Assembly (NCBI GenBank): GCA_016195025.1
Contig: JACQAL010000077.1
Span: 1 to 64,000, forward strand
DNA length: 64,000 bases
From: Bacteroidota bacterium
GTDB lineage: Bacteria > Bacteroidota > Bacteroidia > Palsa-948
Reading direction: 5' to 3'
Shown piece by piece: positions 1 to 64,000 of the stretch; position 1 is the first letter of the stretch; every line of letters begins with the position of its first letter. The notes below the pieces were generated by a model that was not told where the DNA came from, did not search any database, and was given only the letters and a program-made list of their open reading frames with translations. The position numbers were made by a program, and so were the translations under genes.

Positions 1-60
1 CGTAAGGAAGTGTTCCGCCAACTACGTGGCGCAAACAACCCCACAGCCATACCTTGGTTG

Positions 61-206
61 CCAGACCCAGGCGAGGTTGGTTGCCCCGACTGCTTGGTCT
101 GGTGCCAGACTTCAGACTGGCGCCAATTGAATCTAACTGCACATTGGCGTCATTGGCGCAACAGCCGAAGGAATCCCTATCTTTAATGCGCCAACGAACG
201 CCAATA
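61..206. repeat. GC-rich nested hairpins at left edge
   Basis: This is a gene-free, GC-rich stretch unlike the AT-rich surroundings. CCAGACC at 61-67 pairs with GGTCTGG at 96-102. GCCAG at 104-108 pairs with CTGGC at 117-121. A longer imperfect arm at 143-160 (attggcgtcattggcgca) pairs with 187-205 across a 26-base loop. Several short inverted pairs next to small ORFs recall recombination sites of gene cassettes or palindromic repeats, but no integrase is present and no canonical core site was identified. Confidence 0.6.
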
Positions 207-295
207 TGCGGTCGTTAAATACAAGCTGCCCGCGCAACAGCCGGACAACTAAGTAATCGGCAGACAATGATAGCAGACAGACAAAATCATATAAC

Positions 296-610
296 ATGAA
301 AAATAAAATAGAAAAAATTATTCTTTCAATATGTATTATATGGCTTTTCATTAATGTAATTATATGGTCATTAAGTGGAACAGAGCCAATTCGTCATACT
401 CAAAAAAGCCGTTATTCGACTACTTATAAGTATGAAGAAAGACGCTATTTGTTTTATCCATTTACTCATTGTAAATTTTCAGATGAACTGGTTGATAAAA
501 ATTCCGAATATCATTCTTTATTGCAAGTTTATGATTTTACAGAATTTTTAGTTTATGGAATCAGTCCTTTAATATTATTTGGTGTATATAAATTAATTAC
601 TAATAAATAA
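296..610 (+). CDS. Small membrane protein, unknown function
   Basis: A 104-residue protein that I do not recognise. A hydrophobic segment lies at about residues 7-27 and a second at about 82-100. Between them is a polar, Tyr/Arg/Lys-rich loop of roughly 55 residues, so it is probably a two-pass membrane protein with a soluble loop. It lies 14 bp upstream of another small protein with a C-terminal membrane segment, and both sit between GC-rich hairpin regions, a layout typical of accessory DNA. Low GC and tRNA-like absence of any known motif prevent a functional call. Confidence 0.5.
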   Translation: MKNKIEKIILSICIIWLFINVIIWSLSGTEPIRHTQKSRYSTTYKYEERRYLFYPFTHCKFSDELVDKNSEYHSLLQVYDFTEFLVYGISPLILFGVYKLITNK

Positions 611-624
611 CTTTTTCATAGATA

Positions 625-1002
625 ATGATTCTATCATTTAGACAACTCTTTTCTCAACAGACAAGTTCTGATTTTGATAACTTAAATAAACTACTCGACC
701 ATCTTTCTCGACAACAAAAACAATGGGTTGAATATTCTGAACTAATGACAATAGTTCCCGAACAAGGACAGCTATTAAATTATATGCAAATCTTAGAAGG
801 GGACAAATTCGTTGAAGTAAAACATCAACTTGGGACAGGTGTTTATTATTGGGCGACACAGACTGGACGAAAACATATTTTAAATGGTGGCTACAAACGC
901 TCTGACAGTTTTTTAGAATGGGCAAAAAGCCCAGACAATTTATGGAAAATAATTTTATTTCTCGCTGGGACAGCATGGACAATTATTAAAATATGTAAAT
1001 AA
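625..1002 (+). CDS. Unknown small protein with C-terminal membrane anchor
   Basis: A 125-residue protein, not recognised. The first 100 residues are soluble and look helical, with a winged-helix-like flavour (a Q/E-rich helical region, then GTGVYYWATQTGRKHIL). The last 20 residues form a single hydrophobic segment followed by a basic end, so it is likely tail-anchored. It follows the preceding small membrane protein by 14 bp in the same direction and is probably co-expressed. An ORF of similar length on the opposite strand is judged a shadow because this reading has the more protein-like composition. No function is inferred. Confidence 0.5.
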   Translation: MILSFRQLFSQQTSSDFDNLNKLLDHLSRQQKQWVEYSELMTIVPEQGQLLNYMQILEGDKFVEVKHQLGTGVYYWATQTGRKHILNGGYKRSDSFLEWAKSPDNLWKIILFLAGTAWTIIKICK

Positions 1003-1077
1003 GAATCAGACAATAAATCAAATAATAGAAGGTGGCATCAATCGCAGACAGACAATTAAACAAAAGACAAATGCAGC

Positions 1078-1139
1078 GCGGGCAGCCAGTATAACAGCGG
1101 CTTGCTTCTATGCGGGCTGACGTGTCCGTTGGACACGTC
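1078..1139. repeat. Intergenic hairpin element
   Basis: A GC-rich segment between two genes. It contains a perfect 9-bp stem, gacgtgtcc (1119-1127) and ggacacgtc (1131-1139), with a 3-base loop. Upstream of it are the imperfectly related pieces gcgggcag and gcgggctg. It may act as a terminator-like structure or be the end of a cassette or mobile module; there is no T-run directly after the stem. Confidence 0.55.
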
Positions 1140-1160
1140 CGTTGTTTTATTTTATCTTTG
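1129..1160 (+). promoter_or_regulatory. Bacteroidota-type promoter (-33 TTG, -7 TATCTTTG)
   Basis: TATCTTTG at 1153-1160 matches the Bacteroidota -7 consensus TAnnTTTG. TTG at 1129-1131 lies 21 bases upstream, within the usual -33/-7 spacing. The predicted transcript starts just upstream of the VOC lipoprotein gene. The -33 element falls in the loop of the hairpin at 1119-1139. Confidence 0.55.
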
Positions 1161-1221
1161 TTCTCGCTGACGGCTTCGTGGCAAAAAAAACAACCATAAC
1201 AGTAAAAAGCAGAAACACAAA

Positions 1222-1854
1222 ATGAACAGAATAATAATAATAGGACTTACGCAAAAACAAAAAGCAATGCCACAAAAGCACAAAAGCACAAAAAAATACA
1301 CACCAAAGTTTAGTGGGATTTGGTGCTTTAGTGTTTTAGTGGCGAAACTGCGTAAGTCCTCAATAACAATATCAATTATAACAGTTCTTGCAAGTTGCAG
1401 CCCGACAACTAAAAAAACAAACAATATGGAAGACAAAAAAAATAAAACAGACAACCCAACTTTATCTGTTGACACAACACCCAAGGTGACAGGAATTGGC
1501 GGCATTTTCTTTTATTCAGATAACCTGAAGGAAACGAAAGAATGGTATACCAAAAATTTAGGGATTAAAATAAATGATTGGGGTTCGTCAAGTTTTGAAT
1601 CCAGAAACATTAACAAACCGGAAGATACAAATTCTCTTCAATGGAAACCTTTCAAAAAAGGAGATGAATATTTTTCCCCATCCAAAAAAGATTTTATGAT
1701 TAATTACACAGTTCAGAATATGGAAGCGCTTGTGAACAAACTCAAAGAAAACGGAGTAACCATATTGGACAGCATTGCGACTTATGACTATGGAAAATTT
1801 GTTCACATAATGGACGCAGAAGGCAACAAGATTGAACTATGGGAGCCCCGTTGA
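1222..1854 (+). CDS. VOC-family (glyoxalase/bleomycin-resistance fold) lipoprotein with an inserted element
   Basis: The C-terminal 120 residues are a single vicinal-oxygen-chelate module: it opens with GIGGIFFYSDNLKETKEWY, and the end FVHIMDAEGNKIELWEP carries the usual metal-ligand Glu before a Trp-Glu-Pro. The N-terminus MNRIIII plus ITISIITVLASCSP reads as a lipoprotein signal peptide, but residues 8-46 between these halves are encoded by a 119-bp palindromic element. The frame stays open, yet the exported form may be impaired; initiation at the internal Met before EDKKNKTDN would give a cytosolic protein. Substrate unknown. The domain call is firm; the present N-terminus is uncertain. 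Confidence 0.7.
   Translation: MNRIIIIGLTQKQKAMPQKHKSTKKYTPKFSGIWCFSVLVAKLRKSSITISIITVLASCSPTTKKTNNMEDKKNKTDNPTLSVDTTPKVTGIGGIFFYSDNLKETKEWYTKNLGIKINDWGSSSFESRNINKPEDTNSLQWKPFKKGDEYFSPSKKDFMINYTVQNMEALVNKLKENGVTILDSIATYDYGKFVHIMDAEGNKIELWEPR
1242..1360. mobile_element. 119-bp palindromic element inside the VOC gene
   Basis: The ends are perfect 12-bp inverted repeats, aggacttacgca (1242-1253) and tgcgtaagtcct (1349-1360). The interior arms are also imperfectly complementary: gccacaaaagcacaaaagcac pairs loosely with the gtgctttagtgttttagtggc side. It has no coding capacity of its own. The flanks share only AAT-rich sequence, so a target duplication could not be fixed with confidence. Confidence 0.75.
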
Positions 1855-1973
1855 CTGAGAAGTTCGCAACCCTTCATCACTGTTCATCGGTCGGACTTGG
1901 AATTTATTTGTCATTTGGAATTTGTTTTTTGTATTTTGGAATTTTCGGAAAGCAGAATGCTTTCAGTATACAG

Positions 1974-2148
1974 TAACAGTTGGTAGTGTATCAGTTTGGC
2001 TGTTCTCTGTGTTCTTTGCGTTGTATTTTCTCTGCGCTCTTGCGTTAAATTGTATTTTAACAGCCGTTCACGCAGAGTACGCAAAGAAACAGCCCGCAGA
2101 GTACGCAAAGAAAATTCCAAGAGGAAACTGAGACACTACCTAACAGTT
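1974..2148. mobile_element. MITE with 16-bp terminal repeats and 8-bp target duplication
   Basis: The termini are ggtagtgtatcagttt (1982-1997) and aaactgagacactacc (2125-2140), complementary at 15 of 16 positions. They are flanked on both sides by the identical octamer TAACAGTT (1974-1981 and 2141-2148), a target-site duplication. Inside, the 19-mer beginning cgcagagtacgcaaag occurs twice (2071-2089, 2095-2113), with an inverted partner around 2003-2021. No transposase is encoded, so it is a non-autonomous element. An 8-bp duplication fits several IS families, including IS1595; the parent is not identified. Confidence 0.85.
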
Positions 2149-2179
2149 AACCGCTGCGGACTCATTATTCTTTTTTTTC

Positions 2180-2187
2180 TATCTTTG
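2180..2187 (+). promoter_or_regulatory. -7 element TATCTTTG upstream of the envelope-protein gene
   Basis: Matches TAnnTTTG and lies 11 bases upstream of the ATG at 2199, implying a very short leader. No clear -33 TTG was found at the usual distance. Confidence 0.45.
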
Positions 2188-2198
2188 AAAATTATTCC

Positions 2199-4394
2199 AT
2201 GAAACTACTTTCAGCAATTTTATTTTTCTTCCTCATCGCAGCGCATTCTTATTCACAGGAAGCAAACCCCTATGGAATTTTTTCAAGCAAGGAGGCGAAA
2301 AAAATTCTGAAGAGAGCAAGAAAGGATACTGACTTCGGCAATTTCAAAGACGCAGAAGATAAATATGTTCAACTTGTAAAATCAGATTCCGCCAATGCAG
2401 TTTACAACTATGAACTCGCGGTTATACTCTACAATAATTTCGACCAGATAAAATCCATTCCTTATTTCGAGCGCGCCATAAAATATTCGAAAGACACCAT
2501 TGGCGAAGCGTTTTATTTTCTTGCATCGTCCTATCATCTTGCCAAAAATTTTGACAGCGCAGAAAAAAACTACAGGCAATATCTTTCGCTGGTTGCAAAG
2601 CACGGAACCACTCTTTGGCCCGATGAAGAAGGCGAATTAAGAAATGAACTTCTTCATAAAATAGAAATGTGCGATAATGGCAGAAAACTTGTAAAAACTC
2701 CGGTAGAAAAAATTACTATTCATGGAAAGACACATTCCTTTCAGATTGTAAATGCGGGAAAAAACATTAATACCAATTTTGACGATTACGATGCCGTGCT
2801 TACTTCCGATGATTCATTGATGTATTTCACTTCGCGCAGAGAAGGAACCACAGGCGGAAAAGTGGATTGGGATGATAAATACTTTGAAGATATTTATGTA
2901 TCGTCAAAACAAAATGATGCATGGTCATTGGCATCCAACCTTGGCGCTCCAATAAATTCAGATAAACACGAAGCGGTAATCAGTGCTTCTGCCGACAAAA
3001 AGACAATTTATTTTTATAAAGGCGTGAAGCAGGGAACATTTTATTACAGCGTTAAAAAAAATAATAATGAATGGTCGAACCCGGAAATCCTGAATGAGAA
3101 ATCAGATTTGAATACCAAAGCATGGGAAACAAGTTTTTTCGGATTCACGCTTGCGAACAATGAATTGTATGTGGTGAGCGACAGGGCAGGAGGCAAAGGC
3201 GGAAGAGATATTTATCTTTCAAAACGGCAAACCGATGGAACCTGGGGACCGTTAACAAATATTGGCGAGCCCATCAATTCTGAATTTGACGAAGATGCTC
3301 CGTTCCTCACTTCCGATGGAAAGACAATGTATTTTGCTTCTTCGGGACATAACAGCATGGGCGGCTTTGATATTTTTAAATCGGAACGCAATGGAGATAA
3401 ATGGTCGGAGCCGGTGAATCTGGGAGCGCCCATTAATACTCCGGGCGAAGATATTTTTTTCACCATCGCAAATAAATCTGACCGCGCGTTTTATTCTTCC
3501 AATGATAATAAGCCGGGCGGAACCTGCGATATGGATATTTACATGATTGATTTATGCGATGACATTCCCACCACTACTATCAGCGGTCTTGCTATGGGAA
3601 TTTCAAAAGGAATAGTGGTGGTGTCTGATAAAGCAACGGGAAAGGAAGTTCATTCTTTTGAAATTAAGGACGGAAAATATTCCGGCACCATTGAGCATGG
3701 AAAAAATTATTTATTCACGCTGAAAACCGAAGGGCTTGAACCGGCACCGGTGGAAGTTTATATTCCCAGGCAATGCAAGCGCTATGATGTATACCAGGAA
3801 CTTAATTTTACCAAAGCAGGCGAACCTTTGGCGGTGAAGAATGCTTTCTTCGATATAAAAACTCAGGCAAACGGAATGAACTATTCCGAATTTCTTGCCA
3901 AAGCCGACAAAAGCAAATTATCCGGCTACAGCGAAGCCACTGTGAACACTCACCCCATGATGATTGTAATGGTTGATACAATTAAAAAAGTAACCGCTAC
4001 AAAAGACACTGCTACCGGAAAAATGAAAATTGATACCGCCACTTCCATTAAAACAACCATTGCATTTAACAATGTGCTTTTTGATTTCAATAAATCAAAT
4101 CTGAAAAAAGAATTTATGCCTGAACTCGACAAAGCGGTTGCGCTTCTGAAAAAAAATTATCCGCAAGTAAAATTTGAAGTGGCAGGTCATACTGATTCCA
4201 AAGGCACTGAAAAATATAATTTGAATCTCTCCAAACGCAGGGCAGATGCTGTTGTAAATTATCTTGCTTCGAAAGGAATCAGCCGCAGCAGGATGAAAGT
4301 AGCAGGTTACGGTGCCACCAAACCCATCGCATCAAATTCCACCGAAGAAGGAATGGCGAAAAACCGAAGGACTGAGATTGTAATTATCCAGTAG
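2199..4394 (+). CDS. TPR / PD40 beta-propeller / OmpA-domain envelope protein (PorE-like architecture)
   Basis: A 731-residue exported protein. A signal peptide ends at about residue 20 (AAHSYSQ). TPR-like helices follow to about 170, then a PD40-type propeller at about 195-450 with repeated LTSDG.TMYFASS blades, a carboxypeptidase-regulatory-like beta domain at about 455-540, and an OmpA C-terminal peptidoglycan-binding domain at about 620-731 (FDFNKSNLK, GHTDSKGTEKYNLNLSKRRA, AKNRRTEIVI). This order matches PorE, the T9SS component that contacts peptidoglycan, but the family has many paralogues and this copy lacks the lipobox Cys expected of PorE. Its role is therefore anchoring something, perhaps a secretion complex, to the cell wall. 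It stands alone with its own -7 element. Confidence 0.85.
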   Translation: MKLLSAILFFFLIAAHSYSQEANPYGIFSSKEAKKILKRARKDTDFGNFKDAEDKYVQLVKSDSANAVYNYELAVILYNNFDQIKSIPYFERAIKYSKDTIGEAFYFLASSYHLAKNFDSAEKNYRQYLSLVAKHGTTLWPDEEGELRNELLHKIEMCDNGRKLVKTPVEKITIHGKTHSFQIVNAGKNINTNFDDYDAVLTSDDSLMYFTSRREGTTGGKVDWDDKYFEDIYVSSKQNDAWSLASNLGAPINSDKHEAVISASADKKTIYFYKGVKQGTFYYSVKKNNNEWSNPEILNEKSDLNTKAWETSFFGFTLANNELYVVSDRAGGKGGRDIYLSKRQTDGTWGPLTNIGEPINSEFDEDAPFLTSDGKTMYFASSGHNSMGGFDIFKSERNGDKWSEPVNLGAPINTPGEDIFFTIANKSDRAFYSSNDNKPGGTCDMDIYMIDLCDDIPTTTISGLAMGISKGIVVVSDKATGKEVHSFEIKDGKYSGTIEHGKNYLFTLKTEGLEPAPVEVYIPRQCKRYDVYQELNFTKAGEPLAVKNAFFDIKTQANGMNYSEFLAKADKSKLSGYSEATVNTHPMMIVMVDTIKKVTATKDTATGKMKIDTATSIKTTIAFNNVLFDFNKSNLKKEFMPELDKAVALLKKNYPQVKFEVAGHTDSKGTEKYNLNLSKRRADAVVNYLASKGISRSRMKVAGYGATKPIASNSTEEGMAKNRRTEIVIIQ

Positions 4395-4401
4395 GAAAAA
4401 A

Positions 4402-4772
4402 TAACATACCAAACGTATAAGCCGGATTCTGTTCGCTATGATTTCTCATAACGCCCCTATCATTTATCTATGCTGCCTACCAGCAGATTTTCCATTGAAG
4501 GAAGACGAGCAATCGTCTGCTATTCGGCATTGCAACTCCTGAGGTTTGCCTTCAATTACAACATTGCTGTTGAAAAAGCGTGAGCTCTTACCTCACGATT
4601 TCACCCTTGCTCCTGCGGTAAACGCTGAGCGGTTTAGTTTCTGCGGCACTTTCTGTATTCTGAATTGCTTCGGAATTCTCCTGAACTAAATCAGGACAAG
4701 ATGCTCTCTGTTGTCCGGACTTTCCTCCCTGCACAATAAATATGCAGAGCGATAGAGCGGTTTGGTATGTTA
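4402..4772 (-). ncRNA. rnpB: RNase P RNA (bacterial type A)
   Basis: Read on the minus strand, the sequence has the universal 5' core GGAGGAAAGTCCGGAC followed by ACAGAGAGCA, then GCAAGGGTGAAA and GGTAAGAGC, a 3' core GGTAGGCAGCATAGAT, and the closing AGAATCCGGCTTA. The ends pair: taacataccaaac at 4402-4414 is complementary to 4760-4772, forming helix P1. This is the catalytic RNA that matures tRNA 5' ends. A small plus-strand ORF overlapping its 5' part is spurious. Confidence 0.95.
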
Positions 4773-4825
4773 AAGAACTTCATGCTGATGAATGTCAGCA
4801 TCTCTACAAAGATACGGATAAATGT

Positions 4826-5332
4826 TTAACTAATTTCTACTACAATAGCGCCAGCGCCATATTTTTTATAAGGAGCATCGTACTGTTTTGCGCGCTCATA
4901 TTTTTTCAGCGTGCGGATAATTTCCTGCTTCAGTGTTCCTTTTCCAACTCCGTGAATGAAAATTATTTTTTTGATTCGATGTGCAATTGCAGCATCCATG
5001 CATTTTCTGAAATAGTTTAGTTGATAAAGAAGTTTTTCATAGTCGGTTTTTAAATTTTCGGTTTCGTTTCTTAAATGCAAATCAACCTCCCATGCTTCAT
5101 TGCTCAAAAGTTTTGGCGGACTTACCTTCTTTTCTTCTTTCTCATCAATCTTTCTTTCATCTATTTTGTAAATAGATTCATCTGCCAGCGGAACAATTTC
5201 ATCTATGGAAACGGAAACTTCAAAACCATCTTCATTCGTTACCAGCACCCGGAAGTTGCTGAGAATGTTTGTGATTATCCCACTGCTTTTGTCATTCAGA
5301 AAAGAAACTTTATCTCCTATATTAAATTTCAT
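4826..5332 (-). CDS. Smr-domain protein, short DUF2027-type
   Basis: A 168-residue protein. Residues 1-50 resemble the N-terminal beta domain of the Bacteroidota DUF2027 proteins (MKFNIGDKVSFLNDKSSGII). An acidic/basic linker with EEKKVS follows, then a C-terminal Smr domain at about 85-168 with VDLHL and the core HGVGKGTLK, associated in related proteins with nuclease activity on branched DNA or RNA. The usual family members are about twice as long, so the middle domain is missing here. The start overlaps the end of comEC by 11 bp, indicating translational coupling. Its position as last gene of the minus-strand run before rnpB suggests operon membership. Confidence 0.8.
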   Translation of the reverse strand: MKFNIGDKVSFLNDKSSGIITNILSNFRVLVTNEDGFEVSVSIDEIVPLADESIYKIDERKIDEKEEKKVSPPKLLSNEAWEVDLHLRNETENLKTDYEKLLYQLNYFRKCMDAAIAHRIKKIIFIHGVGKGTLKQEIIRTLKKYERAKQYDAPYKKYGAGAIVVEIS

Positions 5333-7442
5333 GATTTAGGTTTTCAATATACGCTCCGTTATCTATTACAGAATAGAAATCAATGTTTAATTCTTCACAT
5401 TCTTTTTTCCATTTTTTATTTTTCCATTCCGAATTGGAAGAATCAACAATTATTTTTTTAAAGGTGAATTGCTTTTGCAAATCTTTGATTCGGACTTTTG
5501 CATTTTTAGAAAGGATAAGATAATCTACTTGCAGTTTTTGTTTTAATTCATTTTTAAAATAAGGCAGGGAATCAATCACAACAATTTTTTTAGAATCAAA
5601 CTGCATGAAATTATTGTTCATGAAAAATTTTTCTGTATTGTAATTTGCTTTTTCATTCGTTTCAATAAATTTCATATTCTCCATTCCCATATCATCCCAA
5701 TTATGCTTCACATGAAATTTTACCGCACTTTGATTATACATAAACTTGGAATTCGATATGAAAACATTTTGCTTTCCTGAAATAAAATCATAAGCCGGTG
5801 TTTTCGGAATATTATATACAATAAATTTCTTCTGATTTCTCTCGCGGTAGTTTTCATAAACCTGTAGGAAAAGAATCAGAATTAAAATTCCCAAAGCAGG
5901 ATAAATAAATCGTTGGCGCTTTTGAAAAAGGAAAATCAAAATGCAGATAATCAGAAAATAAATCAGCCATGTTTCCAGAATGGAAATTGAAATTCCTTGC
6001 AGCAGCGAGCCGGGAGTTTTTTCCGTGAGGCGAACCGATTCATTCAGCAGCCAGACAATCCATGAAAATATTTTAGAACAGAAAATTCCAACCACTGCAA
6101 TTTTTCCAACGGCTAAAACAAAGAGTCCATAAACAAGAATCACAGTTGAAATAGGAATCACAATCATATTTGAAAACAAAAAATAATTCGGGAACTGATG
6201 GAAATAAAGCAAGCCAAGCGGAAAAGTTACAACCTGCGCAGCAATAGAAACTGAAATCAAAACCCAAATGTGATTCAATAGCCAATTGGTGGGTTGCCAT
6301 TTTTCATAGAGCCACGGCTGCACGGCAACGATTCCGAGAACTGCCAAATATGAAAGTTGAAATCCAACTTCCATAATTAAATATGGATTCCAAAGCAGTA
6401 ACGCGAAACATGAAACCGCAAGAGTGTTGAAAATATTTGTATCGTATTTCCATCCTTTCGCAATAATAATTAAACTGAACATGGCGGCAGAGCGAAGAAC
6501 TGATGGCGACATTCCGGTGAGAATGGAATAAAACCAAACAATAAAAAGCAAAAGAAAAATTTTAATCGGCTTTCCGAATTTTATTTTATCGAGAAAGAGC
6601 AAAAGAAAATTTGCAACAATGAAAATAATTCCCACATGCAAACCGGAAACAGAAAGTACATGCAATGCACCGCTGCTTGCATATGCGTTGATTAAATCCT
6701 GGTCGAGTTTATCGGTGTAGCCAAGCACCAGCGCAGAGCCAACTGCGTATTCATCGCCTGTAATTTTATTCTCGCGAAAAATATTCAGTAAATATTCTCT
6801 GAGATTATACGATGCGCTGAGAATTGGATTGCCTTCATTTCTTCTTATCAATTTCCAATTTTCAGATGGAATGTATGCCTGCTGATAAATAGTATGGAAG
6901 GAAAGGAATAATTTATAATTGAACTCCGATGGATTTTGTGGCGGACGAATCTCGGTGAAGTTTGTTTTCATTACCACGCAATCTCCGTAGCGTAATTGTT
7001 TTGAGGAAGAATCTTTTTTGAAGTAACACATTGCTTTCCCTGAAACGCCATTCCACTTTCCATTTTTTCTTTCCGCAAGAATCTGCATGACTATTTTATA
7101 TGACTTTTCTTTTTCTAAATACAGCTCGTTGCATTTTGCATAAATCAAATCGGGATTTTCAATTTTGATGAAATGATTTGCACTGTATTTTTCCGTATGA
7201 AGGTTTGTCAGTTGAAAACCGTTCAGGAAAAGGATTGCAAATACAAGCGTACCGAAAATCCAGGAATAAGAATAGGAAACATTTAACTTTTTAATGAAGA
7301 CAAAAAAAATAATCAAAAAGAAAATTCCAAGAATGATGTAATTAAAGAATTCAAATTGTAATCCCGAATAAACTGCTGTGAGAATTCCTCCGAGAAAAGG
7401 AAGCAGCAATCGGAGAAAAGGCATTTGGCTCCATATATTCAT
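5322..7442 (-). CDS. comEC: ComEC/Rec2-family DNA-uptake channel protein
   Basis: A 706-residue multi-pass inner-membrane protein. N-terminal membrane segments are followed by a DUF4131-like soluble domain (about 60-200). The competence domain has the signature SSGALHVLSVSGLHVG near residue 240 and about eight later membrane helices to about 530. The C-terminal 170 residues are a reduced metallo-beta-lactamase-like remnant without the HxHxDH motif, as is common in Bacteroidota. In naturally competent bacteria this channel carries single-stranded DNA into the cytoplasm. Its ATG overlaps the stop of the PLP-homeostasis gene (ATGA), and its 3' end overlaps the Smr gene, so the three are probably cotranscribed. 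Confidence 0.9.
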   Translation of the reverse strand: MNIWSQMPFLRLLLPFLGGILTAVYSGLQFEFFNYIILGIFFLIIFFVFIKKLNVSYSYSWIFGTLVFAILFLNGFQLTNLHTEKYSANHFIKIENPDLIYAKCNELYLEKEKSYKIVMQILAERKNGKWNGVSGKAMCYFKKDSSSKQLRYGDCVVMKTNFTEIRPPQNPSEFNYKLFLSFHTIYQQAYIPSENWKLIRRNEGNPILSASYNLREYLLNIFRENKITGDEYAVGSALVLGYTDKLDQDLINAYASSGALHVLSVSGLHVGIIFIVANFLLLFLDKIKFGKPIKIFLLLFIVWFYSILTGMSPSVLRSAAMFSLIIIAKGWKYDTNIFNTLAVSCFALLLWNPYLIMEVGFQLSYLAVLGIVAVQPWLYEKWQPTNWLLNHIWVLISVSIAAQVVTFPLGLLYFHQFPNYFLFSNMIVIPISTVILVYGLFVLAVGKIAVVGIFCSKIFSWIVWLLNESVRLTEKTPGSLLQGISISILETWLIYFLIICILIFLFQKRQRFIYPALGILILILFLQVYENYRERNQKKFIVYNIPKTPAYDFISGKQNVFISNSKFMYNQSAVKFHVKHNWDDMGMENMKFIETNEKANYNTEKFFMNNNFMQFDSKKIVVIDSLPYFKNELKQKLQVDYLILSKNAKVRIKDLQKQFTFKKIIVDSSNSEWKNKKWKKECEELNIDFYSVIDNGAYIENLNHEI

Positions 7443-8092
7443 TTTCTTTCTCCAAAGATTAGTGAGCCCACACGAATTAAATTACTTCCTTCTTCAATTG
7501 CAATTTTATAATCTGAACTCATGCCCATTGAAAGGGTTTCTAGTTTTGAGTTTCTGGTTTTGAGTTTGTCGAAAAATAGTTTTAGCGATTGGAACTCTTT
7601 TCTTATTTGATTTTCATTTTCCGTAAGCGTTGCCATTCCCATTAATCCTGCTATGCGAATATTTTTCATTTCTGAAAATTCTTTTGAGTTCAGTATTTCT
7701 TCGGCTTCTTCAAAACTTAATCCGAATTTTGTTTCTTCCTGCGCAATGTGAATTTGAAGAAGACAATCAATCACCCGATTTATTTTTTCAGCACATTTAT
7801 TTATTTCACACAGAAGTTTTATGCTGTCAACCGAATGAATCATGCTTACAAAGGGCGTGATGTATTTTACTTTGTTTGTTTGTAAATGTCCGATTAAATG
7901 CCATTCAATATCTTTCGGAAGGTCATAGTATTTCGGAGTGAGTTCCTGAACGCGGTTCTCTCCGAAAATTTTATGTCCGGCATTATATGCTTCAAGAATT
8001 TTTTCTGCCGGAAGTGTTTTTGTAACCGCAACTAATTTTACATGCGAAGGGATTTCGCTTTTTATTTTCTGTAAATTTTCCAGAACAGGCAT
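7439..8092 (-). CDS. yggS: PLP homeostasis protein, YggS/PROSC family
   Basis: A 217-residue single-domain TIM-barrel protein that binds pyridoxal 5'-phosphate and buffers its level. The PLP-binding Lys is in KLVAVTKTLP near the N-terminus; other family marks are GENRVQE, WHLIGHLQTNK, SVDS and LSMGMSSDY. The length is slightly shorter than the 225-235 usual in the family. It follows the DUF1015 gene by 6 bp and overlaps comEC by 4 bp, so it is an internal operon gene. Confidence 0.92.
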   Translation of the reverse strand: MPVLENLQKIKSEIPSHVKLVAVTKTLPAEKILEAYNAGHKIFGENRVQELTPKYYDLPKDIEWHLIGHLQTNKVKYITPFVSMIHSVDSIKLLCEINKCAEKINRVIDCLLQIHIAQEETKFGLSFEEAEEILNSKEFSEMKNIRIAGLMGMATLTENENQIRKEFQSLKLFFDKLKTRNSKLETLSMGMSSDYKIAIEEGSNLIRVGSLIFGERK

Positions 8093-8098
8093 TTGAAT

Positions 8099-9334
8099 TT
8101 ATTTTATGTCAGACAAAGAATAAATCACCAGTCCGCTTCTCATCTTCGGTTCAACCCATGTTGATTTCGGAGGCATGGTTCCGCCCGAATCGGCAACGTT
8201 AATTACATCACGCATAGTTACCGGATATAAACCAAATCCAACCGATGCTTTTCCGCTGTCAACAATTTTTTTCAGTTCACCAATTCCTTTTGTTCCGCTT
8301 ACAAAAAATATTTTTTTGTCGGTTCGTAAATCATGAATACCGAGCAAGGGAGAAAGAATTAATTCAGTGAGAAGTTCAGCATCTAACTTTCCTTTTGTTT
8401 CATTCTTTACAGTGAGTGAATACCATTTTTCTTCAATGTACAAACTAAAATTTCTATGCCTGTTTGGTTTGTAAGGAGTTTCTCCTTTTTCTTCAATGGA
8501 AAAATTTGCTGAGAGTTTTCTTAAGAAAGTATCCTTCGAAAGAAAATTCAAGTCCTTTACAATGCGGTTGAACTCATAAATTTTCAGATTACCCTCAGGA
8601 AAAAATGCCGCCATGAAAAAATTATAGAGCTCATTTCCGGTATGATTTTTATTTTTTGCTTTCAGCGCTTTGCCGAGCAGGGCAGAGGAAGCGCTGCGAT
8701 GATGCCCATCGGCAATGTATATCGAAGAAATTTTTCCAAAAGCAGAAATAATATCATTGATTATTTTTTTGTCGCTCACTTTCCAGAGTTTATGTTCGAT
8801 TTTATCTGTGGTAGTAAAATCATTTTCCGGAATAGTCGAAATAATTTTCGAAATAATTTTTTCCACCATTGTATTATCCGGATAGCAAAGGCAAACCGGC
8901 TCTGCATTGAAATCACAAACCTGGAGGTAATTCATCAACTTTTCTTCCCGCTCCGAAATTGTCTGCTCATGAAGTTTAATCACATTATTAAAATAATCCC
9001 AGATAGAAGCGCAGGCGATAATTCCTGTGAAGGCATGATTGTCTTTCGTTTGTTGATAGATATAAAAACATTCCTCGGAGTCAGGAACTAAAATTTTTTT
9101 ACTGATAAATTGTAAAAACTTTTTCTTGATTTTCTGAAGATGTTCGGCTGAACCCGGTTTTGATTTTAAATTTTCCCTGAACTCAGGTTTGATAACATGA
9201 AGAAACGTATAGGGATTTTCAGAAAGTTTGCTTGAGAGTTGCGCAGCGTTATATCCATCCACCGAACGCGAAGCCACCAAATGTACTTTATCTTTTGCCG
9301 GGCGAATTCCTTTGAAAGGTTTTATAACAGCCAT
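8099..9334 (-). CDS. DUF1015-family protein
   Basis: A 411-residue cytosolic protein of the DUF1015 family, recognised by KPFKGIRPAKDKVHLVASR at the start, IADGHHRSASS in the middle and DLRTDKKIFFVSGT later. The function is not established; in Bacteroidota the gene is often near serC/serA, which here lie about 4 kb away. I start it at the Met before AVIKPFKG (9334) rather than 54 bp upstream, because the family begins there and this leaves a 59-bp divergent intergenic region with the carboxylase gene. First gene of the run DUF1015-yggS-comEC-Smr. Confidence 0.85.
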   Translation of the reverse strand: MAVIKPFKGIRPAKDKVHLVASRSVDGYNAAQLSSKLSENPYTFLHVIKPEFRENLKSKPGSAEHLQKIKKKFLQFISKKILVPDSEECFYIYQQTKDNHAFTGIIACASIWDYFNNVIKLHEQTISEREEKLMNYLQVCDFNAEPVCLCYPDNTMVEKIISKIISTIPENDFTTTDKIEHKLWKVSDKKIINDIISAFGKISSIYIADGHHRSASSALLGKALKAKNKNHTGNELYNFFMAAFFPEGNLKIYEFNRIVKDLNFLSKDTFLRKLSANFSIEEKGETPYKPNRHRNFSLYIEEKWYSLTVKNETKGKLDAELLTELILSPLLGIHDLRTDKKIFFVSGTKGIGELKKIVDSGKASVGFGLYPVTMRDVINVADSGGTMPPKSTWVEPKMRSGLVIYSLSDIK

Positions 9335-9393
9335 ACACACGAAATGAAATAATGGCGAATTTACTAATTCATATATTCGCATATTCAATTATT

Positions 9394-11049
9394 ATGGATT
9401 TAGAATTTAACAAGAACGAAGACAAAATGAAGCAACTTATTTCCGCTATGGAAAAAAAGTTGGAAAAAATTTATTTGGGCGGAGGGAAAAATAAAATTGA
9501 GAAGCAGCATGAGCAAGGAAAACTTTCTGCACGCGAGCGCATAGAATATTTGCTTGACAAAGATTTACCTCAAATTGAGATTGGCGCTTTTGCAGGTGAT
9601 GGAATGTATCTTGAAGAAGTTGGTCTCAATCCTGACAAAGTCGGGAGCGGCTGCCCTGCCGGAGGAACGGTTGTTGTGATTGGATATGTGCGGGGAAAAC
9701 AATGTATCGTAGTTGCGAACGATGCCACGGTAAAAGCAGGCGCATGGTTTCCGATTACCGGAAAGAAAAATTTGCGCGCGCAGGAAATCGCAATGGAAAA
9801 TCGCTTGCCAATAATTTATTTAGTTGACAGCGCAGGAGTTTTTCTTCCCAAGCAGGATGAAATTTTTCCAGACAAAGAACACTTTGGAAGAATTTTCCGC
9901 AACAACGCAATCATGTCGAGTATGGGAATTACACAGATTGCCGCCATCATGGGAAGTTGCGTTGCAGGCGGAGCGTATTTGCCCATCATGAGCGATGAAG
10001 CGCTGATTGTAAATAAAACAGGAACTATTTTTCTTGCCGGAAGTTACCTGGTGAAAGCCGCTATAGGAGAAAATATTGACAACGAAACTTTGGGCGGAGC
10101 AACCACTCACTGTGAAATTTCAGGAGTGACGGATTATAAATGCAAAGACGATAAAGATTGTTTGGATAAAATAAAAAACATTGTAGATAAAATTGGCGAC
10201 TATAAAAAAGCCGGATTCAGCAGAGCAGAAGCGAAGCAACCTGAAAAGAAGCCCGAAGAAATTTTCGGAATCATTCCGGATGCAAGCACAAAACAATTCG
10301 ATATGCGGGAAGTGATAGAAAGATTGGTTGATGCTTCGGCAATGGAAGAATACAAGGAAGATTACGGCATGAGCATCATTTGCTGTTATGCGCGCATAGA
10401 TGGCTGGGCGGTCGGTATTGTTGCAAATCAACGGAAAGTTGTGAAGAGTAAAAAAGGAGAAATGCAATTTGGCGGTGTGATTTATTCCGATTCGGCAGAC
10501 AAAGCCACGCGCTTCATCATGAACTGCAATCAGAAAAAAATTCCGCTCGTGTTTCTGCAGGACGTTACAGGATTTATGGTGGGTTCCCGTTCTGAGCACG
10601 GAGGAATTATTAAAGATGGCGCAAAGATGGTGAATGCAGTTGCAAATTCCGTAGTGCCGAAGTTTACTGTGATTGCAGGAAATTCATATGGCGCGGGAAA
10701 TTATGCCATGTGCGGAAAAGCATACGACCCGCGGTTAATTGTTGCATGGCCCACTTCTAAAATTGCCGTGATGGGCGGAGAGCAGGCGGCAAAAGTTTTG
10801 GTGCAGATAGAAATTGCAACGCTGAAAGCAAAAGGCGAAAAGATTACTCCTGAAAAAGAAAGTGAACTCTTCAACAAAATAAAAGACCGCTACGATTCGC
10901 AAACTTCTCCCTATTATGCGGCAGCACGGCTTTGGGTAGATGCAGTCATCAATCCGCTCGATACGCGTAAATGGATTTCAATGGGAATTGAAATGGCGAA
11001 TCATGCTCCGGTTAAAAAGAAATTTAATGTGGGAGTAATTCAAACATGA
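9394..11049 (+). CDS. Acyl-CoA carboxylase beta subunit, methylcrotonyl-CoA type
   Basis: A 551-residue biotin-dependent carboxyltransferase with two crotonase-like halves. N-terminal marks are GKLSARERIEYLLD and GSCVAGGAYLPIMSDE; C-terminal marks are FLQDVTGFMVG, GNSYGAGNYAMCG and MGGEQAAKVL. The last three resemble methylcrotonyl-CoA carboxylase (leucine degradation) more than propionyl-CoA carboxylase, whose equivalent site reads MGAKGA. It needs a biotin-carboxylase/carrier partner that is not in the window. I chose the Met before DLEFNKNED (9394), 42 bp inside the longest frame, to avoid overlap with the divergent gene. The 3' end overlaps the convergent LuxC-type gene by 10 bp. Confidence 0.9.
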   Translation: MDLEFNKNEDKMKQLISAMEKKLEKIYLGGGKNKIEKQHEQGKLSARERIEYLLDKDLPQIEIGAFAGDGMYLEEVGLNPDKVGSGCPAGGTVVVIGYVRGKQCIVVANDATVKAGAWFPITGKKNLRAQEIAMENRLPIIYLVDSAGVFLPKQDEIFPDKEHFGRIFRNNAIMSSMGITQIAAIMGSCVAGGAYLPIMSDEALIVNKTGTIFLAGSYLVKAAIGENIDNETLGGATTHCEISGVTDYKCKDDKDCLDKIKNIVDKIGDYKKAGFSRAEAKQPEKKPEEIFGIIPDASTKQFDMREVIERLVDASAMEEYKEDYGMSIICCYARIDGWAVGIVANQRKVVKSKKGEMQFGGVIYSDSADKATRFIMNCNQKKIPLVFLQDVTGFMVGSRSEHGGIIKDGAKMVNAVANSVVPKFTVIAGNSYGAGNYAMCGKAYDPRLIVAWPTSKIAVMGGEQAAKVLVQIEIATLKAKGEKITPEKESELFNKIKDRYDSQTSPYYAAARLWVDAVINPLDTRKWISMGIEMANHAPVKKKFNVGVIQT

Positions 11050-12101
11050 AGATTCAATAGGAACTCCATCGTATTTATTCCATCCGCATAATCCCAAAGT
11101 TCCGGAGATTGCGATTGTCCGAACGCTACCGTTGGTCGGGATTTAAAATCCCGACCAGCAACTATGCACTGAATAGTTGACTTTTCTTTTTCTAATCTTT
11201 TCAGAAGCTCTTCTTTGCTTTCATACCGCTCGTAAAATAAATTTGCAACAGGCGAAGCAATCCGTTTATCTTCTTTCAGTAATAAAAAATTATTATCGAA
11301 AAACTTTTCTTTGTTCAGCAGGTAAATGCTGCGGTAATAAGTATAGTTGTTGTAATATTTATTGTGATGAATCACATCGCTAAAATCAATAATGGCAGAA
11401 AAGAATTTATCCAAGTCGTAATTCTGCGGAATAAAAACCTTTGAAACGTTTCTGCATCCCAATCCAAAATACTGAAAAATATCTTCGCCCAGGTTTTGTA
11501 AATCTTCTTTCGTTTCCTTTCCGTCAAGTATGGCAACTGCATTTCTGTTTTTCCGAATGATATGAGGAAAGTTGGAAAAGTAATATTCAAAATAGCGCGC
11601 ACTGTTGTTGCTGCCGGTGGCAATGAAGGCAGATGTCCTTTCCCTGAAGCCGTGCCTGCCGGCAGGCAGGGGAGAATCAGAGGAAACAAATAGTATGTTG
11701 TTTTTGAATTCCGGCTCAATCCCAATCACTATTTCTGAAACTGCCGGCAAAAGAAATCTATCTTCCGAAGAAAGTTTCCCCACGCAACTATTTCCGCTCA
11801 TCAGCACGCATAAAAAATCGTGAAAACCAACCAAAGGAATATTTCCTGCCATGATAACTCCAATGCGATGGTTGATGGTTGATGGTTGATGGTTGATGGA
11901 ATAGGATGAAATCCATTTTCTGATTTTATCTTCTGCAAGCATTTCCCCGATAGAATTAATAGCAAGCAAAATATTTTCTTCCGTAAACCAGCCGTTATGT
12001 TTTTCTGCTTTATGAATTGCCTGTAACAGATTGTCTTCTGGTTTCTTCCTGAGAATTTCTCCAAGTTTTGCAAAAGCGACAATTCTTTTTTCTAAATTCA
12101 T
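11040..12101 (-). CDS. LuxC-type acyl-CoA reductase with two repeat-derived insertions
   Basis: A 353-residue protein of the acyl-CoA reductase (LuxC) family, which reduces activated fatty acids to aldehydes. Supporting segments are IGVIMAGNIPLVGFHDFLCVLMSGN (core at about 80), FIATGSNNSARYFEYYF and GLGCRNVSKVFIP with the probable catalytic Cys at about 218. Two pieces do not belong to the fold: SINHQPSTINH at about 68-78, encoded by a heptamer array, and LPAGRHGF at about 148-156, encoded by a GCCTGCCGGCAGGC palindrome. Both keep the frame open. It ends convergently with the carboxylase and is divergent from the ferredoxin gene. Confidence 0.82.
   Translation of the reverse strand: MNLEKRIVAFAKLGEILRKKPEDNLLQAIHKAEKHNGWFTEENILLAINSIGEMLAEDKIRKWISSYSINHQPSTINHRIGVIMAGNIPLVGFHDFLCVLMSGNSCVGKLSSEDRFLLPAVSEIVIGIEPEFKNNILFVSSDSPLPAGRHGFRERTSAFIATGSNNSARYFEYYFSNFPHIIRKNRNAVAILDGKETKEDLQNLGEDIFQYFGLGCRNVSKVFIPQNYDLDKFFSAIIDFSDVIHHNKYYNNYTYYRSIYLLNKEKFFDNNFLLLKEDKRIASPVANLFYERYESKEELLKRLEKEKSTIQCIVAGRDFKSRPTVAFGQSQSPELWDYADGINTMEFLLNLHV
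11654..11667. repeat. GC-rich palindrome inside the LuxC-type gene
   Basis: A perfect 14-bp palindrome, GCCTGCCGGCAGGC, extended on the right by another CAGG. It lies within the reading frame and encodes the Leu-Pro-Ala-Gly-Arg stretch. Confidence 0.8.
11867..11899. repeat. Heptanucleotide tandem repeat (gatggtt), 4.7 units, in coding sequence
   Basis: Four full units of gatggtt and a partial fifth. It lies in frame within the LuxC-type gene and encodes SxNHQP-type residues. Because 7 is not a multiple of 3, gain or loss of one unit would shift the frame. Confidence 0.9.
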
Positions 12102-12121
12102 AGTGCAAAATTATTTTTTAA

Positions 12122-12129
12122 TATCTTTG
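12122..12129 (+). promoter_or_regulatory. -7 element TATCTTTG upstream of the ferredoxin gene
   Basis: Matches TAnnTTTG, 32 bases upstream of the ferredoxin ATG, in the divergent intergenic region. Confidence 0.5.
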
Positions 12130-12161
12130 TTTCACATTTAATAAATTATTAACTTTCAACT

Positions 12162-12515
12162 ATGGCAATTAAAATAACTGAAGAATGCATTAACTGCGGT
12201 GCCTGCGAGCCCGAATGTCCGAATAATGCAATTTATGAAAACGGTGCGGAATGGAGATTTTCTGACGGAACAACTTTGAAAGGAAGTTATACCGGAAAAA
12301 GTTCAGGACAAACGGTGGACGCGGAAGCGCCTCAGCCGGCTGTTTCGGCTGATTTCTATTTTATAGTAACTGATAAATGCACCGAGTGCAAAGGGTTTCA
12401 CGATGAGCCGCAATGCGCTGCGGTTTGCCCGGTTGATTGCTGCGTGCCGGATGAAAATCATGTGGAAACCGAAGAGCAGTTGCTGGCGAAAAAAGATTCA
12501 ATGCACATAGCATAA
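12162..12515 (+). CDS. Two-[4Fe-4S] ferredoxin
   Basis: A 117-residue electron carrier. The first cluster motif, CINCGACEPECP, is at residues 9-20. The second, CTECKGFHDEPQCAAVCPVDCC, starts near residue 73 and has the long C-x2-C-x8-C-x3-C spacing of YfhL/Alv-type ferredoxins. A loop of about 45 residues separates them, longer than in minimal 2[4Fe-4S] ferredoxins. It is a plausible partner of the KorAB oxidoreductase encoded at 21.5-26 kb. It is a monocistronic gene with its own -7 element and a rho-independent terminator. Confidence 0.92.
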   Translation: MAIKITEECINCGACEPECPNNAIYENGAEWRFSDGTTLKGSYTGKSSGQTVDAEAPQPAVSADFYFIVTDKCTECKGFHDEPQCAAVCPVDCCVPDENHVETEEQLLAKKDSMHIA

Positions 12516-12539
12516 AAGTGTTTGTAAAATATAATAAGA

Positions 12540-12569
12540 CCGCGAACGTTAATCCGTTTGCGGTTTTTT
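12540..12569 (+). terminator. Rho-independent terminator after the ferredoxin gene
   Basis: Stem ccgcgaacg (12540-12548) pairs with cgtttgcgg (12555-12563), with one G-T pair and a 6-base loop, followed by TTTTTT. Confidence 0.85.
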
Positions 12570-12593
12570 ATTTGCCCCAACCCTAAAGGGAGT

Positions 12594-13469
12594 ATGAAAG
12601 GAAAATTTTCAATATTGTTTTTGTTTCTGTACTTTGTATTGTCTAAATACTCAATACTCAATTCTCAGGTCTTTCTTCAAGATTCCGTTTACAATCTTTT
12701 TTTGGATTTTGTTCATTCTTCAAACGAAGTAAAAAAAAATGATAACAGCAAGAAATTTTCTGCCGGATTGAAACTCGCTTTGGAAAAAGATGTAAAAGCG
12801 GAATTTACTTTCGACTCTTTGAGAAATGCCAGAGTAATGCTTGAGTCGCCCGACAAGCAGGTGAGAATTTTTACCTGGGATGTTCTTGCAGAAGATGGCA
12901 CGCATACTTTCTACGGATTCATTCATTCTTACAACCGCAAGTCAAAAAAGTTTGAAGTGTATGAACTCAAGGATAAATCGGAAGAGATGAGGGGAAAAGA
13001 AATAGAGAACGCCACGCTTGACAATACAAAATGGTATGGTGCTTACTATTTTCAATTGGCTGAATTCAAATACAAAAAGAAAAAACAATACGTGCTTCTC
13101 GGCTGGGATGGAAATAATTTAATGTCGAATAAAAAACTGATTGACGTTTTATCTTTCGATTCGAAAGGTTTCCCGAAGTTTGGCGATGCAATTTTTTCCA
13201 AAGACAATGGAAAAATTGTGAAGCGAATTATTTTTGAATACAAGGCAGGAATTTACATGTCGCTTCGTTACGAGGAAGAAAAAAACGCAATTGTGTTCGA
13301 CCATCTTTCGCCTTCCGACCCGAATCTCGAAGGGCAGTATGAATTTTATGGTCCCGATTTTACCTATGATATGCTTCAATTCCAGGATGGAAAATTTATA
13401 TTTGTTAAAAACGTGGAAGCGCGAAATCCCAAGGACAGGACTGATAAATATTTTCATATTCCTCATTAG
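12594..13469 (+). CDS. Secreted protein of unknown function
   Basis: A 291-residue protein. The start is taken at the Met before KGKFSILFLFLYFVLSKY, which gives a clean signal peptide; the frame is open for 12 more codons upstream, but these overlap the terminator region. The mature part is beta-rich with many aromatic and charged residues (VRIFTWDVLAEDGTHTFYGF, KKKQYVLLGWDGNN). It looks like a periplasmic or outer-membrane-associated protein, but no domain is recognised. It lies between the ferredoxin terminator and a repeat element, so it is probably monocistronic. Confidence 0.75.
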   Translation: MKGKFSILFLFLYFVLSKYSILNSQVFLQDSVYNLFLDFVHSSNEVKKNDNSKKFSAGLKLALEKDVKAEFTFDSLRNARVMLESPDKQVRIFTWDVLAEDGTHTFYGFIHSYNRKSKKFEVYELKDKSEEMRGKEIENATLDNTKWYGAYYFQLAEFKYKKKKQYVLLGWDGNNLMSNKKLIDVLSFDSKGFPKFGDAIFSKDNGKIVKRIIFEYKAGIYMSLRYEEEKNAIVFDHLSPSDPNLEGQYEFYGPDFTYDMLQFQDGKFIFVKNVEARNPKDRTDKYFHIPH

Positions 13470-13552
13470 TTCGGATAGCGAATCGCTGCGAATCTTCTAA
13501 ATAGGTAATCATCTTTTTCATTCGCAGATTCGTAAACATTCGTTATCCGCAC
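13470..13552. repeat. Dispersed inverted repeat, TTCGGATAgCGAATC family, copy 1
   Basis: The left arm ttcggatagcgaatc with gcgaatct and the right arm ttcgcagattcg with ttcgttatccgcac are imperfectly complementary. Related copies lie at 32417-32477 and 49036-49119. It fills the gap between the secreted-protein gene and serC. Confidence 0.75.
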
Positions 13553-13601
13553 AATCAGTTTTCTTATTAAATTCGACCTCGCTTAATAACACCTATTTAC
13601 A

Positions 13602-14699
13602 ATGGAAACAGTTATGGCTGATGTGAAAAAGAAAGTGCACAACTTTAGCGCAGGTCCCGGCATTCTTCCTCAGGAAGTTTTGAAACAGGCGGCAGAAGCA
13701 TGCATCAATTTTGACAACCTGAATCTTTCGCTTTTAGAAATTTCTCATCGCAGTAAAAATTACGAAGCCGTGATGCAGGAAGCGCGCGCGCTGGCAAAAG
13801 AATTACTCGGACTTGATGACGGCTATCAGGCAATTTTTTTGGGCGGAGGCGCAAGCATGCAGTTCTGCATGGTGCCATTCAATTTGCTTCGTGCCGAAGG
13901 TTACGCTGCATACGTGAACACAGGGGTGTGGGCGAGCAAAGCAATTAAGGAAGCAAAAATTATCGGCAATACGAAAGTGATTGCATCGTCAGAAGATAAA
14001 AAGTTCAATTACATTCCGCGCAACTACCAGATTCCCGGTGATGCAGATTATGTGCACATCACTTCCAACAATACGATTTACGGCACGCAAATAAAAAAAT
14101 TCCCCATCTCGCGCATCCCTGTGGTGGTCGATATGTCTTCAGATATTTTTTCCCGCAAGATTGACTGCACACAGTTTGATTTGATTTATGCAGGCGCTCA
14201 AAAAAATATGGGGCCGGCAGGCGCAACATTAATTGTTGTGAAGGAATCCATTCTTGGCAAAACCGGCAGAACAATTCCTTCCATGCTCGATTATAAAGTT
14301 CACATCAAAGGCGAAGCCATGTACAACACTCCGCCTGTGTTTCCGATTTATGTTTCTCTTCTCACCATGCGCTGGCTGAAAAAGAATGGCGGAATAGATT
14401 GGATTGAAAAAATAAATAACCAGAAAGCAGAAACGCTTTACTCAGAAATTGACCGCAACTCATTGTTCACCGGCACTGCTGAAAAAGATTCCCGCTCAAA
14501 TATGAATGTAACTTTCCTTCTCAACAAATCTGAACTCGAGCCCGAGTTTGACAAAATGTGGAAAGAAGCCGGCATCAGCGGCATTCGCGGACATCGTGAT
14601 GTTGGCGGTTACCGCGCTTCGCTTTACAATGCACTTCCGCTTGAAAGCGTGCAAGTGCTGGTGGATGTAATGAAAGAGTTTGAGAAAAAGTTTGCATAA
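13602..14699 (+). CDS. serC: Phosphoserine aminotransferase
   Basis: A 365-residue class V PLP-dependent aminotransferase converting 3-phosphohydroxypyruvate to phosphoserine. The N-terminal FSAGPGILPQEVL, ISHRS, GGGASMQF, HITSNNTIYGTQ and the PLP-lysine motif YAGAQKNMGPAG are all present, as is GHRDVGGYRASLYNA at the end. The length is normal. A second Met four codons in (MADVKKK) is an equally possible start. The next gene follows by 6 bp and the SerA gene is two genes downstream, so a serine-synthesis operon is likely. Confidence 0.95.
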   Translation: METVMADVKKKVHNFSAGPGILPQEVLKQAAEACINFDNLNLSLLEISHRSKNYEAVMQEARALAKELLGLDDGYQAIFLGGGASMQFCMVPFNLLRAEGYAAYVNTGVWASKAIKEAKIIGNTKVIASSEDKKFNYIPRNYQIPGDADYVHITSNNTIYGTQIKKFPISRIPVVVDMSSDIFSRKIDCTQFDLIYAGAQKNMGPAGATLIVVKESILGKTGRTIPSMLDYKVHIKGEAMYNTPPVFPIYVSLLTMRWLKKNGGIDWIEKINNQKAETLYSEIDRNSLFTGTAEKDSRSNMNVTFLLNKSELEPEFDKMWKEAGISGIRGHRDVGGYRASLYNALPLESVQVLVDVMKEFEKKFA

Positions 14700-14705
14700 A
14701 AATTT

Positions 14706-15416
14706 ATGGGACGCATTTTTGAAAAGAGAAAACACACCATGTTCGCGCGTTATGCGCGCATGGCAAAAGGTTTTACAAAAATCGGCAGAGAGATTTCCAT
14801 TGCGGTGAAACAAAATGGACCTAATCCTGATTCCAATTCCCGTTTGCGTATAGTCATTCAGAATGCGAAGGCAATCAACATGCCCAAAGAAAGAATTGAT
14901 GCTGCTATCAAACGCGCTTCCACCAAAGGCGAGGGAAACTTTGAGGAAATAAATTACGAAGGATACGGTCCCCACGGAGTTGCAATTCTTGCCGAATGCA
15001 CTTCCGATAATCCCACGCGGACTGTTTCAAATATCCGCATGCATTTTTCCAGGGGCAACGGAACGCTTGGCAAAACCGGCTCGCTCGATTTTATTTTCGA
15101 ACGCAAAGGAGTTTTCAGAATTTCTGCCGAAGGAAAAAATAAAGAAGATCTTGAACTGGAATTAATCGAACATGGCGCAGAAGAAATTGAAGAAGCCGAT
15201 AACGAATTAATCATCTATACAAAGTTTTCTAATTTCGGTGCAATGCAAAAAGCGCTCGAAGAAAAAAAAATAAATATTCTCTCCGCAGAAAAACAAAGAA
15301 TACCAAACACGCAGGTCGAACTGAATGAAGCACAGCAGAAAGATGTGCGTGAATTAATTGAAGCGCTCGAAGAAGACGATGATGTGCAGGCGGTGTTTCA
15401 CAATATGGCGGAATAA
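14706..15416 (+). CDS. yebC: YebC/PmpR-family protein
   Basis: A 236-residue protein of the YebC family, linked in recent work to translation of proline-rich stretches and earlier to transcriptional control. Family marks are the N-terminal KRKHTMFARYARMAKG-like segment (here EKRKHTMFARYARMAKGFTK), RLRIVIQNAKAINMPKERI, NYEGYGPHGVAIL and the C-terminal LIEALEEDDDVQAVFHNM. Normal length. It lies between serC and serA, which it may simply accompany in one transcript. Confidence 0.93.
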   Translation: MGRIFEKRKHTMFARYARMAKGFTKIGREISIAVKQNGPNPDSNSRLRIVIQNAKAINMPKERIDAAIKRASTKGEGNFEEINYEGYGPHGVAILAECTSDNPTRTVSNIRMHFSRGNGTLGKTGSLDFIFERKGVFRISAEGKNKEDLELELIEHGAEEIEEADNELIIYTKFSNFGAMQKALEEKKINILSAEKQRIPNTQVELNEAQQKDVRELIEALEEDDDVQAVFHNMAE

Positions 15417-15425
15417 AATATGTAA

Positions 15426-15487
15426 TGTCATTTTCGAACGAAGTGAGGAATCTCATGAGGAGATTCCTCGTTGCACTCGGAATGACA
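15426..15487. repeat. Palindromic intergenic element (TGTCATT...AATGACA)
   Basis: The terminal heptamers TGTCATT (15426-15432) and AATGACA (15481-15487) are perfectly complementary. An inner stem gaggaatctc (15445-15454) pairs with gagattcctc (15460-15469). It sits between yebC and serA. The glycosyltransferase gene near 33 kb carries a related half-element in its coding sequence. Confidence 0.85.
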
Positions 15488-15500
15488 AATCAAAAATAAT

Positions 15501-16448
15501 ATGAGCAAGAAGATTTTAGCGAATGACGGAATTGATGACGGAGGAAAATCGCTTCTCGAAAAAGCAGGATTCACAATCGTAACAGAAAAAGTTGCGCAGG
15601 AAAATTTAGCGAAAGCAATCAATGAAAATAATTTTATCGGGCTTACTGTGAGAAGCGCAACACAAGTAAAAAAAAATGTGATTGATGCATGCCCGAATTT
15701 AAAACTTATCGGAAGAGGAGGCGTTGGGATGGACAATATTGATGTGCAGTACGCGCGCGATAAAGGAATTCATGTGGTGAACACACCTGCAGCATCTTCG
15801 GAATCTGTGGCCGAACTTGTTTTCGCCCATCTTTTCGGAATGGTACGTTTTTTACATGACTCAAACAGGGAAATGCCTGCGAATGGAAATACGCAGTTTG
15901 ACGCGCTGAAAAAAAAATACGCGAAAGGAATTGAACTCAGAGGAAAAACGTTGGGAATAATCGGAATCGGAAGAATAGGGCAGGCGGTAGCGAAAATCGG
16001 AATCGGAGTGGGAATGAAAATAATTGCGCACGATCCGTTCGTGAAAGAAGGAAAAATAAATATGGAAGTTGGTGGAAATAAAATTTCTGTTCCGTTCAAA
16101 ACAATTTCTTTGGATGAACTTTTTGCGCAGAGCGATTTTATTTCTGTTCACGTGCCGGGCGGAAAACTGATTACAAAAAATGAATTCGCTAAAATGAAAA
16201 AAGGAGTGGTGCTGGTAAATGCTTCGCGCGGAGGAGTGATTGACGAACATGATTTGCTTGAAGCGCTGAACTCAGGAAAAGTTTCTAATTGCGCGCTGGA
16301 TGTTTTCGAAAATGAACCTACACCGAAAAAAGAAATTCTCACGCATCCAAAAATTTCTTTGACACCGCATATTGGCGCGGCAACCATGGAAGCGCAGGAA
16401 AGAATCGGAATTGAACTGGCAGAAAAAATTATTGAATTGTTAAAATAA
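15501..16448 (+). CDS. serA: D-3-phosphoglycerate dehydrogenase, short form
   Basis: A 315-residue D-2-hydroxyacid dehydrogenase performing the first step of serine synthesis. The NAD-binding Rossmann motif is GIIGIGRIGQAVAK (about residue 150), and catalytic-region marks are GGVGMDNIDVQYA, NASRGGVIDE and the catalytic His in SLTPHIGAAT. It lacks the C-terminal ACT or ASB regulatory domains, so feedback inhibition by serine is not expected. The order serC-yebC-serA supports the assignment over other 2-hydroxyacid dehydrogenases. Confidence 0.92.
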   Translation: MSKKILANDGIDDGGKSLLEKAGFTIVTEKVAQENLAKAINENNFIGLTVRSATQVKKNVIDACPNLKLIGRGGVGMDNIDVQYARDKGIHVVNTPAASSESVAELVFAHLFGMVRFLHDSNREMPANGNTQFDALKKKYAKGIELRGKTLGIIGIGRIGQAVAKIGIGVGMKIIAHDPFVKEGKINMEVGGNKISVPFKTISLDELFAQSDFISVHVPGGKLITKNEFAKMKKGVVLVNASRGGVIDEHDLLEALNSGKVSNCALDVFENEPTPKKEILTHPKISLTPHIGAATMEAQERIGIELAEKIIELLK

Positions 16449-16470
16449 GAACGATAGTTCTTTCAAATTT

Positions 16471-17421
16471 ATGTTGAGCAGAAGATTCATTCGCATTAAA
16501 GTCATGCAGGCATTGTATGCCTTTTTCCATTCTGAAGACCGCGAAAAAGCCAAGTATGAAAAAGAAATGTTTCAGAGTTTTGAAAAAACATATGACCTCT
16601 ATCTTCTTCTTCTTCTTTTGCTGATTGAAATCCGTGAGCAGGGCAGAAATCTAATTGCCATCCGAAAAACAAAACATCTTCCTTCTCCCGAAGACTTACG
16701 TGCGAATACAAAATTTATTGACAATAAAATCTTCAGCATTCTTTCCATTAACCGCCAGCTTGCGGCTGAATCTAAAAAGAGAAATATTTCATGGGAGAAT
16801 GACAAAGACATGGCGCGGAAATTATTTTCTAAAATTCAGGAGAGTTCGGCATATAAATCCTACATGAGCAATTCCGAAAGAAGTTTCAAGAATGATAAAA
16901 AATTTCTCAGCGAAATTTATATTGAAACCATTGCACCTGATGAATTGCTCCAGTTTTTCTTCGAGGAAAAAAATATTCACTGGGCGGATGATATTGATTT
17001 TGTGAATTCACTTGTGCTGAAAACGATTGCTTACATTCCCGAATCGGCTTCGGACAATATGCCTCTGGCACATTTATATAAGGACGAAAAGGAAGACAAA
17101 AAATATGCAAAGGAACTTTTTGAAGAAGTAATTACTCATAGCGCAGAAGAAGAAAAAATGATTCAGTCGAAAACCGAAAACTGGGAACTCGAACGGATTG
17201 CATTTATGGATGTGCTCCTGATGAAACTTGCAATAACTGAATTTTTATTTTTTCCTACTATTCCTGTAAAAGTTTCTTTGAATGAATACATCGAACTTGC
17301 AAAACAATACAGCACGCCAAAGAGCAGCGTGTTTGTGAATGGAATATTAGATAAGCTTCTTGCCGAATTTAAAAAAGACGGACGATTGCAAAAACAAGGG
17401 CGAGGACTCGTTGAGAATTAA
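16471..17421 (+). CDS. nusB: NusB antitermination factor, Bacteroidota long form
   Basis: A 316-residue protein, about twice the E. coli size, as usual in this phylum. It opens with LSRRFIRIKVMQALYAFFHS, has a charged helical N-terminal extension, and ends with the conserved NusB helices (FMDVLLMKLAITEFLFFPTIPVKV core, then EYIELAKQYSTPKSSVFVNGILDKL). With NusE it binds boxA RNA to support antitermination of rRNA operons. It heads the run nusB-DUF1573-yajC-YbbR-coaE. Confidence 0.92.
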   Translation: MLSRRFIRIKVMQALYAFFHSEDREKAKYEKEMFQSFEKTYDLYLLLLLLLIEIREQGRNLIAIRKTKHLPSPEDLRANTKFIDNKIFSILSINRQLAAESKKRNISWENDKDMARKLFSKIQESSAYKSYMSNSERSFKNDKKFLSEIYIETIAPDELLQFFFEEKNIHWADDIDFVNSLVLKTIAYIPESASDNMPLAHLYKDEKEDKKYAKELFEEVITHSAEEEKMIQSKTENWELERIAFMDVLLMKLAITEFLFFPTIPVKVSLNEYIELAKQYSTPKSSVFVNGILDKLLAEFKKDGRLQKQGRGLVEN

Positions 17422-17460
17422 AAATTTAAAATTAGAAATTAAAAAGTATTTTTGTTTTCA

Positions 17461-17934
17461 ATGCAAAATATATTCTCTTATACCATATACCTTATATCCT
17501 TATTCCTTTTCCTTTCCTGCGGACAAAAGCAAACCACCACTACTGATATGGTTAACATTCCCGCAAGTGCAGAGGAAGGAGTGAATAAAGATAAACTTCC
17601 CGCTATGAAATTCGAGGAAGAAGTTTTTGATTTCGGAACCATTACGCAGGGAGAAAAAGTTATGCACGATTTCAAATTTAAAAATGAAGGAGCGAGTGAT
17701 TTAATAATTTCAAACGCATATGGAAGCTGCGGTTGTACTGTTCCTGAAGTTCCGAAGAAACCGGTTCCATCCGGAGAGAAAAATATTATCCGCGTAACTT
17801 TCGACAGCGATGGAAAAACCGGAATGGTGACGAAAGAAGTTACGATTCTTACTAATTGCATTCCGAATAAACAAGTAATAAAAATAAAAGCAAATATTTT
17901 TGTGCCTGAAACTAAAAACCCAGTAAAACAATAA
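17461..17934 (+). CDS. DUF1573 lipoprotein
   Basis: A 157-residue exported lipoprotein: the signal peptide ends at the lipobox LFLSC (Cys at about residue 18), with a Gln/Thr-rich linker after it. One immunoglobulin-like DUF1573 domain follows, with DFGTITQGEKVMHDFKFKN, SCGCTVPEVP and VTKEVTILTN. The cellular role of the family is unknown. The ATG at 17461 is preferred over a TTG 9 bp upstream. Conserved neighbour of nusB and yajC. Confidence 0.88.
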   Translation: MQNIFSYTIYLISLFLFLSCGQKQTTTTDMVNIPASAEEGVNKDKLPAMKFEEEVFDFGTITQGEKVMHDFKFKNEGASDLIISNAYGSCGCTVPEVPKKPVPSGEKNIIRVTFDSDGKTGMVTKEVTILTNCIPNKQVIKIKANIFVPETKNPVKQ

Positions 17935-17938
17935 TCCC

Positions 17939-18274
17939 ATGAATTTATCTTCTATTTTTTTAATGCTTGGCGGACAAGACGGGCAAGGCAGTGGAATGAC
18001 CAGCATAATTTTTCTTATTCTCATTTTCGGAGTGTTCTGGCTTTTCATGATTCGTCCGCAAATGAAAAAACAAAAAGACCAGCAAAAGTTTCGTGAAGCA
18101 ATTGGCAAAGGCGATAAAATTATAACCATAGGCGGAGTTCACGGAAAAATTGTGGAAGTGCAGGATACAACTTTTATCATTGAAGTGGAAGGCCAAAACC
18201 GCTTGAAGATTGAAAAGAGCGCGGTGTCTATGGAATCTTCGCAAGCGATGAACAAAGACAAAGAGAAAAAATAA
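17939..18274 (+). CDS. yajC: Preprotein translocase accessory subunit YajC
   Basis: A 111-residue single-pass inner-membrane protein associated with SecDF. One membrane helix (IIFLILIFGVFWLFMI) is followed by RPQMKKQKDQQKF and the small beta domain GDKIITIGGVHGKIVEVQD. The length and motif pattern are typical. It starts 4 bp after the DUF1573 stop. Confidence 0.95.
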   Translation: MNLSSIFLMLGGQDGQGSGMTSIIFLILIFGVFWLFMIRPQMKKQKDQQKFREAIGKGDKIITIGGVHGKIVEVQDTTFIIEVEGQNRLKIEKSAVSMESSQAMNKDKEKK

Positions 18275-18279
18275 TCGTC

Positions 18280-18708
18280 TTGAAACGGACCGAAATATTA
18301 AAATTTTTTCATCAGCGGCAGGAAATTCATCTTAACAAAAAAGTTTTTGTATTCATTGTCTGCCTTATTATTTCTTTTTTCACATGGATGCAACTCAATC
18401 TTTCTAAGGAGCACACCGATATTCTTCCCGTGCGGATTAACTATGTGAATCTTCCGCAGAAAAAATTCGGAACAACTATTCTTCTCGATACGCTCCTCGT
18501 GGAAGTAGAATCCAACGGGTGGGGGCTTTGGAAATATGAAATGAAAGATATTCCGATTGATTTCAAAAAACTGAAGCACGATGAATCCGGAGTTTATTAT
18601 TTCCTTCCGAATAATTTTGCAAAGACAATTGCAAAACAGATGGGAGAAAATTTCAAAGTGCTTCGGGCAACAATTGATACTGTGCAAATCAATCCCCGCA
18701 ACAAATGA
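18280..18708 (+). CDS. YbbR/CdaR-like membrane-anchored protein
   Basis: A 142-residue protein starting at TTG. A short cytosolic N-terminus and one membrane helix (KKVFVFIVCLIISFFTWMQ) are followed by about 100 residues resembling a single YbbR repeat (LPVRINYVNLP, VEVESNGWGLWKY). Firmicute CdaR, with four such repeats, regulates a c-di-AMP cyclase, but the role here is unknown. Its stop overlaps the coaE start by 4 bp, so translation is coupled. Confidence 0.78.
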   Translation: MKRTEILKFFHQRQEIHLNKKVFVFIVCLIISFFTWMQLNLSKEHTDILPVRINYVNLPQKKFGTTILLDTLLVEVESNGWGLWKYEMKDIPIDFKKLKHDESGVYYFLPNNFAKTIAKQMGENFKVLRATIDTVQINPRNK

Positions 18709-19286
18709 AAATAGTTGGAGTAACCGGAGGAATCGGCAGCGGCAAGACAACCGTTTGTAAAATTTTTGAACTGCTCGGCATTCCGGTTTTTTATGCGGAC
18801 GATGAAGCAAAAAAATTATATGATGAGAAAAAAATAATTTTGAAAGTGGTGAAACTATTCGGCAAAAAAATTCTTTCAGGAAAAAAAGTTGACAAGAAAA
18901 AACTTTCGGCAATTGTTTTCAATCACAAATCATCTCTCGCAAAACTGAATGCAATCATTCATCCCGATGTGAAACGAAAATTCGAAGCATGGAAGAAGAA
19001 ACAAAAGGGAGCAAAATATGCAATTAAAGAAGCAGCAATTATGATCGAAAGCAATGCTTATAAAGATGTGGATTATTTAGTTTCTATAACTGCTAATAAA
19101 TCGCTGAGAATAAATAGAATTATTAATAGAGATAAAATAGATAAAATAGAAATTGAAAAACGAATCAGTGAACAGATTTCTGACAAAGAACGCGCAAAAT
19201 ATTCCGATGCAATTATTATTAATGATGGCAAACATTCTTTGATTAAACAAGCGCTGAAAATCCATCGGCAAATTCTTTCAAAATAA
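18705..19286 (+). CDS. coaE: Dephospho-CoA kinase
   Basis: A 193-residue P-loop kinase that phosphorylates the 3'-OH of dephospho-CoA, the last step in CoA synthesis. Walker A is GVTGGIGSGKTTV at residues 5-17. GIPVFYADDEAKKLY and AIIHPDVKRKFEAW mark the substrate-binding and lid regions. Normal size. Final gene of the nusB run. Confidence 0.95.
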   Translation: MKIVGVTGGIGSGKTTVCKIFELLGIPVFYADDEAKKLYDEKKIILKVVKLFGKKILSGKKVDKKKLSAIVFNHKSSLAKLNAIIHPDVKRKFEAWKKKQKGAKYAIKEAAIMIESNAYKDVDYLVSITANKSLRINRIINRDKIDKIEIEKRISEQISDKERAKYSDAIIINDGKHSLIKQALKIHRQILSK

Positions 19287-19312
19287 TTTTTATTTCCTTT
19301 TCAAATTTGTTC

Positions 19313-19320
19313 TACTTTTG
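19313..19320 (+). promoter_or_regulatory. -7 element TACTTTTG upstream of the DUF4190 gene
   Basis: Matches TAnnTTTG, 21 bases before the ATG at 19342. Confidence 0.45.
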
Positions 19321-19341
19321 ACAAACTAAAATATATTTTTC

Positions 19342-19710
19342 ATGGAACAATCTCAACAACCCCCGATTCCGCAAACTCCCATCGGCATGCAGCCGGCTTT
19401 ACCGAATGCAACTGCCGCACTTGTACTCGGAATTATTTCCATTCCCACTTGTTTTTGTTACGGTATTATTGGAATGGCTTGCGGAATCATCGCTATTATT
19501 CTTGGAAGCAAAGCAATAAAACTTTTCAAGGAAAATCCCGGAGTGTACAATCCTTCGTCCTTTAACAATGCAAACGCGGGAAGAATCTGTGGAATAATAG
19601 GAACGATTTTATCTGCATTATACCTGGTTTTTATAATTGTTTATTTTATTCTTGTCGGCTCGTTTATCGGAAGCATTCTGTCCAGTTCATCCTGGGAAAA
19701 AATGCATTAA
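19342..19710 (+). CDS. DUF4190-type small membrane protein
   Basis: A 122-residue protein with a Pro/Gln-rich N-terminal tail of about 25 residues, then two hydrophobic blocks (about 30-58 and 80-113). Marks of the DUF4190/CCC-motif group are GIISIPTCFCYGIIGMACGI and GSKAIKLFKENPGVYN, with N/G-A-G starting the second block. Function unknown. In Bacteroidota it is commonly followed by a DUF2752 gene, as here. Confidence 0.85.
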   Translation: MEQSQQPPIPQTPIGMQPALPNATAALVLGIISIPTCFCYGIIGMACGIIAIILGSKAIKLFKENPGVYNPSSFNNANAGRICGIIGTILSALYLVFIIVYFILVGSFIGSILSSSSWEKMH

Positions 19711-19716
19711 AATATT

Positions 19717-20013
19717 TTGGAAACATTAATTCGCTGGTTAGAATCACATCCGATACATTGTTTTTATAAATCCGTTTTCGGAATTGAATGCCCGGGCTGC
19801 GGTGCACAGAGGGCATTTATTTTTTTGCTGAAAGGAAATTTTTCAGAATCATTTTCAACGTATCCTCCGTTACTTTTTTTTCTCTCATTGATTTTTTTTC
19901 TCTCGCTGCATTTGGTTTTTAAATTCCGAAACGGAGGAACGTATCTCCTATATGGATTTATTTTTACCGCATTAATTGTATTGACTAACTTTATAGTAAA
20001 GTTATTTTCGTAA
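19717..20013 (+). CDS. DUF2752 membrane protein
   Basis: A 98-residue protein starting at TTG, 6 bp after the DUF4190 gene. The CPGCGAQRAF motif near residue 26 identifies DUF2752. A short amphipathic N-terminus and two hydrophobic segments follow. Function unknown; pairing with DUF4190 proteins suggests a shared membrane role. Confidence 0.82.
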   Translation: METLIRWLESHPIHCFYKSVFGIECPGCGAQRAFIFLLKGNFSESFSTYPPLLFFLSLIFFLSLHLVFKFRNGGTYLLYGFIFTALIVLTNFIVKLFS

Positions 20014-20040
20014 TTCGACCATTCGTAATTAGTAGCAGCA

Positions 20041-21567
20041 ATGAAAATTTTATCCTCAGAAGAAATAAGAAAGGCAGACGCTTATACCATCAAGCATGAG
20101 TTAATAAAATCAATTAACCTGATGGAGAGGGCGGCAAAAGAATGTGTGCGGTGGTTAATCAATTCTTCTGTTCGAAAGGAAGACATCAAGATTTTTTGCG
20201 GATTGGGAAACAATGGAGGAGACGGATTAGCGATTGCACGTTTGCTCGCAACCCAATGTTATATGGTGGAGATTTATATTGTTCGCTATGCAGATAAATG
20301 TTCAGAAGATTTTTTGAGTAATGAAAAGCGGCTGAAGAATAAAAAGAGGATTAAGGTTCATAACATCACTTCTGCAAAACAACTTCAGTCAATAATCATT
20401 AATCAATCATCAATACTCATTGATGCCGTCTTTGGTTCGGGCTTAAATAAGCCGGTGGAAGGATTGGCAAAGGAGGCAATTAACTTTATCAATCAGTCAA
20501 AATGTTTTGTTGTATCTATAGATATTCCTTCGGGATTATTTTTGGAGGAGAACAAATATGACAAAGATAGTGCTGTTGTTCGCGCAAATCATACCCTCAC
20601 TTTCCATGTTCCAAAAATGGCTTTCATGTTTCATGAGAGTGAAAAGTATGTAGGAGATTTTTCCATTCTGAATATCGGATTGAATGAAGCATTTATTTCA
20701 TCCCTTCCTTCAAAAAATTATTTCGCAACCATTGAGGATGTTCGAAAAATTCTCACGCCACGAAATAAATTTTCTCATAAAGGAACGTTTGGTCATGCAC
20801 TGATTGTTTCGGGAAGTTACGGCAAGATGGGTGCGTGTGTTCTTGCAAGCCGCGCCAGCATTTCTTCGGGTGCAGGATTGGTTACAGCCCATATTCCCAA
20901 ATGCGGCTATGAAATTTTACAGACAGCAAATCCAGAAGTAATGGTTGAAGTGGATTCTTCGGAGAAAATTATTTCTGATACCTTTCATCCGGAAAAATAT
21001 AATGCCATCGGAATTGGTCCGGGAATCGGAACAGAAAAAGAAACTCAAAGCGCGTTGAAAGTTCTCATTCAAAATTCAAAAGTCCCTTTAGTGCTTGATG
21101 CCGATGCGCTGAATATTCTTTCCGAAAACAAAACTTGGATTTCTTTTCTTCCGAAAAATTCCATTCTTACTCCGCATCCCGGAGAATTAAAAAGATTAAT
21201 CGGAGAAAGTGAAAATGATTTTCAAAATTTACAAAAGCAAAAAGAATTTTCAATCAAGCATGGAGTTTATGTAGTGCTGAAGCGCGCTTATACTTGCATT
21301 ACTTGCCCCGATGGAGAAGTTTATTTTAATTCTCCCGGAAATCCGGGAATGGCAACAGCAGGCAGCGGAGATGTTCTCACAGGAATAATTACCGGATTGC
21401 TCGCACAAGGTTACGATTCAAAACAGGCAAGTGTGCTCGGAGTTTATTTGCACGGGCTTGCAGGAGATATTGCTGCCGAAAATCTCAGTGAAGAAAGTTT
21501 GATTGCACGGCACATTATAGAATTTCTTGGAGAAGCGTTTAAGAAAATAAAAAGTTCTCCTAATTAA
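20041..21567 (+). CDS. nnr: Bifunctional NAD(P)HX epimerase / ADP-dependent dehydratase
   Basis: A 508-residue repair enzyme for hydrated NAD(P)H. The N-terminal YjeF_N epimerase domain (about 1-215) has [19 protein letters not shown] and [15 protein letters not shown]. The C-terminal YjeF-type kinase-like dehydratase (about 235-505) has [25 protein letters not shown] and [18 protein letters not shown]. Length typical of the fused form. Convergent with korB, whose 3' end it overlaps by 8 bp. Confidence 0.93.
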
Positions 21568-22597
21568 TAGTCCACGTTTCTCTTCCGCGCAGCAGCGCAT
21601 CCAAATCACCTTCGCCTTTTGCTTTTTTTGTTTCTGCAATTTGATTTGCCATTGCTTCTTCGTAAGTGGGTTTATTTTCTATATAGAAAATTCCAAACGG
21701 GCGTGGCAGATGTCCTTCTTTCTTGGGGTTATCAAAGAAACGTGTGAGCAATGTTGCTTTCATTCCATCGCGCTCATCGTGAATCCATAAATCATTGGGC
21801 GAAACATCGGCAACATTTACAATCACGGGTTTGAAACCATCCAACTTAATTCCTTTTTCATTATTTATTCCAAAGATGAGCGGCTTGCCGTGCTCCATGA
21901 AAAGTGTTTCTTCTTTCTTACTTGCTTTCTCGGTGAAAATTTCAAAAGCACCATCGTTAAACACATTGCAGTTCTGATATATTTCCACGAAAGAAGTTCC
22001 TTTATGTTCGTGTGCTCTTTTTAAAATTGTTCGCTGATGAATCGGGTCTCTGTCCATCGTTCTCGCAATGAAAGTTCCTCCTGCGCCAAGAACTAACGCG
22101 AGCGGATTGAACGGATGGTCAATGGAACCGAACGGAGTTGACTTTGTAATATGCCCTTCGTGCGAAGTGGGGGAGTACTGTCCTTTCGTGAGCCCGTAAA
22201 TTTCATTGTTGAAGAGAAGAATGTTCACATTAATATTTCTTCTCAGAATATGAATGGTGTGGTTTCCTCCTATGGAAAGCCCATCGCCATCGCCTGTAAC
22301 CACCCACACAGAAAGTTCGGGGCGTGTTGTTTTCAAACCGGAAGCGATTGCTGCCGCGCGCCCGTGAATGCCGTGCAGTCCGTAAGTTTCCATGTAATAT
22401 GGAAAACGCGATGAGCAGCCAATGCCCGCAACGAACGCGATGTTCTCTCGTGGAATTCCCAAATCAGGCATGATGGTTTGAACCTGCTTGAGAATGGAAT
22501 AATCTCCGCAGCCGGGGCACCAGCGCACTTCCTGGTCGCTGGTGAAATCTTTTGCGGTGGGTTTTGCAGATGGCGTTGGTGCTGTTTCTGTGCTCAT
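21560..22597 (-). CDS. korB: 2-oxoacid:ferredoxin oxidoreductase beta subunit
   Basis: A 345-residue thiamine-diphosphate subunit. [11 protein letters not shown] is near residue 28; the ThDP/Mg motif [12 protein letters not shown] is at about 102, followed by [25 protein letters not shown] and the length fit the 2-oxoglutarate-type KorB of Bacteroidota. It catalyses oxidative decarboxylation of 2-oxoglutarate or a related 2-oxoacid with reduced ferredoxin as product. The partner korA lies upstream, but a secreted-protein gene is interposed, with only 5 bp between that gene's stop and this start. Confidence 0.92.
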
Positions 22598-22602
22598 ATA
22601 AA

Positions 22603-24048
22603 TTATTTATTCACAATTAATTTTTTCGTAATTATTTTTCCGTTTGAATTCATTCTCACAAAATAAATTCCTTCTTCTTTTAAATTCAACACTTCTGTTT
22701 TAGCGTTTGGTTTTTCTGAAATTATTTTTTCTCCTACTGCATTATACACTTCTACATTTTCAACATTGAACAATGAACTCTGAATTGTAAATTCCCAGCT
22801 GGATGGATTCGGATAAACAGAAATTGTATTATCAATATGCAGCGATGGAACAGAGGTGGTGAGCGGCTGCGATTTAAAATGCATTTCATCTAACTTTAAA
22901 TCAGAGCCGACAAACGAAACCGCGCTGTCTTGCCAGCTGGATGACTGCGCGTTTATGGATACTGTATCGGGAACGAAAGGAAGATTGTAGGGGATTTCCA
23001 CATATTTATATACGGAAGATGAGTTAAGCAAAATACCATTATTCCATTGCTGCGTGGTGTTTCTGAAGTTTACGTTTATCTGTGCAGTGTCCATTCCCAT
23101 TGGAATATATTTATACCAGAAGCAAAGCGTGTCAAACTGATTAGAGAAAGGATACCCTCCGTAAGCAATACAGGGAGCGGGCGGAGGCAGCGGGCAATTC
23201 ATTCCGCCATTGTTGATTTGTGCCGATTGCGCAGCAGGATTTCCGTTTCTATCGCCAAGGAAAGTTTTTAATTCCACTGCGTAATTGCCTGCAACTTTAT
23301 CGGTGGTTTGCATTACTCCCTGTGCTTCCCATGGATTAACAAGCCAGTTGTCCAGCCGTATCATATTCTGTGTCGTCCAGTTTTCAAAATCACCGTTGAA
23401 GAGTGCTGGCTGGCTGGAAACTCCTGTAAACGAAACGCTGTCTATCTGCAGCATGCTGCCGTTCCTCTGCAAATTATTATTTGTAAAATCGCTCGAACCG
23501 GCAGCAAATATTACCGTGTCGGGAGTTGAAGGAAGAGGCGGGTTGAAAGTATATGAAAACATAGTATAGGTACTATGCGTTCCGTAAAAAGAATAAAGAT
23601 AAATACTCGTATCCACGCCCGAATGTTTGAACATAACTAAAATTCGCCCTGTATCTGGCGATGCTATGGATGATTTATAATATCCGCGTATGCCGGTCGG
23701 CTTTTGGTTATAAGCAAACCCTCCGTACCAGGCAGGCGGACCATTTTTATTGCCGCCTTGATTCGGATTTGTGTTGATGAAATATGCCATTAGCGTGTCT
23801 TTGGTGGCAGATACAGTAGTGGTAAGTTGAACCGCATAAGCGCCATGATAAAAATCGGTTGATTTAATTTCATTGTTCGGCAGGTTCTCATAAAATGTTT
23901 GCGGGTCGGAACATTCAACATAGTTCTGCGGAATGTCATACGTTCCAGTAGTCCAACTTTCAAAGTTTCCGTTGGGAATTGAACCTTGCGAAAATCCAAT
24001 TGTGCTGATTAATAAACCAGCAATTAATGTGTAGAAGTTGTTTTTCAT
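22603..24048 (-). CDS. Secreted protein with T9SS C-terminal sorting domain
   Basis: A 481-residue protein with a signal peptide ([15 protein letters not shown]) and two related N-terminal units beginning [13 protein letters not shown] and [17 protein letters not shown]-like beta modules that suggest carbohydrate or surface binding. The last 80 residues are a type A T9SS sorting domain: [45 protein letters not shown]. It should cross the outer membrane by T9SS and be attached to the surface or released. Its place between korA and korB is unexpected and is reported as a finding. Confidence 0.9.
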
Positions 24049-24107
24049 TTGATTTGTTTTAGATATGAATTAGCACTAATTGGCTAATTCGTGTGTATTT
24101 GTGTTAA

Positions 24108-26006
24108 TTAGTGTTTGTTGAGTTCTTGTATTTTATTTTTTAGTTCTCCTGCAGTAAAAGGCATTCCTTTGATTTTATTAAAGCCGATGGCATCAATCAA
24201 AAATTTATCGCGAATGATTTTTGAAAACTGCCCGTTGTTCATTTCAGGAATTAATACTTTGTCAAAATTTTTCAGAATGCTGCCTAAATTTTTCGGAAGC
24301 GGGCTCATGTATTTCACCTGCGCGTGCGATACTTCAATTCCATCGGCAATGCAATCTTTCACAGCAGTTTTTATTGAACCGTAAGTGGAACCCCATCCGA
24401 GAACAAGAATTTTTCCTTTCTCTTTTCCGTTGTCTAACTTTTGTTCAGGAATATAATCGGCAATCTTATCCACTTTCTCTTGTCTGAGTTTCACCATGAA
24501 CTCATGATTATCGGGGTCGTAAGAAATATTTCCGGTCTCGTGTTCTTTCTCAATTCCTCCAATGCGGTGCTCCAGTCCTTTTGTTCCGGGAATTGCCCAT
24601 GGGCGAGAAAGTTTTTCATCGCGTAAGTAAGGAAGAAATTTCTCAACCGGCCCAACGCCATTTTGCACTGTTGCATTTTTCTTGGTAGCAAAAGAAATTT
24701 TTATTTCCGGAAGGTCTTTTGCATTTGGAAAACGCCACGGTTCTGCACCGTTTGCAATATATCCATCGGAGAGAAACATTACAGGAATCATGTGCTCGAG
24801 CGCAATGCGGCATGCTTCAAATGCCATAGTAAAACAATCGGACGGAGAAGAAGCAGCAATCACGCAGAGCGGGCACTCGGAATTTCTTCCGTAGAGCGCC
24901 TGCATTAAATCGGCTTGTTCAGTTTTAGTAGGCAATCCGGTGGAAGGTCCTCCGCGCTGAACATCAATTACCACCAGCGGAAGTTCCAGCATTACTGCAA
25001 GCCCGACTGCTTCTGCTTTCAAAGCAATGCCGGGACCGGATGAACCCGTTACTCCTAAATTTCCTCCGAACGCTGCGCCAATGGCAGAGCACACGGCAGC
25101 AATTTCATCTTCCGCCTGAAAAGTTTTCACTCCAAAGTTTTTATGCTTGGCAAGTTCGTGAAGAATATCAGATGCAGGTGTAATCGGATATGTTCCATAA
25201 AATAAAGTGAGCCCTGATTTTTTCGAAGCGGCAATCAATCCCATTGCGGTTGCCTGGTTGCCCATGATGCTTCGGTAAATTCCCTTCGGCATGGGAGCGG
25301 CTTTCACTTCGTAGCGGGTTGTGAAAGTTTCTGTGGTTTCTCCGAAATTATATCCTGCTTTCAGAACTTTTGTATTCGTTTCAATTAGTTCGGGTTTCTT
25401 TTTGAATTGCTCTTTCAAAAAGTTGAGCGTTGGCTCCATCGAACGGTTATACATCCAAAGAAGAAAACCAAGCACGAACATATTTTTTGAGCGGTCAATG
25501 TCTTTCACGCCAAGTCCGGAACCTTCGAGACAGGCGCGCGTGAGTTTTGTAACATCAATATTGTAAACGGTGTATTTGCTGAGCGAATCATCCGTGAGCG
25601 GATTTGCTCCTTTGGGATAATGCGCGAGTTCAAGATTTTTTGCACCGAAGCCATCGGTATTCGCAATAATTATTCCGCCCTGCTTGAGCGCCTTGAGATT
25701 TGCTTTCAGCGCAGCAGCATTCATCACAACAAGAACATCGGCAGTGTCGCCTGCAGTATAAATATTCACACTTCCGAAATGCAATTGAAATCCTGAAACT
25801 CCTGCAAGCGTTCCCTGGGGCGCGCGGATTTCTGCGGGGAAGTTCGGAAAAGTGCTGATGTCATTTCCCGAAAGTGCGCTCGTGTTGGTGAACTGCGTTC
25901 CGGTTAACTGAATTCCATCGCCTGAGTCGCCCGCGAAAAGAATGACAACATTTTTTAATTCCTTGCTTTCAACTTTCTTTTTGAGTTCTGCTGTTTCTGC
26001 TGACAT
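24108..26006 (-). CDS. korA: 2-oxoacid:ferredoxin oxidoreductase alpha subunit (gamma-alpha fusion)
   Basis: A 632-residue subunit. Residues 20-200 are the gamma domain (FAGDSGDGIQLTGTQF) and 230 onward the pyrimidine-binding alpha domain (AASKKSGLTLFYGTYPITPAS, TGSSGPGIALKAEA, QRGGPSTGLPTKTEQADL). A C-terminal transketolase-like domain includes VLGWGSTYGSIK. It joins KorB in a ferredoxin-reducing 2-oxoacid oxidase. The gamma-alpha fusion is the standard arrangement for this enzyme in Bacteroidota. The 60 bp downstream contain an ACTAAT-rich repeat before the T9SS gene. Confidence 0.93.
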   Translation of the reverse strand: MSAETAELKKKVESKELKNVVILFAGDSGDGIQLTGTQFTNTSALSGNDISTFPNFPAEIRAPQGTLAGVSGFQLHFGSVNIYTAGDTADVLVVMNAAALKANLKALKQGGIIIANTDGFGAKNLELAHYPKGANPLTDDSLSKYTVYNIDVTKLTRACLEGSGLGVKDIDRSKNMFVLGFLLWMYNRSMEPTLNFLKEQFKKKPELIETNTKVLKAGYNFGETTETFTTRYEVKAAPMPKGIYRSIMGNQATAMGLIAASKKSGLTLFYGTYPITPASDILHELAKHKNFGVKTFQAEDEIAAVCSAIGAAFGGNLGVTGSSGPGIALKAEAVGLAVMLELPLVVIDVQRGGPSTGLPTKTEQADLMQALYGRNSECPLCVIAASSPSDCFTMAFEACRIALEHMIPVMFLSDGYIANGAEPWRFPNAKDLPEIKISFATKKNATVQNGVGPVEKFLPYLRDEKLSRPWAIPGTKGLEHRIGGIEKEHETGNISYDPDNHEFMVKLRQEKVDKIADYIPEQKLDNGKEKGKILVLGWGSTYGSIKTAVKDCIADGIEVSHAQVKYMSPLPKNLGSILKNFDKVLIPEMNNGQFSKIIRDKFLIDAIGFNKIKGMPFTAGELKNKIQELNKH

Positions 26007-26121
26007 ATATTTTATAATAAAAGATGGACGAAGTTAATAAAAAATTTGCCCCAATACTAAAAGGTGTTAAGAAAAAATGAAAAGAAGATAAATGATATTT
26101 TTGCTTTTAGGGAAGGAACTT

Positions 26122-27957
26122 CTAATTCACATTATCCCCTCTCAACCTTCTGAATCTTTTTCTCGCTTCCACCGTGTATAAACTTCCGGGAAATCTGGTA
26201 AGAAGGTCTTCGTAGTATTCTTTTGCTTTGTCAACGTTATTCAGGTAAAGTTCGTTCAACTCGGCAAGTTTGAAGAGCGCGTCATCACCTAAAATATCGA
26301 ATCCGTAGTTGTCTAAAAGTTTTTGCAATTGCTCTCCGGCTTCCGGAAATTTCCCCTGTTTCATTTTGATTTGATATTTTTTATAGAGAATATCATCGGC
26401 AAGCGAAGTGTTTGGAAATTTTTTCTGAATGGAATCAAGCGTGAGTAACGATTTTTCCAATTCATTTCTGAAGACAAGCAAATCCGCGCGCGAGAATAGG
26501 GCAAGCGCAAGTGAGTCGCCATCGTTTTTCAGATTATCGCTGATGGTGAGCGAAAGTTCCATCGCGTCATTGGCAATTAATTTTTCCGTGGAGCCCTTCA
26601 GCACATCGAGCTGCGCCTGCGACCATTTGAACTCTCCGCTGTAATAAGAAAGTTTCGCGTTGCGGAGTTTTGCTTCATCGCCCATCGGTTCATGTTTGAA
26701 ATCCAGTTGCACTTGCGAATACAAAAGCGAAGCATCCCAGATTTCTCCTTTCATTAAAAGAATATCTCCGAGTTCGAGTTTGCATTCCGCCTGCGTGGTT
26801 GGATTTATTCCCTGAAGTTTAATCGCGTCATTCAGCAAATCAGAAGCTTCCTTTGTTTTTCCCATGAAAAATCCCTGAAGGTGAGCGAGATTTTTTACAA
26901 GAATGGCAGTGCCCGAACTTTTTCCGAGTTCATTCAAGGTGATGTTGAAATTTTTTTCGAGTTCAATCAAATCATTCTGCGTGTAAGAAAATTTTGTCGT
27001 TACTTTTTTATACTGCGCATTCAAAAGTTCCATCCGCGCGTTGATGTAATTATAATTGTCTTTTCCTTTTTCAATCACATACTGAAAACATTTCGCAGCT
27101 GTTTCATATTCTTCGTTTGAAACGCAGAGTTGACCGAGCGCCATTAAACGTTGTCCGTCTTCACGCAGGCGTTTATCCAGCGCTTTCGACTGAATAAATG
27201 CTCCGTTAAAATTTTTTTCCTGGATGAAAAACCAAATCAGCAGTTCGGTGTAAACAGTTTTCTCCGGGCTTGCCTGAACTTTTTTCAGCAATTCTTCTTT
27301 AATGATTTCATTTTTCTTTTCGTCTTTGTCCTCTCCAAACGATGGCTGTAATCCATTCTGCACTGTTTGCAACTGGTCATCTCCATAGTCGAGCAGCGAA
27401 AGATATTCGCTCACCATGCCATGTATGTCACCTTTCTTTTCATACACAGCGGCAATTTCAGAATTGAAAGGATAAAATCCATTCAGCAATTTTCTGCCGC
27501 GCTTGTACGTTTCCACTGCGTAATCCCATTCCTGCAATTGCATAAAAGAAGTTGCCAGATCAAAAATCTGTTTCTGGTCGGCAGATAATTGTTTCAGCGC
27601 TTTTTCATACTGCGAATTTCCTTTTTCAGTTTCATTTTCGTCTTTGTAAAGCGTGCCGAGGTGAACCACATAAGTTAAATTCTGCGGATACTGCTTGATA
27701 ACTTTCTTAATCATTTTTTCCGCCTTGTCATATTGCTGAAGTTTTGTGAGGCAAAGCAGGTAAGGATTGTAATAAGCGATTCCATCTTTTTTATTGAAAA
27801 ACTTTTCGTAATAAACAATTGCCTTGTCAAATTCTTTGTTCTGCAAATATTGAAATGCGAGTTGCTCGTCAGTAGTTGGCTGCGCAAATGTGCTAATGAC
27901 AAATGACAAATGACAAATGACAAATGACAAAATCCTATTTCGTATTTTTCGTATCAT
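26122..27957 (-). CDS. Exported TPR-repeat protein
   Basis: A 611-residue helical protein with about ten TPR-like units, for example FDKAIVYYEKFF, YDKAEKMIKKVIKQYP, WDYAVETYKRG, and a final VDKAKEYYEDLLTRFPGSLYTVEARKR. The N-terminal 25 residues form a signal peptide whose hydrophobic core is encoded by five copies of a 7-bp repeat. Probably periplasmic and acting as a scaffold; no partner can be named. A lipoprotein gene with its own heptamer repeat lies immediately upstream (23 bp). Confidence 0.85.
   Translation of the reverse strand: MIRKIRNRILSFVICHLSFVISTFAQPTTDEQLAFQYLQNKEFDKAIVYYEKFFNKKDGIAYYNPYLLCLTKLQQYDKAEKMIKKVIKQYPQNLTYVVHLGTLYKDENETEKGNSQYEKALKQLSADQKQIFDLATSFMQLQEWDYAVETYKRGRKLLNGFYPFNSEIAAVYEKKGDIHGMVSEYLSLLDYGDDQLQTVQNGLQPSFGEDKDEKKNEIIKEELLKKVQASPEKTVYTELLIWFFIQEKNFNGAFIQSKALDKRLREDGQRLMALGQLCVSNEEYETAAKCFQYVIEKGKDNYNYINARMELLNAQYKKVTTKFSYTQNDLIELEKNFNITLNELGKSSGTAILVKNLAHLQGFFMGKTKEASDLLNDAIKLQGINPTTQAECKLELGDILLMKGEIWDASLLYSQVQLDFKHEPMGDEAKLRNAKLSYYSGEFKWSQAQLDVLKGSTEKLIANDAMELSLTISDNLKNDGDSLALALFSRADLLVFRNELEKSLLTLDSIQKKFPNTSLADDILYKKYQIKMKQGKFPEAGEQLQKLLDNYGFDILGDDALFKLAELNELYLNNVDKAKEYYEDLLTRFPGSLYTVEARKRFRRLRGDNVN
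27895..27929. repeat. Heptanucleotide tandem repeat (aatgaca)x5 in a signal-peptide coding region
   Basis: Five exact units. On the minus strand they encode the hydrophobic LSFVICHLSFVI core of the TPR protein's signal peptide. A change of one unit would shift the frame and abolish the protein. Confidence 0.95.
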
Positions 27958-27980
27958 TTCGTTTTTTGTTTCATCCCTAT

Positions 27981-28553
27981 TTATCGCGGACGAAGATTTA
28001 AACTGTCGGCTAAAAATGTGATTTGTGTTTTCATCGAATCCAATTTTGCTGAAGCAATTTTTGCTTTTTCAATTGTGCGCTGAATTACATTTGAAATTTT
28101 TCCTGCCGCATTCATTTCGTTAACGATATACTCCTGCGATTTATTTTTCTCAATCAAATCTTCTTTTAAGTCGTGTTTCAAATCGCTGATTCGGTGCTCC
28201 GATTCTTTTATTGCTCTTTCCAAATATTTTTTATTATCTAACAAGTTAAGAATATTTCCTGAACATTCAGAAGCATCCGACAAAAACATTGCCGTTTTTT
28301 TGTTTATGGTGTCCTTCGCCAGTTTTTCATAGATGGAATGAAGCTGCAGGAAGGAAGAATTATAATTTGCACGAAAAGAATTTGTATCGGCAGATTCTAA
28401 AACTTTTTCTGTTTCAGCTAAAATATTATTTGCGCTATCGATCCGTGAAATTTCTTTGGAGTAATCAGTTTTTTGTTTACAGGAAATAAAAAATGCAAGT
28501 AGGCAGTAGGCAGTAAGCAGTAGGCAAAAAGAAAAACGAATCGGTGTAATCAC
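27981..28553 (-). CDS. Coiled-coil lipoprotein of unknown function
   Basis: A 190-residue exported lipoprotein: the signal peptide ends in LLAFFISC, with the Cys at about residue 25. The rest is almost wholly helical and charged, with heptad-like spacing at about 105-150 (ERAIKESEHRISDLKHDLKEDLIEKNK). The signal-peptide core is encoded by a 7-bp tandem repeat. It precedes the TPR protein by 23 bp, so they may act together in the periplasm. No family recognised. Confidence 0.75.
   Translation of the reverse strand: MITPIRFSFCLLLTAYCLLAFFISCKQKTDYSKEISRIDSANNILAETEKVLESADTNSFRANYNSSFLQLHSIYEKLAKDTINKKTAMFLSDASECSGNILNLLDNKKYLERAIKESEHRISDLKHDLKEDLIEKNKSQEYIVNEMNAAGKISNVIQRTIEKAKIASAKLDSMKTQITFLADSLNLRPR
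28498..28525. repeat. Heptanucleotide tandem repeat (agtaggc)x4 in a signal-peptide coding region
   Basis: Four units, the third with one substitution (agtaagc). On the minus strand they encode the LLLTAYCLL core of the lipoprotein signal peptide. Confidence 0.93.
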
Positions 28554-28580
28554 TTTTGAGAAATCGGTGGAATCAAAAAT

Positions 28581-28940
28581 TTAATTCGCTACTAATTTTT
28601 TCAGTTTTGAAATTCCCTGATCAACCGTATCGGCAACGGTGAAAACGGTGTTGAGTTTTGTGATGACAAGAAGTTCTTTAATTCTTTTTCCAACGTTGGC
28701 AATCACCGCTTCGCCACCGGCTTTGCGTGCTTTAGTGAGAATCTGAATGAGAATGGTGAGGCCGGAACTGTTCAGATATTTTAATCCGCCAAGGTCAACC
28801 ACAAAGTGAATGTGATTGTTGGTAATGGTTTCATTGACTTCCTCAATGAGTTTGTCTGCTTGATTTTTATCAATCAAATCTCCTTTGAGAGTAAGGATAT
28901 GAATGTTTCCTTGTTTTGCGGAAGTGTAAGTGAAAAACAT
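28581..28940 (-). CDS. STAS-domain protein (anti-sigma-factor antagonist type)
   Basis: A 119-residue single STAS domain. HILTLKGDLIDKNQADKL is followed by FVVDLGGLKYLNSSGLTILI, where the Ser-Ser corresponds to the phosphorylation site of SpoIIAA/RsbV-type antagonists. I start at the Met before FFTYTSAK (28940); the 24 extra codons upstream are Lys/Asn-rich and run into the fur gene. In partner-switching circuits it would be controlled by a kinase and a PP2C phosphatase; a SpoIIE phosphatase is encoded at 55.3 kb, but a link is only conjecture. It follows fur by 16 bp. Confidence 0.85.
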   Translation of the reverse strand: MFFTYTSAKQGNIHILTLKGDLIDKNQADKLIEEVNETITNNHIHFVVDLGGLKYLNSSGLTILIQILTKARKAGGEAVIANVGKRIKELLVITKLNTVFTVADTVDQGISKLKKLVAN

Positions 28941-28956
28941 TTTCTTGGATTTAGTA

Positions 28957-29424
28957 TTAATTTTTTTTGAAGTCACATTTTCCTTTCTCTGCAAGTTTTC
29001 TGCAATGCGCATACAAATTTAATGAATGTGATGAAACATTGAACTCTAAAATATCTCCCATCTTATTTCTTATCTGCTGGATGCGCGGGTCGCAGAATTC
29101 CACAATCTTTCCGCAATCCTGGCAAATCAAATGGTCGTGCTGCTTGTACTCGTATGCTTTTTCAAACAGCGAAATATTTTTTCCGAAGTGATGCTTCACC
29201 ACTAAATCGCAATCGAGCAGAAGTTCAATCGTGTTGTAAACGGTTGCGCGGCTCACGGAAATTTTTTTGCTTTTCATTTTTTCATATAGCGATTCCACAT
29301 CGAAATGCCCGTTGCCGGAATAAATTTCTTCAAGAACGGCATAACGCTCGCCTGTCTTGCGGTGACCGTGCTCCTCTAAATAATTGGTGAAAATATTTTT
29401 GACAGTTGCTTTCGTTTCTGACAT
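28957..29424 (-). CDS. Fur-family transcriptional regulator
   Basis: A 155-residue protein. An N-terminal winged helix (RKTGERYAVLEEIYSGNGHFDVESLY, with SRATVYNTIELL as recognition region) is followed by a metal-binding/dimer domain with HDHLICQDCGKIVEF. A second Cys pair (HCRKLAEKGKC) ends the protein, so a structural zinc site is likely. It could be Fur, Zur or PerR; the sequence alone does not decide. First of the pair with the STAS gene and directly downstream of the Rel/SpoT gene. Confidence 0.9.
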   Translation of the reverse strand: MSETKATVKNIFTNYLEEHGHRKTGERYAVLEEIYSGNGHFDVESLYEKMKSKKISVSRATVYNTIELLLDCDLVVKHHFGKNISLFEKAYEYKQHDHLICQDCGKIVEFCDPRIQQIRNKMGDILEFNVSSHSLNLYAHCRKLAEKGKCDFKKN

Positions 29425-29437
29425 TGAGCGAAGATAA

Positions 29438-31672
29438 TTAATTTGTATCGAAACGGGAAACTCCCTGCACGCCAGGAACTTTTTTCAGTTTACTCATGAG
29501 TTCCAGCAGGTGTTTAGTATCGTGTACGAACAACATAATTTTTCCTTCGAACACGCCATCGTTGCTGTCGAAACTGATTGAGCGCATGTTGATGTTATGT
29601 TCATTGGAAATAACTTTTGTAATGTTGTTCACCACGCCAAGCCGGTCAGTTCCTGTTACACGAATTCCCGCAAGGAAAGAAATTAATTCACGGTTCATCC
29701 ATTTTGCTTTTACAACTCTGTAAGCATAGTTCGCGAGCATTTTAGTTGCGTTCGGACAATTCACGCGGTGAATTTTTATTCCTTCATTGATTGTGATGAA
29801 ACCAAACACATCATCTCCGGGAATGGGATGGCAGCAAGGCGCGAGTTTATAATCAATCTTGTCCATATTATCGCCAAGCACAAGCAAATCAGATTTTCCG
29901 CGCACGTTGCTTACTAATTGTTCAAGGGAAATATTTTCTTTTTTTGTTTCGTGCGTTGGCTTCGTTTTGTCTTTGCGGAAATCTTTTATCTCGGTTGGTT
30001 TAATATTTCCTATGGCAAGACGATAATATAATTCCTGCGCATTTGGAAGTTTGAAAAGAGAAACTACTTTATTAATATTCTCTGGCGTTAGTTGAAGTTT
30101 AAGATTTCTGAAACGTTTCTGCAAAAGTTCGCTTCCTTTCTCCGAAATTTTTCTTTTCTCTTCCTTCAGCGCTGCTTTTATTTTTGATTTCGCTTTTGCT
30201 GTTACTACATAACTCAGCCATTCCTGCTTGGGATTTTGCTTTGCCGATGTAAGAATTTCTACCTGGTCACCGCTTTTGAGTTCGTGGCTGAGCGGAACCA
30301 ATTTATGATTCACTTTTGCGCCAATGCATTGCTCGCCCACTTTTGAATGAATGTCGAATGCAAAATCAAGCGCGGTGGAATGATTAGGAATTGTTTTCAT
30401 TTCTCCTTTCGGAGTGAAGACAAAAATTTCTTCCGCAAAAAGATTTAGTTTGAAATCATCGAGGAAGTCCAGCGCATTTTCATCTGCGCTATCGAGCATC
30501 TGACGGATTCGCTTCAACCATTCATCGAGTTGAGATTCTTTGTCAACGGCATCTTCTGTTCCGGTTTTGTAACGCCAGTGTGCGGCAAAACCGCGCTCGG
30601 CAATTTCATCCATTCGCTCCGTGCGAATCTGAACTTCCACCCATTTTCCTTCAGGACCCATCACTGTGGTGTGAAGCGCTTCGTAGCCGTTCGCTTTCGG
30701 AGTGGAAATCCAGTCGCGCAAACGTTCGGGACTTGGATAATAAAAATCAGTAACTACGGAATAAACTCTCCAGCAATCTGCTTTTTCCGATTCATCTTTT
30801 GCATCAATAATAATTCGGATTGCAAAAATATCATACACTTCTTCATAGGGAAGATTCTTCGTGCGCATTTTATTGTAGATGGAAAAAATACTTTTCGGTC
30901 TTCCGAAAATCCGGAATTTAAATCCGTTTTCAATCAACGCTTCGAGAACGGGTTCAATAAATTTTGTTATATATTTTTTTCGCTCGGGCTCGGTCTCTCT
31001 TAATTTTGTTTCAATATCGTGATAAACTTCCGGCTCGGTGTATTTCAAACCTAAATCTTCGAGTTCAGTTTTAATTGCGTTCAATCCTAAACGATGTGCG
31101 AGCGGTGCATACAGATATAAAGTTTCCGAAGCAATTTTCCGCTGCTGATGTTCGCTCATTGAACCGAGCGTGCGCATGTTGTGTAATCTATCCGCAAGTT
31201 TTATTAGTATAACGCGAACATCATCTGAAAGAGTCAAAAGCATCTTGCGGAAATTTTCCGCCTGGATGGAAAAGTTTGTGGGGTCAATTACTTCTACGCC
31301 TTTTATTTTTGTGAGCCCGTCAATGATGGCGGCAACTTTATCTCCGAACATTCCGCGCATGTCTTCGAGCGTCATGTCTGTGTCTTCCACCACATCGTGT
31401 AGCAGTGCGCAGATAACCGATGTAGGACCAAGCCCGATTTCTTCTGCGCAGATTTGCGCTACGGCAATGGGATGATAAATGTAGGGTTCGCCAGATTTGC
31501 GCCTCGCATTCTGATGGGCTTCCATTGCCACATTAAACGCCTTGCGGATTTGTTCTTTATCGTTCTTCTCTAATTTTCTGCGGCACGATTTAAGCAAGCC
31601 GCGGTAACGCCTGAGAAGTTCTTTTTTTTCTTCTTCCTTATCTATAGTGAGGGTTTGGATTTCTTTCGCCAT
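29438..31672 (-). CDS. rsh: Bifunctional (p)ppGpp synthetase/hydrolase, Rel/SpoT
   Basis: A 744-residue stringent-response enzyme. Order: HD hydrolase with LLHDVVEDTD (about residue 90), ppGpp synthetase with YEALHTTVMGPEGKWVEVQIRT and AAHWRYK, TGS domain with FTPKGEMKTIPNHSTALDFAF, zinc-finger/helical region (APCCHPIPGDD), and a C-terminal ACT domain (IRVTGTDRLGVVNNITKVIS). Both catalytic halves look intact, so it should both make and degrade (p)ppGpp. Upstream of fur by 13 bp. Confidence 0.95.
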   Translation of the reverse strand: MAKEIQTLTIDKEEEKKELLRRYRGLLKSCRRKLEKNDKEQIRKAFNVAMEAHQNARRKSGEPYIYHPIAVAQICAEEIGLGPTSVICALLHDVVEDTDMTLEDMRGMFGDKVAAIIDGLTKIKGVEVIDPTNFSIQAENFRKMLLTLSDDVRVILIKLADRLHNMRTLGSMSEHQQRKIASETLYLYAPLAHRLGLNAIKTELEDLGLKYTEPEVYHDIETKLRETEPERKKYITKFIEPVLEALIENGFKFRIFGRPKSIFSIYNKMRTKNLPYEEVYDIFAIRIIIDAKDESEKADCWRVYSVVTDFYYPSPERLRDWISTPKANGYEALHTTVMGPEGKWVEVQIRTERMDEIAERGFAAHWRYKTGTEDAVDKESQLDEWLKRIRQMLDSADENALDFLDDFKLNLFAEEIFVFTPKGEMKTIPNHSTALDFAFDIHSKVGEQCIGAKVNHKLVPLSHELKSGDQVEILTSAKQNPKQEWLSYVVTAKAKSKIKAALKEEKRKISEKGSELLQKRFRNLKLQLTPENINKVVSLFKLPNAQELYYRLAIGNIKPTEIKDFRKDKTKPTHETKKENISLEQLVSNVRGKSDLLVLGDNMDKIDYKLAPCCHPIPGDDVFGFITINEGIKIHRVNCPNATKMLANYAYRVVKAKWMNRELISFLAGIRVTGTDRLGVVNNITKVISNEHNINMRSISFDSNDGVFEGKIMLFVHDTKHLLELMSKLKKVPGVQGVSRFDTN

Positions 31673-31749
31673 AATCTACTAAATTACTAATCGGCACTAA
31701 TGCACGAATAGTAATTTGCTTTACAAAGTTAGGAATTTATTAAGCGTAT

Positions 31750-32412
31750 TTACAATTGGAATTGCAAATAAGTTATTTTCTTTCCCTGCGCAGTGAATAA
31801 TTTTTCATAGTGTGTTTTTATCATTTTAACTTCATCTCTTTCAGAATTTGAATTCCCATATAAATCGATTGTTGAATCCAGAAGTTTTAATTTATTTTCT
31901 GCTATTACTTCTAAAGTAAACTCATAAAGCTCTGTGCTGTCTGTCTTTAAATGAATAATTCCATTAGGTTTCAAAATATTTTTGTAGCGGTTTAAAAAGA
32001 TAGGATGTGTGAGCCGTTTCTTTTCTTTGTTTGGCTGAGGATCAGGAAATGTAATCCAGATTTCGTTTACTTCATCTTTTGAAAAACAACTTTCAATAAA
32101 TTCAATTTGTGTTCTGAGAAAACAAACATTGGAAAGTTTTTTCTCCTGTGCGTTTTTCGAACCTCTCCATATCCGCGCTCCTTTTATATCAATCCCAATA
32201 AAGTTTTTTTTGGGATATTTTTCCGCCAAGCCAATAGAGTATTCTCCTTTCCCGCAGCCAAGTTCCAGCACAATCGGATTTTCATTTTTGAAATATTCCG
32301 AATTCCATTTTCCTTTCAACTTAAAATCAGTAAGACGTTCCGTAAATAAAAATTCAAACACATTCTCAAATGTTTTCAGTTCAGCAAACCGTTGGAGTTT
32401 ATTTTTTGGCAT
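31750..32412 (-). CDS. trmB: tRNA (guanine-46-N7)-methyltransferase
   Basis: A 220-residue SAM-dependent enzyme that forms m7G46 in tRNA. The SAM motif is VLELGCGKGEYSIGLAEK and the family motif WITFPDPQPNKEKKRLTHP. The start is taken at MPKNKLQRFAELKTF (32412), a typical N-terminus; nine codons further upstream fall within a repeat element. Divergent from the glycosyltransferase gene. Confidence 0.93.
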   Translation of the reverse strand: MPKNKLQRFAELKTFENVFEFLFTERLTDFKLKGKWNSEYFKNENPIVLELGCGKGEYSIGLAEKYPKKNFIGIDIKGARIWRGSKNAQEKKLSNVCFLRTQIEFIESCFSKDEVNEIWITFPDPQPNKEKKRLTHPIFLNRYKNILKPNGIIHLKTDSTELYEFTLEVIAENKLKLLDSTIDLYGNSNSERDEVKMIKTHYEKLFTAQGKKITYLQFQL

Positions 32413-32416
32413 AAGC

Positions 32417-32477
32417 GCGAATCTACGAATCAAAGACATTCCTAATTCGTAGATTCGCAGAGATTAGTTATCCGCAC
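32417..32477. repeat. Dispersed inverted repeat, TTCGGATAACGAATC family, copy 2
   Basis: Perfect 14-bp arms gcgaatctacgaat (32417-32430) and attcgtagattcgc (32445-32458), followed by agttatccgcac, the right-end motif shared with the copies at 13.5 and 49 kb. It fills the whole divergent promoter region between trmB and the glycosyltransferase. Confidence 0.8.
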
Positions 32478-32478
32478 C

Positions 32479-33546
32479 ATGAGAATTTTAGTCGCACCGC
32501 TTGATTGGGGACTCGGACATGCCACACGCTGCATTCCGATTATAAAATATTTATTGGGAAAAAAATGTGAAGTGATTATCAGTGCAGACGGAAGGATGCT
32601 TCAACTTTTGCAAAAAGAATTCCCTTCGTGCCAATTCGTGATAATTAGCGGCTATAATATTTCTTATCCGAAGAATGGCTCCATGGTTTTGAAAATGGCT
32701 GCGCAGATTCCAAAAATACTTTCAGGAATAAAACGCGAGCATGAACAACTGAAAAAAATAATCAAAGAAAAAAAAATAGATGCAGTGATTTCGGATAACC
32801 GGTTTGGATTGTGGAGCAGGGAAGTGCCATGTGTTTTTATTACACATCAACTCATGGTTAAATCTCCTTTTGGAGAAAAATTAATTTATAGGTTGAATAA
32901 AAAATATATTTCAAAATATTCTGATTGTTGGATTCCGGATGTGCCAGAAAAAAATAATCTATCAGGAGATTTATCTCATAAATTTTCTTTGCCGAAGAAT
33001 GCAAAATACATTGGAATACTTTCCAGATTTGCCTCATCAAAAAAAAGATTTCTTGACTCCTCTCGAAATGACATTCTTATAATATTAACCGGTCCTGAGC
33101 CACAGCGAACTTTATTTGAGAAAAAAATAATCGAACAAGTTTCGTCTATGAAAAAAAGTGTTCTGATTGTTCAGGGGATTACTGAGAAGAATGAACGAAA
33201 GAAAATATCTGAAAATGTTTCAATAGTTTCTTATTTCGCAACTGAAGAATTACAAAAAGAAATTTTTTCATCTGAAATTATTTTATCGCGCCCGGGATAT
33301 TCTACTATTATGGATTTAGCAGTGCTCGGCAAGAAAGCAATCTTTGTTCCCACTCCCGGACAAACCGAACAGGAATATCTTGCCAAGTATTTTTCAGAAA
33401 CGAAAATTGCGTATTCGGTTTCGCAGAAGAAGTTTGATTTGGAAGTTGCATTGAAAGAATCTGAAAAGTATTCCGGCTTTATAGAAAATTACTTGGGCGA
33501 AGAATTTAAAAATGCAGTGGATGAATTCATCCTTTCTTTAAAGTGA
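32479..33546 (+). CDS. Glycosyltransferase, MurG-like GT-B fold
   Basis: A 355-residue protein. The N-terminus RILVAPLDWGLGHATRCIPI is the acceptor-binding glycine-rich loop of MurG-like enzymes. The C-terminal half has ILTGPEPQRTLFEKKI and the nucleotide-sugar motif SRPGYSTIMDLAVLGKKAIFVPTPGQTEQEYLA. The acceptor is unknown. Between residues 189 and 200 the sequence KKRFLDSSRND is encoded by a copy of a palindromic intergenic repeat half-element, in frame. The 3' end overlaps the convergent histidine-kinase gene by 20 bp. Confidence 0.85.
   Translation: MRILVAPLDWGLGHATRCIPIIKYLLGKKCEVIISADGRMLQLLQKEFPSCQFVIISGYNISYPKNGSMVLKMAAQIPKILSGIKREHEQLKKIIKEKKIDAVISDNRFGLWSREVPCVFITHQLMVKSPFGEKLIYRLNKKYISKYSDCWIPDVPEKNNLSGDLSHKFSLPKNAKYIGILSRFASSKKRFLDSSRNDILIILTGPEPQRTLFEKKIIEQVSSMKKSVLIVQGITEKNERKKISENVSIVSYFATEELQKEIFSSEIILSRPGYSTIMDLAVLGKKAIFVPTPGQTEQEYLAKYFSETKIAYSVSQKKFDLEVALKESEKYSGFIENYLGEEFKNAVDEFILSLK
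33046..33073. repeat. Repeat half-element within the glycosyltransferase gene
   Basis: The segment ends in CTCGAAATGACA and starts with AGATTTCTTGACTC, resembling one arm of the palindromic element at 15426-15487. It is in frame and introduces a hydrophilic stretch just before the conserved nucleotide-sugar domain. Confidence 0.55.
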
Positions 33547-34366
33547 AAGAAAAAACCGAGCCCGCGCCTTCCGTGCTCATTACATCAATAGTTTGCCCGT
33601 GCGCTTCGAGAATGTGTTTTACGATTGATAGTCCAAGTCCTGTCCCGCCTTGTTCGCGCGAGCGGGATTTATCCACTCTGTAAAATCGTTCAAACACTCT
33701 TGGTAAATGTTCTTTCGGAATTCCAATCCCTGAATCGGCAATCTCTACAATTATTTTTTCTCCGGCATCAGAAATTTTTATTGTGGTCTTTCCGTTTTCT
33801 TTTCCGTAGCGGATGGAATTCACTATGAGATTAGCAATCACCTGCCGTATTCTGAATTTATCTGCAAGAACAAAAATCTGCTGAGTGGAATCATTTGCCA
33901 GTTCAATGGAAATTTTTTTCTCTTTTGCTTTCATTTCTTCAGAATCAATTGCGTCTTTTGTCAATGCTATTATATCAAATCTTTCTTCTTCAATTTCTAA
34001 TTCTCCTTTTTCTAATTGAGTAATGGTTTGCAAATCTTCCACAATGGCAATCATTCGGTCCACACTCTTCATAGAGCGCACAAGATAATCAAGGTTGATG
34101 GTTTTGTCTTCAAGACCTCCATCTAATAAAGTAGAAATATATCCTTGAATATTGAAGATGGGAGTTTTTAATTCGTGCGAAACATTTCCTAAAAATTCCT
34201 TGCGATAATTTTCCAACTCATTGAGCCGTTCAATTTCTTCTTTTCGCTGAGATTTGATTTGTTCGGATTCCTTTTTTATTTTTTCGATTACAAATATTTT
34301 TATAATAAACCATACAATCACTATGGAACTAATTGCAGTTAATAAAATGACGATAATCGTATACAT
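33527..34366 (-). CDS. Sensor histidine kinase, PhoR-like
   Basis: A 279-residue kinase. One N-terminal membrane helix (IVILLTAISSIVIVWFIIKIF), a short coiled linker, HisKA with the phospho-acceptor in VSHELKTPIFNIQG, and HATPase with N box NLIVNSIRYG, DSGIGIPKEHL, and GGTGLGLSIV. No periplasmic sensor domain or PAS, so the signal may come through a membrane partner, as for PhoR with PiT or Pst systems. It follows the response-regulator gene by 8 bp. The phosphate role is inferred from the downstream phosphate genes and shared box. Confidence 0.9.
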   Translation of the reverse strand: MYTIIVILLTAISSIVIVWFIIKIFVIEKIKKESEQIKSQRKEEIERLNELENYRKEFLGNVSHELKTPIFNIQGYISTLLDGGLEDKTINLDYLVRSMKSVDRMIAIVEDLQTITQLEKGELEIEEERFDIIALTKDAIDSEEMKAKEKKISIELANDSTQQIFVLADKFRIRQVIANLIVNSIRYGKENGKTTIKISDAGEKIIVEIADSGIGIPKEHLPRVFERFYRVDKSRSREQGGTGLGLSIVKHILEAHGQTIDVMSTEGAGSVFSFTLKKG

Positions 34367-34374
34367 AGCAGAAA

Positions 34375-35043
34375 TTAAAACTCAAATTTATATCCAACTC
34401 CTTTCACCGTTTGAAAATATTCTTCACCCAATTTTTCTCTTAGCTTGCGGATGTGAACATCAATGGTGCGGTCACCCACAACAACTTCATTTCCCCAAAC
34501 CCTTTCTAAAATTTCTTCTCTTCGAAAAACTCTTCCGGGTTTTGAAGTGAGCAATGCGAGCAATTCAAATTCTTTTTTCGGAAGAGAAAATTCTTTTCCA
34601 TTCTTGCCGACTAAATATTTTTCCCGGTCAATTTTTATTCCTCCGATCTCATCAACAGAGGAAGAAGCAGCCCTTCTCAACAATGCTTTCACACGGCTGA
34701 TGAAAACGCTTGGCTTGATTGGCTTCGTAATATAATCATCCGCTCCCGAATCAAATCCTGAAATCTGCGAGTAATCTTCATTGCGCGCGGTGAGAAAAGC
34801 AATCAGAGTGTCTTTTAGCTTTTGATTCTTGCGGAGTTCGCGGCAAACTTCCATACCATTCATTTCAGGCATCATTACATCCAGCACGATGAGTTGTGGA
34901 ATTTCTTTTCCCGCTATGGATATTGCTTCTTTTCCGTTAGAAGAGGTAAGTACAAAATAATTTTCTTTTCTCAGGTTGTAGGAAAGAAATTCTAAAATGT
35001 CGGGCTCATCGTCCACCAGCAATATTTTATACTCAGAATTCAC
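34375..35043 (-). CDS. OmpR/PhoB-family response regulator
   Basis: A 222-residue regulator. The receiver domain has the acidic pair VDDEPD, phospho-Asp in IVLDVMMPEMNG, the Thr of IAFLTAR and the Lys of DYITKPIKP. The C-terminal winged helix has FELLALLTSKPGRVFRREEIL and GDRTIDVHIRKLREKLGE. Cotranscribed with the kinase. A TTAACA direct repeat 50 bp upstream resembles the boxes of the phosphate genes and may reflect autoregulation. Confidence 0.92.
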   Translation of the reverse strand: MNSEYKILLVDDEPDILEFLSYNLRKENYFVLTSSNGKEAISIAGKEIPQLIVLDVMMPEMNGMEVCRELRKNQKLKDTLIAFLTARNEDYSQISGFDSGADDYITKPIKPSVFISRVKALLRRAASSSVDEIGGIKIDREKYLVGKNGKEFSLPKKEFELLALLTSKPGRVFRREEILERVWGNEVVVGDRTIDVHIRKLREKLGEEYFQTVKGVGYKFEF

Positions 35044-35091
35044 GCAACAAAAATAAACTCATTCCTGAATACAAGAGGAAATAATAAATTC

Positions 35092-35108
35092 TTAACAATA
35101 ATTTAATT
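35092..35108. promoter_or_regulatory. Putative Pho-box-like direct repeat upstream of the response regulator
   Basis: TTAACA (35092-35097) and TTAATT (35103-35108) are 11 bp apart, one helical turn. Weaker than the two boxes at 36.85 and 38.16 kb because the second half is degenerate. Confidence 0.35.
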
Positions 35109-35273
35109 TATCTCGCAGCTATCATATTTTTTTGTGAAGAAGCGGTAGAGAATATAAATGAATATGATTCCGGCAGCGCTTGAAATTATTTTCAAGTCAA
35201 TGGTGCTGTTATAAAACATGGCAAGGCCTATTTGCGCGAGGAATAAAATTATTCCTGAAATCGTTTTTATCAT
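35103..35273 (-). CDS. Small two-helix membrane protein (56 residues)
   Basis: A short ORF that starts 2 bp after the permease stop. It encodes MIKTISGIILFLAQIGLAMF, then a short polar turn and a second hydrophobic segment around ISSAAGIIFIYILYRFF, with a basic/polar end. Two membrane helices in a hairpin. Tight spacing to the permease suggests the two are translated from one message and may interact. No family recognised. Confidence 0.6.
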   Translation of the reverse strand: MIKTISGIILFLAQIGLAMFYNSTIDLKIISSAAGIIFIYILYRFFTKKYDSCEIN

Positions 35274-35275
35274 AG

Positions 35276-36376
35276 TTAGAAAAATTTAGTTAATGTTTCC
35301 GTTAATAATCCCGCACCGATTCCAAAAATAAAAGTGACTGCGATTAAAATCAACGGCACTTTCAATCCTCCTAACTTTTCTTTTGTGAGAACGAGCGTGA
35401 ATAATCCAAACGATGGCGCAGTGAAAACCATAGCTGCAATGGCTCCGTTTGAAAACCCAAGATGAAGTAAAATAGTTCCGAGAAGAATTTCAAACATCAC
35501 GGGAATGGAAAGCAATGTTCCGATGAAGGAAATAATTCCGATGACAATAATTGAATTGTAAGATGTGATGTGCTGAAGAAATTCATTCGGAAAAATTACG
35601 CGGAAGATGGCGGTGAGCAGCGTGCCGAGCAACATCAGTGGAATTAATTTCCAGGCGATACTTCCGACAGCAATCAGCCAGTCCTCCGTTGATTTAATTA
35701 TTGTTTGCGCGAAAGATTTTTCCGGAAAGTAGCAGGAGATTTGATTAAAGAGCGGGCTTTGCACTACTTTTTCTTCCGAAGGTTTTTTTACCCAGCGTGC
35801 AATAAACGGCACAACAATTAAAATCATTATCGCGCTGAAAACAATTCTTGAAATCACAACAGCGGGATGAAACAATCCGAACATAGTTACAATGCCGATG
35901 AAGTTGAGCAATGCTCCGCCTAAAATTATTCCGAGCGTTGCTTCCGCGCTTCCGTTTTGCGAAGTCATACTCACGCTTGTAACCGCAGAACAATTCGCGC
36001 ACATATTCAGCGGCATTCCGAAAATGCTTCCAAGTGCTGCGCCTTTAATTCCTTTCAGCGATAAAATTTTCTCGAACTTTTTCCATGAAAGCAAAAGCGA
36101 AAGCGCTGCTCCTCCGATTATAATTGCGAAAGTCATTCCGGTTGCGTTTGCTTCCCAGAAGTTCGCGCAGCTTTTCACTGTGCAAATTGCAAAATTGTCG
36201 TCAGATAAAATATGAAACCGTTCGTGATAATTTAATTCCCCGTGCTCATCGGGTTTAGAGCATTTCCCTTCGCTGCATTCTGCTTTCAAACCTTCCGCGT
36301 GAAAACGGCTTCCGGTGAGAAATAAAACCAGGAAACCAAGCAGTATAAATAGTTTGATGCTATTTTCTTTATTCAT
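35276..36376 (-). CDS. Permease of the ArsP/DUF318 type
   Basis: A 366-residue membrane protein starting at MNKENSIKLF (36376). A periplasmic Cys-containing loop (ECSEGKCSK, then ICTVKSCANF) follows the first helix. About eight further helices include the motif MPLNMCANCSAVT, characteristic of this permease superfamily, in which Cys residues bind thiophilic metals or metalloids. A paralogous second half begins near residue 235. The substrate could be arsenical, Cu or Zn; the sequence does not tell. Neighbours are a HYC_CC_PP-like protein upstream and a 56-residue membrane protein downstream. Confidence 0.75.
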   Translation of the reverse strand: MNKENSIKLFILLGFLVLFLTGSRFHAEGLKAECSEGKCSKPDEHGELNYHERFHILSDDNFAICTVKSCANFWEANATGMTFAIIIGGAALSLLLSWKKFEKILSLKGIKGAALGSIFGMPLNMCANCSAVTSVSMTSQNGSAEATLGIILGGALLNFIGIVTMFGLFHPAVVISRIVFSAIMILIVVPFIARWVKKPSEEKVVQSPLFNQISCYFPEKSFAQTIIKSTEDWLIAVGSIAWKLIPLMLLGTLLTAIFRVIFPNEFLQHITSYNSIIVIGIISFIGTLLSIPVMFEILLGTILLHLGFSNGAIAAMVFTAPSFGLFTLVLTKEKLGGLKVPLILIAVTFIFGIGAGLLTETLTKFF

Positions 36377-36439
36377 AATAAATAATTTAAAAGTTAAAAA
36401 TGAAAAATACAATTCGTGCCGGTAAAAAATTCCGGTTAA

Positions 36440-36814
36440 CTAACAGAATGGAGGAGCGCGAAGAGAAATGAAAGTCAGCGGTGGTCCGCCACGGCAATTA
36501 AATTCAGGAAGGACAAAAAAATCAGAAATATAAATAGGTTTTACATTTTGAAAATTATTTTCTGCTATGAAAACTTTCTGTGATGAAATTTTAATAAATG
36601 AATTATCCGACTTGGTCGTTTGCGCGTTTTTCAGGAAATCATAGCAGATATAATGATTGGGATATAAATTTCTCCCTGAAGATTTTTTAATGTGCGCCTG
36701 ACAATCACCGTGAAATCTTTCCCCGCTGGGATAAAAGCAGTAATGAGTTTTGAAGGTGAAAGAATAAACTCCGAAAACAAAAATCAGCAATATGGATTTG
36801 AATGCTCTCATCAT
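36440..36814 (-). CDS. HYC_CC_PP-like small exported protein
   Basis: A 124-residue protein with an N-terminal hydrophobic segment, then THYCFYPSGERFHGDCQ and, near the end, NCRGGPPLTF and LRAPPFC. The HYC and PP elements match the Bacteroidota HYC_CC_PP family, often found next to metal-handling genes; the central CC is not obvious. A role with the adjacent permease is inferred from 63-bp spacing and common direction. Confidence 0.55.
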   Translation of the reverse strand: MMRAFKSILLIFVFGVYSFTFKTHYCFYPSGERFHGDCQAHIKKSSGRNLYPNHYICYDFLKNAQTTKSDNSFIKISSQKVFIAENNFQNVKPIYISDFFVLPEFNCRGGPPLTFISLRAPPFC

Positions 36815-36852
36815 TACGTATATAAAGGTACAATTTTTTTATAAAAGAAATC

Positions 36853-36869
36853 TTAACATTTCCTTAACA
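36853..36869 (+). promoter_or_regulatory. Pho-box-like direct repeat upstream of the porin
   Basis: TTAACA at 36853-36858 and again at 36864-36869, 11 bp apart, reading TTAACATTTCCTTAACAC. The second copy is 43 bp before the porin ATG. Nearly the same sequence precedes the DUF47 gene. Confidence 0.6.
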
Positions 36870-36912
36870 CAAGAATTCAGTTATTAATCCACCTTTACAA
36901 AAAATAAATCAA

Positions 36913-38154
36913 ATGAAAAAGAAAATTTACTCCTCTCTTATTTTACTTTCAGCATTATTGCAACTTAAAGCGCAAGACACGACAAAGGCAAAAGAAGAAT
37001 TTAAACCATCGGGAAAATTTTCCGGGCAGGTGTTCGGTGATTTCCAATACAAAGCATCGAGCCCTGATTCAACCAACCTGCGCACCTATCCCAGCAAAGC
37101 GCAATATGCGTTCGCGAATGGCTATGACAATAAATATTCTTCCTTTGAGTTCCGCAGAATTTATTTAGGATACGATTATAACTTCACGGAAAAATTCAGC
37201 GCGCAGTTTTTGTTATCACACGAAAGCAACACAGGACTTGATGCGGCAGGGCAGCGCACTGTTTATATTAAGGCAGCAAACATCCGCTGGAAAAATATTT
37301 TCAAAGGAACGGATGCAGTGTTCGGACAGCAGGCAACTCCAACCTGGGGAACTTTCACCGAAGCAATTTACGGGCATCGCTGGGTGGAGAAAACAATTTC
37401 CGATATGAGAGGATTGGCTTCTTCAAATGATTTCGGACTTTCTCTGCAGGGAAAATATAAGGATGGAAAAGTTGGTTATGAAGCAATGATGGGAAATGAT
37501 AACGGTGGAAAGCCCGAGAACGACAACTTCAAACGCTTTTACGGAAATCTGTGGGCGAAATTTTTAAACAAGCGTTTGATTTTAGATTTGTACAGTGATT
37601 ATGAGCTGACGCAATTATCTCCGAATGGCCCGGGATTAGAGCACAGCACAAAAAGTAAAATGCTCACGAAAGCATTTATTGCGTGGCAGCAGGAAAAATT
37701 TTTGATTGGCGCTGAAGTGATTGCAGGCGAATGGAAAAATTATTCTTTTCACCAGGATACTGCAAAAGTTCCCGACCCAAGCAAAAAAGATACGGTTAGC
37801 GTGAAGCCGTTTGGAATTTCTTTTTTCGCAAAAGCAAATCTTCTTTCGAAAAAAGTGAATGATAAAAATGTTCCGCTGCTTGGCGTATTTGTGCGATACG
37901 ATTCATATAATCCTGATAAAAATTTTAATTCCGCTCTGAAATATACCAGCACTTCCTATCACGTTTCAGAAACCTTTTTCATAGTTGGAATAGATTATTC
38001 TCCCATTCCGCAGTTTCATATTATGCCGAACATTTGGATAAACAGCTATAAAGAAAATGCTCCGCTGACAACAAGCGCGAATCCGGCAGGCAAAGGAGTG
38101 CAGGCGAGCGGAAGCGATATGGATTACCGCGTAACAATGTTCTGGAAGTTTTAA
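36913..38154 (+). CDS. Porin, phosphate-selective O/P type
   Basis: A 413-residue outer-membrane beta-barrel with a signal peptide (ILLSALLQLKAQ). The strands alternate polar and hydrophobic residues and the last residues are VTMFWKF, the terminal aromatic expected of outer-membrane barrels. FEFRRIYLGYDYNFTEKF and GTFTEAIYGHRWVEKT fit the OprO/OprP-like family. Location upstream of the DUF47 and PiT genes and the shared Pho-like box suggest phosphate or phosphate-ester entry. Confidence 0.78.
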   Translation: MKKKIYSSLILLSALLQLKAQDTTKAKEEFKPSGKFSGQVFGDFQYKASSPDSTNLRTYPSKAQYAFANGYDNKYSSFEFRRIYLGYDYNFTEKFSAQFLLSHESNTGLDAAGQRTVYIKAANIRWKNIFKGTDAVFGQQATPTWGTFTEAIYGHRWVEKTISDMRGLASSNDFGLSLQGKYKDGKVGYEAMMGNDNGGKPENDNFKRFYGNLWAKFLNKRLILDLYSDYELTQLSPNGPGLEHSTKSKMLTKAFIAWQQEKFLIGAEVIAGEWKNYSFHQDTAKVPDPSKKDTVSVKPFGISFFAKANLLSKKVNDKNVPLLGVFVRYDSYNPDKNFNSALKYTSTSYHVSETFFIVGIDYSPIPQFHIMPNIWINSYKENAPLTTSANPAGKGVQASGSDMDYRVTMFWKF

Positions 38155-38157
38155 TAT

Positions 38158-38174
38158 TTAACATTCGCTTAACA
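38158..38174 (+). promoter_or_regulatory. Pho-box-like direct repeat upstream of the DUF47 gene
   Basis: TTAACA at 38158-38163 and 38169-38174, 11 bp apart, reading TTAACATTCGCTTAACAC. It differs from the porin box at only two of the shared positions and lies 55 bp before the ATG. Confidence 0.6.
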
Positions 38175-38228
38175 CGGAGAACAAAATAAATCAATTCATT
38201 TGTAACAGAAAATAAAAATTAAATAATT

Positions 38229-38870
38229 ATGGCAAACTTCCTTCAATTTCTTATCCCTCAGGAAAAAAGATTTTTCACGTTGTTTGAAAAATCATCAGAG
38301 AATCTTGTACACATTGCCAAAGCGCTGAACAGCGCGCTCACGCAAACCAATCATGAAAAAAGAAAAGAGCATTTCAAAGAAGTGGAGCGCTTCGAGCATG
38401 TTGGAGATAATCTCACGCACGATATTTTCAACGACCTGAACTCTACCTTCATTACTCCCTTTGACAGGGAGGATATTCACTCGCTTGCTTCCGCGCTCGA
38501 TGACATTGCGGATTTTATTCACGGAGCTTCCAAGCGGATTGATTTATACAATGTGGAGGAAATCACAACACCAATGATAAAATTATCCGAACTTATTATG
38601 CAGGGAGTTCAGGAACTGCACGCAGCTATTATTGTTTTAAGAAACATGAAAGGAGTAAGCAAAATAAAGGAAGCATGTGTGAAAATAAACAGCATTGAAA
38701 ATCACGCGGACGATATTTTTGACATGACCATTGCGCGTTTGTTCGAAGAAGAAAAAGATGCAGTTAAACTTATCAAACTGAAAGAAGTTCTTCACGCACT
38801 GGAAGCCGCCACTGATAAATGCGAAGATGCGGCAAATGTGCTCGAACAAATTGTGGTAAAAAATAATTAA
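38229..38870 (+). CDS. DUF47/PhoU-like phosphate transport accessory protein
   Basis: A 213-residue all-helical protein of the DUF47 (PhoU-like) family. FLIPQEKRFFTLFEKSSEN opens it; FERVEH-like and DREDIHSLASALDDIADFI, NSIENHADDIFDMTIARLF and LEAATDKCEDAANVLEQIVVK contain the paired E/D-xxx-D metal-binding helices. These proteins partner PiT transporters, which is the next gene here. Confidence 0.9.
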   Translation: MANFLQFLIPQEKRFFTLFEKSSENLVHIAKALNSALTQTNHEKRKEHFKEVERFEHVGDNLTHDIFNDLNSTFITPFDREDIHSLASALDDIADFIHGASKRIDLYNVEEITTPMIKLSELIMQGVQELHAAIIVLRNMKGVSKIKEACVKINSIENHADDIFDMTIARLFEEEKDAVKLIKLKEVLHALEAATDKCEDAANVLEQIVVKNN

Positions 38871-38904
38871 TCGTTCAGCAGCCAAGATAAACTAATGCAA
38901 ACAA

Positions 38905-38965
38905 TGCGAACAGATGCGAATACCGCGAATAAAAATATTAGCATCATTCGCATACATTTGTGTTT
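38905..38965. repeat. ATGCGAA-type imperfect inverted repeat
   Basis: Copies of atgcgaa at about 38915 and 38926 are matched in reverse by ttcgcat near 38948, in the spacer between the DUF47 and PiT genes. It resembles the AT-rich dispersed repeats elsewhere in the window. Confidence 0.45.
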
Positions 38966-39028
38966 TGGCATTATTTTATCTGTGCAAAAAAAATTTATCT
39001 GACTGTAATTTATATTAACTAATAATTT

Positions 39029-40018
39029 ATGCACATTGAATTTCTATACATAGTCATCGCAATTGCCTTCATATTTGATTTCATTAACGGATTTCACGAT
39101 GCTGCAAATTCCATTGCAACAGTTGTATCTACAAAAGTTCTTTCGCCATTGCAGGCGGTAATTTGGGCAGCGGTTTTTAATTTTGCTGCGTTCTGGTTAT
39201 TCAAATTACATGTTGCCGATTCTGTTTCTAAAATTGTAAAATCTGATTCTGTAAATTTAACCGTCATCGCTTCCGGTTTATCTGCTGCCATCATCTGGAA
39301 TTTATTTACCTGGTGGAAAGGAATTCCTTCTTCTTCATCGCACACGCTCATAGGAGGATTTGCAGGAGCAGGAATTGCGCTTGGAGGATTTAATGCCATC
39401 AACCTTGATAAAGTTCTTCCACCGATAGCGTTTATCGTTCTTGCTCCGGTCATCGGGATGATAATTTCCGCTCTCATCTCAGTAATTACAATGCACATTT
39501 GTAAAAGATTCAGTCCATCGAAAGTGGATAAAGTTTTTAAACGTTTTCAACTTTTATCTGCCGCTGCATATAGTTTGGGACATGGAGGAAACGATGCGCA
39601 GAAAGTTATGGGTGTTATTGCTGCAGCGCTCATCTCGCAAAAATTAATTCCGGATATAGCGCATCTTCCCGATTGGGTGCCGCTTGGATGTTACACTGCA
39701 ATTTCTTTTGGAACACTTTTCGGTGGATGGCGAATTATAAAAACGATGGGACAAAAAATTACCAAGATGCGGCAGTTCGAAGGATTTTCTGCTAACACTG
39801 CAGGCGCCATTACTCTTTTCGGAACAGGCGCGCTGGGAATTCCTGTCAGCACCACGCACGTTATCACCGGTTCGATTATCGGAGTGGGCGCAATCAAAAG
39901 ATTATCCGCAGTGAAATGGGGAGTGACGCGTGAACTTCTTTGGGCATGGATACTCACGATTCCTGTTACCGGAATTTTAGCCGCTGGAATATTTTATATC
40001 ATGAACTCTGTCCTCTGA
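39029..40018 (+). CDS. pit: Inorganic phosphate permease, PiT family
   Basis: A 329-residue inner-membrane transporter with about ten helices. The two inverted PiT signatures are GFHDAANSIATVVSTKVLSP near the start and SLGHGGNDAQKVMG in the second half, with VSTTHVITGSI near the end. The short length matches PiT proteins without the large cytosolic loop. It imports phosphate-metal complexes driven by proton motive force. Probably expressed with the DUF47 gene under the Pho-like box. Confidence 0.94.
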   Translation: MHIEFLYIVIAIAFIFDFINGFHDAANSIATVVSTKVLSPLQAVIWAAVFNFAAFWLFKLHVADSVSKIVKSDSVNLTVIASGLSAAIIWNLFTWWKGIPSSSSHTLIGGFAGAGIALGGFNAINLDKVLPPIAFIVLAPVIGMIISALISVITMHICKRFSPSKVDKVFKRFQLLSAAAYSLGHGGNDAQKVMGVIAAALISQKLIPDIAHLPDWVPLGCYTAISFGTLFGGWRIIKTMGQKITKMRQFEGFSANTAGAITLFGTGALGIPVSTTHVITGSIIGVGAIKRLSAVKWGVTRELLWAWILTIPVTGILAAGIFYIMNSVL

Positions 40019-40029
40019 GTTTTCTAAAT

Positions 40030-40037
40030 TATTTTTG
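40030..40037 (+). promoter_or_regulatory. -7 element TATTTTTG upstream of the ArsC-type gene
   Basis: Matches TAnnTTTG, 12 bases before the ATG at 40050; it supports that start. Confidence 0.45.
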
Positions 40038-40049
40038 CATTCGTTGATT

Positions 40050-40478
40050 ATGAAAAAGATTCTTTTCGTCTGCGTAGAAAATTCCAACCGAAGCCAGATG
40101 GCTGAAGCGTTTGCACGCCTCTCCCTAACCCTCTCCGAAGGAGAGGGGACAATACAAGTCTTTAGTGCGGGATCAAAACCTTCTGGTAAAATAAACCCTA
40201 AAGCGATTGAGGCAATGAAAGAAATCGGATACGACCTCACTACTCACAAATCAAAATCTTTAGAAGAGGTTATGAACTCCCTCTCCTTCGGAGAGGGTCA
40301 GGGTGAGGCCTTTGAATATGTAATCACCATGGGCTGCGGAGATGATTGTCCTTTTATTCCTGCAAAGCACCGCCTTGACTGGCAAATTCCTCAGCCGAAG
40401 GATATGGATAAGGATGAGTTCAGGAAGGTGAGGGATATGATTGAGGAGAAGGTGAAGCGCTTAATGGAAAATGTATAA
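40050..40478 (+). CDS. arsC: Arsenate reductase, low-molecular-weight phosphatase type, with two inserted repeats
   Basis: A 142-residue protein. ILFVCVENSNRSQMAEAFA contains the CX5R active loop; VFSAGSKPSGKINPKAIEAMKEIGYDL and VITMGCGDDCPF carry the remaining redox cysteines. The family is about 130 residues. The extra length is two insertions: LSLTLSEGEG after AFAR and NSLSFGEGQG after EEV, encoded by opposite-orientation copies of the same palindrome. Both keep the frame, and both replace surface loops rather than catalytic segments, so the enzyme may still work. Could also act as a protein-tyrosine phosphatase. Confidence 0.85.
   Translation: MKKILFVCVENSNRSQMAEAFARLSLTLSEGEGTIQVFSAGSKPSGKINPKAIEAMKEIGYDLTTHKSKSLEEVMNSLSFGEGQGEAFEYVITMGCGDDCPFIPAKHRLDWQIPQPKDMDKDEFRKVRDMIEEKVKRLMENV
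40117..40149. repeat. Palindromic element, copy 1, within the ArsC gene
   Basis: Core CCCTCTCC (40129-40136), loop GAA, GGAGAGGG (40140-40147), with the conserved left flank cctctccctaa. In frame. Confidence 0.9.
40277..40309. repeat. Palindromic element, copy 2 (inverted), within the ArsC gene
   Basis: Core CCCTCTCC (40279-40286), loop TTC, GGAGAGGG (40290-40297), with the right flank tcagggtgaggc. Its reverse complement matches copy 1 including the flank, so it is the same element in the other direction. Confidence 0.9.
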
Positions 40479-40805
40479 GGTCAGATTGTACTTCGCTTTA
40501 GAGGGAAATACATCTGCCATTGTCCATCTTACATCTTCCATAGTCATTGTGTCATACCTTATTAATATCACCTCCCGCCTGTCATATTTCTGACCATTAT
40601 CATGTCATAATATCCTGAAAAGTTTCTCCTTTGAGCGGTGGCAAAGTAGTTGACTTGCCATCTACCAAATACGAATCATTACTAATGTACCAATGAAAAC
40701 AAAAACTCTAAATACAAAAACCAAAATGGCTGTTATTAGTAAATTAGTACTGATTGGTAATTTAGTAGGGAAAATAGAAACACAAAACAATTAAAAATTA
40801 TAATT
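40479..40805. other. Gene-free spacer upstream of dnaK
   Basis: No gene seen. It contains a degenerate catcttacatcttcca-type short repeat near 40525-40545 and AT-rich ACTAAT/TTAGTA repeats at 40670-40780 similar to those near 24.08, 31.70 and 61.72 kb. A heat-shock operator of the CIRCE type (TTAGCACTC-N9-GAGTGCTAA) was looked for and not found. Confidence 0.6.
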
Positions 40806-42743
40806 ATGGGAAAGATTATCGGAATTGACCTTGGAACAACCAACTCGTGCGTAGCCGTTATGGAAGGCAGCGACCCTGTTGTGATTCCTAACAGCGAAGG
40901 GAAACGAACAACTCCTTCGATTGTGGCGTTCATGAAAGACGGGGAGCGCAAAGTGGGCGACCCTGCAAAACGCCAGGCAGTAACAAATCCAAAACATACC
41001 GTGTATTCCATCAAGCGTTTCATTGGCCACAACATGGCAGAAATTAATGAAGCGATGAAACATATTCCTTATAAAGTTGTGGCGGGAGATAACGGAGTTC
41101 CGCGCGTGGTGATTGACGACCGCAAATTTTCTCCGCAGGAAGTTTCTGCGCTCATTCTTCAGAAGATGAAGAAGACCGCTGAAGATTATCTGGGGCAGAC
41201 AGTCACCGAAGCGGTGATCACCGTTCCCGCGTACTTCAACGATTCGCAACGGCAGGCAACGAAAGAAGCCGGAGAAATTGCAGGACTGAAAGTAATGCGC
41301 ATCATCAACGAGCCCACAGCCGCAGCGCTTGCATACGGACTCGACAAGAAAAATAAAGACAGCAAGATTGCCGTGTTCGATTTGGGAGGAGGAACTTTTG
41401 ATATTTCCATTCTCGAATTAGGAGACGGAGTGTTTGAAGTGAAATCCACCAACGGAGATACTTTTTTGGGCGGAGATGACTTCGACCAGAAAATAGTGGA
41501 ATGGCTTGCCGATGAATTCAAAAAAGACGAAGGACTGGACCTGCGCAAAGACCCGATGGCGCTTCAGCGTTTGAAAGAAGCGGCAGAGCGCGCGAAGATC
41601 GAACTGTCCTCTTCAACGCAGGCAGAAATAAATTTACCGTACATCATGCCCGTGGATGGTGTGCCGAAGCACTTAGTAAAAACTCTTACCCGCGCAAAGT
41701 TCGAGCAGATGTGCGATGACCTTTTGAAGCGCGCACTCGAGCCCTGCAAAAAAGCCATGGCGGATGCAGGAGTAAAAAATACCGACATCAACGAAGTGAT
41801 TCTTGTTGGCGGAATGACCCGCATGCCCAAGGTGCAGGAGATGGTTAAGAATTTCTTCGGAAGGGAACCGCACAAAGGCGTGAACCCTGACGAGGTGGTA
41901 GCGGTGGGCGCAGCGATTCAAGGCGGAGTATTAACAGGAGATGTAAAGGATGTTCTCCTGCTCGATGTTACTCCATTAACTCTCGGAATTGAGACCATGG
42001 GAAGTGTGATGACAAAACTGATAGAAGCAAACACAACCATACCCAGCAAAAAGTCAGAAACATTTTCTACAGCGGCAGATAGTCAGCCATCTGTTGAGAT
42101 ACATATTCTGCAAGGCGAGCGCCCGATGGCGAAAGACAACCGCACACTCGGAAGATTTATTCTGGACGGAATTCCGCCCGCACCCCGCGGAGTGCCGCAG
42201 ATAGAAGTAACGTTTGATATTGACGCGAACGGAATTTTGGCGGTAACTGCAAAAGACAAAGCCACCGGAAAATCTCAGAACATACGCATTGAAGCAAAGA
42301 GCGGACTGAGCGATGCCGAAATTAAAAAGATGAAGCAGGAAGCAGAAGCCAACGCGGAGAGCGACAAGAAAGCAAAAGAAGAAGTGGAAAAAGTGAACGC
42401 TGCCGATGCAATGATTTTCCAGACAGAAAAACAAATGAAAGAGTTTGGAGAAAAGATACCTGCCGATAAAAAAGAAGCCATACAAAAAGCCCTGAGCGAT
42501 TTGAAAGACGCGCACAAGGAAAAAGATTTGGCTAAGATTGAAACCACTCTTGCCGCGCTCAACACCGCCTGGCATGCCGCAAGTGAAGACATATATAAGG
42601 CACAACAACAGGGACAAGGGACAGGGGACAAGGGAACAAGTGAACAGTCGCATACGAACGGACAAACCAACGGTGAAACAAAAAAAGATGAGGCGGTAAC
42701 CGATGTAGATTTCGAAGAAGTGAAGGATGATAAGAAGAAATAA
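40806..42743 (+). CDS. dnaK: Chaperone DnaK (Hsp70)
   Basis: A 645-residue ATP-dependent chaperone. [20 protein letters not shown] opens it; [28 protein letters not shown] and [20 protein letters not shown] mark the nucleotide-binding and substrate-binding domains. The lid ends in a Gln/Gly/Thr-rich linker ([15 protein letters not shown]), encoded by an imperfect ggacaaggga repeat, then EEVKDDKKK. dnaJ and grpE are not adjacent. A terminator follows. Confidence 0.97.
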
Positions 42744-42756
42744 ATTCTAACAACAG

Positions 42757-42785
42757 AAACCCCTCTAGTGATAGTGGGGTTTTTA
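42757..42785 (+). terminator. Rho-independent terminator after dnaK
   Basis: aaacccc (42757-42763) pairs with ggggttt (42776-42782) across a 12-base loop, followed by a T-rich run. Confidence 0.8.
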
Positions 42786-42801
42786 ATTTTTTGTGTTCAA
42801 A

Positions 42802-43929
42802 ATGGATAAAGAAAAAGCTATTCAAGATTTTTCACAAGGAGATGCTCGGACATATTCTCTTGAGGAGCAGATTCACATTATAAAGAAAATTCCAGATGTA
42901 AAACTCTTGGAAAGTAAAGACCAAAAATTAACTTTTACTGGACTAACTAGCTATTTACGAACCGTAAAAGAAATACTTGACGGGATTGATGAGGAAAATA
43001 TAAAAAATATACCTAAAGAAATCTTGAATGAATTTACTGGAATTTTTTCTGGTTTATTTAATCTATTGTTACGCATTAAACAAACTACTTTAAATGTTAA
43101 TGAAACGCCACAAAGACAAATGCAGAACATTGTTAATGATTTTGCAGCACATATAAACTCTGGCAGAAAAATTCTTATAGATGCAATACCATTAATAAAA
43201 GCTTACGCTCCACAAAATATAGATACAGATTCAAAAAAAGAAGCTGACAAAAAAATAGAAGCACTTCTTCAAGAGCTTGAAAAGCATAAAAAGAATGCAG
43301 AGATACGCGCAGCTCAAGTAGAAAAAAGCGCAAAGAGTATTGAGCAATTGGAAAGTAATTTAAGTGACGCTGATAAAAAGTTAAAAGATTTGCTTTCGAG
43401 AACAGATATTAGGCAGAAGCAATTTGAATTTTCTGATGAAGCGCTAAATAATAAGAGAAGAGCGAACTATTGGTTGTATTGCGGTATTGTCCCATTAAGT
43501 ATTATTCTTTTAGGAATTATTGGTCATATATTTTATTGCTTCAAAGGGGAATTTATTGATGTTACATATAATGCTTTTGCTGATAAAAAATTAATTGTAA
43601 CTGATAGTTTTTCACATACTGTATTGTTGTTTGAGTTTATTAAATCTATATCCATTCGTGTGCTTTTTATTTCATTACTAATTTACTTTTTAGTTCTTGC
43701 TGTAAAAAATTATAATGCTCAAATGCATAATTATATTGTAAATACTCATAAGACAAATTCTTTATCGTCTATTGTTGGATTAATTGGAAAAATAACTAGT
43801 CCAGCAAATCAGGAGAAGTTTATCGTTCAAGCATCACAAATAATTTATTCTCATCAAAAGAGTGGTTATTCAGGAAAAGAAGTTGGTCCAGGAATATTCA
43901 ATAAAATAGTAGAGAAGGTTTCTAATTAA
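42802..43929 (+). CDS. Coiled-coil protein with two C-terminal membrane helices, unknown function
   Basis: A 375-residue protein, not recognised. Residues 1-130 are helical and charged. A long coiled coil runs from about 145 to 215 (KKEADKKIEALLQELEKHKKN, then EQLESNLSDADKKLKDLL). Two hydrophobic helices at about 230-250 and 285-310 are separated by a loop of about 35 residues, and a soluble tail of about 60 residues ends it. Noticeably richer in A/T and AAA/ATA codons than dnaK next door, so it is probably an acquired gene. I use the ATG at 42802; a GTG 9 bp upstream is possible. It sits between the dnaK terminator and the repeat block. Confidence 0.75.
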   Translation: MDKEKAIQDFSQGDARTYSLEEQIHIIKKIPDVKLLESKDQKLTFTGLTSYLRTVKEILDGIDEENIKNIPKEILNEFTGIFSGLFNLLLRIKQTTLNVNETPQRQMQNIVNDFAAHINSGRKILIDAIPLIKAYAPQNIDTDSKKEADKKIEALLQELEKHKKNAEIRAAQVEKSAKSIEQLESNLSDADKKLKDLLSRTDIRQKQFEFSDEALNNKRRANYWLYCGIVPLSIILLGIIGHIFYCFKGEFIDVTYNAFADKKLIVTDSFSHTVLLFEFIKSISIRVLFISLLIYFLVLAVKNYNAQMHNYIVNTHKTNSLSSIVGLIGKITSPANQEKFIVQASQIIYSHQKSGYSGKEVGPGIFNKIVEKVSN

Positions 43930-43973
43930 CCCAGTCCACGCTAATCCCGCTATGGCAGGCAAGAGTGCGGGAG
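43930..43973. repeat. Left framing element of the repeat block
   Basis: cccagtccacgctaa ... gtgcgggag resembles the elements at 44667-44700 and 45674-45707, though its middle has diverged. It starts one base after the stop of the preceding gene. Confidence 0.6.
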
Positions 43974-43977
43974 AAGC

Positions 43978-44012
43978 GCTTTTTTTCACTAAAAACAAGG
44001 TTTCTGTGATTT
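43978..44012. repeat. 35-bp direct repeat, left copy
   Basis: Begins gcttttttt and ends ctgtgattt. An identical copy lies at 44439-44473, so the two bracket the first tandem array. Confidence 0.9.
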
Positions 44013-44459
44013 CTCAGCACTGAGAAATAATTTCTCAGCATCGCGGAATGCTTTCTCAGCACTGGGGAACCATTTCTCAGCATCGCGGAATGCTTCCCCA
44101 GCATCGCGGAATGCTTTCTCAGCATCGCGGAATGCTTCCCCAGCATCGCGGAATGCTTTCTCAGCATCGCGGAACGATTTCTCAGCATCGCGGAATGCTT
44201 CCCCAGCATCGCGGAACGATTTCTCAGCATCGCGGAATGATTCCCCATTATCGCGGAATTCTTCCCCGGCATCGCGGAACGATTCCCCAGCATCGCGGAA
44301 TGCTTCCCCGGCATCGCGGAACGATTTCTCAGCATCGCGGAATGATTCCCCATTATCGCGGAATTCTTCCCCGGCATCGCGGAACGATTCCCCAGCATCG
44401 CGGAACGATTCCCCAGCATCGCGGAATGCTGGGGAAGTGCTTTTTTTCACTAAAAACAA
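43989..44459 (-). CDS. Possible heptad-repeat protein (FRDAGE/FRDAEK), doubtful
   Basis: A 156-codon minus-strand frame starting at TTG within the right 35-bp direct repeat and ending in the left one. Each 21-bp unit gives one heptapeptide, mostly SFRDAGE or AFRDAEK. Phe and Ala are three apart, as the a and d positions of a coiled coil would be, and the diverged last units keep AEK (WFPSAEK, LFLSAEK). Against it: the DNA unit lacks stop codons in all frames, there is no promoter, and the start is TTG. It is more likely non-coding. Confidence 0.2.
   Translation of the reverse strand: MFLVKKSTSPAFRDAGESFRDAGESFRDAGEEFRDNGESFRDAEKSFRDAGEAFRDAGESFRDAGEEFRDNGESFRDAEKSFRDAGEAFRDAEKSFRDAEKAFRDAGEAFRDAEKAFRDAGEAFRDAEKWFPSAEKAFRDAEKLFLSAEKSQKPCF
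44010..44429. repeat. Tandem array 1: 20 units of a 21-bp repeat
   Basis: The unit is tttctcagcatcgcggaatgc or its variant ttccccagcatcgcggaatgc. All 20 units keep exact 21-bp phase without an indel. Unit types alternate irregularly; a four-unit block near 44199-44282 recurs at 44304-44387, so segmental duplication has occurred. AGCAT and ATGCT within each unit can pair around CGCGGA; the last unit makes a 9-bp hairpin, CCCCAGCAT/ATGCTGGGG. Confidence 0.95.
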
Positions 44460-44473
44460 GGTTTCTGTGATTT
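44439..44473. repeat. 35-bp direct repeat, right copy
   Basis: Identical to 43978-44012. It separates array 1 from array 2. Confidence 0.9.
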
Positions 44474-44479
44474 AGTGAC

Positions 44480-44668
44480 GGGACTAAATGATTTAGTCCT
44501 TGGACTGAATGGCTTAGTCCATGGATTAAATGACTCAATCTCTGGACTGAATTGCTGAGTCCTTTGATTAAATGATTCAGTCCATGCAATGAATCCTTTA
44601 TTCGGTGGACTGAACGGTTTAATCCATTAAATCAATGACTCAGTCCGGATACTGAATGATTTAGTCCC
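44480..44668. repeat. Tandem array 2: 9 units of a 21-bp palindromic repeat
   Basis: Units such as ggactaaatgatttagtcc plus two bases: the first is a perfect palindrome with 9-bp arms and one central base. The other eight diverge by several substitutions but keep the 21-bp phase and partial palindromy. Sequence unrelated to array 1 despite the same period. Confidence 0.9.
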
Positions 44669-44703
44669 AGTCCGCGCTAAGCTCCTGCTTAGTGCGGGAG
44701 AGA
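44667..44703. repeat. Right framing hairpin element
   Basis: cgcgctaag (44673-44681) pairs with cttagtgcg (44688-44696), loop ctcctg. The same element recurs at 45674-45707. Confidence 0.85.
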
Positions 44704-44725
44704 AATAATTTTAAGTTTTATTTTG

Positions 44726-44733
44726 TATCTTTG
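44726..44733 (+). promoter_or_regulatory. -7 element TATCTTTG upstream of the toxin-antitoxin operon
   Basis: Matches TAnnTTTG, 17 bases before the antitoxin ATG. Confidence 0.5.
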
Positions 44734-44750
44734 TTTTAAATTCTTTTACA

Positions 44751-44984
44751 ATGACAACCACAGCCATCCGCAAAAAAGTGCATCAATATGTTGATGAAGC
44801 GGAAGAAAATGTTTTGGAAGTAATTTATAAAATGCTCAAACTTTATTCTGGCGATGAGAGTGAAAGCTTAATGTCGGATGAGCAAAAAAAAGAAATGGAC
44901 AGGCGCAGCAAACTTTTCCGCCAGGGAAAGTTAAAAACATCTTCGTGGGAAGAAGTGAAACAGAGAACCCGCGCAGGAAGGTAA
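44751..44984 (+). CDS. Antitoxin of a RelE/ParE-type addiction module
   Basis: A 77-residue protein of the type found before ParE/RelE toxins in Bacteroidota: a helical N-terminus (RKKVHQYVDEAEENVLEVIYKML), a Glu-rich middle, and a basic end SWEEVKQRTRAGR with the WEEV motif common in such antitoxins. It should bind and neutralise the toxin encoded one base after its stop, and repress the operon through its promoter. No DNA-binding domain is clear. Confidence 0.78.
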   Translation: MTTTAIRKKVHQYVDEAEENVLEVIYKMLKLYSGDESESLMSDEQKKEMDRRSKLFRQGKLKTSSWEEVKQRTRAGR

Positions 44985-44985
44985 G

Positions 44986-45330
44986 ATGTATCATCTTTTT
45001 ATTACTGAAAAAGCAGAAGACGAATACTCCAATGCATATTGGTATTACGAAGAAAAACAAATTGGGCTTGGTGTATCATTTGAGAATGAGGCAGACCAAT
45101 TGCTCAAGACAATAAAAAAGAATCCATTTCTTTTCCAGCGCAAGTATAAAAAGTTCAGGGAAGTATTGCTTAACAGGTTTCCGTTTCTTATCGTATATGA
45201 AATTGTAAAAGACAAAATAGTTATTCATTCTTTCTTTCACACAAGCAGAAATCCTAAGAAGAAATATAAACAAACTCCAATCGTATCAACGCTCAACGAG
45301 CCCATGGAGCCATACGGCAAGAAAAAATAA
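44986..45330 (+). CDS. RelE/ParE-family toxin
   Basis: A 114-residue toxin. LFITEKAEDEYSNAYWYYEEKQIGLGVSF is the N-terminal helical hairpin, followed by FLFQRKYKKFREVLLNRFPFLIVYEI, the beta-sheet with conserved Arg and Tyr residues, and VIHSFFHTSRNPKKK. This pattern is closer to ParE (gyrase poison) than to ribosome-dependent RelE, but the target cannot be fixed. A C-terminal tail of about 20 residues extends past the usual end. Confidence 0.85.
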   Translation: MYHLFITEKAEDEYSNAYWYYEEKQIGLGVSFENEADQLLKTIKKNPFLFQRKYKKFREVLLNRFPFLIVYEIVKDKIVIHSFFHTSRNPKKKYKQTPIVSTLNEPMEPYGKKK

Positions 45331-45331
45331 G

Positions 45332-45532
45332 ATGGCAAAAGTGAAAGTAAATAGTAAAGGAAAAATTCTTGAGATTGAAAAGGACGGCAAGAAACATGAT
45401 TTTGAAATCAAAAAAGTTTCTGAGCGTTTATCTATAAAAATTAACACTTATGAAAAAGAAAACTTCCGGCAAAGAAAAAAATCTCACTCAGATGGAAATG
45501 GCAGAAATACTTGTGAGCGTATTAGGAATTGA
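45332..45532 (+). CDS. Small hypothetical protein after the toxin
   Basis: A 66-codon frame starting two bases after the toxin stop. The first 41 residues (VKVNSKGKILEIEKDGKKHDFEIKKVSERL) look like a small beta-hairpin domain. The rest, RQRKKSHSDGNGRNTCERIRN, overlaps the next frame for 83 bp and looks non-native. Either a short protein with a read-out tail or the N-terminal part of a gene split by a frameshift. Confidence 0.4.
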   Translation: MAKVKVNSKGKILEIEKDGKKHDFEIKKVSERLSIKINTYEKENFRQRKKSHSDGNGRNTCERIRN

Positions 45533-45650
45533 AAAAACAGAAAAGCTCCTTGCGTTTATGAAAAAGCGCAACTTAAAATCAATAAACTTTGGCGAACTAC
45601 ATGAGCATATCCTCAAGAGGAGGAAAAACTCTGCCTCCTCACAAACTTGA
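45450..45650 (+). CDS. Small hypothetical helical protein, overlapping the previous frame
   Basis: A 66-codon frame with a lysine-rich start, then LTQMEMAEILVSVLGIEKTEKLLAFMKKRNLK, which is plausible helical protein. It overlaps the preceding frame by 83 bp in another phase. Could be translated by coupling or be the downstream half of a frameshifted gene. Confidence 0.45.
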   Translation: MKKKTSGKEKNLTQMEMAEILVSVLGIEKTEKLLAFMKKRNLKSINFGELHEHILKRRKNSASSQT

Positions 45651-45657
45651 TTCCTTT

Positions 45658-45707
45658 TACCGCACTTCTAATTCCCAGTACGCGCTAAGTTCTGCTTAGT
45701 GCGGTAG
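45658..45707. repeat. Hairpin element, third copy, with alternative stems
   Basis: cgcgctaag (45681-45689) pairs with cttagtgcg (45695-45703). In addition taccgcact (45658-45666) pairs perfectly with agtgcggta (45698-45706), so two mutually exclusive hairpins are possible. It lies downstream of the toxin-antitoxin region. Confidence 0.8.
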
Positions 45708-45815
45708 TAAATTGCTCCAAGACCTAAAGCAAGTTTCTTTTTCCATTTACTCTCTTCCCTCGTTTATTATACTTACATTACCAAAAATCAAATAAATCTT
45801 TTAATCAAAAAATCA

Positions 45816-46013
45816 ATGAACAATTTATTTTCAGTCGTTTCAATTCTATCGGCATTCGCATGGGGGCTTGGATATTTCCATTATCACGAAGGGCGCTTCA
45901 TCCATATTTTTCTTGTAATGGCAATTCTTACTGCATCTGTAAGAATTATTCAGGAAATATATTATATGAAAAGACGGTTTGCAAAACGCGCTTTGGTGAA
46001 AGCAGCCAGGTAA
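45816..46013 (+). CDS. Small membrane protein, DUF5670/Lmo0937-like
   Basis: A 65-residue protein with two hydrophobic segments (LFSVVSILSAFAWGLGYF and IHIFLVMAILTASVRII) and a basic end RRFAKRALVKAAR. The spacing and the HIFLVMAIL part recall the small Lmo0937 family of stress-linked membrane proteins. Function unknown. Confidence 0.6.
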   Translation: MNNLFSVVSILSAFAWGLGYFHYHEGRFIHIFLVMAILTASVRIIQEIYYMKRRFAKRALVKAAR

Positions 46014-46025
46014 TTTTTAAAAGCA

Positions 46026-46418
46026 ATGAGATTAGAGTTTATAAAAAATATAAACGGCTATGATGAGCATGCTATCCGGCTTTCGGATTTTAACTCTTCG
46101 CAGGCAGTAATGTTTTTTGGAATCATCAACCGCATGGTAAGGCATTCCGATTCTCCCATTGACTTAAGTTCCCTTGGTTTTATTCACCCGGTAAATTGTA
46201 ATCTCATCTTGCGCTCTTCTGCAGATGACGCAGGAATATCCACGGCAGATAATGTAAATTTTTTTTGCGACCTCACCGCAAAAACATACAAGACGATCGA
46301 AGGATTAGTGGAACCGTTTTGCAGGAAAGAATCAAAAGGATACCAATGGCTGTATGATATTGATACGCCAATTGGTTTTTTATTCTCTTCCGGAAAAGAT
46401 ATGCCAGCAGAAAAATGA
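46026..46418 (+). CDS. Hypothetical protein
   Basis: A 130-residue soluble protein, not recognised. Mixed helix/strand content (VMFFGIINRMVRHSDSPIDLSS, FCDLTAKTYKTIEGLVEPFC). It contains three Cys. It follows the small membrane protein by 12 bp and precedes the divergent cold-shock protein, all in one direction, so these may form an operon of stress proteins. Confidence 0.55.
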   Translation: MRLEFIKNINGYDEHAIRLSDFNSSQAVMFFGIINRMVRHSDSPIDLSSLGFIHPVNCNLILRSSADDAGISTADNVNFFCDLTAKTYKTIEGLVEPFCRKESKGYQWLYDIDTPIGFLFSSGKDMPAEK

Positions 46419-46439
46419 AACATAATTAAAATATAAAAA

Positions 46440-46652
46440 ATGAAAAAAGGAAAACTGAAATTCTATAACCGCTTTAAAGGGTTCGGGCTGATTACCGATT
46501 TTGAAACAGGCGCTGAGTATAATGTGAGCCCTTCCGGAATAGGAGATAGTAGTATAAAAGATGGCGACAATGTTATTTTTGAAGTTACCGAAGGAAGGAA
46601 CGGGCAGAACGCAGTAGAAATACGGCCCGATGTTTTCACGCTGAATACATAG
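46440..46652 (+). CDS. Divergent cold-shock-domain protein
   Basis: A 70-residue protein aligning over its length with the canonical CspA 86 bp downstream: GKLKFYNRFKGFGLITDFETG corresponds to TVKFYNEAKGFGFIKRENG. RNP1 is partly kept (KGFGLI), but RNP2, normally VFVH, reads YNVS, so the key aromatic and His are lost. Nucleic-acid binding is likely altered or absent. It carries an 8-residue C-terminal extension. Confidence 0.7.
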   Translation: MKKGKLKFYNRFKGFGLITDFETGAEYNVSPSGIGDSSIKDGDNVIFEVTEGRNGQNAVEIRPDVFTLNT

Positions 46653-46696
46653 TTGCCTATTGGGCATCTTAAAATACCTGTTCACAATTTATGTTG

Positions 46697-46704
46697 TATA
46701 TTTG
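46697..46704 (+). promoter_or_regulatory. -7 element TATATTTG upstream of cspA
   Basis: Matches TAnnTTTG, 33 bases before the ATG. Confidence 0.5.
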
Positions 46705-46737
46705 CCCATTAATTATTAATCGCTAAAATTTATTTTT

Positions 46738-46926
46738 ATGGAAAAAGGAACAGTAAAGTTTTACAATGAAGCAAAAGGTTTTGGCTTCATTAAAAGAGAA
46801 AATGGACAAGATATATTTGTTCACTCTTCAGGCATCATAGATAAAATCCACGAGAACGACAATGTAACGTTTGAAGTTGCCGAAGGCAAGAAAGGACCCA
46901 ACGCAGTGAATGTAAAACTGGCGTAG
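46738..46926 (+). CDS. cspA: Cold-shock protein
   Basis: A 62-residue single cold-shock domain: GTVKFYNEAKGFGFIKRENG contains RNP1, and DIFVHSSGI contains RNP2. It binds single-stranded RNA or DNA. The size is slightly below the 65-70 usual. It has its own -7 element separate from the divergent paralogue. Confidence 0.95.
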   Translation: MEKGTVKFYNEAKGFGFIKRENGQDIFVHSSGIIDKIHENDNVTFEVAEGKKGPNAVNVKLA

Positions 46927-46948
46927 GTCAATACTGCCGTTATGCAAA

Positions 46949-47317
46949 ATGAAAATAGAGACCAGTACCGCAGAGGTTTTCTTAAAGGAAGAAAACCTGA
47001 TTGTGGTAAAGTACAAGCCCGATGCTAAAGTTGAGATGAAAGATATGCTTGCCATTCACACGGCTGAAAAAAAACTTTCCGGCAAAAAACACCTGGCGCT
47101 TTTAGACGCGCGCGGTTTCATCAGCGTATCGGAGGAGGCGAGAAAATTCGGAGCATCCGAAACGCCCAAACAGTACAGGGCAGCAGCGGCACTTCTGGTT
47201 GATTCTCTTGGCGTGAAGATGCTTGGAAATTTCTATCTCAGGTTCAACAAGCCGAAAGTTCCCACCAAAATGTTTTCAAACGAGAAGAAAGCAATTGCCT
47301 GGCTCAAGAGCAAGTAA
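46949..47317 (+). CDS. SpoIIAA-like/STAS-fold protein (DUF7793-like)
   Basis: A 122-residue protein. The pattern of an early beta strand (NLIVVKYKPDAKVEM), a helix, KHLALLDARGF, and a helix starting ASETPKQYRAAAALLVDSLGVKMLGN resembles the SpoIIAA-like fold seen in Bacteroidota proteins labelled STAS/SEC14-like or DUF7793. No phosphorylatable Ser at the STAS position is evident. Function unknown. Confidence 0.55.
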   Translation: MKIETSTAEVFLKEENLIVVKYKPDAKVEMKDMLAIHTAEKKLSGKKHLALLDARGFISVSEEARKFGASETPKQYRAAAALLVDSLGVKMLGNFYLRFNKPKVPTKMFSNEKKAIAWLKSK

Positions 47318-47424
47318 GATTTCTTTTTCAGAAATTAATTTTTGTTTCTCTCTGCCGTTGCCTGAAAACTATTTTCCTCTTGCATTGTTATTAAGTTACC
47401 TTTACGAAATTAACCACATATACT

Positions 47425-47691
47425 ATGGCTCTGAATAATATTAAACGAAATCACACGCGCGGAGGAAACAGGGGAAGACCGCCCACAAAACCCGCAGTAT
47501 TAAAAGACGGATTTTACTTTGAAGTTCGCAACCGCGCCACTGACCCGGGTTCGGGAATAAAAATATGGAAAGCCACCCATGAAGAAATGCTGGAAGCAGC
47601 CGAACAATACCGTAAAACCAAACTGGTAATTATTCTTGGCGCTTACAAAAACGGTGCTCCTGTCGCAGAGAAAAGGAAAAAGGCGGCTTAG
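47425..47691 (+). CDS. Hypothetical basic protein with AT-hook-like motif
   Basis: An 88-residue protein. RGGNRGRPPTKP near residue 12 contains the GRP core of AT hooks, which bind the minor groove of AT-rich DNA. The rest is a small mixed domain (DGFYFEVRNRATDPGSGIKIW) ending KRKKAA. DNA binding is a guess. Confidence 0.5.
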   Translation: MALNNIKRNHTRGGNRGRPPTKPAVLKDGFYFEVRNRATDPGSGIKIWKATHEEMLEAAEQYRKTKLVIILGAYKNGAPVAEKRKKAA

Positions 47692-47814
47692 ATTTATTTT
47701 TGCATTTTTATCTCTAAAGGTTCGTTTTGCTTTGTGTAAATATTTTTACAAGTATTTTTTTTCAATCATTATTTTGTTTACCTTACTGTAACTTTAAACT
47801 AAAAATAATTTTTT

Positions 47815-48891
47815 ATGCAGACAATACAATTCGAAAGAGATAAATCGCAGTTCATGTCCACTCTCCGGAAAAATGTAAATGAATATTTTAAATCAAAAGG
47901 AATATCTACAAAAGGAAACTGGAAAACAGTTCTCAAAACAGCAGCAATGCTCGCCATTTATCTTACTCCATTTATTTTAATGTTCACAGTAAATATGTTT
48001 GGATGGATGATTTTTCCGCTCGCGGTGATTATGGGAATCGGAATGGCAGGAACCGGAATGGCAGTGATGCACGATGGGCTTCACGGCTCTTCTTCAAAAA
48101 AGAACTGGCTGAATAATTTATCCGGCAGCACCATTTATATGCTGGGCTCCACTTCCATAAATTGGAAAGTGCAGCACAACATGCTTCATCACACATTTAC
48201 AAACATTCATGAAATGGATGAAGACATTGAATCAAAATCAGCCCTGCGTTTATCGGTGCATGCACCATTGAAAAAAATTCATCGTTACCAATACATCTAC
48301 GCTTTTTTTCTTTACAGCTTAATGATTGTGCGAAAACTTGTAAATGATTTTGCCCAGTTTGCCCGGTACCGAAGGCAAGGATTCATACAGCAGCAAAATG
48401 CGAAACCGAAATTGGAATATGCAAAACTCATCAGCTCAAAACTTATTTTCTTTTTCACTGCAATTGGTCTGCCGCTTTTATTTTCCGGCTTCGCTTGGTG
48501 GCTGGTCATTCTCGGGTTCATCACCATGCTTTGCACAGGCGGATTTATTATGGCAATAGTTTTTCAAATGGCGCATGTGGTGGAAGCAACGGAGCAGCCG
48601 CTTCCGACTTCCGAAGGAAACATGGAAAACGAATGGGCTATTCACCAGTTGATGACTACTTCAAACTTTTCCAGAAATAGTTCCGTGCTGAATTGGTTTC
48701 TCGGAGGATTAAATTTTCAGATTGAACACCATTTGTTTCCGAACATCTGCCATATTCATTACCGGAAAATTTCTTACATCGTGGAGCGCACTGCGCTGGA
48801 ATTTGGTCTTCCTTATAATATGATACCGTCTTTTGCAGGCGCCATTGCTTCCCATACGCGCATGTTGAAAATGCTCGGAAGAAAAAAATAA
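47815..48891 (+). CDS. Fatty acid desaturase (membrane di-iron)
   Basis: A 358-residue inner-membrane enzyme with the three His boxes: HDGLHG at about 82, HNMLHH at about 121 and QIEHHLFP at about 303, plus about four membrane helices. The QIEHH third box resembles front-end (delta-5/6 type) or acyl-lipid desaturases without the cytochrome b5 domain. The likely effect is on membrane fluidity; the position next to cold-shock proteins fits. Confidence 0.9.
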   Translation: MQTIQFERDKSQFMSTLRKNVNEYFKSKGISTKGNWKTVLKTAAMLAIYLTPFILMFTVNMFGWMIFPLAVIMGIGMAGTGMAVMHDGLHGSSSKKNWLNNLSGSTIYMLGSTSINWKVQHNMLHHTFTNIHEMDEDIESKSALRLSVHAPLKKIHRYQYIYAFFLYSLMIVRKLVNDFAQFARYRRQGFIQQQNAKPKLEYAKLISSKLIFFFTAIGLPLLFSGFAWWLVILGFITMLCTGGFIMAIVFQMAHVVEATEQPLPTSEGNMENEWAIHQLMTTSNFSRNSSVLNWFLGGLNFQIEHHLFPNICHIHYRKISYIVERTALEFGLPYNMIPSFAGAIASHTRMLKMLGRKK

Positions 48892-48915
48892 TTTCTCCTG
48901 CGTGGATAATAAGAG

Positions 48916-48923
48916 TATCTTTG
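48916..48923 (+). promoter_or_regulatory. -7 element TATCTTTG, possible helicase promoter
   Basis: Matches TAnnTTTG but lies 238 bases before the helicase ATG; if used it gives a long leader containing two hairpins. Confidence 0.35.
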
Positions 48924-48943
48924 CTTGCTTTCTTTGAAGATTG

Positions 48944-48962
48944 TCCGTAGGAGTCCTACGGA
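48944..48962. repeat. Perfect hairpin TCCGTAGGA-G-TCCTACGGA
   Basis: 9-bp arms 48944-48952 and 48954-48962 around a single central base. A palindromic intergenic element, or a terminator for the desaturase gene without a good T-run. Confidence 0.7.
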
Positions 48963-49035
48963 GCGGATTTTTCCCAATCTCTTGTGTTCCTCCCTGACAA
49001 AGTAGTTCACATTACAATTTTCTTGAAAAGTTTGG

Positions 49036-49119
49036 TTCGGATAACGAATCATCTACGAATTTTCGAATAACAACTCTTTGTATTCATTCGCAGATTCGAA
49101 TTCAATTCGCTATCCGTAC
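49036..49119. repeat. Dispersed inverted repeat, TTCGGATAACGAATC family, copy 3
   Basis: The left end ttcggataacgaatc and the right end ttcaattcgctatccgtac, with inner tacgaatttt and attcgcagattcg. Same family as 13470-13552 and 32417-32477. It lies just upstream of the helicase gene. Confidence 0.75.
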
Positions 49120-49160
49120 AATAAAAAAGTTTAATATGAACAATAAACAAAAAACAAAAA

Positions 49161-50573
49161 ATGACATTTGAAAATTTGAATCTCATCCCGCAAATCCTTC
49201 ATGCGCTGAAGGCAAAGGGATACACCGTGCCCACTGCCATCCAGCACAAAGCAATTCCGCATATACTGGAAGGAAAAGATATTTTCGGCTCGGCACAAAC
49301 AGGAACAGGAAAGACAGCAGCATTTGCAGTTCCCATTCTTCAGCAACTTTATTTAAGCAAAGAAAAAAATCAGCGCGGAATAAAAACTCTCATTCTCGCT
49401 CCCACGCGCGAACTTGCGCAGCAAATCAGCGATAGCTTTCGTGATTACGGAAAAGGATTGCACCTGCGCCATACTGTAATTTACGGAGGAGTGAGCCAGC
49501 GCCCGCAAACCGAAGCGCTACGCTCGGGAGTTGATATTGTGATTGCAACCCCGGGACGATTGCTCGATTTAATGAATCAGGGCTACGTGCGCCTTGACCT
49601 TGTAAAATTTTTCGTGCTCGATGAAGTGGATAGAATGCTCGATATGGGTTTCATCAACGATATCAAAAAAATAATTACAAAACTCCCGCAGAAAAAACAA
49701 ACATTATTTTTCTCTGCCACGCTTCCTGCGGAAATAAAAAAACTTGCCGATGGTCTTTTGCATCAGCCGGTAACTGTGCAAACCGATCCTGTATCTTCCA
49801 CCGCGGTAAATGTGAAACAGTTTGTTTATTTCGTTCCGAAAGAACAAAAGAAACCGCTGCTCACAACCATTCTCGCCAAAGAACCGCAGCATCACACGCT
49901 TATTTTCACGCGTACAAAACGCGGAGCCGACCGTTTGGTGAAAAATCTTTTGGCAGATGGAATGAGAGCCGAATCCATTCACGGAGATAAATCACAGGGC
50001 GCAAGGCAAAGAGCATTACAGCAATTCAAGACAAGAAAAATAAATCTGCTCGTTGCAACTGATGTGGCTTCGCGCGGATTGGATATTACAGACATCACGC
50101 ACGTAATTAATTTTGATTTGCCCGAAGAAGCCGAAGTATATGTGCACCGCATTGGCAGAACGGGCAGGGCAGGAGCAACAGGAACAGCAATTTCTTTTTG
50201 CGCGCACGATGAACGTTATTTGATGAAAGACATCAATAAATTATCCGGAAATAAAATTGAAACGCTGCATACTCCTAAACTGGAAATATCTCACAGCCCG
50301 CAGAAGGTTTATTCTACATCCGTCCATCATACTTCTTATACTCACGAAAAGCCGGAACATTCTCATAGCAGCCATTCTCATGGTCAGAGAAGCCATCATC
50401 CGAAAGAAAAAATACATTCTCATAACGAAGATTCACAACACAGCACTCATCAGAAAGAAGGAGTGCATTCATCCGGTGAAAACAATCATGAGAAAAAGAA
50501 ATTCTTCCGTCCAAGAAAAAAGAAATGGCATAACAAGTGGCAGGGAAAGCGCAGCAGCCACGCACCACGTTAG
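49161..50573 (+). CDS. DEAD-box ATP-dependent RNA helicase, RhlE type
   Basis: A 470-residue helicase. Q motif GYTVPTAIQHKAIPHIL, motif I AQTGTGKT, Ia PTRELAQQ, GG/TPGRLLD, motif II DEVD (in place of DEAD), III SAT, and VI HRIGRTGRAG. The core ends at about 375. The remaining 95 residues are a low-complexity tail with about 17 His and many Ser, then a basic KKKFFRPRKKKW cluster, likely for RNA contact. Role in RNA unwinding at low temperature or ribosome assembly is typical for the family. Confidence 0.93.
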   Translation: MTFENLNLIPQILHALKAKGYTVPTAIQHKAIPHILEGKDIFGSAQTGTGKTAAFAVPILQQLYLSKEKNQRGIKTLILAPTRELAQQISDSFRDYGKGLHLRHTVIYGGVSQRPQTEALRSGVDIVIATPGRLLDLMNQGYVRLDLVKFFVLDEVDRMLDMGFINDIKKIITKLPQKKQTLFFSATLPAEIKKLADGLLHQPVTVQTDPVSSTAVNVKQFVYFVPKEQKKPLLTTILAKEPQHHTLIFTRTKRGADRLVKNLLADGMRAESIHGDKSQGARQRALQQFKTRKINLLVATDVASRGLDITDITHVINFDLPEEAEVYVHRIGRTGRAGATGTAISFCAHDERYLMKDINKLSGNKIETLHTPKLEISHSPQKVYSTSVHHTSYTHEKPEHSHSSHSHGQRSHHPKEKIHSHNEDSQHSTHQKEGVHSSGENNHEKKKFFRPRKKKWHNKWQGKRSSHAPR

Positions 50574-50603
50574 GAGGAAAACAAATTTTTATCTTTATCT
50601 TCC

Positions 50604-51344
50604 ATGTTCAAACTTTACGAAGATAAATCGCATAACATTGTTGACATAGTTTTGTTTCTTCTCCTGATTTTTGCTAACAGTTGGGCGAGTATGAATTTTC
50701 CAAACAGGATTGGCTGGCAGCACAACAGCCATGATGTAAGCGAATTTAAAGGATGGGCACTGTTTGCAATTTTTTTTGGCGCTGTGCCGGGATTTTTATG
50801 TTTCTTTTTTCATTCAAGGGGCTCGGCTGTTACGGCAAAAACATGGCTCGGTAATTTTTCAAGAGCAGTAGAGTTGATAGGAATATTTGTAATGGCATTC
50901 ACAATTTCAGTAATGTGTGTGCTGTGTTTGATGTGTGTTGTTTTCATGATAGTTCCCGCCAAAGGATTTGATACCGCTTTAATTTTTATTTTTATTGCCG
51001 GCTTTCTTTCCATATTTATTTTGCCATTCTGGCTAATCAAAATTTATTTAAGTGCTGATAAGAGCACCGTACGGGAAATTAATCCTTCGCTTCGCTATCT
51101 CATGCTTGTGCCTGCTATCTTTCTCACTTCTGCCATGTGGAACGCAAATGCCCTTGGAATCTTTCCGGACTCTTATGACGGAACTGCAAAGGGCTGGTTT
51201 ATTTTTGCAGGCGGAAAAGTTGTCAACTACCTGGTTTTTTATTCTGCTCCGCGTATGTTTGCTACCGGCAAGCCCATTGAATTGAATAATTCCGCCAGTT
51301 GGGCAATCGGAAGTGTTTTATATTTTACCGGATTGAGTTATTAA
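50604..51344 (+). CDS. Multi-pass membrane protein, unknown
   Basis: A 246-residue protein with about six hydrophobic segments at roughly 12-30, 48-65, 88-120, 128-148, 166-185 and 205-240. No family recognised. It lies 31 bp after the helicase and 39 bp before icmF, in the same direction; no partner can be inferred. Confidence 0.65.
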   Translation: MFKLYEDKSHNIVDIVLFLLLIFANSWASMNFPNRIGWQHNSHDVSEFKGWALFAIFFGAVPGFLCFFFHSRGSAVTAKTWLGNFSRAVELIGIFVMAFTISVMCVLCLMCVVFMIVPAKGFDTALIFIFIAGFLSIFILPFWLIKIYLSADKSTVREINPSLRYLMLVPAIFLTSAMWNANALGIFPDSYDGTAKGWFIFAGGKVVNYLVFYSAPRMFATGKPIELNNSASWAIGSVLYFTGLSY

Positions 51345-51382
51345 AACAACGTTGCGCAATCTTTTCTTAAATTTGTGCATAC

Positions 51383-54300
51383 ATGGTTGAAACAGAAATT
51401 TACAAACCCAAAAACAAGCTTCGCATAGTTACTGCTGCTTCGCTTTTTGACGGGCACGATGCCGCTATTAATATCATGCGAAGAATTATCCAGGCGAGCG
51501 GAGCCGAAGTAATTCATCTCGGGCACGACCGCAGTGTGAAAGAAATTGTGGACTGCGCCATTCAAGAGGATGCCCAGGCAATCGCTATCACTTCTTACCA
51601 GGGCGGGCACATGGAATTTTTCAAGTATATGTTTGACTTGCTGAAACAAGCAGGATGCGGACACATAAAAATTTTTGGTGGCGGAGGCGGAACAATTCTT
51701 CCCAAAGAAATTGCAGAACTTCACAAATACGGAATCACAAGAATATATTCTCCGGATGACGGGCGCTCAATGGGTTTGCAGGGAATGATTAACGATATGC
51801 TGATGAAATGTGATTTTCCCACTGGCGCAAATGTGAATGGAGAAATCAAAACACTTTCAAAAAAAGAAATCACTTCTATCGCAAAAATAATTTCTGCTGC
51901 TGAAAATTTTCCAACGGAAGCAAAACTTATTCTGAAAGAAGTTTCGGAATTGGCAGTGAAGAAAAAAATTCCTGTACTTGGCATTACCGGAACCGGAGGC
52001 GCAGGAAAATCTTCTTTGATTGATGAAATCGTTCGGAGATTCCTGATGGACTTTAAAGATAAAACCATTGCAATAATTTCCGTTGACCCCTCGAAAAGAA
52101 AAACCGGAGGCGCACTTCTCGGTGACAGAATCAGAATGAATTCTATTTCCAATGACAGAGTTTACATGCGTTCGCTTGCAACGCGCCAAAGTAATCTCGC
52201 GCTTTCAAAATATGTTCAGGAAGCAGTCAATGTTGTGAAAGCTGCCGGATACGATTTAATCATACTTGAAACTTCCGGAATTGGTCAGAGCGATACCGAA
52301 ATTCTTGACCACTCGGATGTTTCGCTTTATGTGATGACTCCCGAATACGGAGCGGCAACGCAACTCGAAAAAATTGACATGCTCGATTTTGCCGACATAG
52401 TTGCGCTGAATAAATTCGACAAGCGAGGAGCGCAGGATGCGTTGCGCGATGTGAAAAAACAATACCGAAGAAATCGCCAGCAGTTTAATTTATCGGATGA
52501 CAAAACCCCCGTGTTCGGAACAATCGCTTCGCAGTTCAATGACCCCGGAATGAATTCACTTTATATGGCGCTGATGAAAAAAGTTTCGGAGAAAACAGGA
52601 ATAAAATTTGAAACGCACATCGGACATACCGATGAGATGAGCGAAAAGATTTACATCATTCCTCCCGCGCGGATTCGTTATCTCTCCGAGATTTCTGAGA
52701 ACAACCGCAACTACGATACATGGGCAAACAAACAGGCAGAAATCGCGAACAAACTTTTCGGAATTCATTTATCAATTGAAATGCTGAAGGAAAATAAAAA
52801 GCAAAACAATCTTTCCGTCATAAAACAGCTTCAGAAATTATATGATGAGGTTGAATCAAAACTTGACAAGCAATGCAAAAAAAATCTGGATGGATGGAAG
52901 AAAAAAATAAAACAATATCAGGATGAGTTCTATATTTTCAAAGTCCGCGACAAGGAAATAAAAATTAAAACGCATACTGAATCTCTTTCACACACAAAAA
53001 TTCCGAAAGTTGCTGTTCCACGCTACGAAGCATGGGGAGAAATTTTAAGATGGGTGTTGGAAGAAAATTTTCCCGGAGAGTTTCCGTATGCAGCCGGAGT
53101 TTATCCGTTCAAGCGCACCGAAGAAGATCCTGCGCGAATGTTTGCCGGTGAAGGCGGACCGGAAAGAACAAATAAAAGATTTCATTATGTATCGCGCGGT
53201 TTGCCTGCGAAAAGATTGTCAACTGCTTTCGACAGTGTAACTTTATATGGAAGAGATCCTGACTTGCGCCCGGATATTTACGGAAAAGTTGGCAACAGCG
53301 GAGTTTCTATTTGTTGTTTGGATGACGCGAAAAAACTTTACTCAGGATTTAATCTCGCTGACCCGAAAACATCTGTTTCAATGACAATCAATGGTCCCGC
53401 TCCCACGCTCACCGCATTTTTTATGAATGCATCCATTGACCAGCAATGCGAGTTATATATAAAGAAGAATGGATTGGAAGAAAAAGTCAAACACGAGTTA
53501 TCACAAATTTTCACGAAGAAAAAAATCAAACAACCGCAATATCAAGGCGCTTTGCCAGAGGGAAATGACGGGCTAGGATTATTTTTACTTGGAGTTACTG
53601 GCGACCAGGTTCTGCCGAAAGATGTTTACGAAAAAATAAAAACCGAAACACTGAAGCAAGTTCGCGGAACAGTGCAGGCGGATATTTTAAAAGAAGACCA
53701 GGCGCAGAACACTTGTATTTTCTCTACCGAATTTTCTTTGCGCGTGATGGGAGATGTTCAGCAATATTTCATTGAGAAAAATGTAAGAAACTTTTATTCA
53801 GTTTCGATTTCCGGTTATCACATTGCTGAAGCAGGAGCAAATCCGATTACGCAACTTGCTTTCACACTTGCGAACGGATTTACTTACGTTGAATATTATT
53901 TATCGCGCGGAATGAAGATTGATGACTTCGCTCCGAATCTTTCTTTTTTCTTTTCGAACGGAATTGATCCCGAATATGCTGTCATCGGAAGAGTAGCGCG
54001 AAGAATCTGGGCGAAGGCGATGAAAAATAAATACAAAGGCAACGAGCGTTCGCAGATGTTGAAATATCATATTCAAACTTCGGGAAGAAGTTTGCACGCG
54101 CAGGAAATTGATTTCAATGACATCCGCACAACCTTGCAGGCGCTATATGCGATTTATGATAATTGCAATTCACTTCACACAAATGCGTATGATGAAGCCA
54201 TCACCACTCCAACAGAAGAAAGTGTTCGCAGAGCAATGGCGATTCAATTAATTATCAACAAAGAATTAGGACAAGCCAAAAATGAAAATCCTCTTCAAGG

Positions 54301-54763
54301 TTCTTTTCTTATAGACGAGTTAACAGAATTAGTTGAAGAAGCAGTGCTGAGTGAGTTTGATAAAATCACAGAGCGCGGAGGAGTTTTGGGTGCTATGGAA
54401 ACCATGTATCAGCGTGGAAAAATTCAGGAAGAAAGTTTGTATTACGAAACGCTCAAGCACACAGGAGAATTTCCAATCATTGGTGTGAATACTTTTCTTT
54501 CTTCCAAAGGTTCTCCTACGATTCTTCCGAAAGAAGTTATCCGCGCAACAGAAGAAGAAAAGAAATATCAGATTTCCATGTTGGGAGAACTTCATATAGG
54601 AAATTCTGAAAAAGCAAAAGAACTTCTGCGCGAACTTCAGCTAACCGCTATTCAGAACAAAAATATTTTTGAATCATTGATGGAAGCAAGCAAGTATTGT
54701 TCGCTCGGACAAATAACTTCTGCTTTGTTTGAAGTGGGCGGACAGTACAGGAGAAATATGTAA
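51383..54763 (+). CDS. icmF: Fused isobutyryl-CoA mutase IcmF
   Basis: A 1126-residue adenosylcobalamin enzyme. N-terminal B12 domain (about 15-145) with [10 protein letters not shown] and the base-off His, then [13 protein letters not shown]. Central MeaB-like GTPase chaperone (about 190-440) with Walker [11 protein letters not shown]-terminal mutase TIM barrel (about 560-1110) with [23 protein letters not shown]. The Phe in YPFKR corresponds to the isobutyryl-CoA-type active site, where methylmalonyl-CoA mutases carry Tyr. It interconverts isobutyryl- and n-butyryl-CoA, and possibly isovaleryl- and pivalyl-CoA. Consistent with the leucine-type carboxylase at 9.4 kb. Confidence 0.93.
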
Positions 54764-54776
54764 AACAAAATTCAGA

Positions 54777-55298
54777 ATGAAAAAAATATTTATACTATTT
54801 ATTTTATTTCTGTTTGTGAAAAATCTTTTAGCGCAAACCGATTCATTGCCTAATGCGAAAAGAAAATTTATGCCCGCAATAAAAATAGGAGGAAACTATG
54901 TTGGTTTTTTTACAGGCGAAGCCGGATTTCTTTTCGGCATGACAAGAAAAAATTTACACGAAGCATCCAAAGTCACTTCCACAACATGCCATGGGCCTGC
55001 AATTAGTTGCGAAATTGGAAAGCCGGGAAACGATTTACTGATTGCTCCCAAATTATCGTATGAATATTATTCCATTTTTTATGGCGCAAGAATTTCTGTA
55101 GTGGATTATATGAATGGCAGCACTCACAATATTTATATATGTCCTGAAGCGGGAATTTCAGGAGGTGCTTCCTTTACTATTTTTGCCGGAGCAAACATTC
55201 CTGTTTCAGGAGGAATAGGTGAAGTGAAAACGTTTCGCGCTTCGTTAGTGATTAATTTATTCTCCTATCTTTTTAAAAAAGATAAATCCAAAAACTGA
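54777..55298 (+). CDS. Exported protein, probable outer-membrane beta-barrel
   Basis: A 173-residue protein. The start is the Met before KKIFILFILFLFVKNLLAQ (54777), which gives a good signal peptide; the frame continues 16 codons upstream into icmF. Glycine-rich amphipathic strands (AIKIGGNYVGFFTGEAGFLFGM, ICPEAGISGGASFTIFAGANI) suggest a small barrel. No family recognised. Confidence 0.7.
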   Translation: MKKIFILFILFLFVKNLLAQTDSLPNAKRKFMPAIKIGGNYVGFFTGEAGFLFGMTRKNLHEASKVTSTTCHGPAISCEIGKPGNDLLIAPKLSYEYYSIFYGARISVVDYMNGSTHNIYICPEAGISGGASFTIFAGANIPVSGGIGEVKTFRASLVINLFSYLFKKDKSKN

Positions 55299-55321
55299 TT
55301 CTTATTAATCCTTCCGAATCA

Positions 55322-56668
55322 GTGTTCAAAAAACTCATCAACACAGGCGTTCACGAAGGATTAACTTTCAAGGAGCAAAGCAAAATCCGGATTTTTAATT
55401 CTTCGCTTCTTACTGTTGCCGCTATTCTTACACTTTATACAGGAATTGGGCTGCTTCAAAAACTTTATTTTACCACTGCGCTCACGGTTGTGGAACTTTT
55501 ATTCATTGCTGTTAACTTTCAGTTTACACATGCGCGCAAATACAATCTCTCTTTTCATTTCGGAATTTTAAATGGACTGTTTTTCATTTTCGGATTTGTA
55601 TTTCTCCTGGGCGAAGTAAATCAAACACATCTTTATTTTCTTTTCATGCCCATGGCGGCCATGATTGTTTTTGACAGCAAGAAAACCGTATTAATTTATT
55701 TTGCTCTTTCAATGGCAATCCTGCTTTTTTCATTTTACATTTTCAAAAATTATCTTCCTGTTTACAATGTTGCCGATGCAGCCGGCACGTTCAGGTTGAT
55801 GAATCCCCTATTCACAGGACTGCTTATATTTCTCGGCATAAAACTTTTTAAGAATGAAAACCTTGAGTTCAACGATAAAATAAACCAGCAGAAAAAACTG
55901 CTTGAAGAAAAAAATAAAGACATCACCGATTCCATTCAATACGCAAAACGGATTCAAAGTGCGCTGATGGCTTCGGATAATTTGCTGAAGAAAAATCTAC
56001 CCGAGCATTTTGTTTTATACAAACCAAAAGATATTGTCAGCGGTGATTTTTACTGGGCAGAAAAGTTTGAAAATAAATTTTTGCTTGCCGTTTGCGATTG
56101 TACAGGTCATGGAGTTCCGGGTGCATTCATGAGTTTGCTCGGGATTTCATTTCTGAATGAGATTACCAAAGAAAAAAATATTACGCAGCCCGATTTGGTT
56201 TTCAATGCTCTTCGTGCAAATATTATTAATGCGTTGAATCCCGAATGGACTATGGAAGAAGGAAAAGACGGAATGGATGCGGTGCTTTGCAATTTTGATT
56301 TCACAAAAAAAGAGGTGCAGTTTACTTGTTCAAATAATCCGCTTTGGATTCTTCGCAACAATCAATGGCTCGAATTCAAGCCCGACAAATTTCCCATTGG
56401 GCTGCATGGCGAAATAAAACCTTTTACTCTTCGTTCGGAACAACTTCAGAAGGGAGATTTAATGTATATGTTCACCGATGGCTATGCAGATCAGTTTGGC
56501 GGTGTGAAAGGAAAAAAATTCAAGTACAAAAATATTCAGAAAGTTCTTCTTGAAAATTCTCCAAAGAGTATGGAAGAGCAGAAAAAAATATTAGACGATG
56601 CCATTGAAAAATGGAAAGGAAATTTAGAGCAAGTGGACGATATTTTAATTATTGGAATAAGGATATAG
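55322..56668 (+). CDS. Membrane-bound SpoIIE/PP2C-type phosphatase
   Basis: A 448-residue protein starting at GTG. About six membrane helices span residues 30-180, followed by a coiled coil (NDKINQQKKLLEEKNKDI) and the phosphatase domain (about 200-448) with IQSALMASDNLLKKNLPEHF, GDFYWAE, CDCTGHGVPGAFMSLLG and DGYADQFGG. The Asp residues needed for metal binding are present. It would dephosphorylate a STAS-type antagonist in a signalling switch; one such protein is encoded at 28.6 kb, unlinked. Confidence 0.9.
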   Translation: MFKKLINTGVHEGLTFKEQSKIRIFNSSLLTVAAILTLYTGIGLLQKLYFTTALTVVELLFIAVNFQFTHARKYNLSFHFGILNGLFFIFGFVFLLGEVNQTHLYFLFMPMAAMIVFDSKKTVLIYFALSMAILLFSFYIFKNYLPVYNVADAAGTFRLMNPLFTGLLIFLGIKLFKNENLEFNDKINQQKKLLEEKNKDITDSIQYAKRIQSALMASDNLLKKNLPEHFVLYKPKDIVSGDFYWAEKFENKFLLAVCDCTGHGVPGAFMSLLGISFLNEITKEKNITQPDLVFNALRANIINALNPEWTMEEGKDGMDAVLCNFDFTKKEVQFTCSNNPLWILRNNQWLEFKPDKFPIGLHGEIKPFTLRSEQLQKGDLMYMFTDGYADQFGGVKGKKFKYKNIQKVLLENSPKSMEEQKKILDDAIEKWKGNLEQVDDILIIGIRI

Positions 56669-56713
56669 AGAATGGCAGATGTAAAATGTTCCGAAGGGAT
56701 TGAGACCAAGCAG

Positions 56714-57439
56714 ATGGCAGATGGATGGAAAAAGATTTTATTCTTCTTTCTAATTTTCTCGCTTTCTCACTTTCTTACCTGCTTTTCACAGGAAAACATC
56801 TTCACAGCAGGATTCCAATATAAACCAATTTTCCCCAGCGCTTTTTTCAGTACGGCAACAAATTCTGTTTCGCAAAATGGAATTGATTTTTCAATTTCTC
56901 AAAAATTCGGTTATTGTGCGGGAATGGTTCTGCGAAGAGGTATCACAAAAAGATTTTCTTTTGAAACGGGAATTAATTATGTGAAGAGAAATTATTCACT
57001 CAGCATTACCGACACAACTTTTACGGGAAACTCCGATTTTGCAATCATAGGATATGAAATTCCGCTGCAAGGATTAATTTTTATTCAACTCGGAAAAAAA
57101 CTTTACATGAATTCTTCTGCAGGAATTTCATGGGATATGTACCCGTCAAACGTTAAAACGGCAGATTCTTACTTCAATCATTATGCTGCGCGGCATTTTC
57201 TTTTTCAAAGTTCAGTGCTCGCAAATGTGGGCTATGAATTCCGCACAGTGAAGAGCGGTTACTTTTATATAGGCGGCTCTTACCATCTTCCGTTTTCTTA
57301 TTTTTATTTATCGGCAATTGAATACACTCCGCAGAAAGAAATTACGCACATGAAACTGCGCGGCAATTATCTTACTCTTGACTTCCGGTATTTTTTTCAC
57401 GAAGACCCGCTGAAACCGAAGAAGAAAAAGAAATCATAA
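56714..57439 (+). CDS. Outer-membrane beta-barrel-like protein
   Basis: A 241-residue exported protein. The signal peptide is KKILFFFLIFSLSHFLTCFSQ, starting from the Met at 56714; 14 further codons upstream derive from a ggcagatg-type repeat and are probably not used. Aromatic-rich amphipathic strands (SFETGINYVKRNYSLSITD, YFYIGGSYHLPFSYFYLS) and a final LDFRYFF-type strand suggest a barrel. It ends in a basic KPKKKKKS tail. Confidence 0.7.
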   Translation: MADGWKKILFFFLIFSLSHFLTCFSQENIFTAGFQYKPIFPSAFFSTATNSVSQNGIDFSISQKFGYCAGMVLRRGITKRFSFETGINYVKRNYSLSITDTTFTGNSDFAIIGYEIPLQGLIFIQLGKKLYMNSSAGISWDMYPSNVKTADSYFNHYAARHFLFQSSVLANVGYEFRTVKSGYFYIGGSYHLPFSYFYLSAIEYTPQKEITHMKLRGNYLTLDFRYFFHEDPLKPKKKKKS

Positions 57440-57456
57440 CGGAGTTGCGAATTTTA

Positions 57457-57464
57457 TACATTTG
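57457..57464 (+). promoter_or_regulatory. -7 element TACATTTG upstream of a lipoprotein gene
   Basis: Matches TAnnTTTG, 15 bases before the ATG at 57480, and overlaps a possible upstream TTG start, which supports the ATG. Confidence 0.5.
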
Positions 57465-57479
57465 CGAAAAATTAATTCC

Positions 57480-58352
57480 ATGAAAAAAATTATTTCTTCT
57501 CTTTTAGTTTCATTCCTGATTTCTTATTCTTTATTTCTTACCAGTTGCGGCAGCGGCAAGGAAGAAGCCGAAAAAGCGCGTGAAGACAGTTTGAGAAATG
57601 TAGCTCAGAATCTGGGCGGACAAGTGGTGGCAAAAGATTCCGCCATCTTTGGTTTCATCAGAGCTTTCAATGAAATTCAGGATAACATGGATGTAATTAA
57701 GGATAAAGAAAAAATTCTTTCCACCTCAGGAGGAAAAGGCGAACTCAGCAGTGATAAAAAAGAACAAATCATAAATGATATTCAATCCATCTATGATTTA
57801 ATGGTGAAGAACAAACAGAAACTTTCTATGGTAAATAAAAAACTTAAGAAAGCAAATCTCCGCATTGCAGAATTTGAAAAAATGATTGAACGCCTCAACC
57901 AACAGATTACAGAAAAAGATACGGAGATTTCCGAACTGAAATCGCAACTGGAAAAAATGAACATCGAATTTTCGGAAGTAACTATGAATTACCAGGCGGC
58001 ACAGCAAATGCTGGAAGAAAAAACTACTAAGTTGAACAAAGCATTTTATGCATTCGGAACTTCCAAAGAATTAATTGCGCAGGGCGTGCTCACCAAAGAA
58101 GGCGGATTCATCGGCATTGGCAGGGCAGAGAAGCTGAAAGATAATTTCAACAAAAGTTATTTCACGCAAATTGATGCGAGCGAAACATCTTCTATTCCGC
58201 TTGCATGCAAAAAAGCAAAACTCATTACCGTTCATCCGGATGGTTCGTATAAGTTTGAGGGACCAGAAGGAAAGATTGAAAAAATTTCCATCTCTAATCC
58301 GGAAGATTTCTGGAGTGTTTCAAAATATCTGGTGGTGGTAGTGGAGCAATAA
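57480..58352 (+). CDS. Coiled-coil lipoprotein
   Basis: A 290-residue exported lipoprotein, lipobox LFLTSC with Cys at about residue 23. A helical region at about 100-190 has a coiled coil (LRIAEFEKMIERLNQQITEK, then SELKSQLEKMNIEF). The C-terminal 90 residues form a globular domain (AFYAFGTSKELIAQGVLTKEGG, ITVHPDGSYKFEG) seen in Bacteroidota lipoproteins of unknown role. Confidence 0.8.
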   Translation: MKKIISSLLVSFLISYSLFLTSCGSGKEEAEKAREDSLRNVAQNLGGQVVAKDSAIFGFIRAFNEIQDNMDVIKDKEKILSTSGGKGELSSDKKEQIINDIQSIYDLMVKNKQKLSMVNKKLKKANLRIAEFEKMIERLNQQITEKDTEISELKSQLEKMNIEFSEVTMNYQAAQQMLEEKTTKLNKAFYAFGTSKELIAQGVLTKEGGFIGIGRAEKLKDNFNKSYFTQIDASETSSIPLACKKAKLITVHPDGSYKFEGPEGKIEKISISNPEDFWSVSKYLVVVVEQ

Positions 58353-58361
58353 AATATTTTT

Positions 58362-58982
58362 TCAATATCCTTCAATAATTCCAAGCCCTTGCCGGAGAAT
58401 ATTTATTCTTCCTTCAGAACAATCCACTACTGTTGATGCAGTAAGATTTCCATAGCCACCGTCAATCACAATGTCAACCAACTTGTGATACTTCTCATAA
58501 ATTTTTTCCGGGTCATTTAAGTATTCGGCAATTTCATCTTCCTCATCGTGCAGCGAGGAATTCATCAGCGGGCTTTCAAGTTGTTTGACAATTTTCCGGC
58601 AAATAGAATTGTCAGGAACACGAATGCCGATTGTTTTTTTTCTGCTTCTGAAAATTTTTGGAATCTCGCTGTTTGCGTGAAGAATAAATGTGAAAGGTCC
58701 GGGCAATGCTTTGCGCATGACTTTATAGATGGAATTATCCACCGGCTTTGTAAAATCAGAAAGATGGCTTAAATCAGAAAAGATGAAAGAGAAATTTGCT
58801 TTCTCCACTCTGATTCCTTTAATGCGGCAAATCTGCTCAATCGCTTTTGGCTTGTGAATGTGGCAGCCAATTCCATACACGGTATCGGTAGGATAAATCA
58901 CAACTCCATCATCGAGTAAGCACTCTCTTACAATTCTTATTTTTTCCTCTTCAGGTTCTGCAGGAGTTATTTTCAGAAGCAT
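58362..58982 (-). CDS. Sua5/YciO/YrdC-family protein, YciO-like
   Basis: A 206-residue protein with the Sua5 fold. GVVIYPTDTVYGIGCH binds the ATP/threonylcarbamate site in the family. RIKGIRVEKANFSFIFSDLS replaces the KxR-SxN pattern of true TsaC, and ALPGPFTFILHA and GIRVPDN follow. The deviations place it with YciO, whose role in tRNA t6A modification is uncertain. Convergent with the lipoprotein gene. Confidence 0.87.
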   Translation of the reverse strand: MLLKITPAEPEEEKIRIVRECLLDDGVVIYPTDTVYGIGCHIHKPKAIEQICRIKGIRVEKANFSFIFSDLSHLSDFTKPVDNSIYKVMRKALPGPFTFILHANSEIPKIFRSRKKTIGIRVPDNSICRKIVKQLESPLMNSSLHDEEDEIAEYLNDPEKIYEKYHKLVDIVIDGGYGNLTASTVVDCSEGRINILRQGLGIIEGY

Positions 58983-59074
58983 ACAGTTCGATTAACAATG
59001 CCATGTTGAAACATTGTGTGCGAAAGTATTACTAAAATTCATGCCTGTTCTACCTTTAAAAATCTTTTTGACGT

Positions 59075-59881
59075 ATGAAAAAAATATTTTTATTTCTTGT
59101 TTTTATTTCGCTGCTTGTGCCGCTGGCGCCTTTTTCCTCTGCGCAGATTTACAATAATGATTTTTCCAAACTTCAGAAACAAAATCTTTTCAAGGATAAT
59201 AAAGTGTGGATGGTTTACGGATGGACTTTCTTATATGAAAAAGGAAAGCAGGCGAAGAAGGGAAAAAAAACTTCTTATGAACGATTTGATAGAAACGGCA
59301 ACCGCACGGAAGAAGTTTATTATGATGCCAAGGGAAATTCCACCTACACCTGTGAATATTTATACGATGAAAACGGAAATGAAATAAAAAAGATGGGCGG
59401 CTCGGGAGAGGAAGTGATTTACGATAAATGGAATTATACTTTTTCAGATGATGGAAAAAAATGTGAACGCAAATCGGAATATAAAAAAGGAAAAGATTCA
59501 AAATGGATTTACTCGTTTGATGACAAGCAAAACATTGCACAAGAAATTTATTATGACGTAAGCGGAAGCATGGCGTATAAATGGGAATTTTCTTATGACA
59601 GCAAACAGAATGTAATTGAAAAGAAAGAACTGGATTCCTACGGAAATGTGTATCAGAAGTGGGCATACAAGTATGATGATAAAGGAAACAATATTGAAAT
59701 GGCGCATTATGTTTCCAATAATCAACTATACAGGATTTACCAGACGCGCTATGATAAAAAAGGAAACATGAAATCAAAATTTACTTTCGACAAAGATGAG
59801 AATGTGCTGGAACTCACTGTTTATGTTTACCAGTTTTATGAAGGGCTTCATGCTCCGCGTACGCTGGGTAACAAGCAATAA
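59075..59881 (+). CDS. Secreted protein with YD/RHS-like repeats
   Basis: A 268-residue exported protein, signal peptide to about residue 24 (PLAPFSSAQ). From residue 65 onward about eight repeats of 16-20 residues end in Y.YD..GN (for example CEYLYDENGNEIKK, WAYKYDDKGNNIEMA, YQTRYDKKGNMKSK). These resemble the YD repeats of Rhs/teneurin proteins, but short and without a toxin domain or shell. Surface or periplasmic binding is possible; function unknown. Confidence 0.75.
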   Translation: MKKIFLFLVFISLLVPLAPFSSAQIYNNDFSKLQKQNLFKDNKVWMVYGWTFLYEKGKQAKKGKKTSYERFDRNGNRTEEVYYDAKGNSTYTCEYLYDENGNEIKKMGGSGEEVIYDKWNYTFSDDGKKCERKSEYKKGKDSKWIYSFDDKQNIAQEIYYDVSGSMAYKWEFSYDSKQNVIEKKELDSYGNVYQKWAYKYDDKGNNIEMAHYVSNNQLYRIYQTRYDKKGNMKSKFTFDKDENVLELTVYVYQFYEGLHAPRTLGNKQ

Positions 59882-59886
59882 TTTTT

Positions 59887-61062
59887 TCAGAACACTTTTA
59901 TTATTTGGCAAAGAAGAATTACGACAGCGCCAGTTAGTGCAATTGTTGCAACCGCTTTCGATATTCTTGCCGGCAAATAGAATTTATATCCTATACAGAA
60001 AAACACATACGAAGCAATGGCAGAAATAAAAAAAGATACTTGTGAAAGCGCGCGGGCAGGAGGTACATCATATAAAATCCATGATGCAGGGAATACTAAA
60101 ACTAAAATTACAATGCCTGCAATGAATATATTCTTCAATAGAAATGAAAAAAGTTTTTTGAGTTCTGTTTTTCTTTCAGAAGAAAAAGTTTCTCCAATAA
60201 ATATCCAGGGAATTCCGAAAAGGAATAAATAGAGGATAACTTTTGGAGTGAGAAGGAAAATAATTTTTAAATACGCTTTTATTGCCATTATAAAGTGTGC
60301 AGTGAAACCGGCATGAGTGAGCATGTCTTTTCTTTCCCATGTTCCAGGAGCAAAAATAGTAATCAGATAGAATAAACTCAAGAATACAATTGCACTAAGG
60401 AGTAATTTTTTCTGTAACTGATTCGTCACGGGATAAAAAATATTTTTTCTTTTTAGTATAAATAAAATGACAAGAAATAAAATAAAAATTATAGCGTATG
60501 ATTCTGCTGCGCCAGCAATGTATGCTGCAAGAATAAGAAGTAAGAAAAAATAAAACAGGTTTGGTTTTTTGGAAAAAAAAATCCGCAAAAGAAAATTTCC
60601 CATAATAATGCTCCACAAATAGGTAAAACCTGAAACATACCAGAACCAAACTTCATCTACGTCATAGGATATAAAAAATAAACATGCGCTTAGCTGTAAA
60701 GAATAGAGCAGGAGAGTGGTGTTATTCATTTTTGCCTGAAAGAGAGTAGAAAAAAAAATTCTAAGCAAAAGAAAAAATGAAAATATCAGAGCAAATAAAG
60801 TAAAACTTCGAATGGTAAAAAGAAAAAATTTATTGCTGCATCCTATAATCATTAAAAATGCCAGCGTATCGGCAGACCACCGTGCGCAGAAATTATTATA
60901 GCGGTCAGCAACAGCGCCAAGAACTCCTTTTTGCTGAACAAAACTTAGCAAGGCCATGTCATCTGCGCTGCATTTTTTGTTAATGCTGAGAACAAAATAT
61001 AATATGAGGAATAAAATTCCGGCTAAGGAAAGCAAAATGAAATGTACTCTTGAAAACGTCAT
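59887..61062 (-). CDS. Multi-pass membrane protein, DUF6056-like
   Basis: A 391-residue protein with about ten hydrophobic segments. The first periplasmic loop (NKKCSADDMALLSFVQQKGVL, then RYNNFCARWSADT) contains the Asp-Asp and Arg-Trp typical of membrane-embedded glycosyltransferase C-like proteins such as DUF6056. Cell-surface polysaccharide work is plausible but unproven. Convergent with the YD-repeat gene, 5 bp apart. Confidence 0.6.
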   Translation of the reverse strand: MTFSRVHFILLSLAGILFLILYFVLSINKKCSADDMALLSFVQQKGVLGAVADRYNNFCARWSADTLAFLMIIGCSNKFFLFTIRSFTLFALIFSFFLLLRIFFSTLFQAKMNNTTLLLYSLQLSACLFFISYDVDEVWFWYVSGFTYLWSIIMGNFLLRIFFSKKPNLFYFFLLLILAAYIAGAAESYAIIFILFLVILFILKRKNIFYPVTNQLQKKLLLSAIVFLSLFYLITIFAPGTWERKDMLTHAGFTAHFIMAIKAYLKIIFLLTPKVILYLFLFGIPWIFIGETFSSERKTELKKLFSFLLKNIFIAGIVILVLVFPASWILYDVPPARALSQVSFFISAIASYVFFCIGYKFYLPARISKAVATIALTGAVVILLCQIIKVF

Positions 61063-61074
61063 TCAATAAAAATA

Positions 61075-61105
61075 AAAAAGGAACCGAAACTTCTTTCGAT
61101 TCCCT
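61075..61105 (-). terminator. Rho-independent terminator after rplT
   Basis: On the minus strand ggaatcgaaag pairs with ctttcggttcc-like sequence (one mismatch), followed by TTTTTTATTTTT. It ends the infC-rpmI-rplT transcript. Confidence 0.8.
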
Positions 61106-61130
61106 TTTTATGAAATCTTTTTTTTTAATT

Positions 61131-61475
61131 TTACTTTACTGCTGCAACAACAGCATTGAATGCTTCGGGGTGATTCAAAGCAAGGTCGGCAAGAACTTTG
61201 CGGTTAAGCCCGATGTTTTTCTTGGTTGCTTTAGAAATGAATTCTGAATAAGACATTCCAAGCGGGCGCACTGCTGCATTGATGCGCTGAATCCAAATTC
61301 CGCGGTAAACAAGTTTCTTGTCTTTTCTTCCGCGGTAAGCATAGGTTTGCCCTTTCTCGTAAACATTCTTGGCAATCGTAAAAACGTTTTTGCGTTTTCC
61401 CCAATAGCCGCGTGTGCGCTTGAGGATTTTTTTTCTGCGTGCTCTTGAAGCAACTGCGTTTACTGAACGTGGCAT
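61131..61475 (-). CDS. rplT: 50S ribosomal protein L20
   Basis: A 114-residue ribosomal protein, basic N-terminus ([21 protein letters not shown]) then [27 protein letters not shown] and HPEAFNAVV at the end. Normal length. It contacts 23S rRNA early in assembly and represses its own operon in other bacteria. Last gene of infC-rpmI-rplT. Confidence 0.98.
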
Positions 61476-61513
61476 GACTTAGAGATTATAGATTATGAAT
61501 GATAGATTGTAAA

Positions 61514-61708
61514 TTAAATGCAAAGCATTGCTTTTACTCTCGGCAGGTTGGTCGGATGCACCAATGCGGCATGAGTTAAATGGCGCTTGCGTTTTGTTCC
61601 TTTCTTGGTAAGGATGTGGCTTTTGAAAGCATGTTTCCTTTTTATTTTTCCTGATCCGGTGATTTTAAATCTTTTCTTGGCGCTGGAATTGGTTTTCATC
61701 TTCGGCAT
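61514..61708 (-). CDS. rpmI: 50S ribosomal protein L35
   Basis: A 64-residue highly basic protein: [20 protein letters not shown] and [19 protein letters not shown] are diagnostic. Normal length. Between infC and rplT. Confidence 0.98.
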
Positions 61709-61758
61709 ATATTTACTAAATTATGAATTAGTACTAATGTATTAATCTGGTTAATGTT

Positions 61759-62358
61759 TTATTTTTTTCTTCCTGGTCCAATCAGTATTATCATTTTCTT
61801 TCCGTCCTGCATAGGCATTTGTTCTATTTTTCCTGCTTCTTCCAGTTCTTTTGCAAAGCGCATCAGCAATGCTCTTCCCTGGTCTTTGAACATAATGGTT
61901 CTTCCTTTGAAGAATACATACGCCCTTACTTTAGAACCATCTTCGAGAAACTTAAGAGCATGATTTTTTTTGAAAGTAAAATCATGCTCATCGGTGTGCG
62001 GAGTGAAGCGGATTTCTTTTACAATCACTTTTTGCGTGCCCGCTTTTTTCTCCTTCTCTTTTCTCTTCAACTCATATAAGAACTTTTTATAGTCAATTAC
62101 TTTGCAAACGGGCGGAGTTGCGTTTGGAGCAATCTCCACTAAATCCACTCCTGCGTCTGCTGCTATTTTGAGCGCTTCCTCTATTGAAACAACTCTCGGC
62201 TCTATTCCTTCTCCCACCACTCGAACTTGTGCGTGGCGAATCTTTTCATTTATCTTGTGCAGTTCCGGTTTCTGAAATCTTCCGCCCCTTGGCTGAAAAG
62301 GCCTTGGCTTAAATGTTCCTCCTGTCGGACGAGGCCTGTTGTAAAATGGTGCTGCGAT
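61759..62358 (-). CDS. infC: Translation initiation factor IF-3, probable ATC start
   Basis: The first ATG or GTG-type start in the frame (62220) falls inside the N-terminal domain, after the conserved INEKIRHAQVRVV segment, so translation must begin upstream. Between the in-frame stop at 62365-62367 and that segment the only reasonable initiation codon is ATC at 62356-62358, giving about 199 residues: a Pro/Arg/Gly-rich tail, the N domain to about 120, and the C domain. E. coli infC uses ATT, which allows IF-3 to repress its own translation by rejecting non-canonical starts. The same autoregulation is inferred here. Confidence 0.85.
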   Translation of the reverse strand: MAAPFYNRPRPTGGTFKPRPFQPRGGRFQKPELHKINEKIRHAQVRVVGEGIEPRVVSIEEALKIAADAGVDLVEIAPNATPPVCKVIDYKKFLYELKRKEKEKKAGTQKVIVKEIRFTPHTDEHDFTFKKNHALKFLEDGSKVRAYVFFKGRTIMFKDQGRALLMRFAKELEEAGKIEQMPMQDGKKMIILIGPGRKK

Positions 62359-62500
62359 AGTTCTTTAGTTTAGTTAATACTCTTTTTTATCCTTTCTTAA
62401 AAAGGAGGGCAAAGATAAATAAATTCAGTTAGCAGAGTAAATTATTTATTTCTCCTTTGGCATTACAACTCACATTATCAGGGATAAAACACTCAGAACC

Positions 62501-63712
62501 TTATTCTGCTTTCAATGAATGCCCCATTTTATCGCGCTTGGTCTGGAGATATTTTTTATTGTGCGCGTTCGATGGAATTTCTATCGGAACATTTTCCACC
62601 ACTTCCAATCCATAGCCGAGCAAGCCCGCGCGTTTTTTCGGATTGTTGCTCATCAGTTTTATTTTATGTACGCCAAGGTCGCGCAGTATTTGCGCGCCCA
62701 CTCCGTAATCGCGCGCGTCCATAGGCAAACCCAGCGCGTGGTTGGCTTCCACGGTATCTTTTCCCTGCTCCTGAAGTTTATATGCTTTTAATTTATTTAA
62801 CAAACCAATTCCTCTTCCTTCCTGATTCATGTACACAATCACGCCTTTGCCTTCCTGCTCAATCATCTCCATTGCCTTGTGAAGTTGCGGCCCGCAATCG
62901 CAGCGCAGCGAATGAAAAATATCTCCGGTGAGGCAGCACGAGTGCACGCGCACCAGCACGGGCTCCTCTTTTTTCCACGAACCTTTTACGATTGCCAGAT
63001 GTTCCTGCCCGCTGGTGATTTGTTTGTAGGCATACAATTCAAACGAGCCGTGTTCCGTGGGAAGATTCACTTTCACTTCGCGCTTCACGAGCGTTTCTTT
63101 TTCCACGCGGTAGGCAATGAGGTCTTTGATGGAAATTATTTTGAGTGAAAACTTTTTTGCAATCAGGAAAAGTTCGGGAAGACGCGCCATGCTTCCGTCT
63201 TCATTCATAATTTCAACGAGCGCTCCCGCGGGTTCATGCCCTGCAAGTTTTGCCAGATCCACTGCGGCTTCGGTATGCCCTGCGCGCTTGAGCACTCCGC
63301 CATTCTGAGCAATGAGCGGAAAAATATGTCCGGGCCTTCCTAAATTTTCGGGAGAAGTTTTTTTGTCTATGAGCGCGCGAATGGTTCGTGAACGTTCATG
63401 GGCAGAGATTCCCGATTTATTTTCTTTTCCTAATAAATCCACTGATACGGTAAAAGCAGTTTCGTGGTGCGAAGTATTTTTAGAAACCATCAAATCGAGT
63501 TTCAATTCTTTCGCTCGCTCTTCGGTAATGGGAGCGCAAATCAATCCACGCCCTTCTTTCGACATAAAATTTATAATCTCAGGCGAAGCGTTGCGCGCAC
63601 TCGTAACAAAGTCGCCTTCGTTCTCGCGGTCTTCGTCATCCACTACGATAATTACTTTTCCATTTTTGATTTCTGCAATGGCTTCTTCGATGGTGTTTAG
63701 TGATGATTTCAT
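62501..63712 (-). CDS. ribBA: Bifunctional DHBP synthase / GTP cyclohydrolase II
   Basis: A 403-residue riboflavin-synthesis enzyme. The RibB half (about 1-205) has [13 protein letters not shown] and [13 protein letters not shown]. The RibA half has the zinc site [16 protein letters not shown] and [11 protein letters not shown]. Both active sites look intact. The start is the Met before [10 protein letters not shown] (63712); 16 codons further upstream run towards the neighbouring gene. No FMN riboswitch was seen in the short upstream region. Confidence 0.95.
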
Positions 63713-63734
63713 AGGAAATCGAAGATACGAATAA

Positions 63735-64000
63735 TTATCTTTTAGTCGGAGTCCACACACTCGATTTCACTCCGCCAATAAATTTGAAGAAGCCAATCAG
63801 CAAAGCAAGATTGGTAGAAAAGAAATGTGTTATGAGGCGAGTAGGAGAAGAAAGTTTAAGAGAGGAAAGAAGTAAGTCAAAAGTTAAAAGAAGAAGTAAA
63901 AGATTTTGCAGAAGAAAAAAGATTCCGTAGAAATTTGTTTGTAATTCGTATGTTCGTAAAGATTCGTGCTTCGATACAATCAAAATAAAATTACTAATGT
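63735..64000 (-). CDS. Partial: C-terminus of a probable GT2 glycosyltransferase with an inserted repeat
   Basis: A minus-strand frame open to the right edge and ending at 63735. Its last 30 residues ([20 protein letters not shown] then TPTKR) resemble the membrane-proximal C-terminal tail of GT2 family glycosyltransferases, preceded by a membrane segment ([18 protein letters not shown]). Upstream, ISNFIL fits the previous helix of such proteins, but the 17 residues between are encoded by an AT-rich repeat (cacgaatctttacgaac...). The bulk of the gene lies outside the window. Could also be a decayed gene. Confidence 0.4.

Follow-up and report, generated by a model that had tools for sequence, protein, structure and literature searches.

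How does a small enzyme gene of a Bacteroidota genome come to carry two inverted copies of one palindrome, both in its reading frame, and what could have put them there? We analysed a window of 64,000 nt (the whole stretch of DNA under study) and related genomes. In the window, the palindrome pattern with up to two mismatches has exactly two matches, both inside arsC, and none in 100 shuffles. With its tail included and up to three mismatches allowed, the pattern has nine matches in the same genome, compared with none for a reversed control.

The arsC gene and its two insertions

The product of the host gene was identified as LMWPc/ArsC (PF01451, 6.6e-21), and its best PDB match is the ArsC structure 3t38 (2.6e-21). 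The features of the locus are listed below (window positions; the coordinates of the two cysteine motifs were obtained by counting, for the first from the ATG at 40050).

40050–40478, plus strand: arsC (thioredoxin-type arsenate reductase/LMW phosphatase fold), the host gene; 142 codons and a stop
40071–40091, plus strand: catalytic CX5R loop, C8 to R14, intact; C8 and R14 are invariant columns
40117–40149, minus strand: element copy 1 (cmsearch 50.4 bits, E 1.6e-11)
40150–40276, plus strand: 127 nt of native ArsC sequence separating the two copies, whose tails point outward; conserved in all aligned orthologues
40277–40309, plus strand: element copy 2 (cmsearch 55.9 bits, E 3.9e-13)
40335–40349, plus strand: second cysteine pair C96-GDD-C100, intact; invariant in 7/7 aligned ArsC

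Copy 1 consists of the hairpin CCCTCTCC-GAA-GGAGAGGG (40129–40147) and a tail (40117–40128) facing the 5' end of arsC, and copy 2 of the hairpin CCCTCTCC-TTC-GGAGAGGG (40279–40297) and a tail (40298–40309) facing the 3' end. Both palindromes are exact, and the 31-nt arms 40117–40147 and 40279–40309 are 94% complementary, in agreement with the first-pass annotation, which had reported two in-frame copies in opposite orientation. The palindromes lie as reported there, but each runs on into a G-rich tail of about 12 nt, so that the element measures 33 nt in all. Copy 1 encodes approximately RLSLTLSEGEG and copy 2 approximately NSLSFGEGQGEA. The annotation had also considered that arsC might be a pseudogene; the frame is open over 142 codons from the ATG, the gene is conserved, and C8, R14, C96 and C100 are all kept, as it had stated for the catalytic motif and the later cysteines. 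The predicted structure has a mean pLDDT of 81.8 (the sole stretch below 50 being residues 81–84, within the second insert) and matches the solved ArsC 2myu with a Z score of 18.3 and an rmsd of 1.8 Å over 126 residues. ArsC with both inserts keeps its catalytic cysteines and, by prediction, its fold.

Concerning the surroundings of the gene, the ORFs upstream of arsC (38229–40018) resemble, by eye, a PhoU-like protein and a Pit-type phosphate transporter, so that arsenate reductase apparently adjoins phosphate uptake. A plasmid collection searched with arsC returned just short, weak matches, to elements or to other ArsC genes. Short element matches (H2, H4–H8; E 2e-4 to 0.4) lie in records of Nostoc, Neisseria gonorrhoeae, Aeromonas, Acinetobacter and Azospirillum. 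Other phyla may have palindromes of this kind.

Alignment with ArsC of relatives, which had been proposed as a check, revealed both empty and filled sites. Of 60 related genomes 41 have a match, and only five besides the window's own are at least 65% identical. ArsC of G005, from the same genus, has inserts at both sites: the one at site 1 is oriented as in the window but belongs to another variant (stem CCCTTCCC/GGGAAGGG), and the one at site 2 is nearly the same element as the window's. In G004, also of the same genus, site 1 is empty and site 2 holds a variant element. Neither site holds the element in four outgroups (G025, G049, G013 and, more distant, G036). The stem differences between species, read from the orthologue sequences, are compensated on both sides. 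No relative was found to carry the same loops by unrelated codons; G004 and the outgroups are without site 1. Relative to the outgroups, the net gain at site 1 is +5 codons in the window and +10 in G005, and at site 2 it is +9 codons in the window and in G005 and +6 in G004. Both copies are indeed translated in loops, but because the net gain in the window is only +5 and +9 codons, the native loop was partly replaced and not simply lengthened by ten residues each time, as had been supposed. Judging from these orthologues, site 2 was probably filled earlier than site 1. The native sequence at site 1 of G004, GGAAAGGG, resembles the right arm of the element; this was seen once and is absent at site 2. 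It is close to certain that both loops of ArsC are copies, inserted in frame, of a palindromic element that is dispersed.

The element family across the genus

A covariance model of 33 positions (8 bp stem, 3-nt loop and 12-nt tail) was run on eight genomes. The six same-genus genomes, G000 to G005, gave 81, 38, 126, at least 150, 98 and 148 matches at E ≤ 10, with up to 150 candidates scored per genome, and their best E values lie between 1e-11 and 1e-12. In two other genera the counts are 11 and 6 (best E 0.085 and 0.78), so the element is nearly absent there. All eight stem pairs changed on both sides (82 double-sided cells compared with 16.2 shuffled) in an alignment of 150 matches with 138 distinct rows, which was fitted to the structure; subfamilies alone could account for part of this covariation.

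For the gene context we sampled 60 stretches round top-scoring matches in four genomes and rescanned them with the earlier loci, which gave 188 matches at E ≤ 1. After same-place duplicates and one palindrome-only overlap were left out, 102 copies with E < 1e-3 were kept; these are mostly top-scoring copies and not a random sample, and genes were called by a simple codon score. Called genes hold 72 of the 102 copies and cover 79.5% of the bases in the sampled stretches. By placement, 57 copies lie well inside genes and 26 are intergenic; of the rest, 7 are close to the N-terminus, 8 are close to the C-terminus and 4 run over a gene end. The figure of 72 is a slight undercount, because the gene caller put both elements of the G005 arsC (L011) as intergenic. 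The internal copies lie in both orientations (33 sense, 24 antisense), and the encoded peptides vary with frame and orientation. The genome-wide count proposed in the first-pass annotation therefore yields many more copies, mostly in genes, and its claim of in-gene, in-frame insertion of a palindrome in Bacteroidota is borne out by the filled and empty orthologues and by copies in many genes.

The host genes confirmed with Pfam include YchF, RimO, a UbiD-family decarboxylase, a pyruvate-carboxylase-like enzyme, peptidase M1, PurH, HisD, PFOR, SufBD, Asp/Glu racemase, MetRS, phosphomethylpyrimidine kinase, prephenate dehydratase, a cytochrome c assembly protein and an M20 peptidase. In YchF of the window's own genome, 13 element-derived residues stand in place of 11 native ones (compared with relatives other than G005), and insertion can thus replace native sequence. 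The element (L003 1497–1529, contig C49) replaces the residues after CNV, where relatives have CNVDE.., and which we take to be the NxxE nucleotide-specificity motif; if so, this YchF may differ in activity or in the nucleotide it prefers. Copies are also seen near the C-termini of other proteins. Three repeat-rich secreted proteins of G003 (L126, L127, L128) have one or two copies in the same region, round a conserved NNNYFTVE. Four secreted-looking proteins of the own genome (L083, L086, L087, L088) have copies after a G.YF..L motif, which looks like a sorting domain; this is a recurrent insertion place.

Neighbouring elements show a preferred layout. Among 33 pairs up to 450 nt apart (E up to about 0.1), 25 have their tails outward, 2 inward and 6 in the same direction (outward vs inward, p 5.6e-6). 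Two insertions in one gene, which had been thought unusual, thus follow a common arrangement. The arsC pair is one such outward pair, with native sequence between its copies; at least one other (L116/L161) spans a DUF559 domain. Paired ends without DUF559 occur. At three places (L116 2920–3020, L101 2894–2972 and L091 1875–1950) two ends stand just 11–35 nt apart, encoding ..GE/GRE..KVLPLGEDLGGA-like peptides; these look like units cut down to both ends.

DUF559 domains, palindromic ends and in-frame units

The first case of a larger unit was the recJ gene of one relative, in which a DUF559 domain lies between two such palindromes. The six same-genus genomes contain 8, 2, 7, 11, 4 and 7 matches to DUF559 (PF04480; n = 39). 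Of these we examined 28 loci, and at 17 of them an element of at least 16 bits lies within 170 nt of the domain or overlaps it; the flanking elements are 22 tail-outward and 4 inward. The other 11 loci have no such palindrome nearby, and some of them have other inverted repeats. The same distance criterion gave 0 of 10 for same-genus RAYT loci (Fisher p 8e-4), one of which has an element about 900 nt off. Flanking inverted repeats of any sequence scoring at least 30 were found at 19 of the 29 first-set loci (the 28 same-genus loci and one of G007) and at 34 of 78 of the wide set, compared with 7.9% of 2140 mispaired flanks and 0 of 535 shuffles; two of the 109 loci, with short flanks, and L155, a broken copy, were left out. 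In G005 (contig C114), two tandem DUF559 genes (L143 and L156) lie about 570 nt apart with palindromes around each. Layout and counts lend good support to the view that such palindromes are ends of DUF559 units. The outward layout alone does not single out DUF559, because outward dimers are also usual in REPs (PMC3733652).

Full units are found in frame inside conserved proteins. The RecJ stretch that begins at KIL.YGDYDVDGTT and ends near PDRYKEGYG is 612 nt long in both G001 and G003 and 624 nt long in G006, and 138 nt (empty) in G005, G004, G019 and G009; RecJ of G000 is also empty, judged by coordinates. The inserts add 158–162 codons, and no second recJ is present among the matches of G001, G003 and G006. 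LeuRS has a match in all 60 genomes. Its stretch NWIG..TRPDT measures 504–597 nt in G051, G059, G019, G011 and G029 and 93 or 102 nt in eight other loci (of 19 loci tried, 6 were missed by the pattern), so that this patchy insert, found in 5 of 60 genomes, adds 137–168 codons relative to the 93-nt form. The empty orthologues of both proteins display the insert junctions, and no solo palindrome was seen at either site in the relatives' sequences covered. No target-site duplication is obvious by eye at the ArsC, RecJ, LeuRS or YchF junctions.

Two known kinds of insert were tried and rejected. An intein was rejected for the RecJ host: hmmscan of the RecJ–DUF559 protein gave only DUF559, DHH, DHHA1, RecJ_OB and MTES_1575, and no Hint or splicing domain. 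A group I or II intron was rejected because the host frames run open through the DUF559 inserts and no catalytic intron RNA was found at the inserts with Rfam (12 loci); the single match, a Flavo-1 sRNA, lies outside the insert.

In a census of the class, chosen to be less biased, DUF559 is present in 65 of 119 genomes. Among the 150 matches listed, the open frame around the domain reaches 300 codons or more in 48 cases and 700 or more in 37. When GTDB genomes were scanned with the DUF559 alignment, 80 of 553 relatives were kept, most of them from Bacteroidota and some from Chloroflexota, cyanobacteria and others; 61 of the 80 lie in open frames of more than 250 codons, the query having leaned to in-gene copies. 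The hosts recognised by eye include LeuRS, MetH (two sites), MetRS, RecJ, acetyl-CoA synthetase, TsaD, TsaB, RecG and MutS; these names rest on recognised motifs, RecJ being the one confirmed by a family scan. Cultured strains have in-frame units too, among them Gillisia mitskevichiae DSM 19839 (in LeuRS) and Flavobacterium cucumis DSM 18830 (in MetH). On a contig filed under Candidatus Paceibacterota, which is possibly misbinned, DUF559 lies in a LeuRS-like frame (L172).

Based on a tree of the domain (an alignment of 114 rows by 106 columns, treated by a quick method that left 57 of the 110 inner branches open; site labels by eye), the RecJ inserts form one clade (99, a starred branch), and the Flavobacterium inserts of the two MetH sites group together (98, likewise starred). 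Those of LeuRS do not form a single clade (12 changes, of which starred branches alone force only 1). Overall the labels cluster (28 changes vs a shuffled mean of 65.4); near-copies alone could cause this, and the tree is no proof of homing.

Concerning the domain itself, a profile of 17 DUF559 domains matches PDB 3hrl (2.6e-29) and 3r3p, I-Bth0305I (5e-5), which bears the PDB name 'Mobile intron protein'. In Foldseek the predicted model (pLDDT 87.9) matches 3hrl and 3r3p (TM 0.71), and there is a weak match to Vsr 1vsr (E 0.027). DUF559 is thus predicted to have a Vsr-like/EDxHD nuclease fold, close to the homing endonuclease I-Bth0305I. Acidic and histidine residues are invariant in both in-gene and free copies, as continued selection on the nuclease would lead one to expect. 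DUF559 was assigned to the EDxHD family earlier (PMC9403480), and a Caulobacter DUF559 protein was called Vsr-like (PMC12907096). In the open-licence literature, at the level of titles and abstract openings, no description of DUF559 bounded by palindromes or of in-frame DUF559 inserts was found.

Origin of the insertions and comparison with known systems

The explanation we favour, and hold to be somewhat better than an even bet, is that these are translated, non-splicing, homing-endonuclease-like elements together with solo and paired ends derived from them, and that ArsC carries two ends. That the element, a hairpin of 8–9 bp with a G-rich tail of about 12 nt, is dispersed and enters genes in frame is shown, as are its presence or absence at orthologous sites, the covariation of its stem and the association of such ends with DUF559. 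The copies would be mobile and remain in the protein as surface loops, and hairpin–tail units with tails outward would form both ends of a larger DUF559 (Vsr-like/EDxHD) unit, translated in host proteins. The nuclease would break target DNA, repair of the break would install the full unit or its ends alone, and selection would retain those insertions that are in frame and in loops. We infer that DUF559 moves the solo copies, by this break-and-repair route. No other account of the mover is as economical, but it is unproven, and the correlation with RAYT described below contests it. Also counting against the favoured explanation are the 11 DUF559 loci that have no such palindrome nearby, the lack of a solo palindrome at the RecJ and LeuRS insert sites in the relatives' sequences covered, and the fact that tails-outward pairs are usual for REPs too. 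For the wider claim the chances seem to us evenly balanced: across the phylum, a palindrome-bounded DUF559/EDxHD nuclease would insert itself, with the frame kept, in surface loops of such essential enzymes as LeuRS, MetH, MetRS, RecJ, TsaD and RecG and stay in the working protein, and its shed ends would be the scattered in-gene palindromes, including the ArsC pair.

The main rival, to which we give perhaps one chance in a few, is that RAYT transposases (Y1, IS200/IS605-type) move the palindromes, which would be REP/RPE-like repeats between which DUF559 genes only chance to be carried. The element count per genome follows RAYT (PF01797 counts of 3, 0, 6, 8, 3 and 8 in the six same-genus genomes) with rho 0.97 (n = 6), compared with a non-significant rho of 0.64 for DUF559, and intragenic REPs and outward dimers are known (PMC3733652). 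Against it stand the absence of the element within 170 nt of the ten same-genus RAYT loci and a stem without an adjoining GTAG tag. At least four RAYT loci (L048, L050, L045, L049) are moreover bracketed by inverted repeats of other sequence; L051 is likewise bracketed by its own inverted palindromes, and the sequences differ among the five. G001 has no RAYT match and 38 element matches, and its copies may be old. As no examined RAYT locus is bounded by this palindrome we rejected RAYT as the mover; the copy-number correlation keeps it as a rival.

The remaining alternatives fare worse. Inserts kept for the action of their hairpins in mRNA (pausing, stability or pairing of copies) and not for mobility would agree with the covarying stems and with the complementarity of the two ArsC copies, but independent insertion of subtypes also predicts covariation, the hosts are many unrelated genes with copies in both orientations, and no Rfam family matched at the inserts (12 loci); we regard this as improbable. 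An artefact of assembly or binning of a metagenome genome comes to mind since two same-genus members (L174, L175) appear to be MAGs; the recurrence of ArsC site 2 and of the RecJ insert in separate assemblies and the in-frame units of the two cultured strains make it very improbable. Least credible of all is ordinary expansion of ArsC loops, palindromic by chance: loop lengths do differ among relatives, but the lack of matches in shuffles, the nine genome copies against none for the control, and the presence of the element in unrelated genes, as a genome-wide family, contradict it almost completely.

If the favoured explanation holds, survival by shortness, frame-keeping and choice of loops would be a further solution for such elements, and in-gene palindromes, as in the RPE of Rickettsia, would gain a testable candidate mover. 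The 33-nt and approximately 160-codon versions are natural tests of the tolerance of essential enzymes for foreign sequence. The inserts can also mislead annotation (DUF559 in LeuRS or MetH).

Among known systems, transposons and MITEs combine a mobility gene between inverted terminal repeats with derivatives reduced to those repeats. Here inverted ends accompany DUF559 at 17 of the 28 loci, and paired ends without it exist, which may derive from full units. Like inteins, the units place an endonuclease domain in frame in a conserved host protein; unlike them, they have no Hint or splicing domain (RecJ case), the insert of about 160 codons being mostly DUF559 and palindromic ends. I-Bth0305I is intron-encoded. 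DUF559 shares sequence and predicted fold with this EDxHD homing endonuclease, but is translated within host proteins and has palindromic ends, and no splicing element was found. Mitochondrial double-hairpin and byp elements are short hairpins in coding genes, for which endonucleases are suspected as movers, and byp elements are skipped by the ribosome. The element resembles both in placing short hairpins within coding genes and differs from byp in that the reading frame is kept.

The closest likenesses are to bacterial repeats. GTAG/CGTC REPs have a hairpin with one tagged end; outward dimers are usual, and intragenic copies and two insertions in one gene are known (Di Nocera 2013, PMC3733652). 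The element shares the hairpin with a one-sided tail, the outward pairs, the intragenic copies and the two insertions per gene. It differs in that it has a TYRGGGTGAGG-like tail of about 12 nt and no GTAG/CGTC beside the stem (a CCTC-type variant of CGTC is possible), in that the scored copies are mostly in genes, and in that they adjoin DUF559 and not RAYTs. RPE are palindromes about 150 bp long with a conserved encoded peptide, set in the reading frame of unrelated genes whose proteins appear to be functional (Ogata 2000, 2002, as cited in PMC10969869). The analogy with Rickettsia drawn in the first-pass annotation is a fair one: the element is likewise a palindromic repeat, in frame, within unrelated genes. 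It differs from RPE as described in that source by its length of 33 nt, its several frames and both orientations, its occurrence in Bacteroidota and its link to a nuclease gene. The element thus works like an RPE, yet is not classed as one, since its length and encoded peptide differ.

What the first reader, a model, noticed from the sequence alone, without database searches (positions are those of the whole stretch)
43930..44703. Two adjacent 21-bp tandem arrays of unrelated sequence, framed by matching elements
Twenty units of one 21-bp repeat (44010-44429) and nine units of a different one (44480-44668) both keep exact 21-bp phase with no indel. Array 1 is bracketed by identical 35-bp direct repeats (43978, 44439), and the whole block is framed by related cgcgctaag...cttagtgcg hairpin elements. 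Most units can form hairpins; the first unit of array 2 is a perfect 19-base palindrome. Two different sequences with the same two-helical-turn period suggest selection on spacing, for example phased binding sites for a protein, or a replication or segregation locus, rather than chance slippage. It lies in an accessory stretch beside a toxin-antitoxin pair. I know of no described element with this layout.
Basis: partly seen in the sequence, partly recalled or inferred. Interest (0 to 1): 0.8.

Follow-up and report, generated by a model that had tools for sequence, protein, structure and literature searches.

The report
Genome-wide 21-bp satellite arrays
The two repeat arrays are only two of roughly a hundred noncoding arrays in this bacterium that have unrelated sequences but share the same 21-base step, and many of the others sit on a fixed side of members of two unknown gene families, so step length rather than sequence seems to be what is kept.

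Summary
In detail: 20 + 9 units at exact 21-bp steps, a 35-bp exact direct repeat and framing hairpins. It is not a single locus. In 1.16 Mb of this genome (33%) I find 32 arrays, nearly all unrelated in sequence, at 21 bp or its multiples; other lags are almost empty. Congeners G005 and G001 have them too; 560 kb from other families has about three cases. The arrays are not coding. They show about 1 indel per 100 substitutions, and excess dyad symmetry (absent under fake-pairing controls) but no covariation. Near dnaK's 3' end, three species carry unrelated arrays; in two, the framing hairpins delimit swappable modules (array, toxin-antitoxin). Unexpectedly, 19 of 49 arrays abut genes of two uncharacterised protein families with fixed polarity: array 5' of family I (8/9), 3' of family II. 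The window's arrays are orphans of this class. Close paralogues (77-79% identical) have unrelated arrays. I found no published description. Best reading: a lineage-specific minisatellite class made or kept by a 21-bp ruler, acting through structure or spacing; mechanism unproven.

The parts
40806..42743 (+). dnaK, the conserved anchor of the locus in 6 of 7 congeners (own genome included)
   Evidence: ORF; orthologues
42793..43929 (+). 378-aa ORF with coiled-coil and membrane segments (by inspection); its stop codon abuts framing element 1; replaced by other genes in G005
43929..43975 (+). framing element 1, degenerate: flanks match, hairpin lost
43978..44012 (+). 35-bp direct repeat, copy 1 (T-rich leader of array 1)
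44010..44429 (.). array 1: 20 units of 21 bp with 105-bp higher-order repeats
44409..44446 (+). last unit of array 1 plus T-run, terminator-like; the scan finds no more such sites than expected by chance
44439..44473 (+). 35-bp direct repeat, copy 2 (leader of array 2)
44480..44668 (.). array 2: 9 palindromic units of 21 bp
44666..44702 (+). framing element 2, strong hairpin
44751..44984 (+). antitoxin (Unstab_antitox)
44986..45330 (+). ParE-family toxin
45672..45710 (+). framing element 3, strong hairpin

Best explanation
The two arrays belong to a lineage-specific class of noncoding minisatellites in this Bacteroidota genus. Shown: about 100 per genome by extrapolation; period locked to 21 bp and multiples whatever the sequence; almost no indels; excess dyad symmetry; different sequences near the same dnaK gene in three species; a subset tied with fixed polarity to two families of small uncharacterised proteins. 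Inferred: a process or constraint with a 21-bp ruler (two helical turns, or 3 x 7 given the heptamer repeats of the same genomes) makes and keeps them, and any function lies in spacing and palindromic structure beside fast-evolving genes, not in a particular sequence. At this locus the arrays lie in a module delimited by framing hairpins that differs between species and was probably moved by recombination between the short framing repeats.
For: Period excess at 21, 42, 63, 84 and 105. 49 arrays listed. Excess over genomes of other families. Noncoding: period-3 conservation in 1 of 49; arrays with an open frame 40 of 49 against 37.9 expected. 3 indels against at least 1153 substitutions, matching a simulated indel:substitution ratio near 0.01; detection loses few arrays with more indels. 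Dyad z 1.27 against -0.13 to 0.03 for fake pairings. dnaK locus in G000, G005, G001. Gene link: unbiased scan of 23 paralogue families, the top two are family I (8 of 9, p 1.5e-10, all 5') and family II (5 of 8, p 9e-6, all 3'); the L130 array lies 35 bp from a family II gene found only later.
Against: Only a third of the genome was read, using longest-ORF gene calls. The window's own arrays have no family I or II gene beside them. Two family members, L057 and L125, have no clear array. G006 has 10 family II genes but only one array in 124 kb, none of it read around those genes. Repeated homogenisation of arrays could also suppress indels. The genomes are fragmented assemblies, at least some of them metagenomic.
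Confidence: 0.6

Rival explanations
1. Purely mutational satellites: slippage or template switching at quasi-palindromes with a polymerase-set quantum of 7 n, no function; spacing is kept by repeated copying of whole units.
For: The same genomes are enriched in exact 7- and 14-bp tandem repeats, for which published work suggests a 7-nt polymerase footprint (PMC4679880) and reports heptamers as common and unexplained (PMC6344855). Higher-order 42/63/105 repeats show block duplication.
Against: No residual 7- or 14-bp signal inside the 21-bp arrays. Fixed polarity beside two gene families is not expected of random slippage.
Confidence: 0.3
2. Cis-regulatory arrays: units in 5' or 3' flanks tune expression of the adjacent gene; steps of two helical turns let copy number vary without rotating the sites.
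For: Array 3-180 bp upstream of family I starts and mostly 2-254 bp downstream of family II stops; dyad symmetry.
Against: Array sequences are unrelated even for close paralogues, so no shared regulator site; hairpin potential is about equal on both strands.
Confidence: 0.25
3. Coding heptapeptide repeats (21 bp = 7 codons).
For: Many arrays have an open frame; weak Pfam hits in array 1 frames.
Against: No codon periodicity (1 of 49); nine arrays, array 2 among them, have no open frame; the number with an open frame matches permuted columns; two arrays carry single-base indels.
Confidence: 0.03
4. Integron-like cassettes: framing elements are attC-like sites moved by an integrase.
For: Elements abut or contain stop codons and delimit swapped modules with a toxin-antitoxin pair between G000 and G005.
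Against: No integron integrase above cut-off in any congener; element about 36 bp without the RYYYAAC/GTTRRRY boxes; at most about 4 copies per genome.
Confidence: 0.07

Closest known systems
BrickBuilt minisatellite-MITE of Porphyromonas gingivalis (PMC4596501)
   Same: Bacteroidota; tandem minisatellite with leader and tail parts around the units
   Different: 23-nt unit of one family sequence inside a MITE; here a 21-bp step shared by unrelated sequences, and no common terminal inverted repeats seen
Bacterial heptanucleotide repeats (long simple sequence repeats; TAACTGA repeats, PMC4679880; SPADE survey, PMC6344855)
   Same: A fixed period shared across unrelated sequences; a 7-bp quantum; the same genomes are rich in heptamers
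   Different: 21-bp units show no internal 7-bp periodicity, are diverged, often palindromic and up to hundreds of bp long
Plasmid iterons / parS-like arrays (own knowledge)
   Same: Tandem units near two helical turns
   Different: About 100 arrays with unrelated sequences; no replication or partition gene recognised beside the window arrays

Membership tests
BrickBuilt-type MITE minisatellite | one shared unit sequence, 23 nt | tested here: not met
   Units mostly unrelated, 21 bp
BrickBuilt-type MITE minisatellite | terminal inverted repeats and copies dispersed as one element | tested here: not met
   The element has no other full copy in its own genome; one pair of arrays elsewhere is homologous
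CRISPR array | constant repeats separated by unique spacers | tested here: not met
   Contiguous units without spacers; no phage or plasmid match
Heptapeptide coding repeat | open frame with codon-wise conservation | tested here: not met
Integron cassette array | IntI integrase | tested here: not met
   0 of 7 genomes above the TIGR02249 cut-off
Integron cassette array | attC core boxes | tested here: not met
   Element sequence by inspection
Iteron replication origin | adjacent rep/par gene | tested here: not met
   Neighbours are dnaK, an unknown ORF and a toxin-antitoxin pair
Known structured RNA | match to an Rfam family | tested here: not met
   Nothing near gathering scores

The most novel reading that the evidence does not exclude
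A previously undescribed type of prokaryotic element: a gene of one of two orphan protein families plus a private noncoding array whose sequence is free but whose 21-bp step, dyad symmetry and side (5' for family I, 3' for family II) are fixed. The array would be made or read by a sequence-blind machinery that measures two helical turns.
Probability: 0.3. Interest if true: 0.85.

Novelty: new variant of a known kind. Interest (0 to 1): 0.62.

Why it matters
Minisatellites within one genome normally have mixed periods. One period shared by dozens of unrelated arrays in several species means something measures DNA length independently of sequence. The link to two orphan gene families gives a concrete, testable handle, and the heptamer excess in the same genomes connects to an open question about why 7-bp repeats are so common in prokaryotes.

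Tried and rejected
Coding heptads. Covariation as evidence for hairpins: the fake-pairing control gave the same signal, so the claim was dropped. Origin from heptamers: no lag-7 or lag-14 signal inside arrays. Integron integrase. Y1/REP transposase: one of three copies in G000 lies near an array, and none of the four recovered loci (L189-L192) shows one. Rfam. Phage or plasmid origin. Framing element outside the genus: 12 of 13 exact hits in the GTDB scan are single hits in scattered, unrelated taxa, taken as chance. Gene-end preference as terminators: divergent pairs outnumber convergent ones 11 to 5. Searches of families I and II against Pfam, NCBIfam and PDB gave nothing convincing.

Full report
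OBSERVATION. Array 1 has 20 units (44010-44429) and array 2 has 9 (44480-44668), both at exact 21-bp steps. Identity at lag 21 is 0.81 and 0.62; the largest of 1000 shuffles is 0.32 and 0.39. A 35-bp exact direct repeat precedes each array (43978, 44439), so the same T-rich leader stands before two different arrays. The framing element occurs three times (43929, 44666, 45672); the two rightmost fold strongly and the left one is degenerate. The toxin-antitoxin pair (PF09720, PF05016) lies between elements 2 and 3.

GENOME-WIDE CLASS. Tandem Repeats Finder on 401 kb of the own genome and 262 kb of congener G005 gave a sharp excess at period 21 and multiples. An ungapped lag scan of 1.16 Mb of G000 found 22, 29, 19, 19 and 14 arrays at lags 21, 42, 63, 84 and 105, and 0-3 at other lags up to 119; a count of 11 at lag 120, which is not a multiple of 21, was not followed up. 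Forty-nine arrays were listed (32 in G000, 13 in G005, 3 in G001, 1 in G006), nearly all mutually unrelated. The exceptions are one inverted pair (C25 and C53, 82% over 239 bp), two arrays 50 bp apart in C23, one array in G005:C116 that shares its start with window array 2, and a few short weak matches. Extrapolated, G000 holds about 90-100. In 560 kb from 18 genomes of other families, three loci show lag 21 or 42, one of them (G009) a clear palindromic 42-bp array. None was seen in 80 kb of congeners G003 and G004, which is too little to conclude.

NATURE. Not coding: codon-periodic conservation at p<0.05 in 1 of 49; arrays with an open frame 40 against 37.9 expected; nine arrays, array 2 included, have none. 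Spacing is held: adjacent units differ at 36% of positions (at least 1153 substitutions), yet only 3 indels are seen. Simulation shows this corresponds to about 0.01 indel per substitution and that arrays with more indels would mostly still have been detected. That ordinary noncoding bacterial DNA has several-fold more indels per substitution is my own knowledge, not tested here. Dyad symmetry is in excess (mean z 1.27; 14 of 49 arrays at p<0.05) while three fake base-pairing rules give about 0. Apparent covariation was equally strong under fake pairing, so I make no claim of it. Fold energies are similar on both strands, which speaks for a DNA-level rather than a transcript-level property. 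Lag 42 is stronger than lag 21, so dimers are often the amplified block.

SAME PLACE, DIFFERENT ARRAYS. Downstream of dnaK, G000 has ORF378, element, arrays 1 and 2, element, toxin-antitoxin, element. G005 has two other ORFs, element, toxin-antitoxin (antitoxin 63%, toxin 34% identical), element, an unrelated 21-bp array, element. G001 has an unrelated 42-bp palindromic array about 0.9 kb downstream of dnaK. G006 has one upstream of dnaK. The modules between elements thus differ in content and order between species. No integron integrase passes its cut-off, and the element was found only in this genus, so homologous recombination between the short elements is the cheaper reading.

LINK TO TWO GENE FAMILIES. 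Comparing genes beside arrays revealed two families of about 200-270 aa proteins with no convincing Pfam, NCBIfam or PDB relative. Family I has an array directly 5' in 8 of 9 assessable members; family II directly 3' in 8, with one 5'. Because the seeds were chosen next to arrays, I repeated the test without seeds. All 1265 ORFs of at least 130 aa kept from the sampled DNA were clustered; of 23 families with at least 4 members, these two rank first (8 of 9, p 1.5e-10, all 5'; 5 of 8, p 9e-6, all 3'), and a family of large proteins comes third (9 of 75, p 0.0065). A whole-genome profile search later placed a family II gene 35 bp from the array in L130, on the expected side. Copy numbers are 28 (II) and 19 (I) in G000, 9 and 5 in G005, 6 and 2 in G001, 10 and 0 in G006, and 0-1 in the other congeners; some members occur in other families, notably the family of G009. 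Proteins 77-79% identical have arrays no more alike than random 21-mers, so the array sequence does not co-evolve with the protein.

WHAT IS NOT SHOWN. The window's arrays have no family I or II gene beside them; they are members of the array class only. L057 and L125 lack clear arrays. No expression data exist here. The ruler could be selective (two helical turns) or mutational (3 x 7; the same genomes carry many heptamer repeats, a known and unexplained phenomenon: PMC4679880, PMC6344855).

VERDICT. Observation confirmed. The closest described relative, BrickBuilt of P. gingivalis (PMC4596501), differs in having one unit sequence of 23 nt. In the library searched I found no description of a sequence-independent 21-bp array class.

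Noticed in passing
11867-11899, 27895-27931, 28498-28526: Heptamer tandem repeats, typical of this genus (lag 7: 4.5 per 100 kb in G000, none in 341 kb of six other families). Two lie in N-terminal, signal-peptide-like codons, one inside a gene.
   Followed up: partly
L154:16663-17757: selD of this genome carries an in-frame segment of about 80 bp that recurs at several other places in G000, G003 and G005; it appears absent from selD of G005.
   Followed up: no
L034:1765-2012 and L041:17041-17308: Two distant arrays are homologous in inverted orientation (82% over 239 bp), so arrays can move or be copied.
   Followed up: partly
L175:309-577: A genome of another family (G009), which also carries family I and II genes, has a 42-bp palindromic array (CATTCGCACATGTGCGAATG).
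   Followed up: partly
L152:1653-1994: A Y1 (REP-type) transposase gene lies 0.5 kb from an array and a family I gene.
   Followed up: partly
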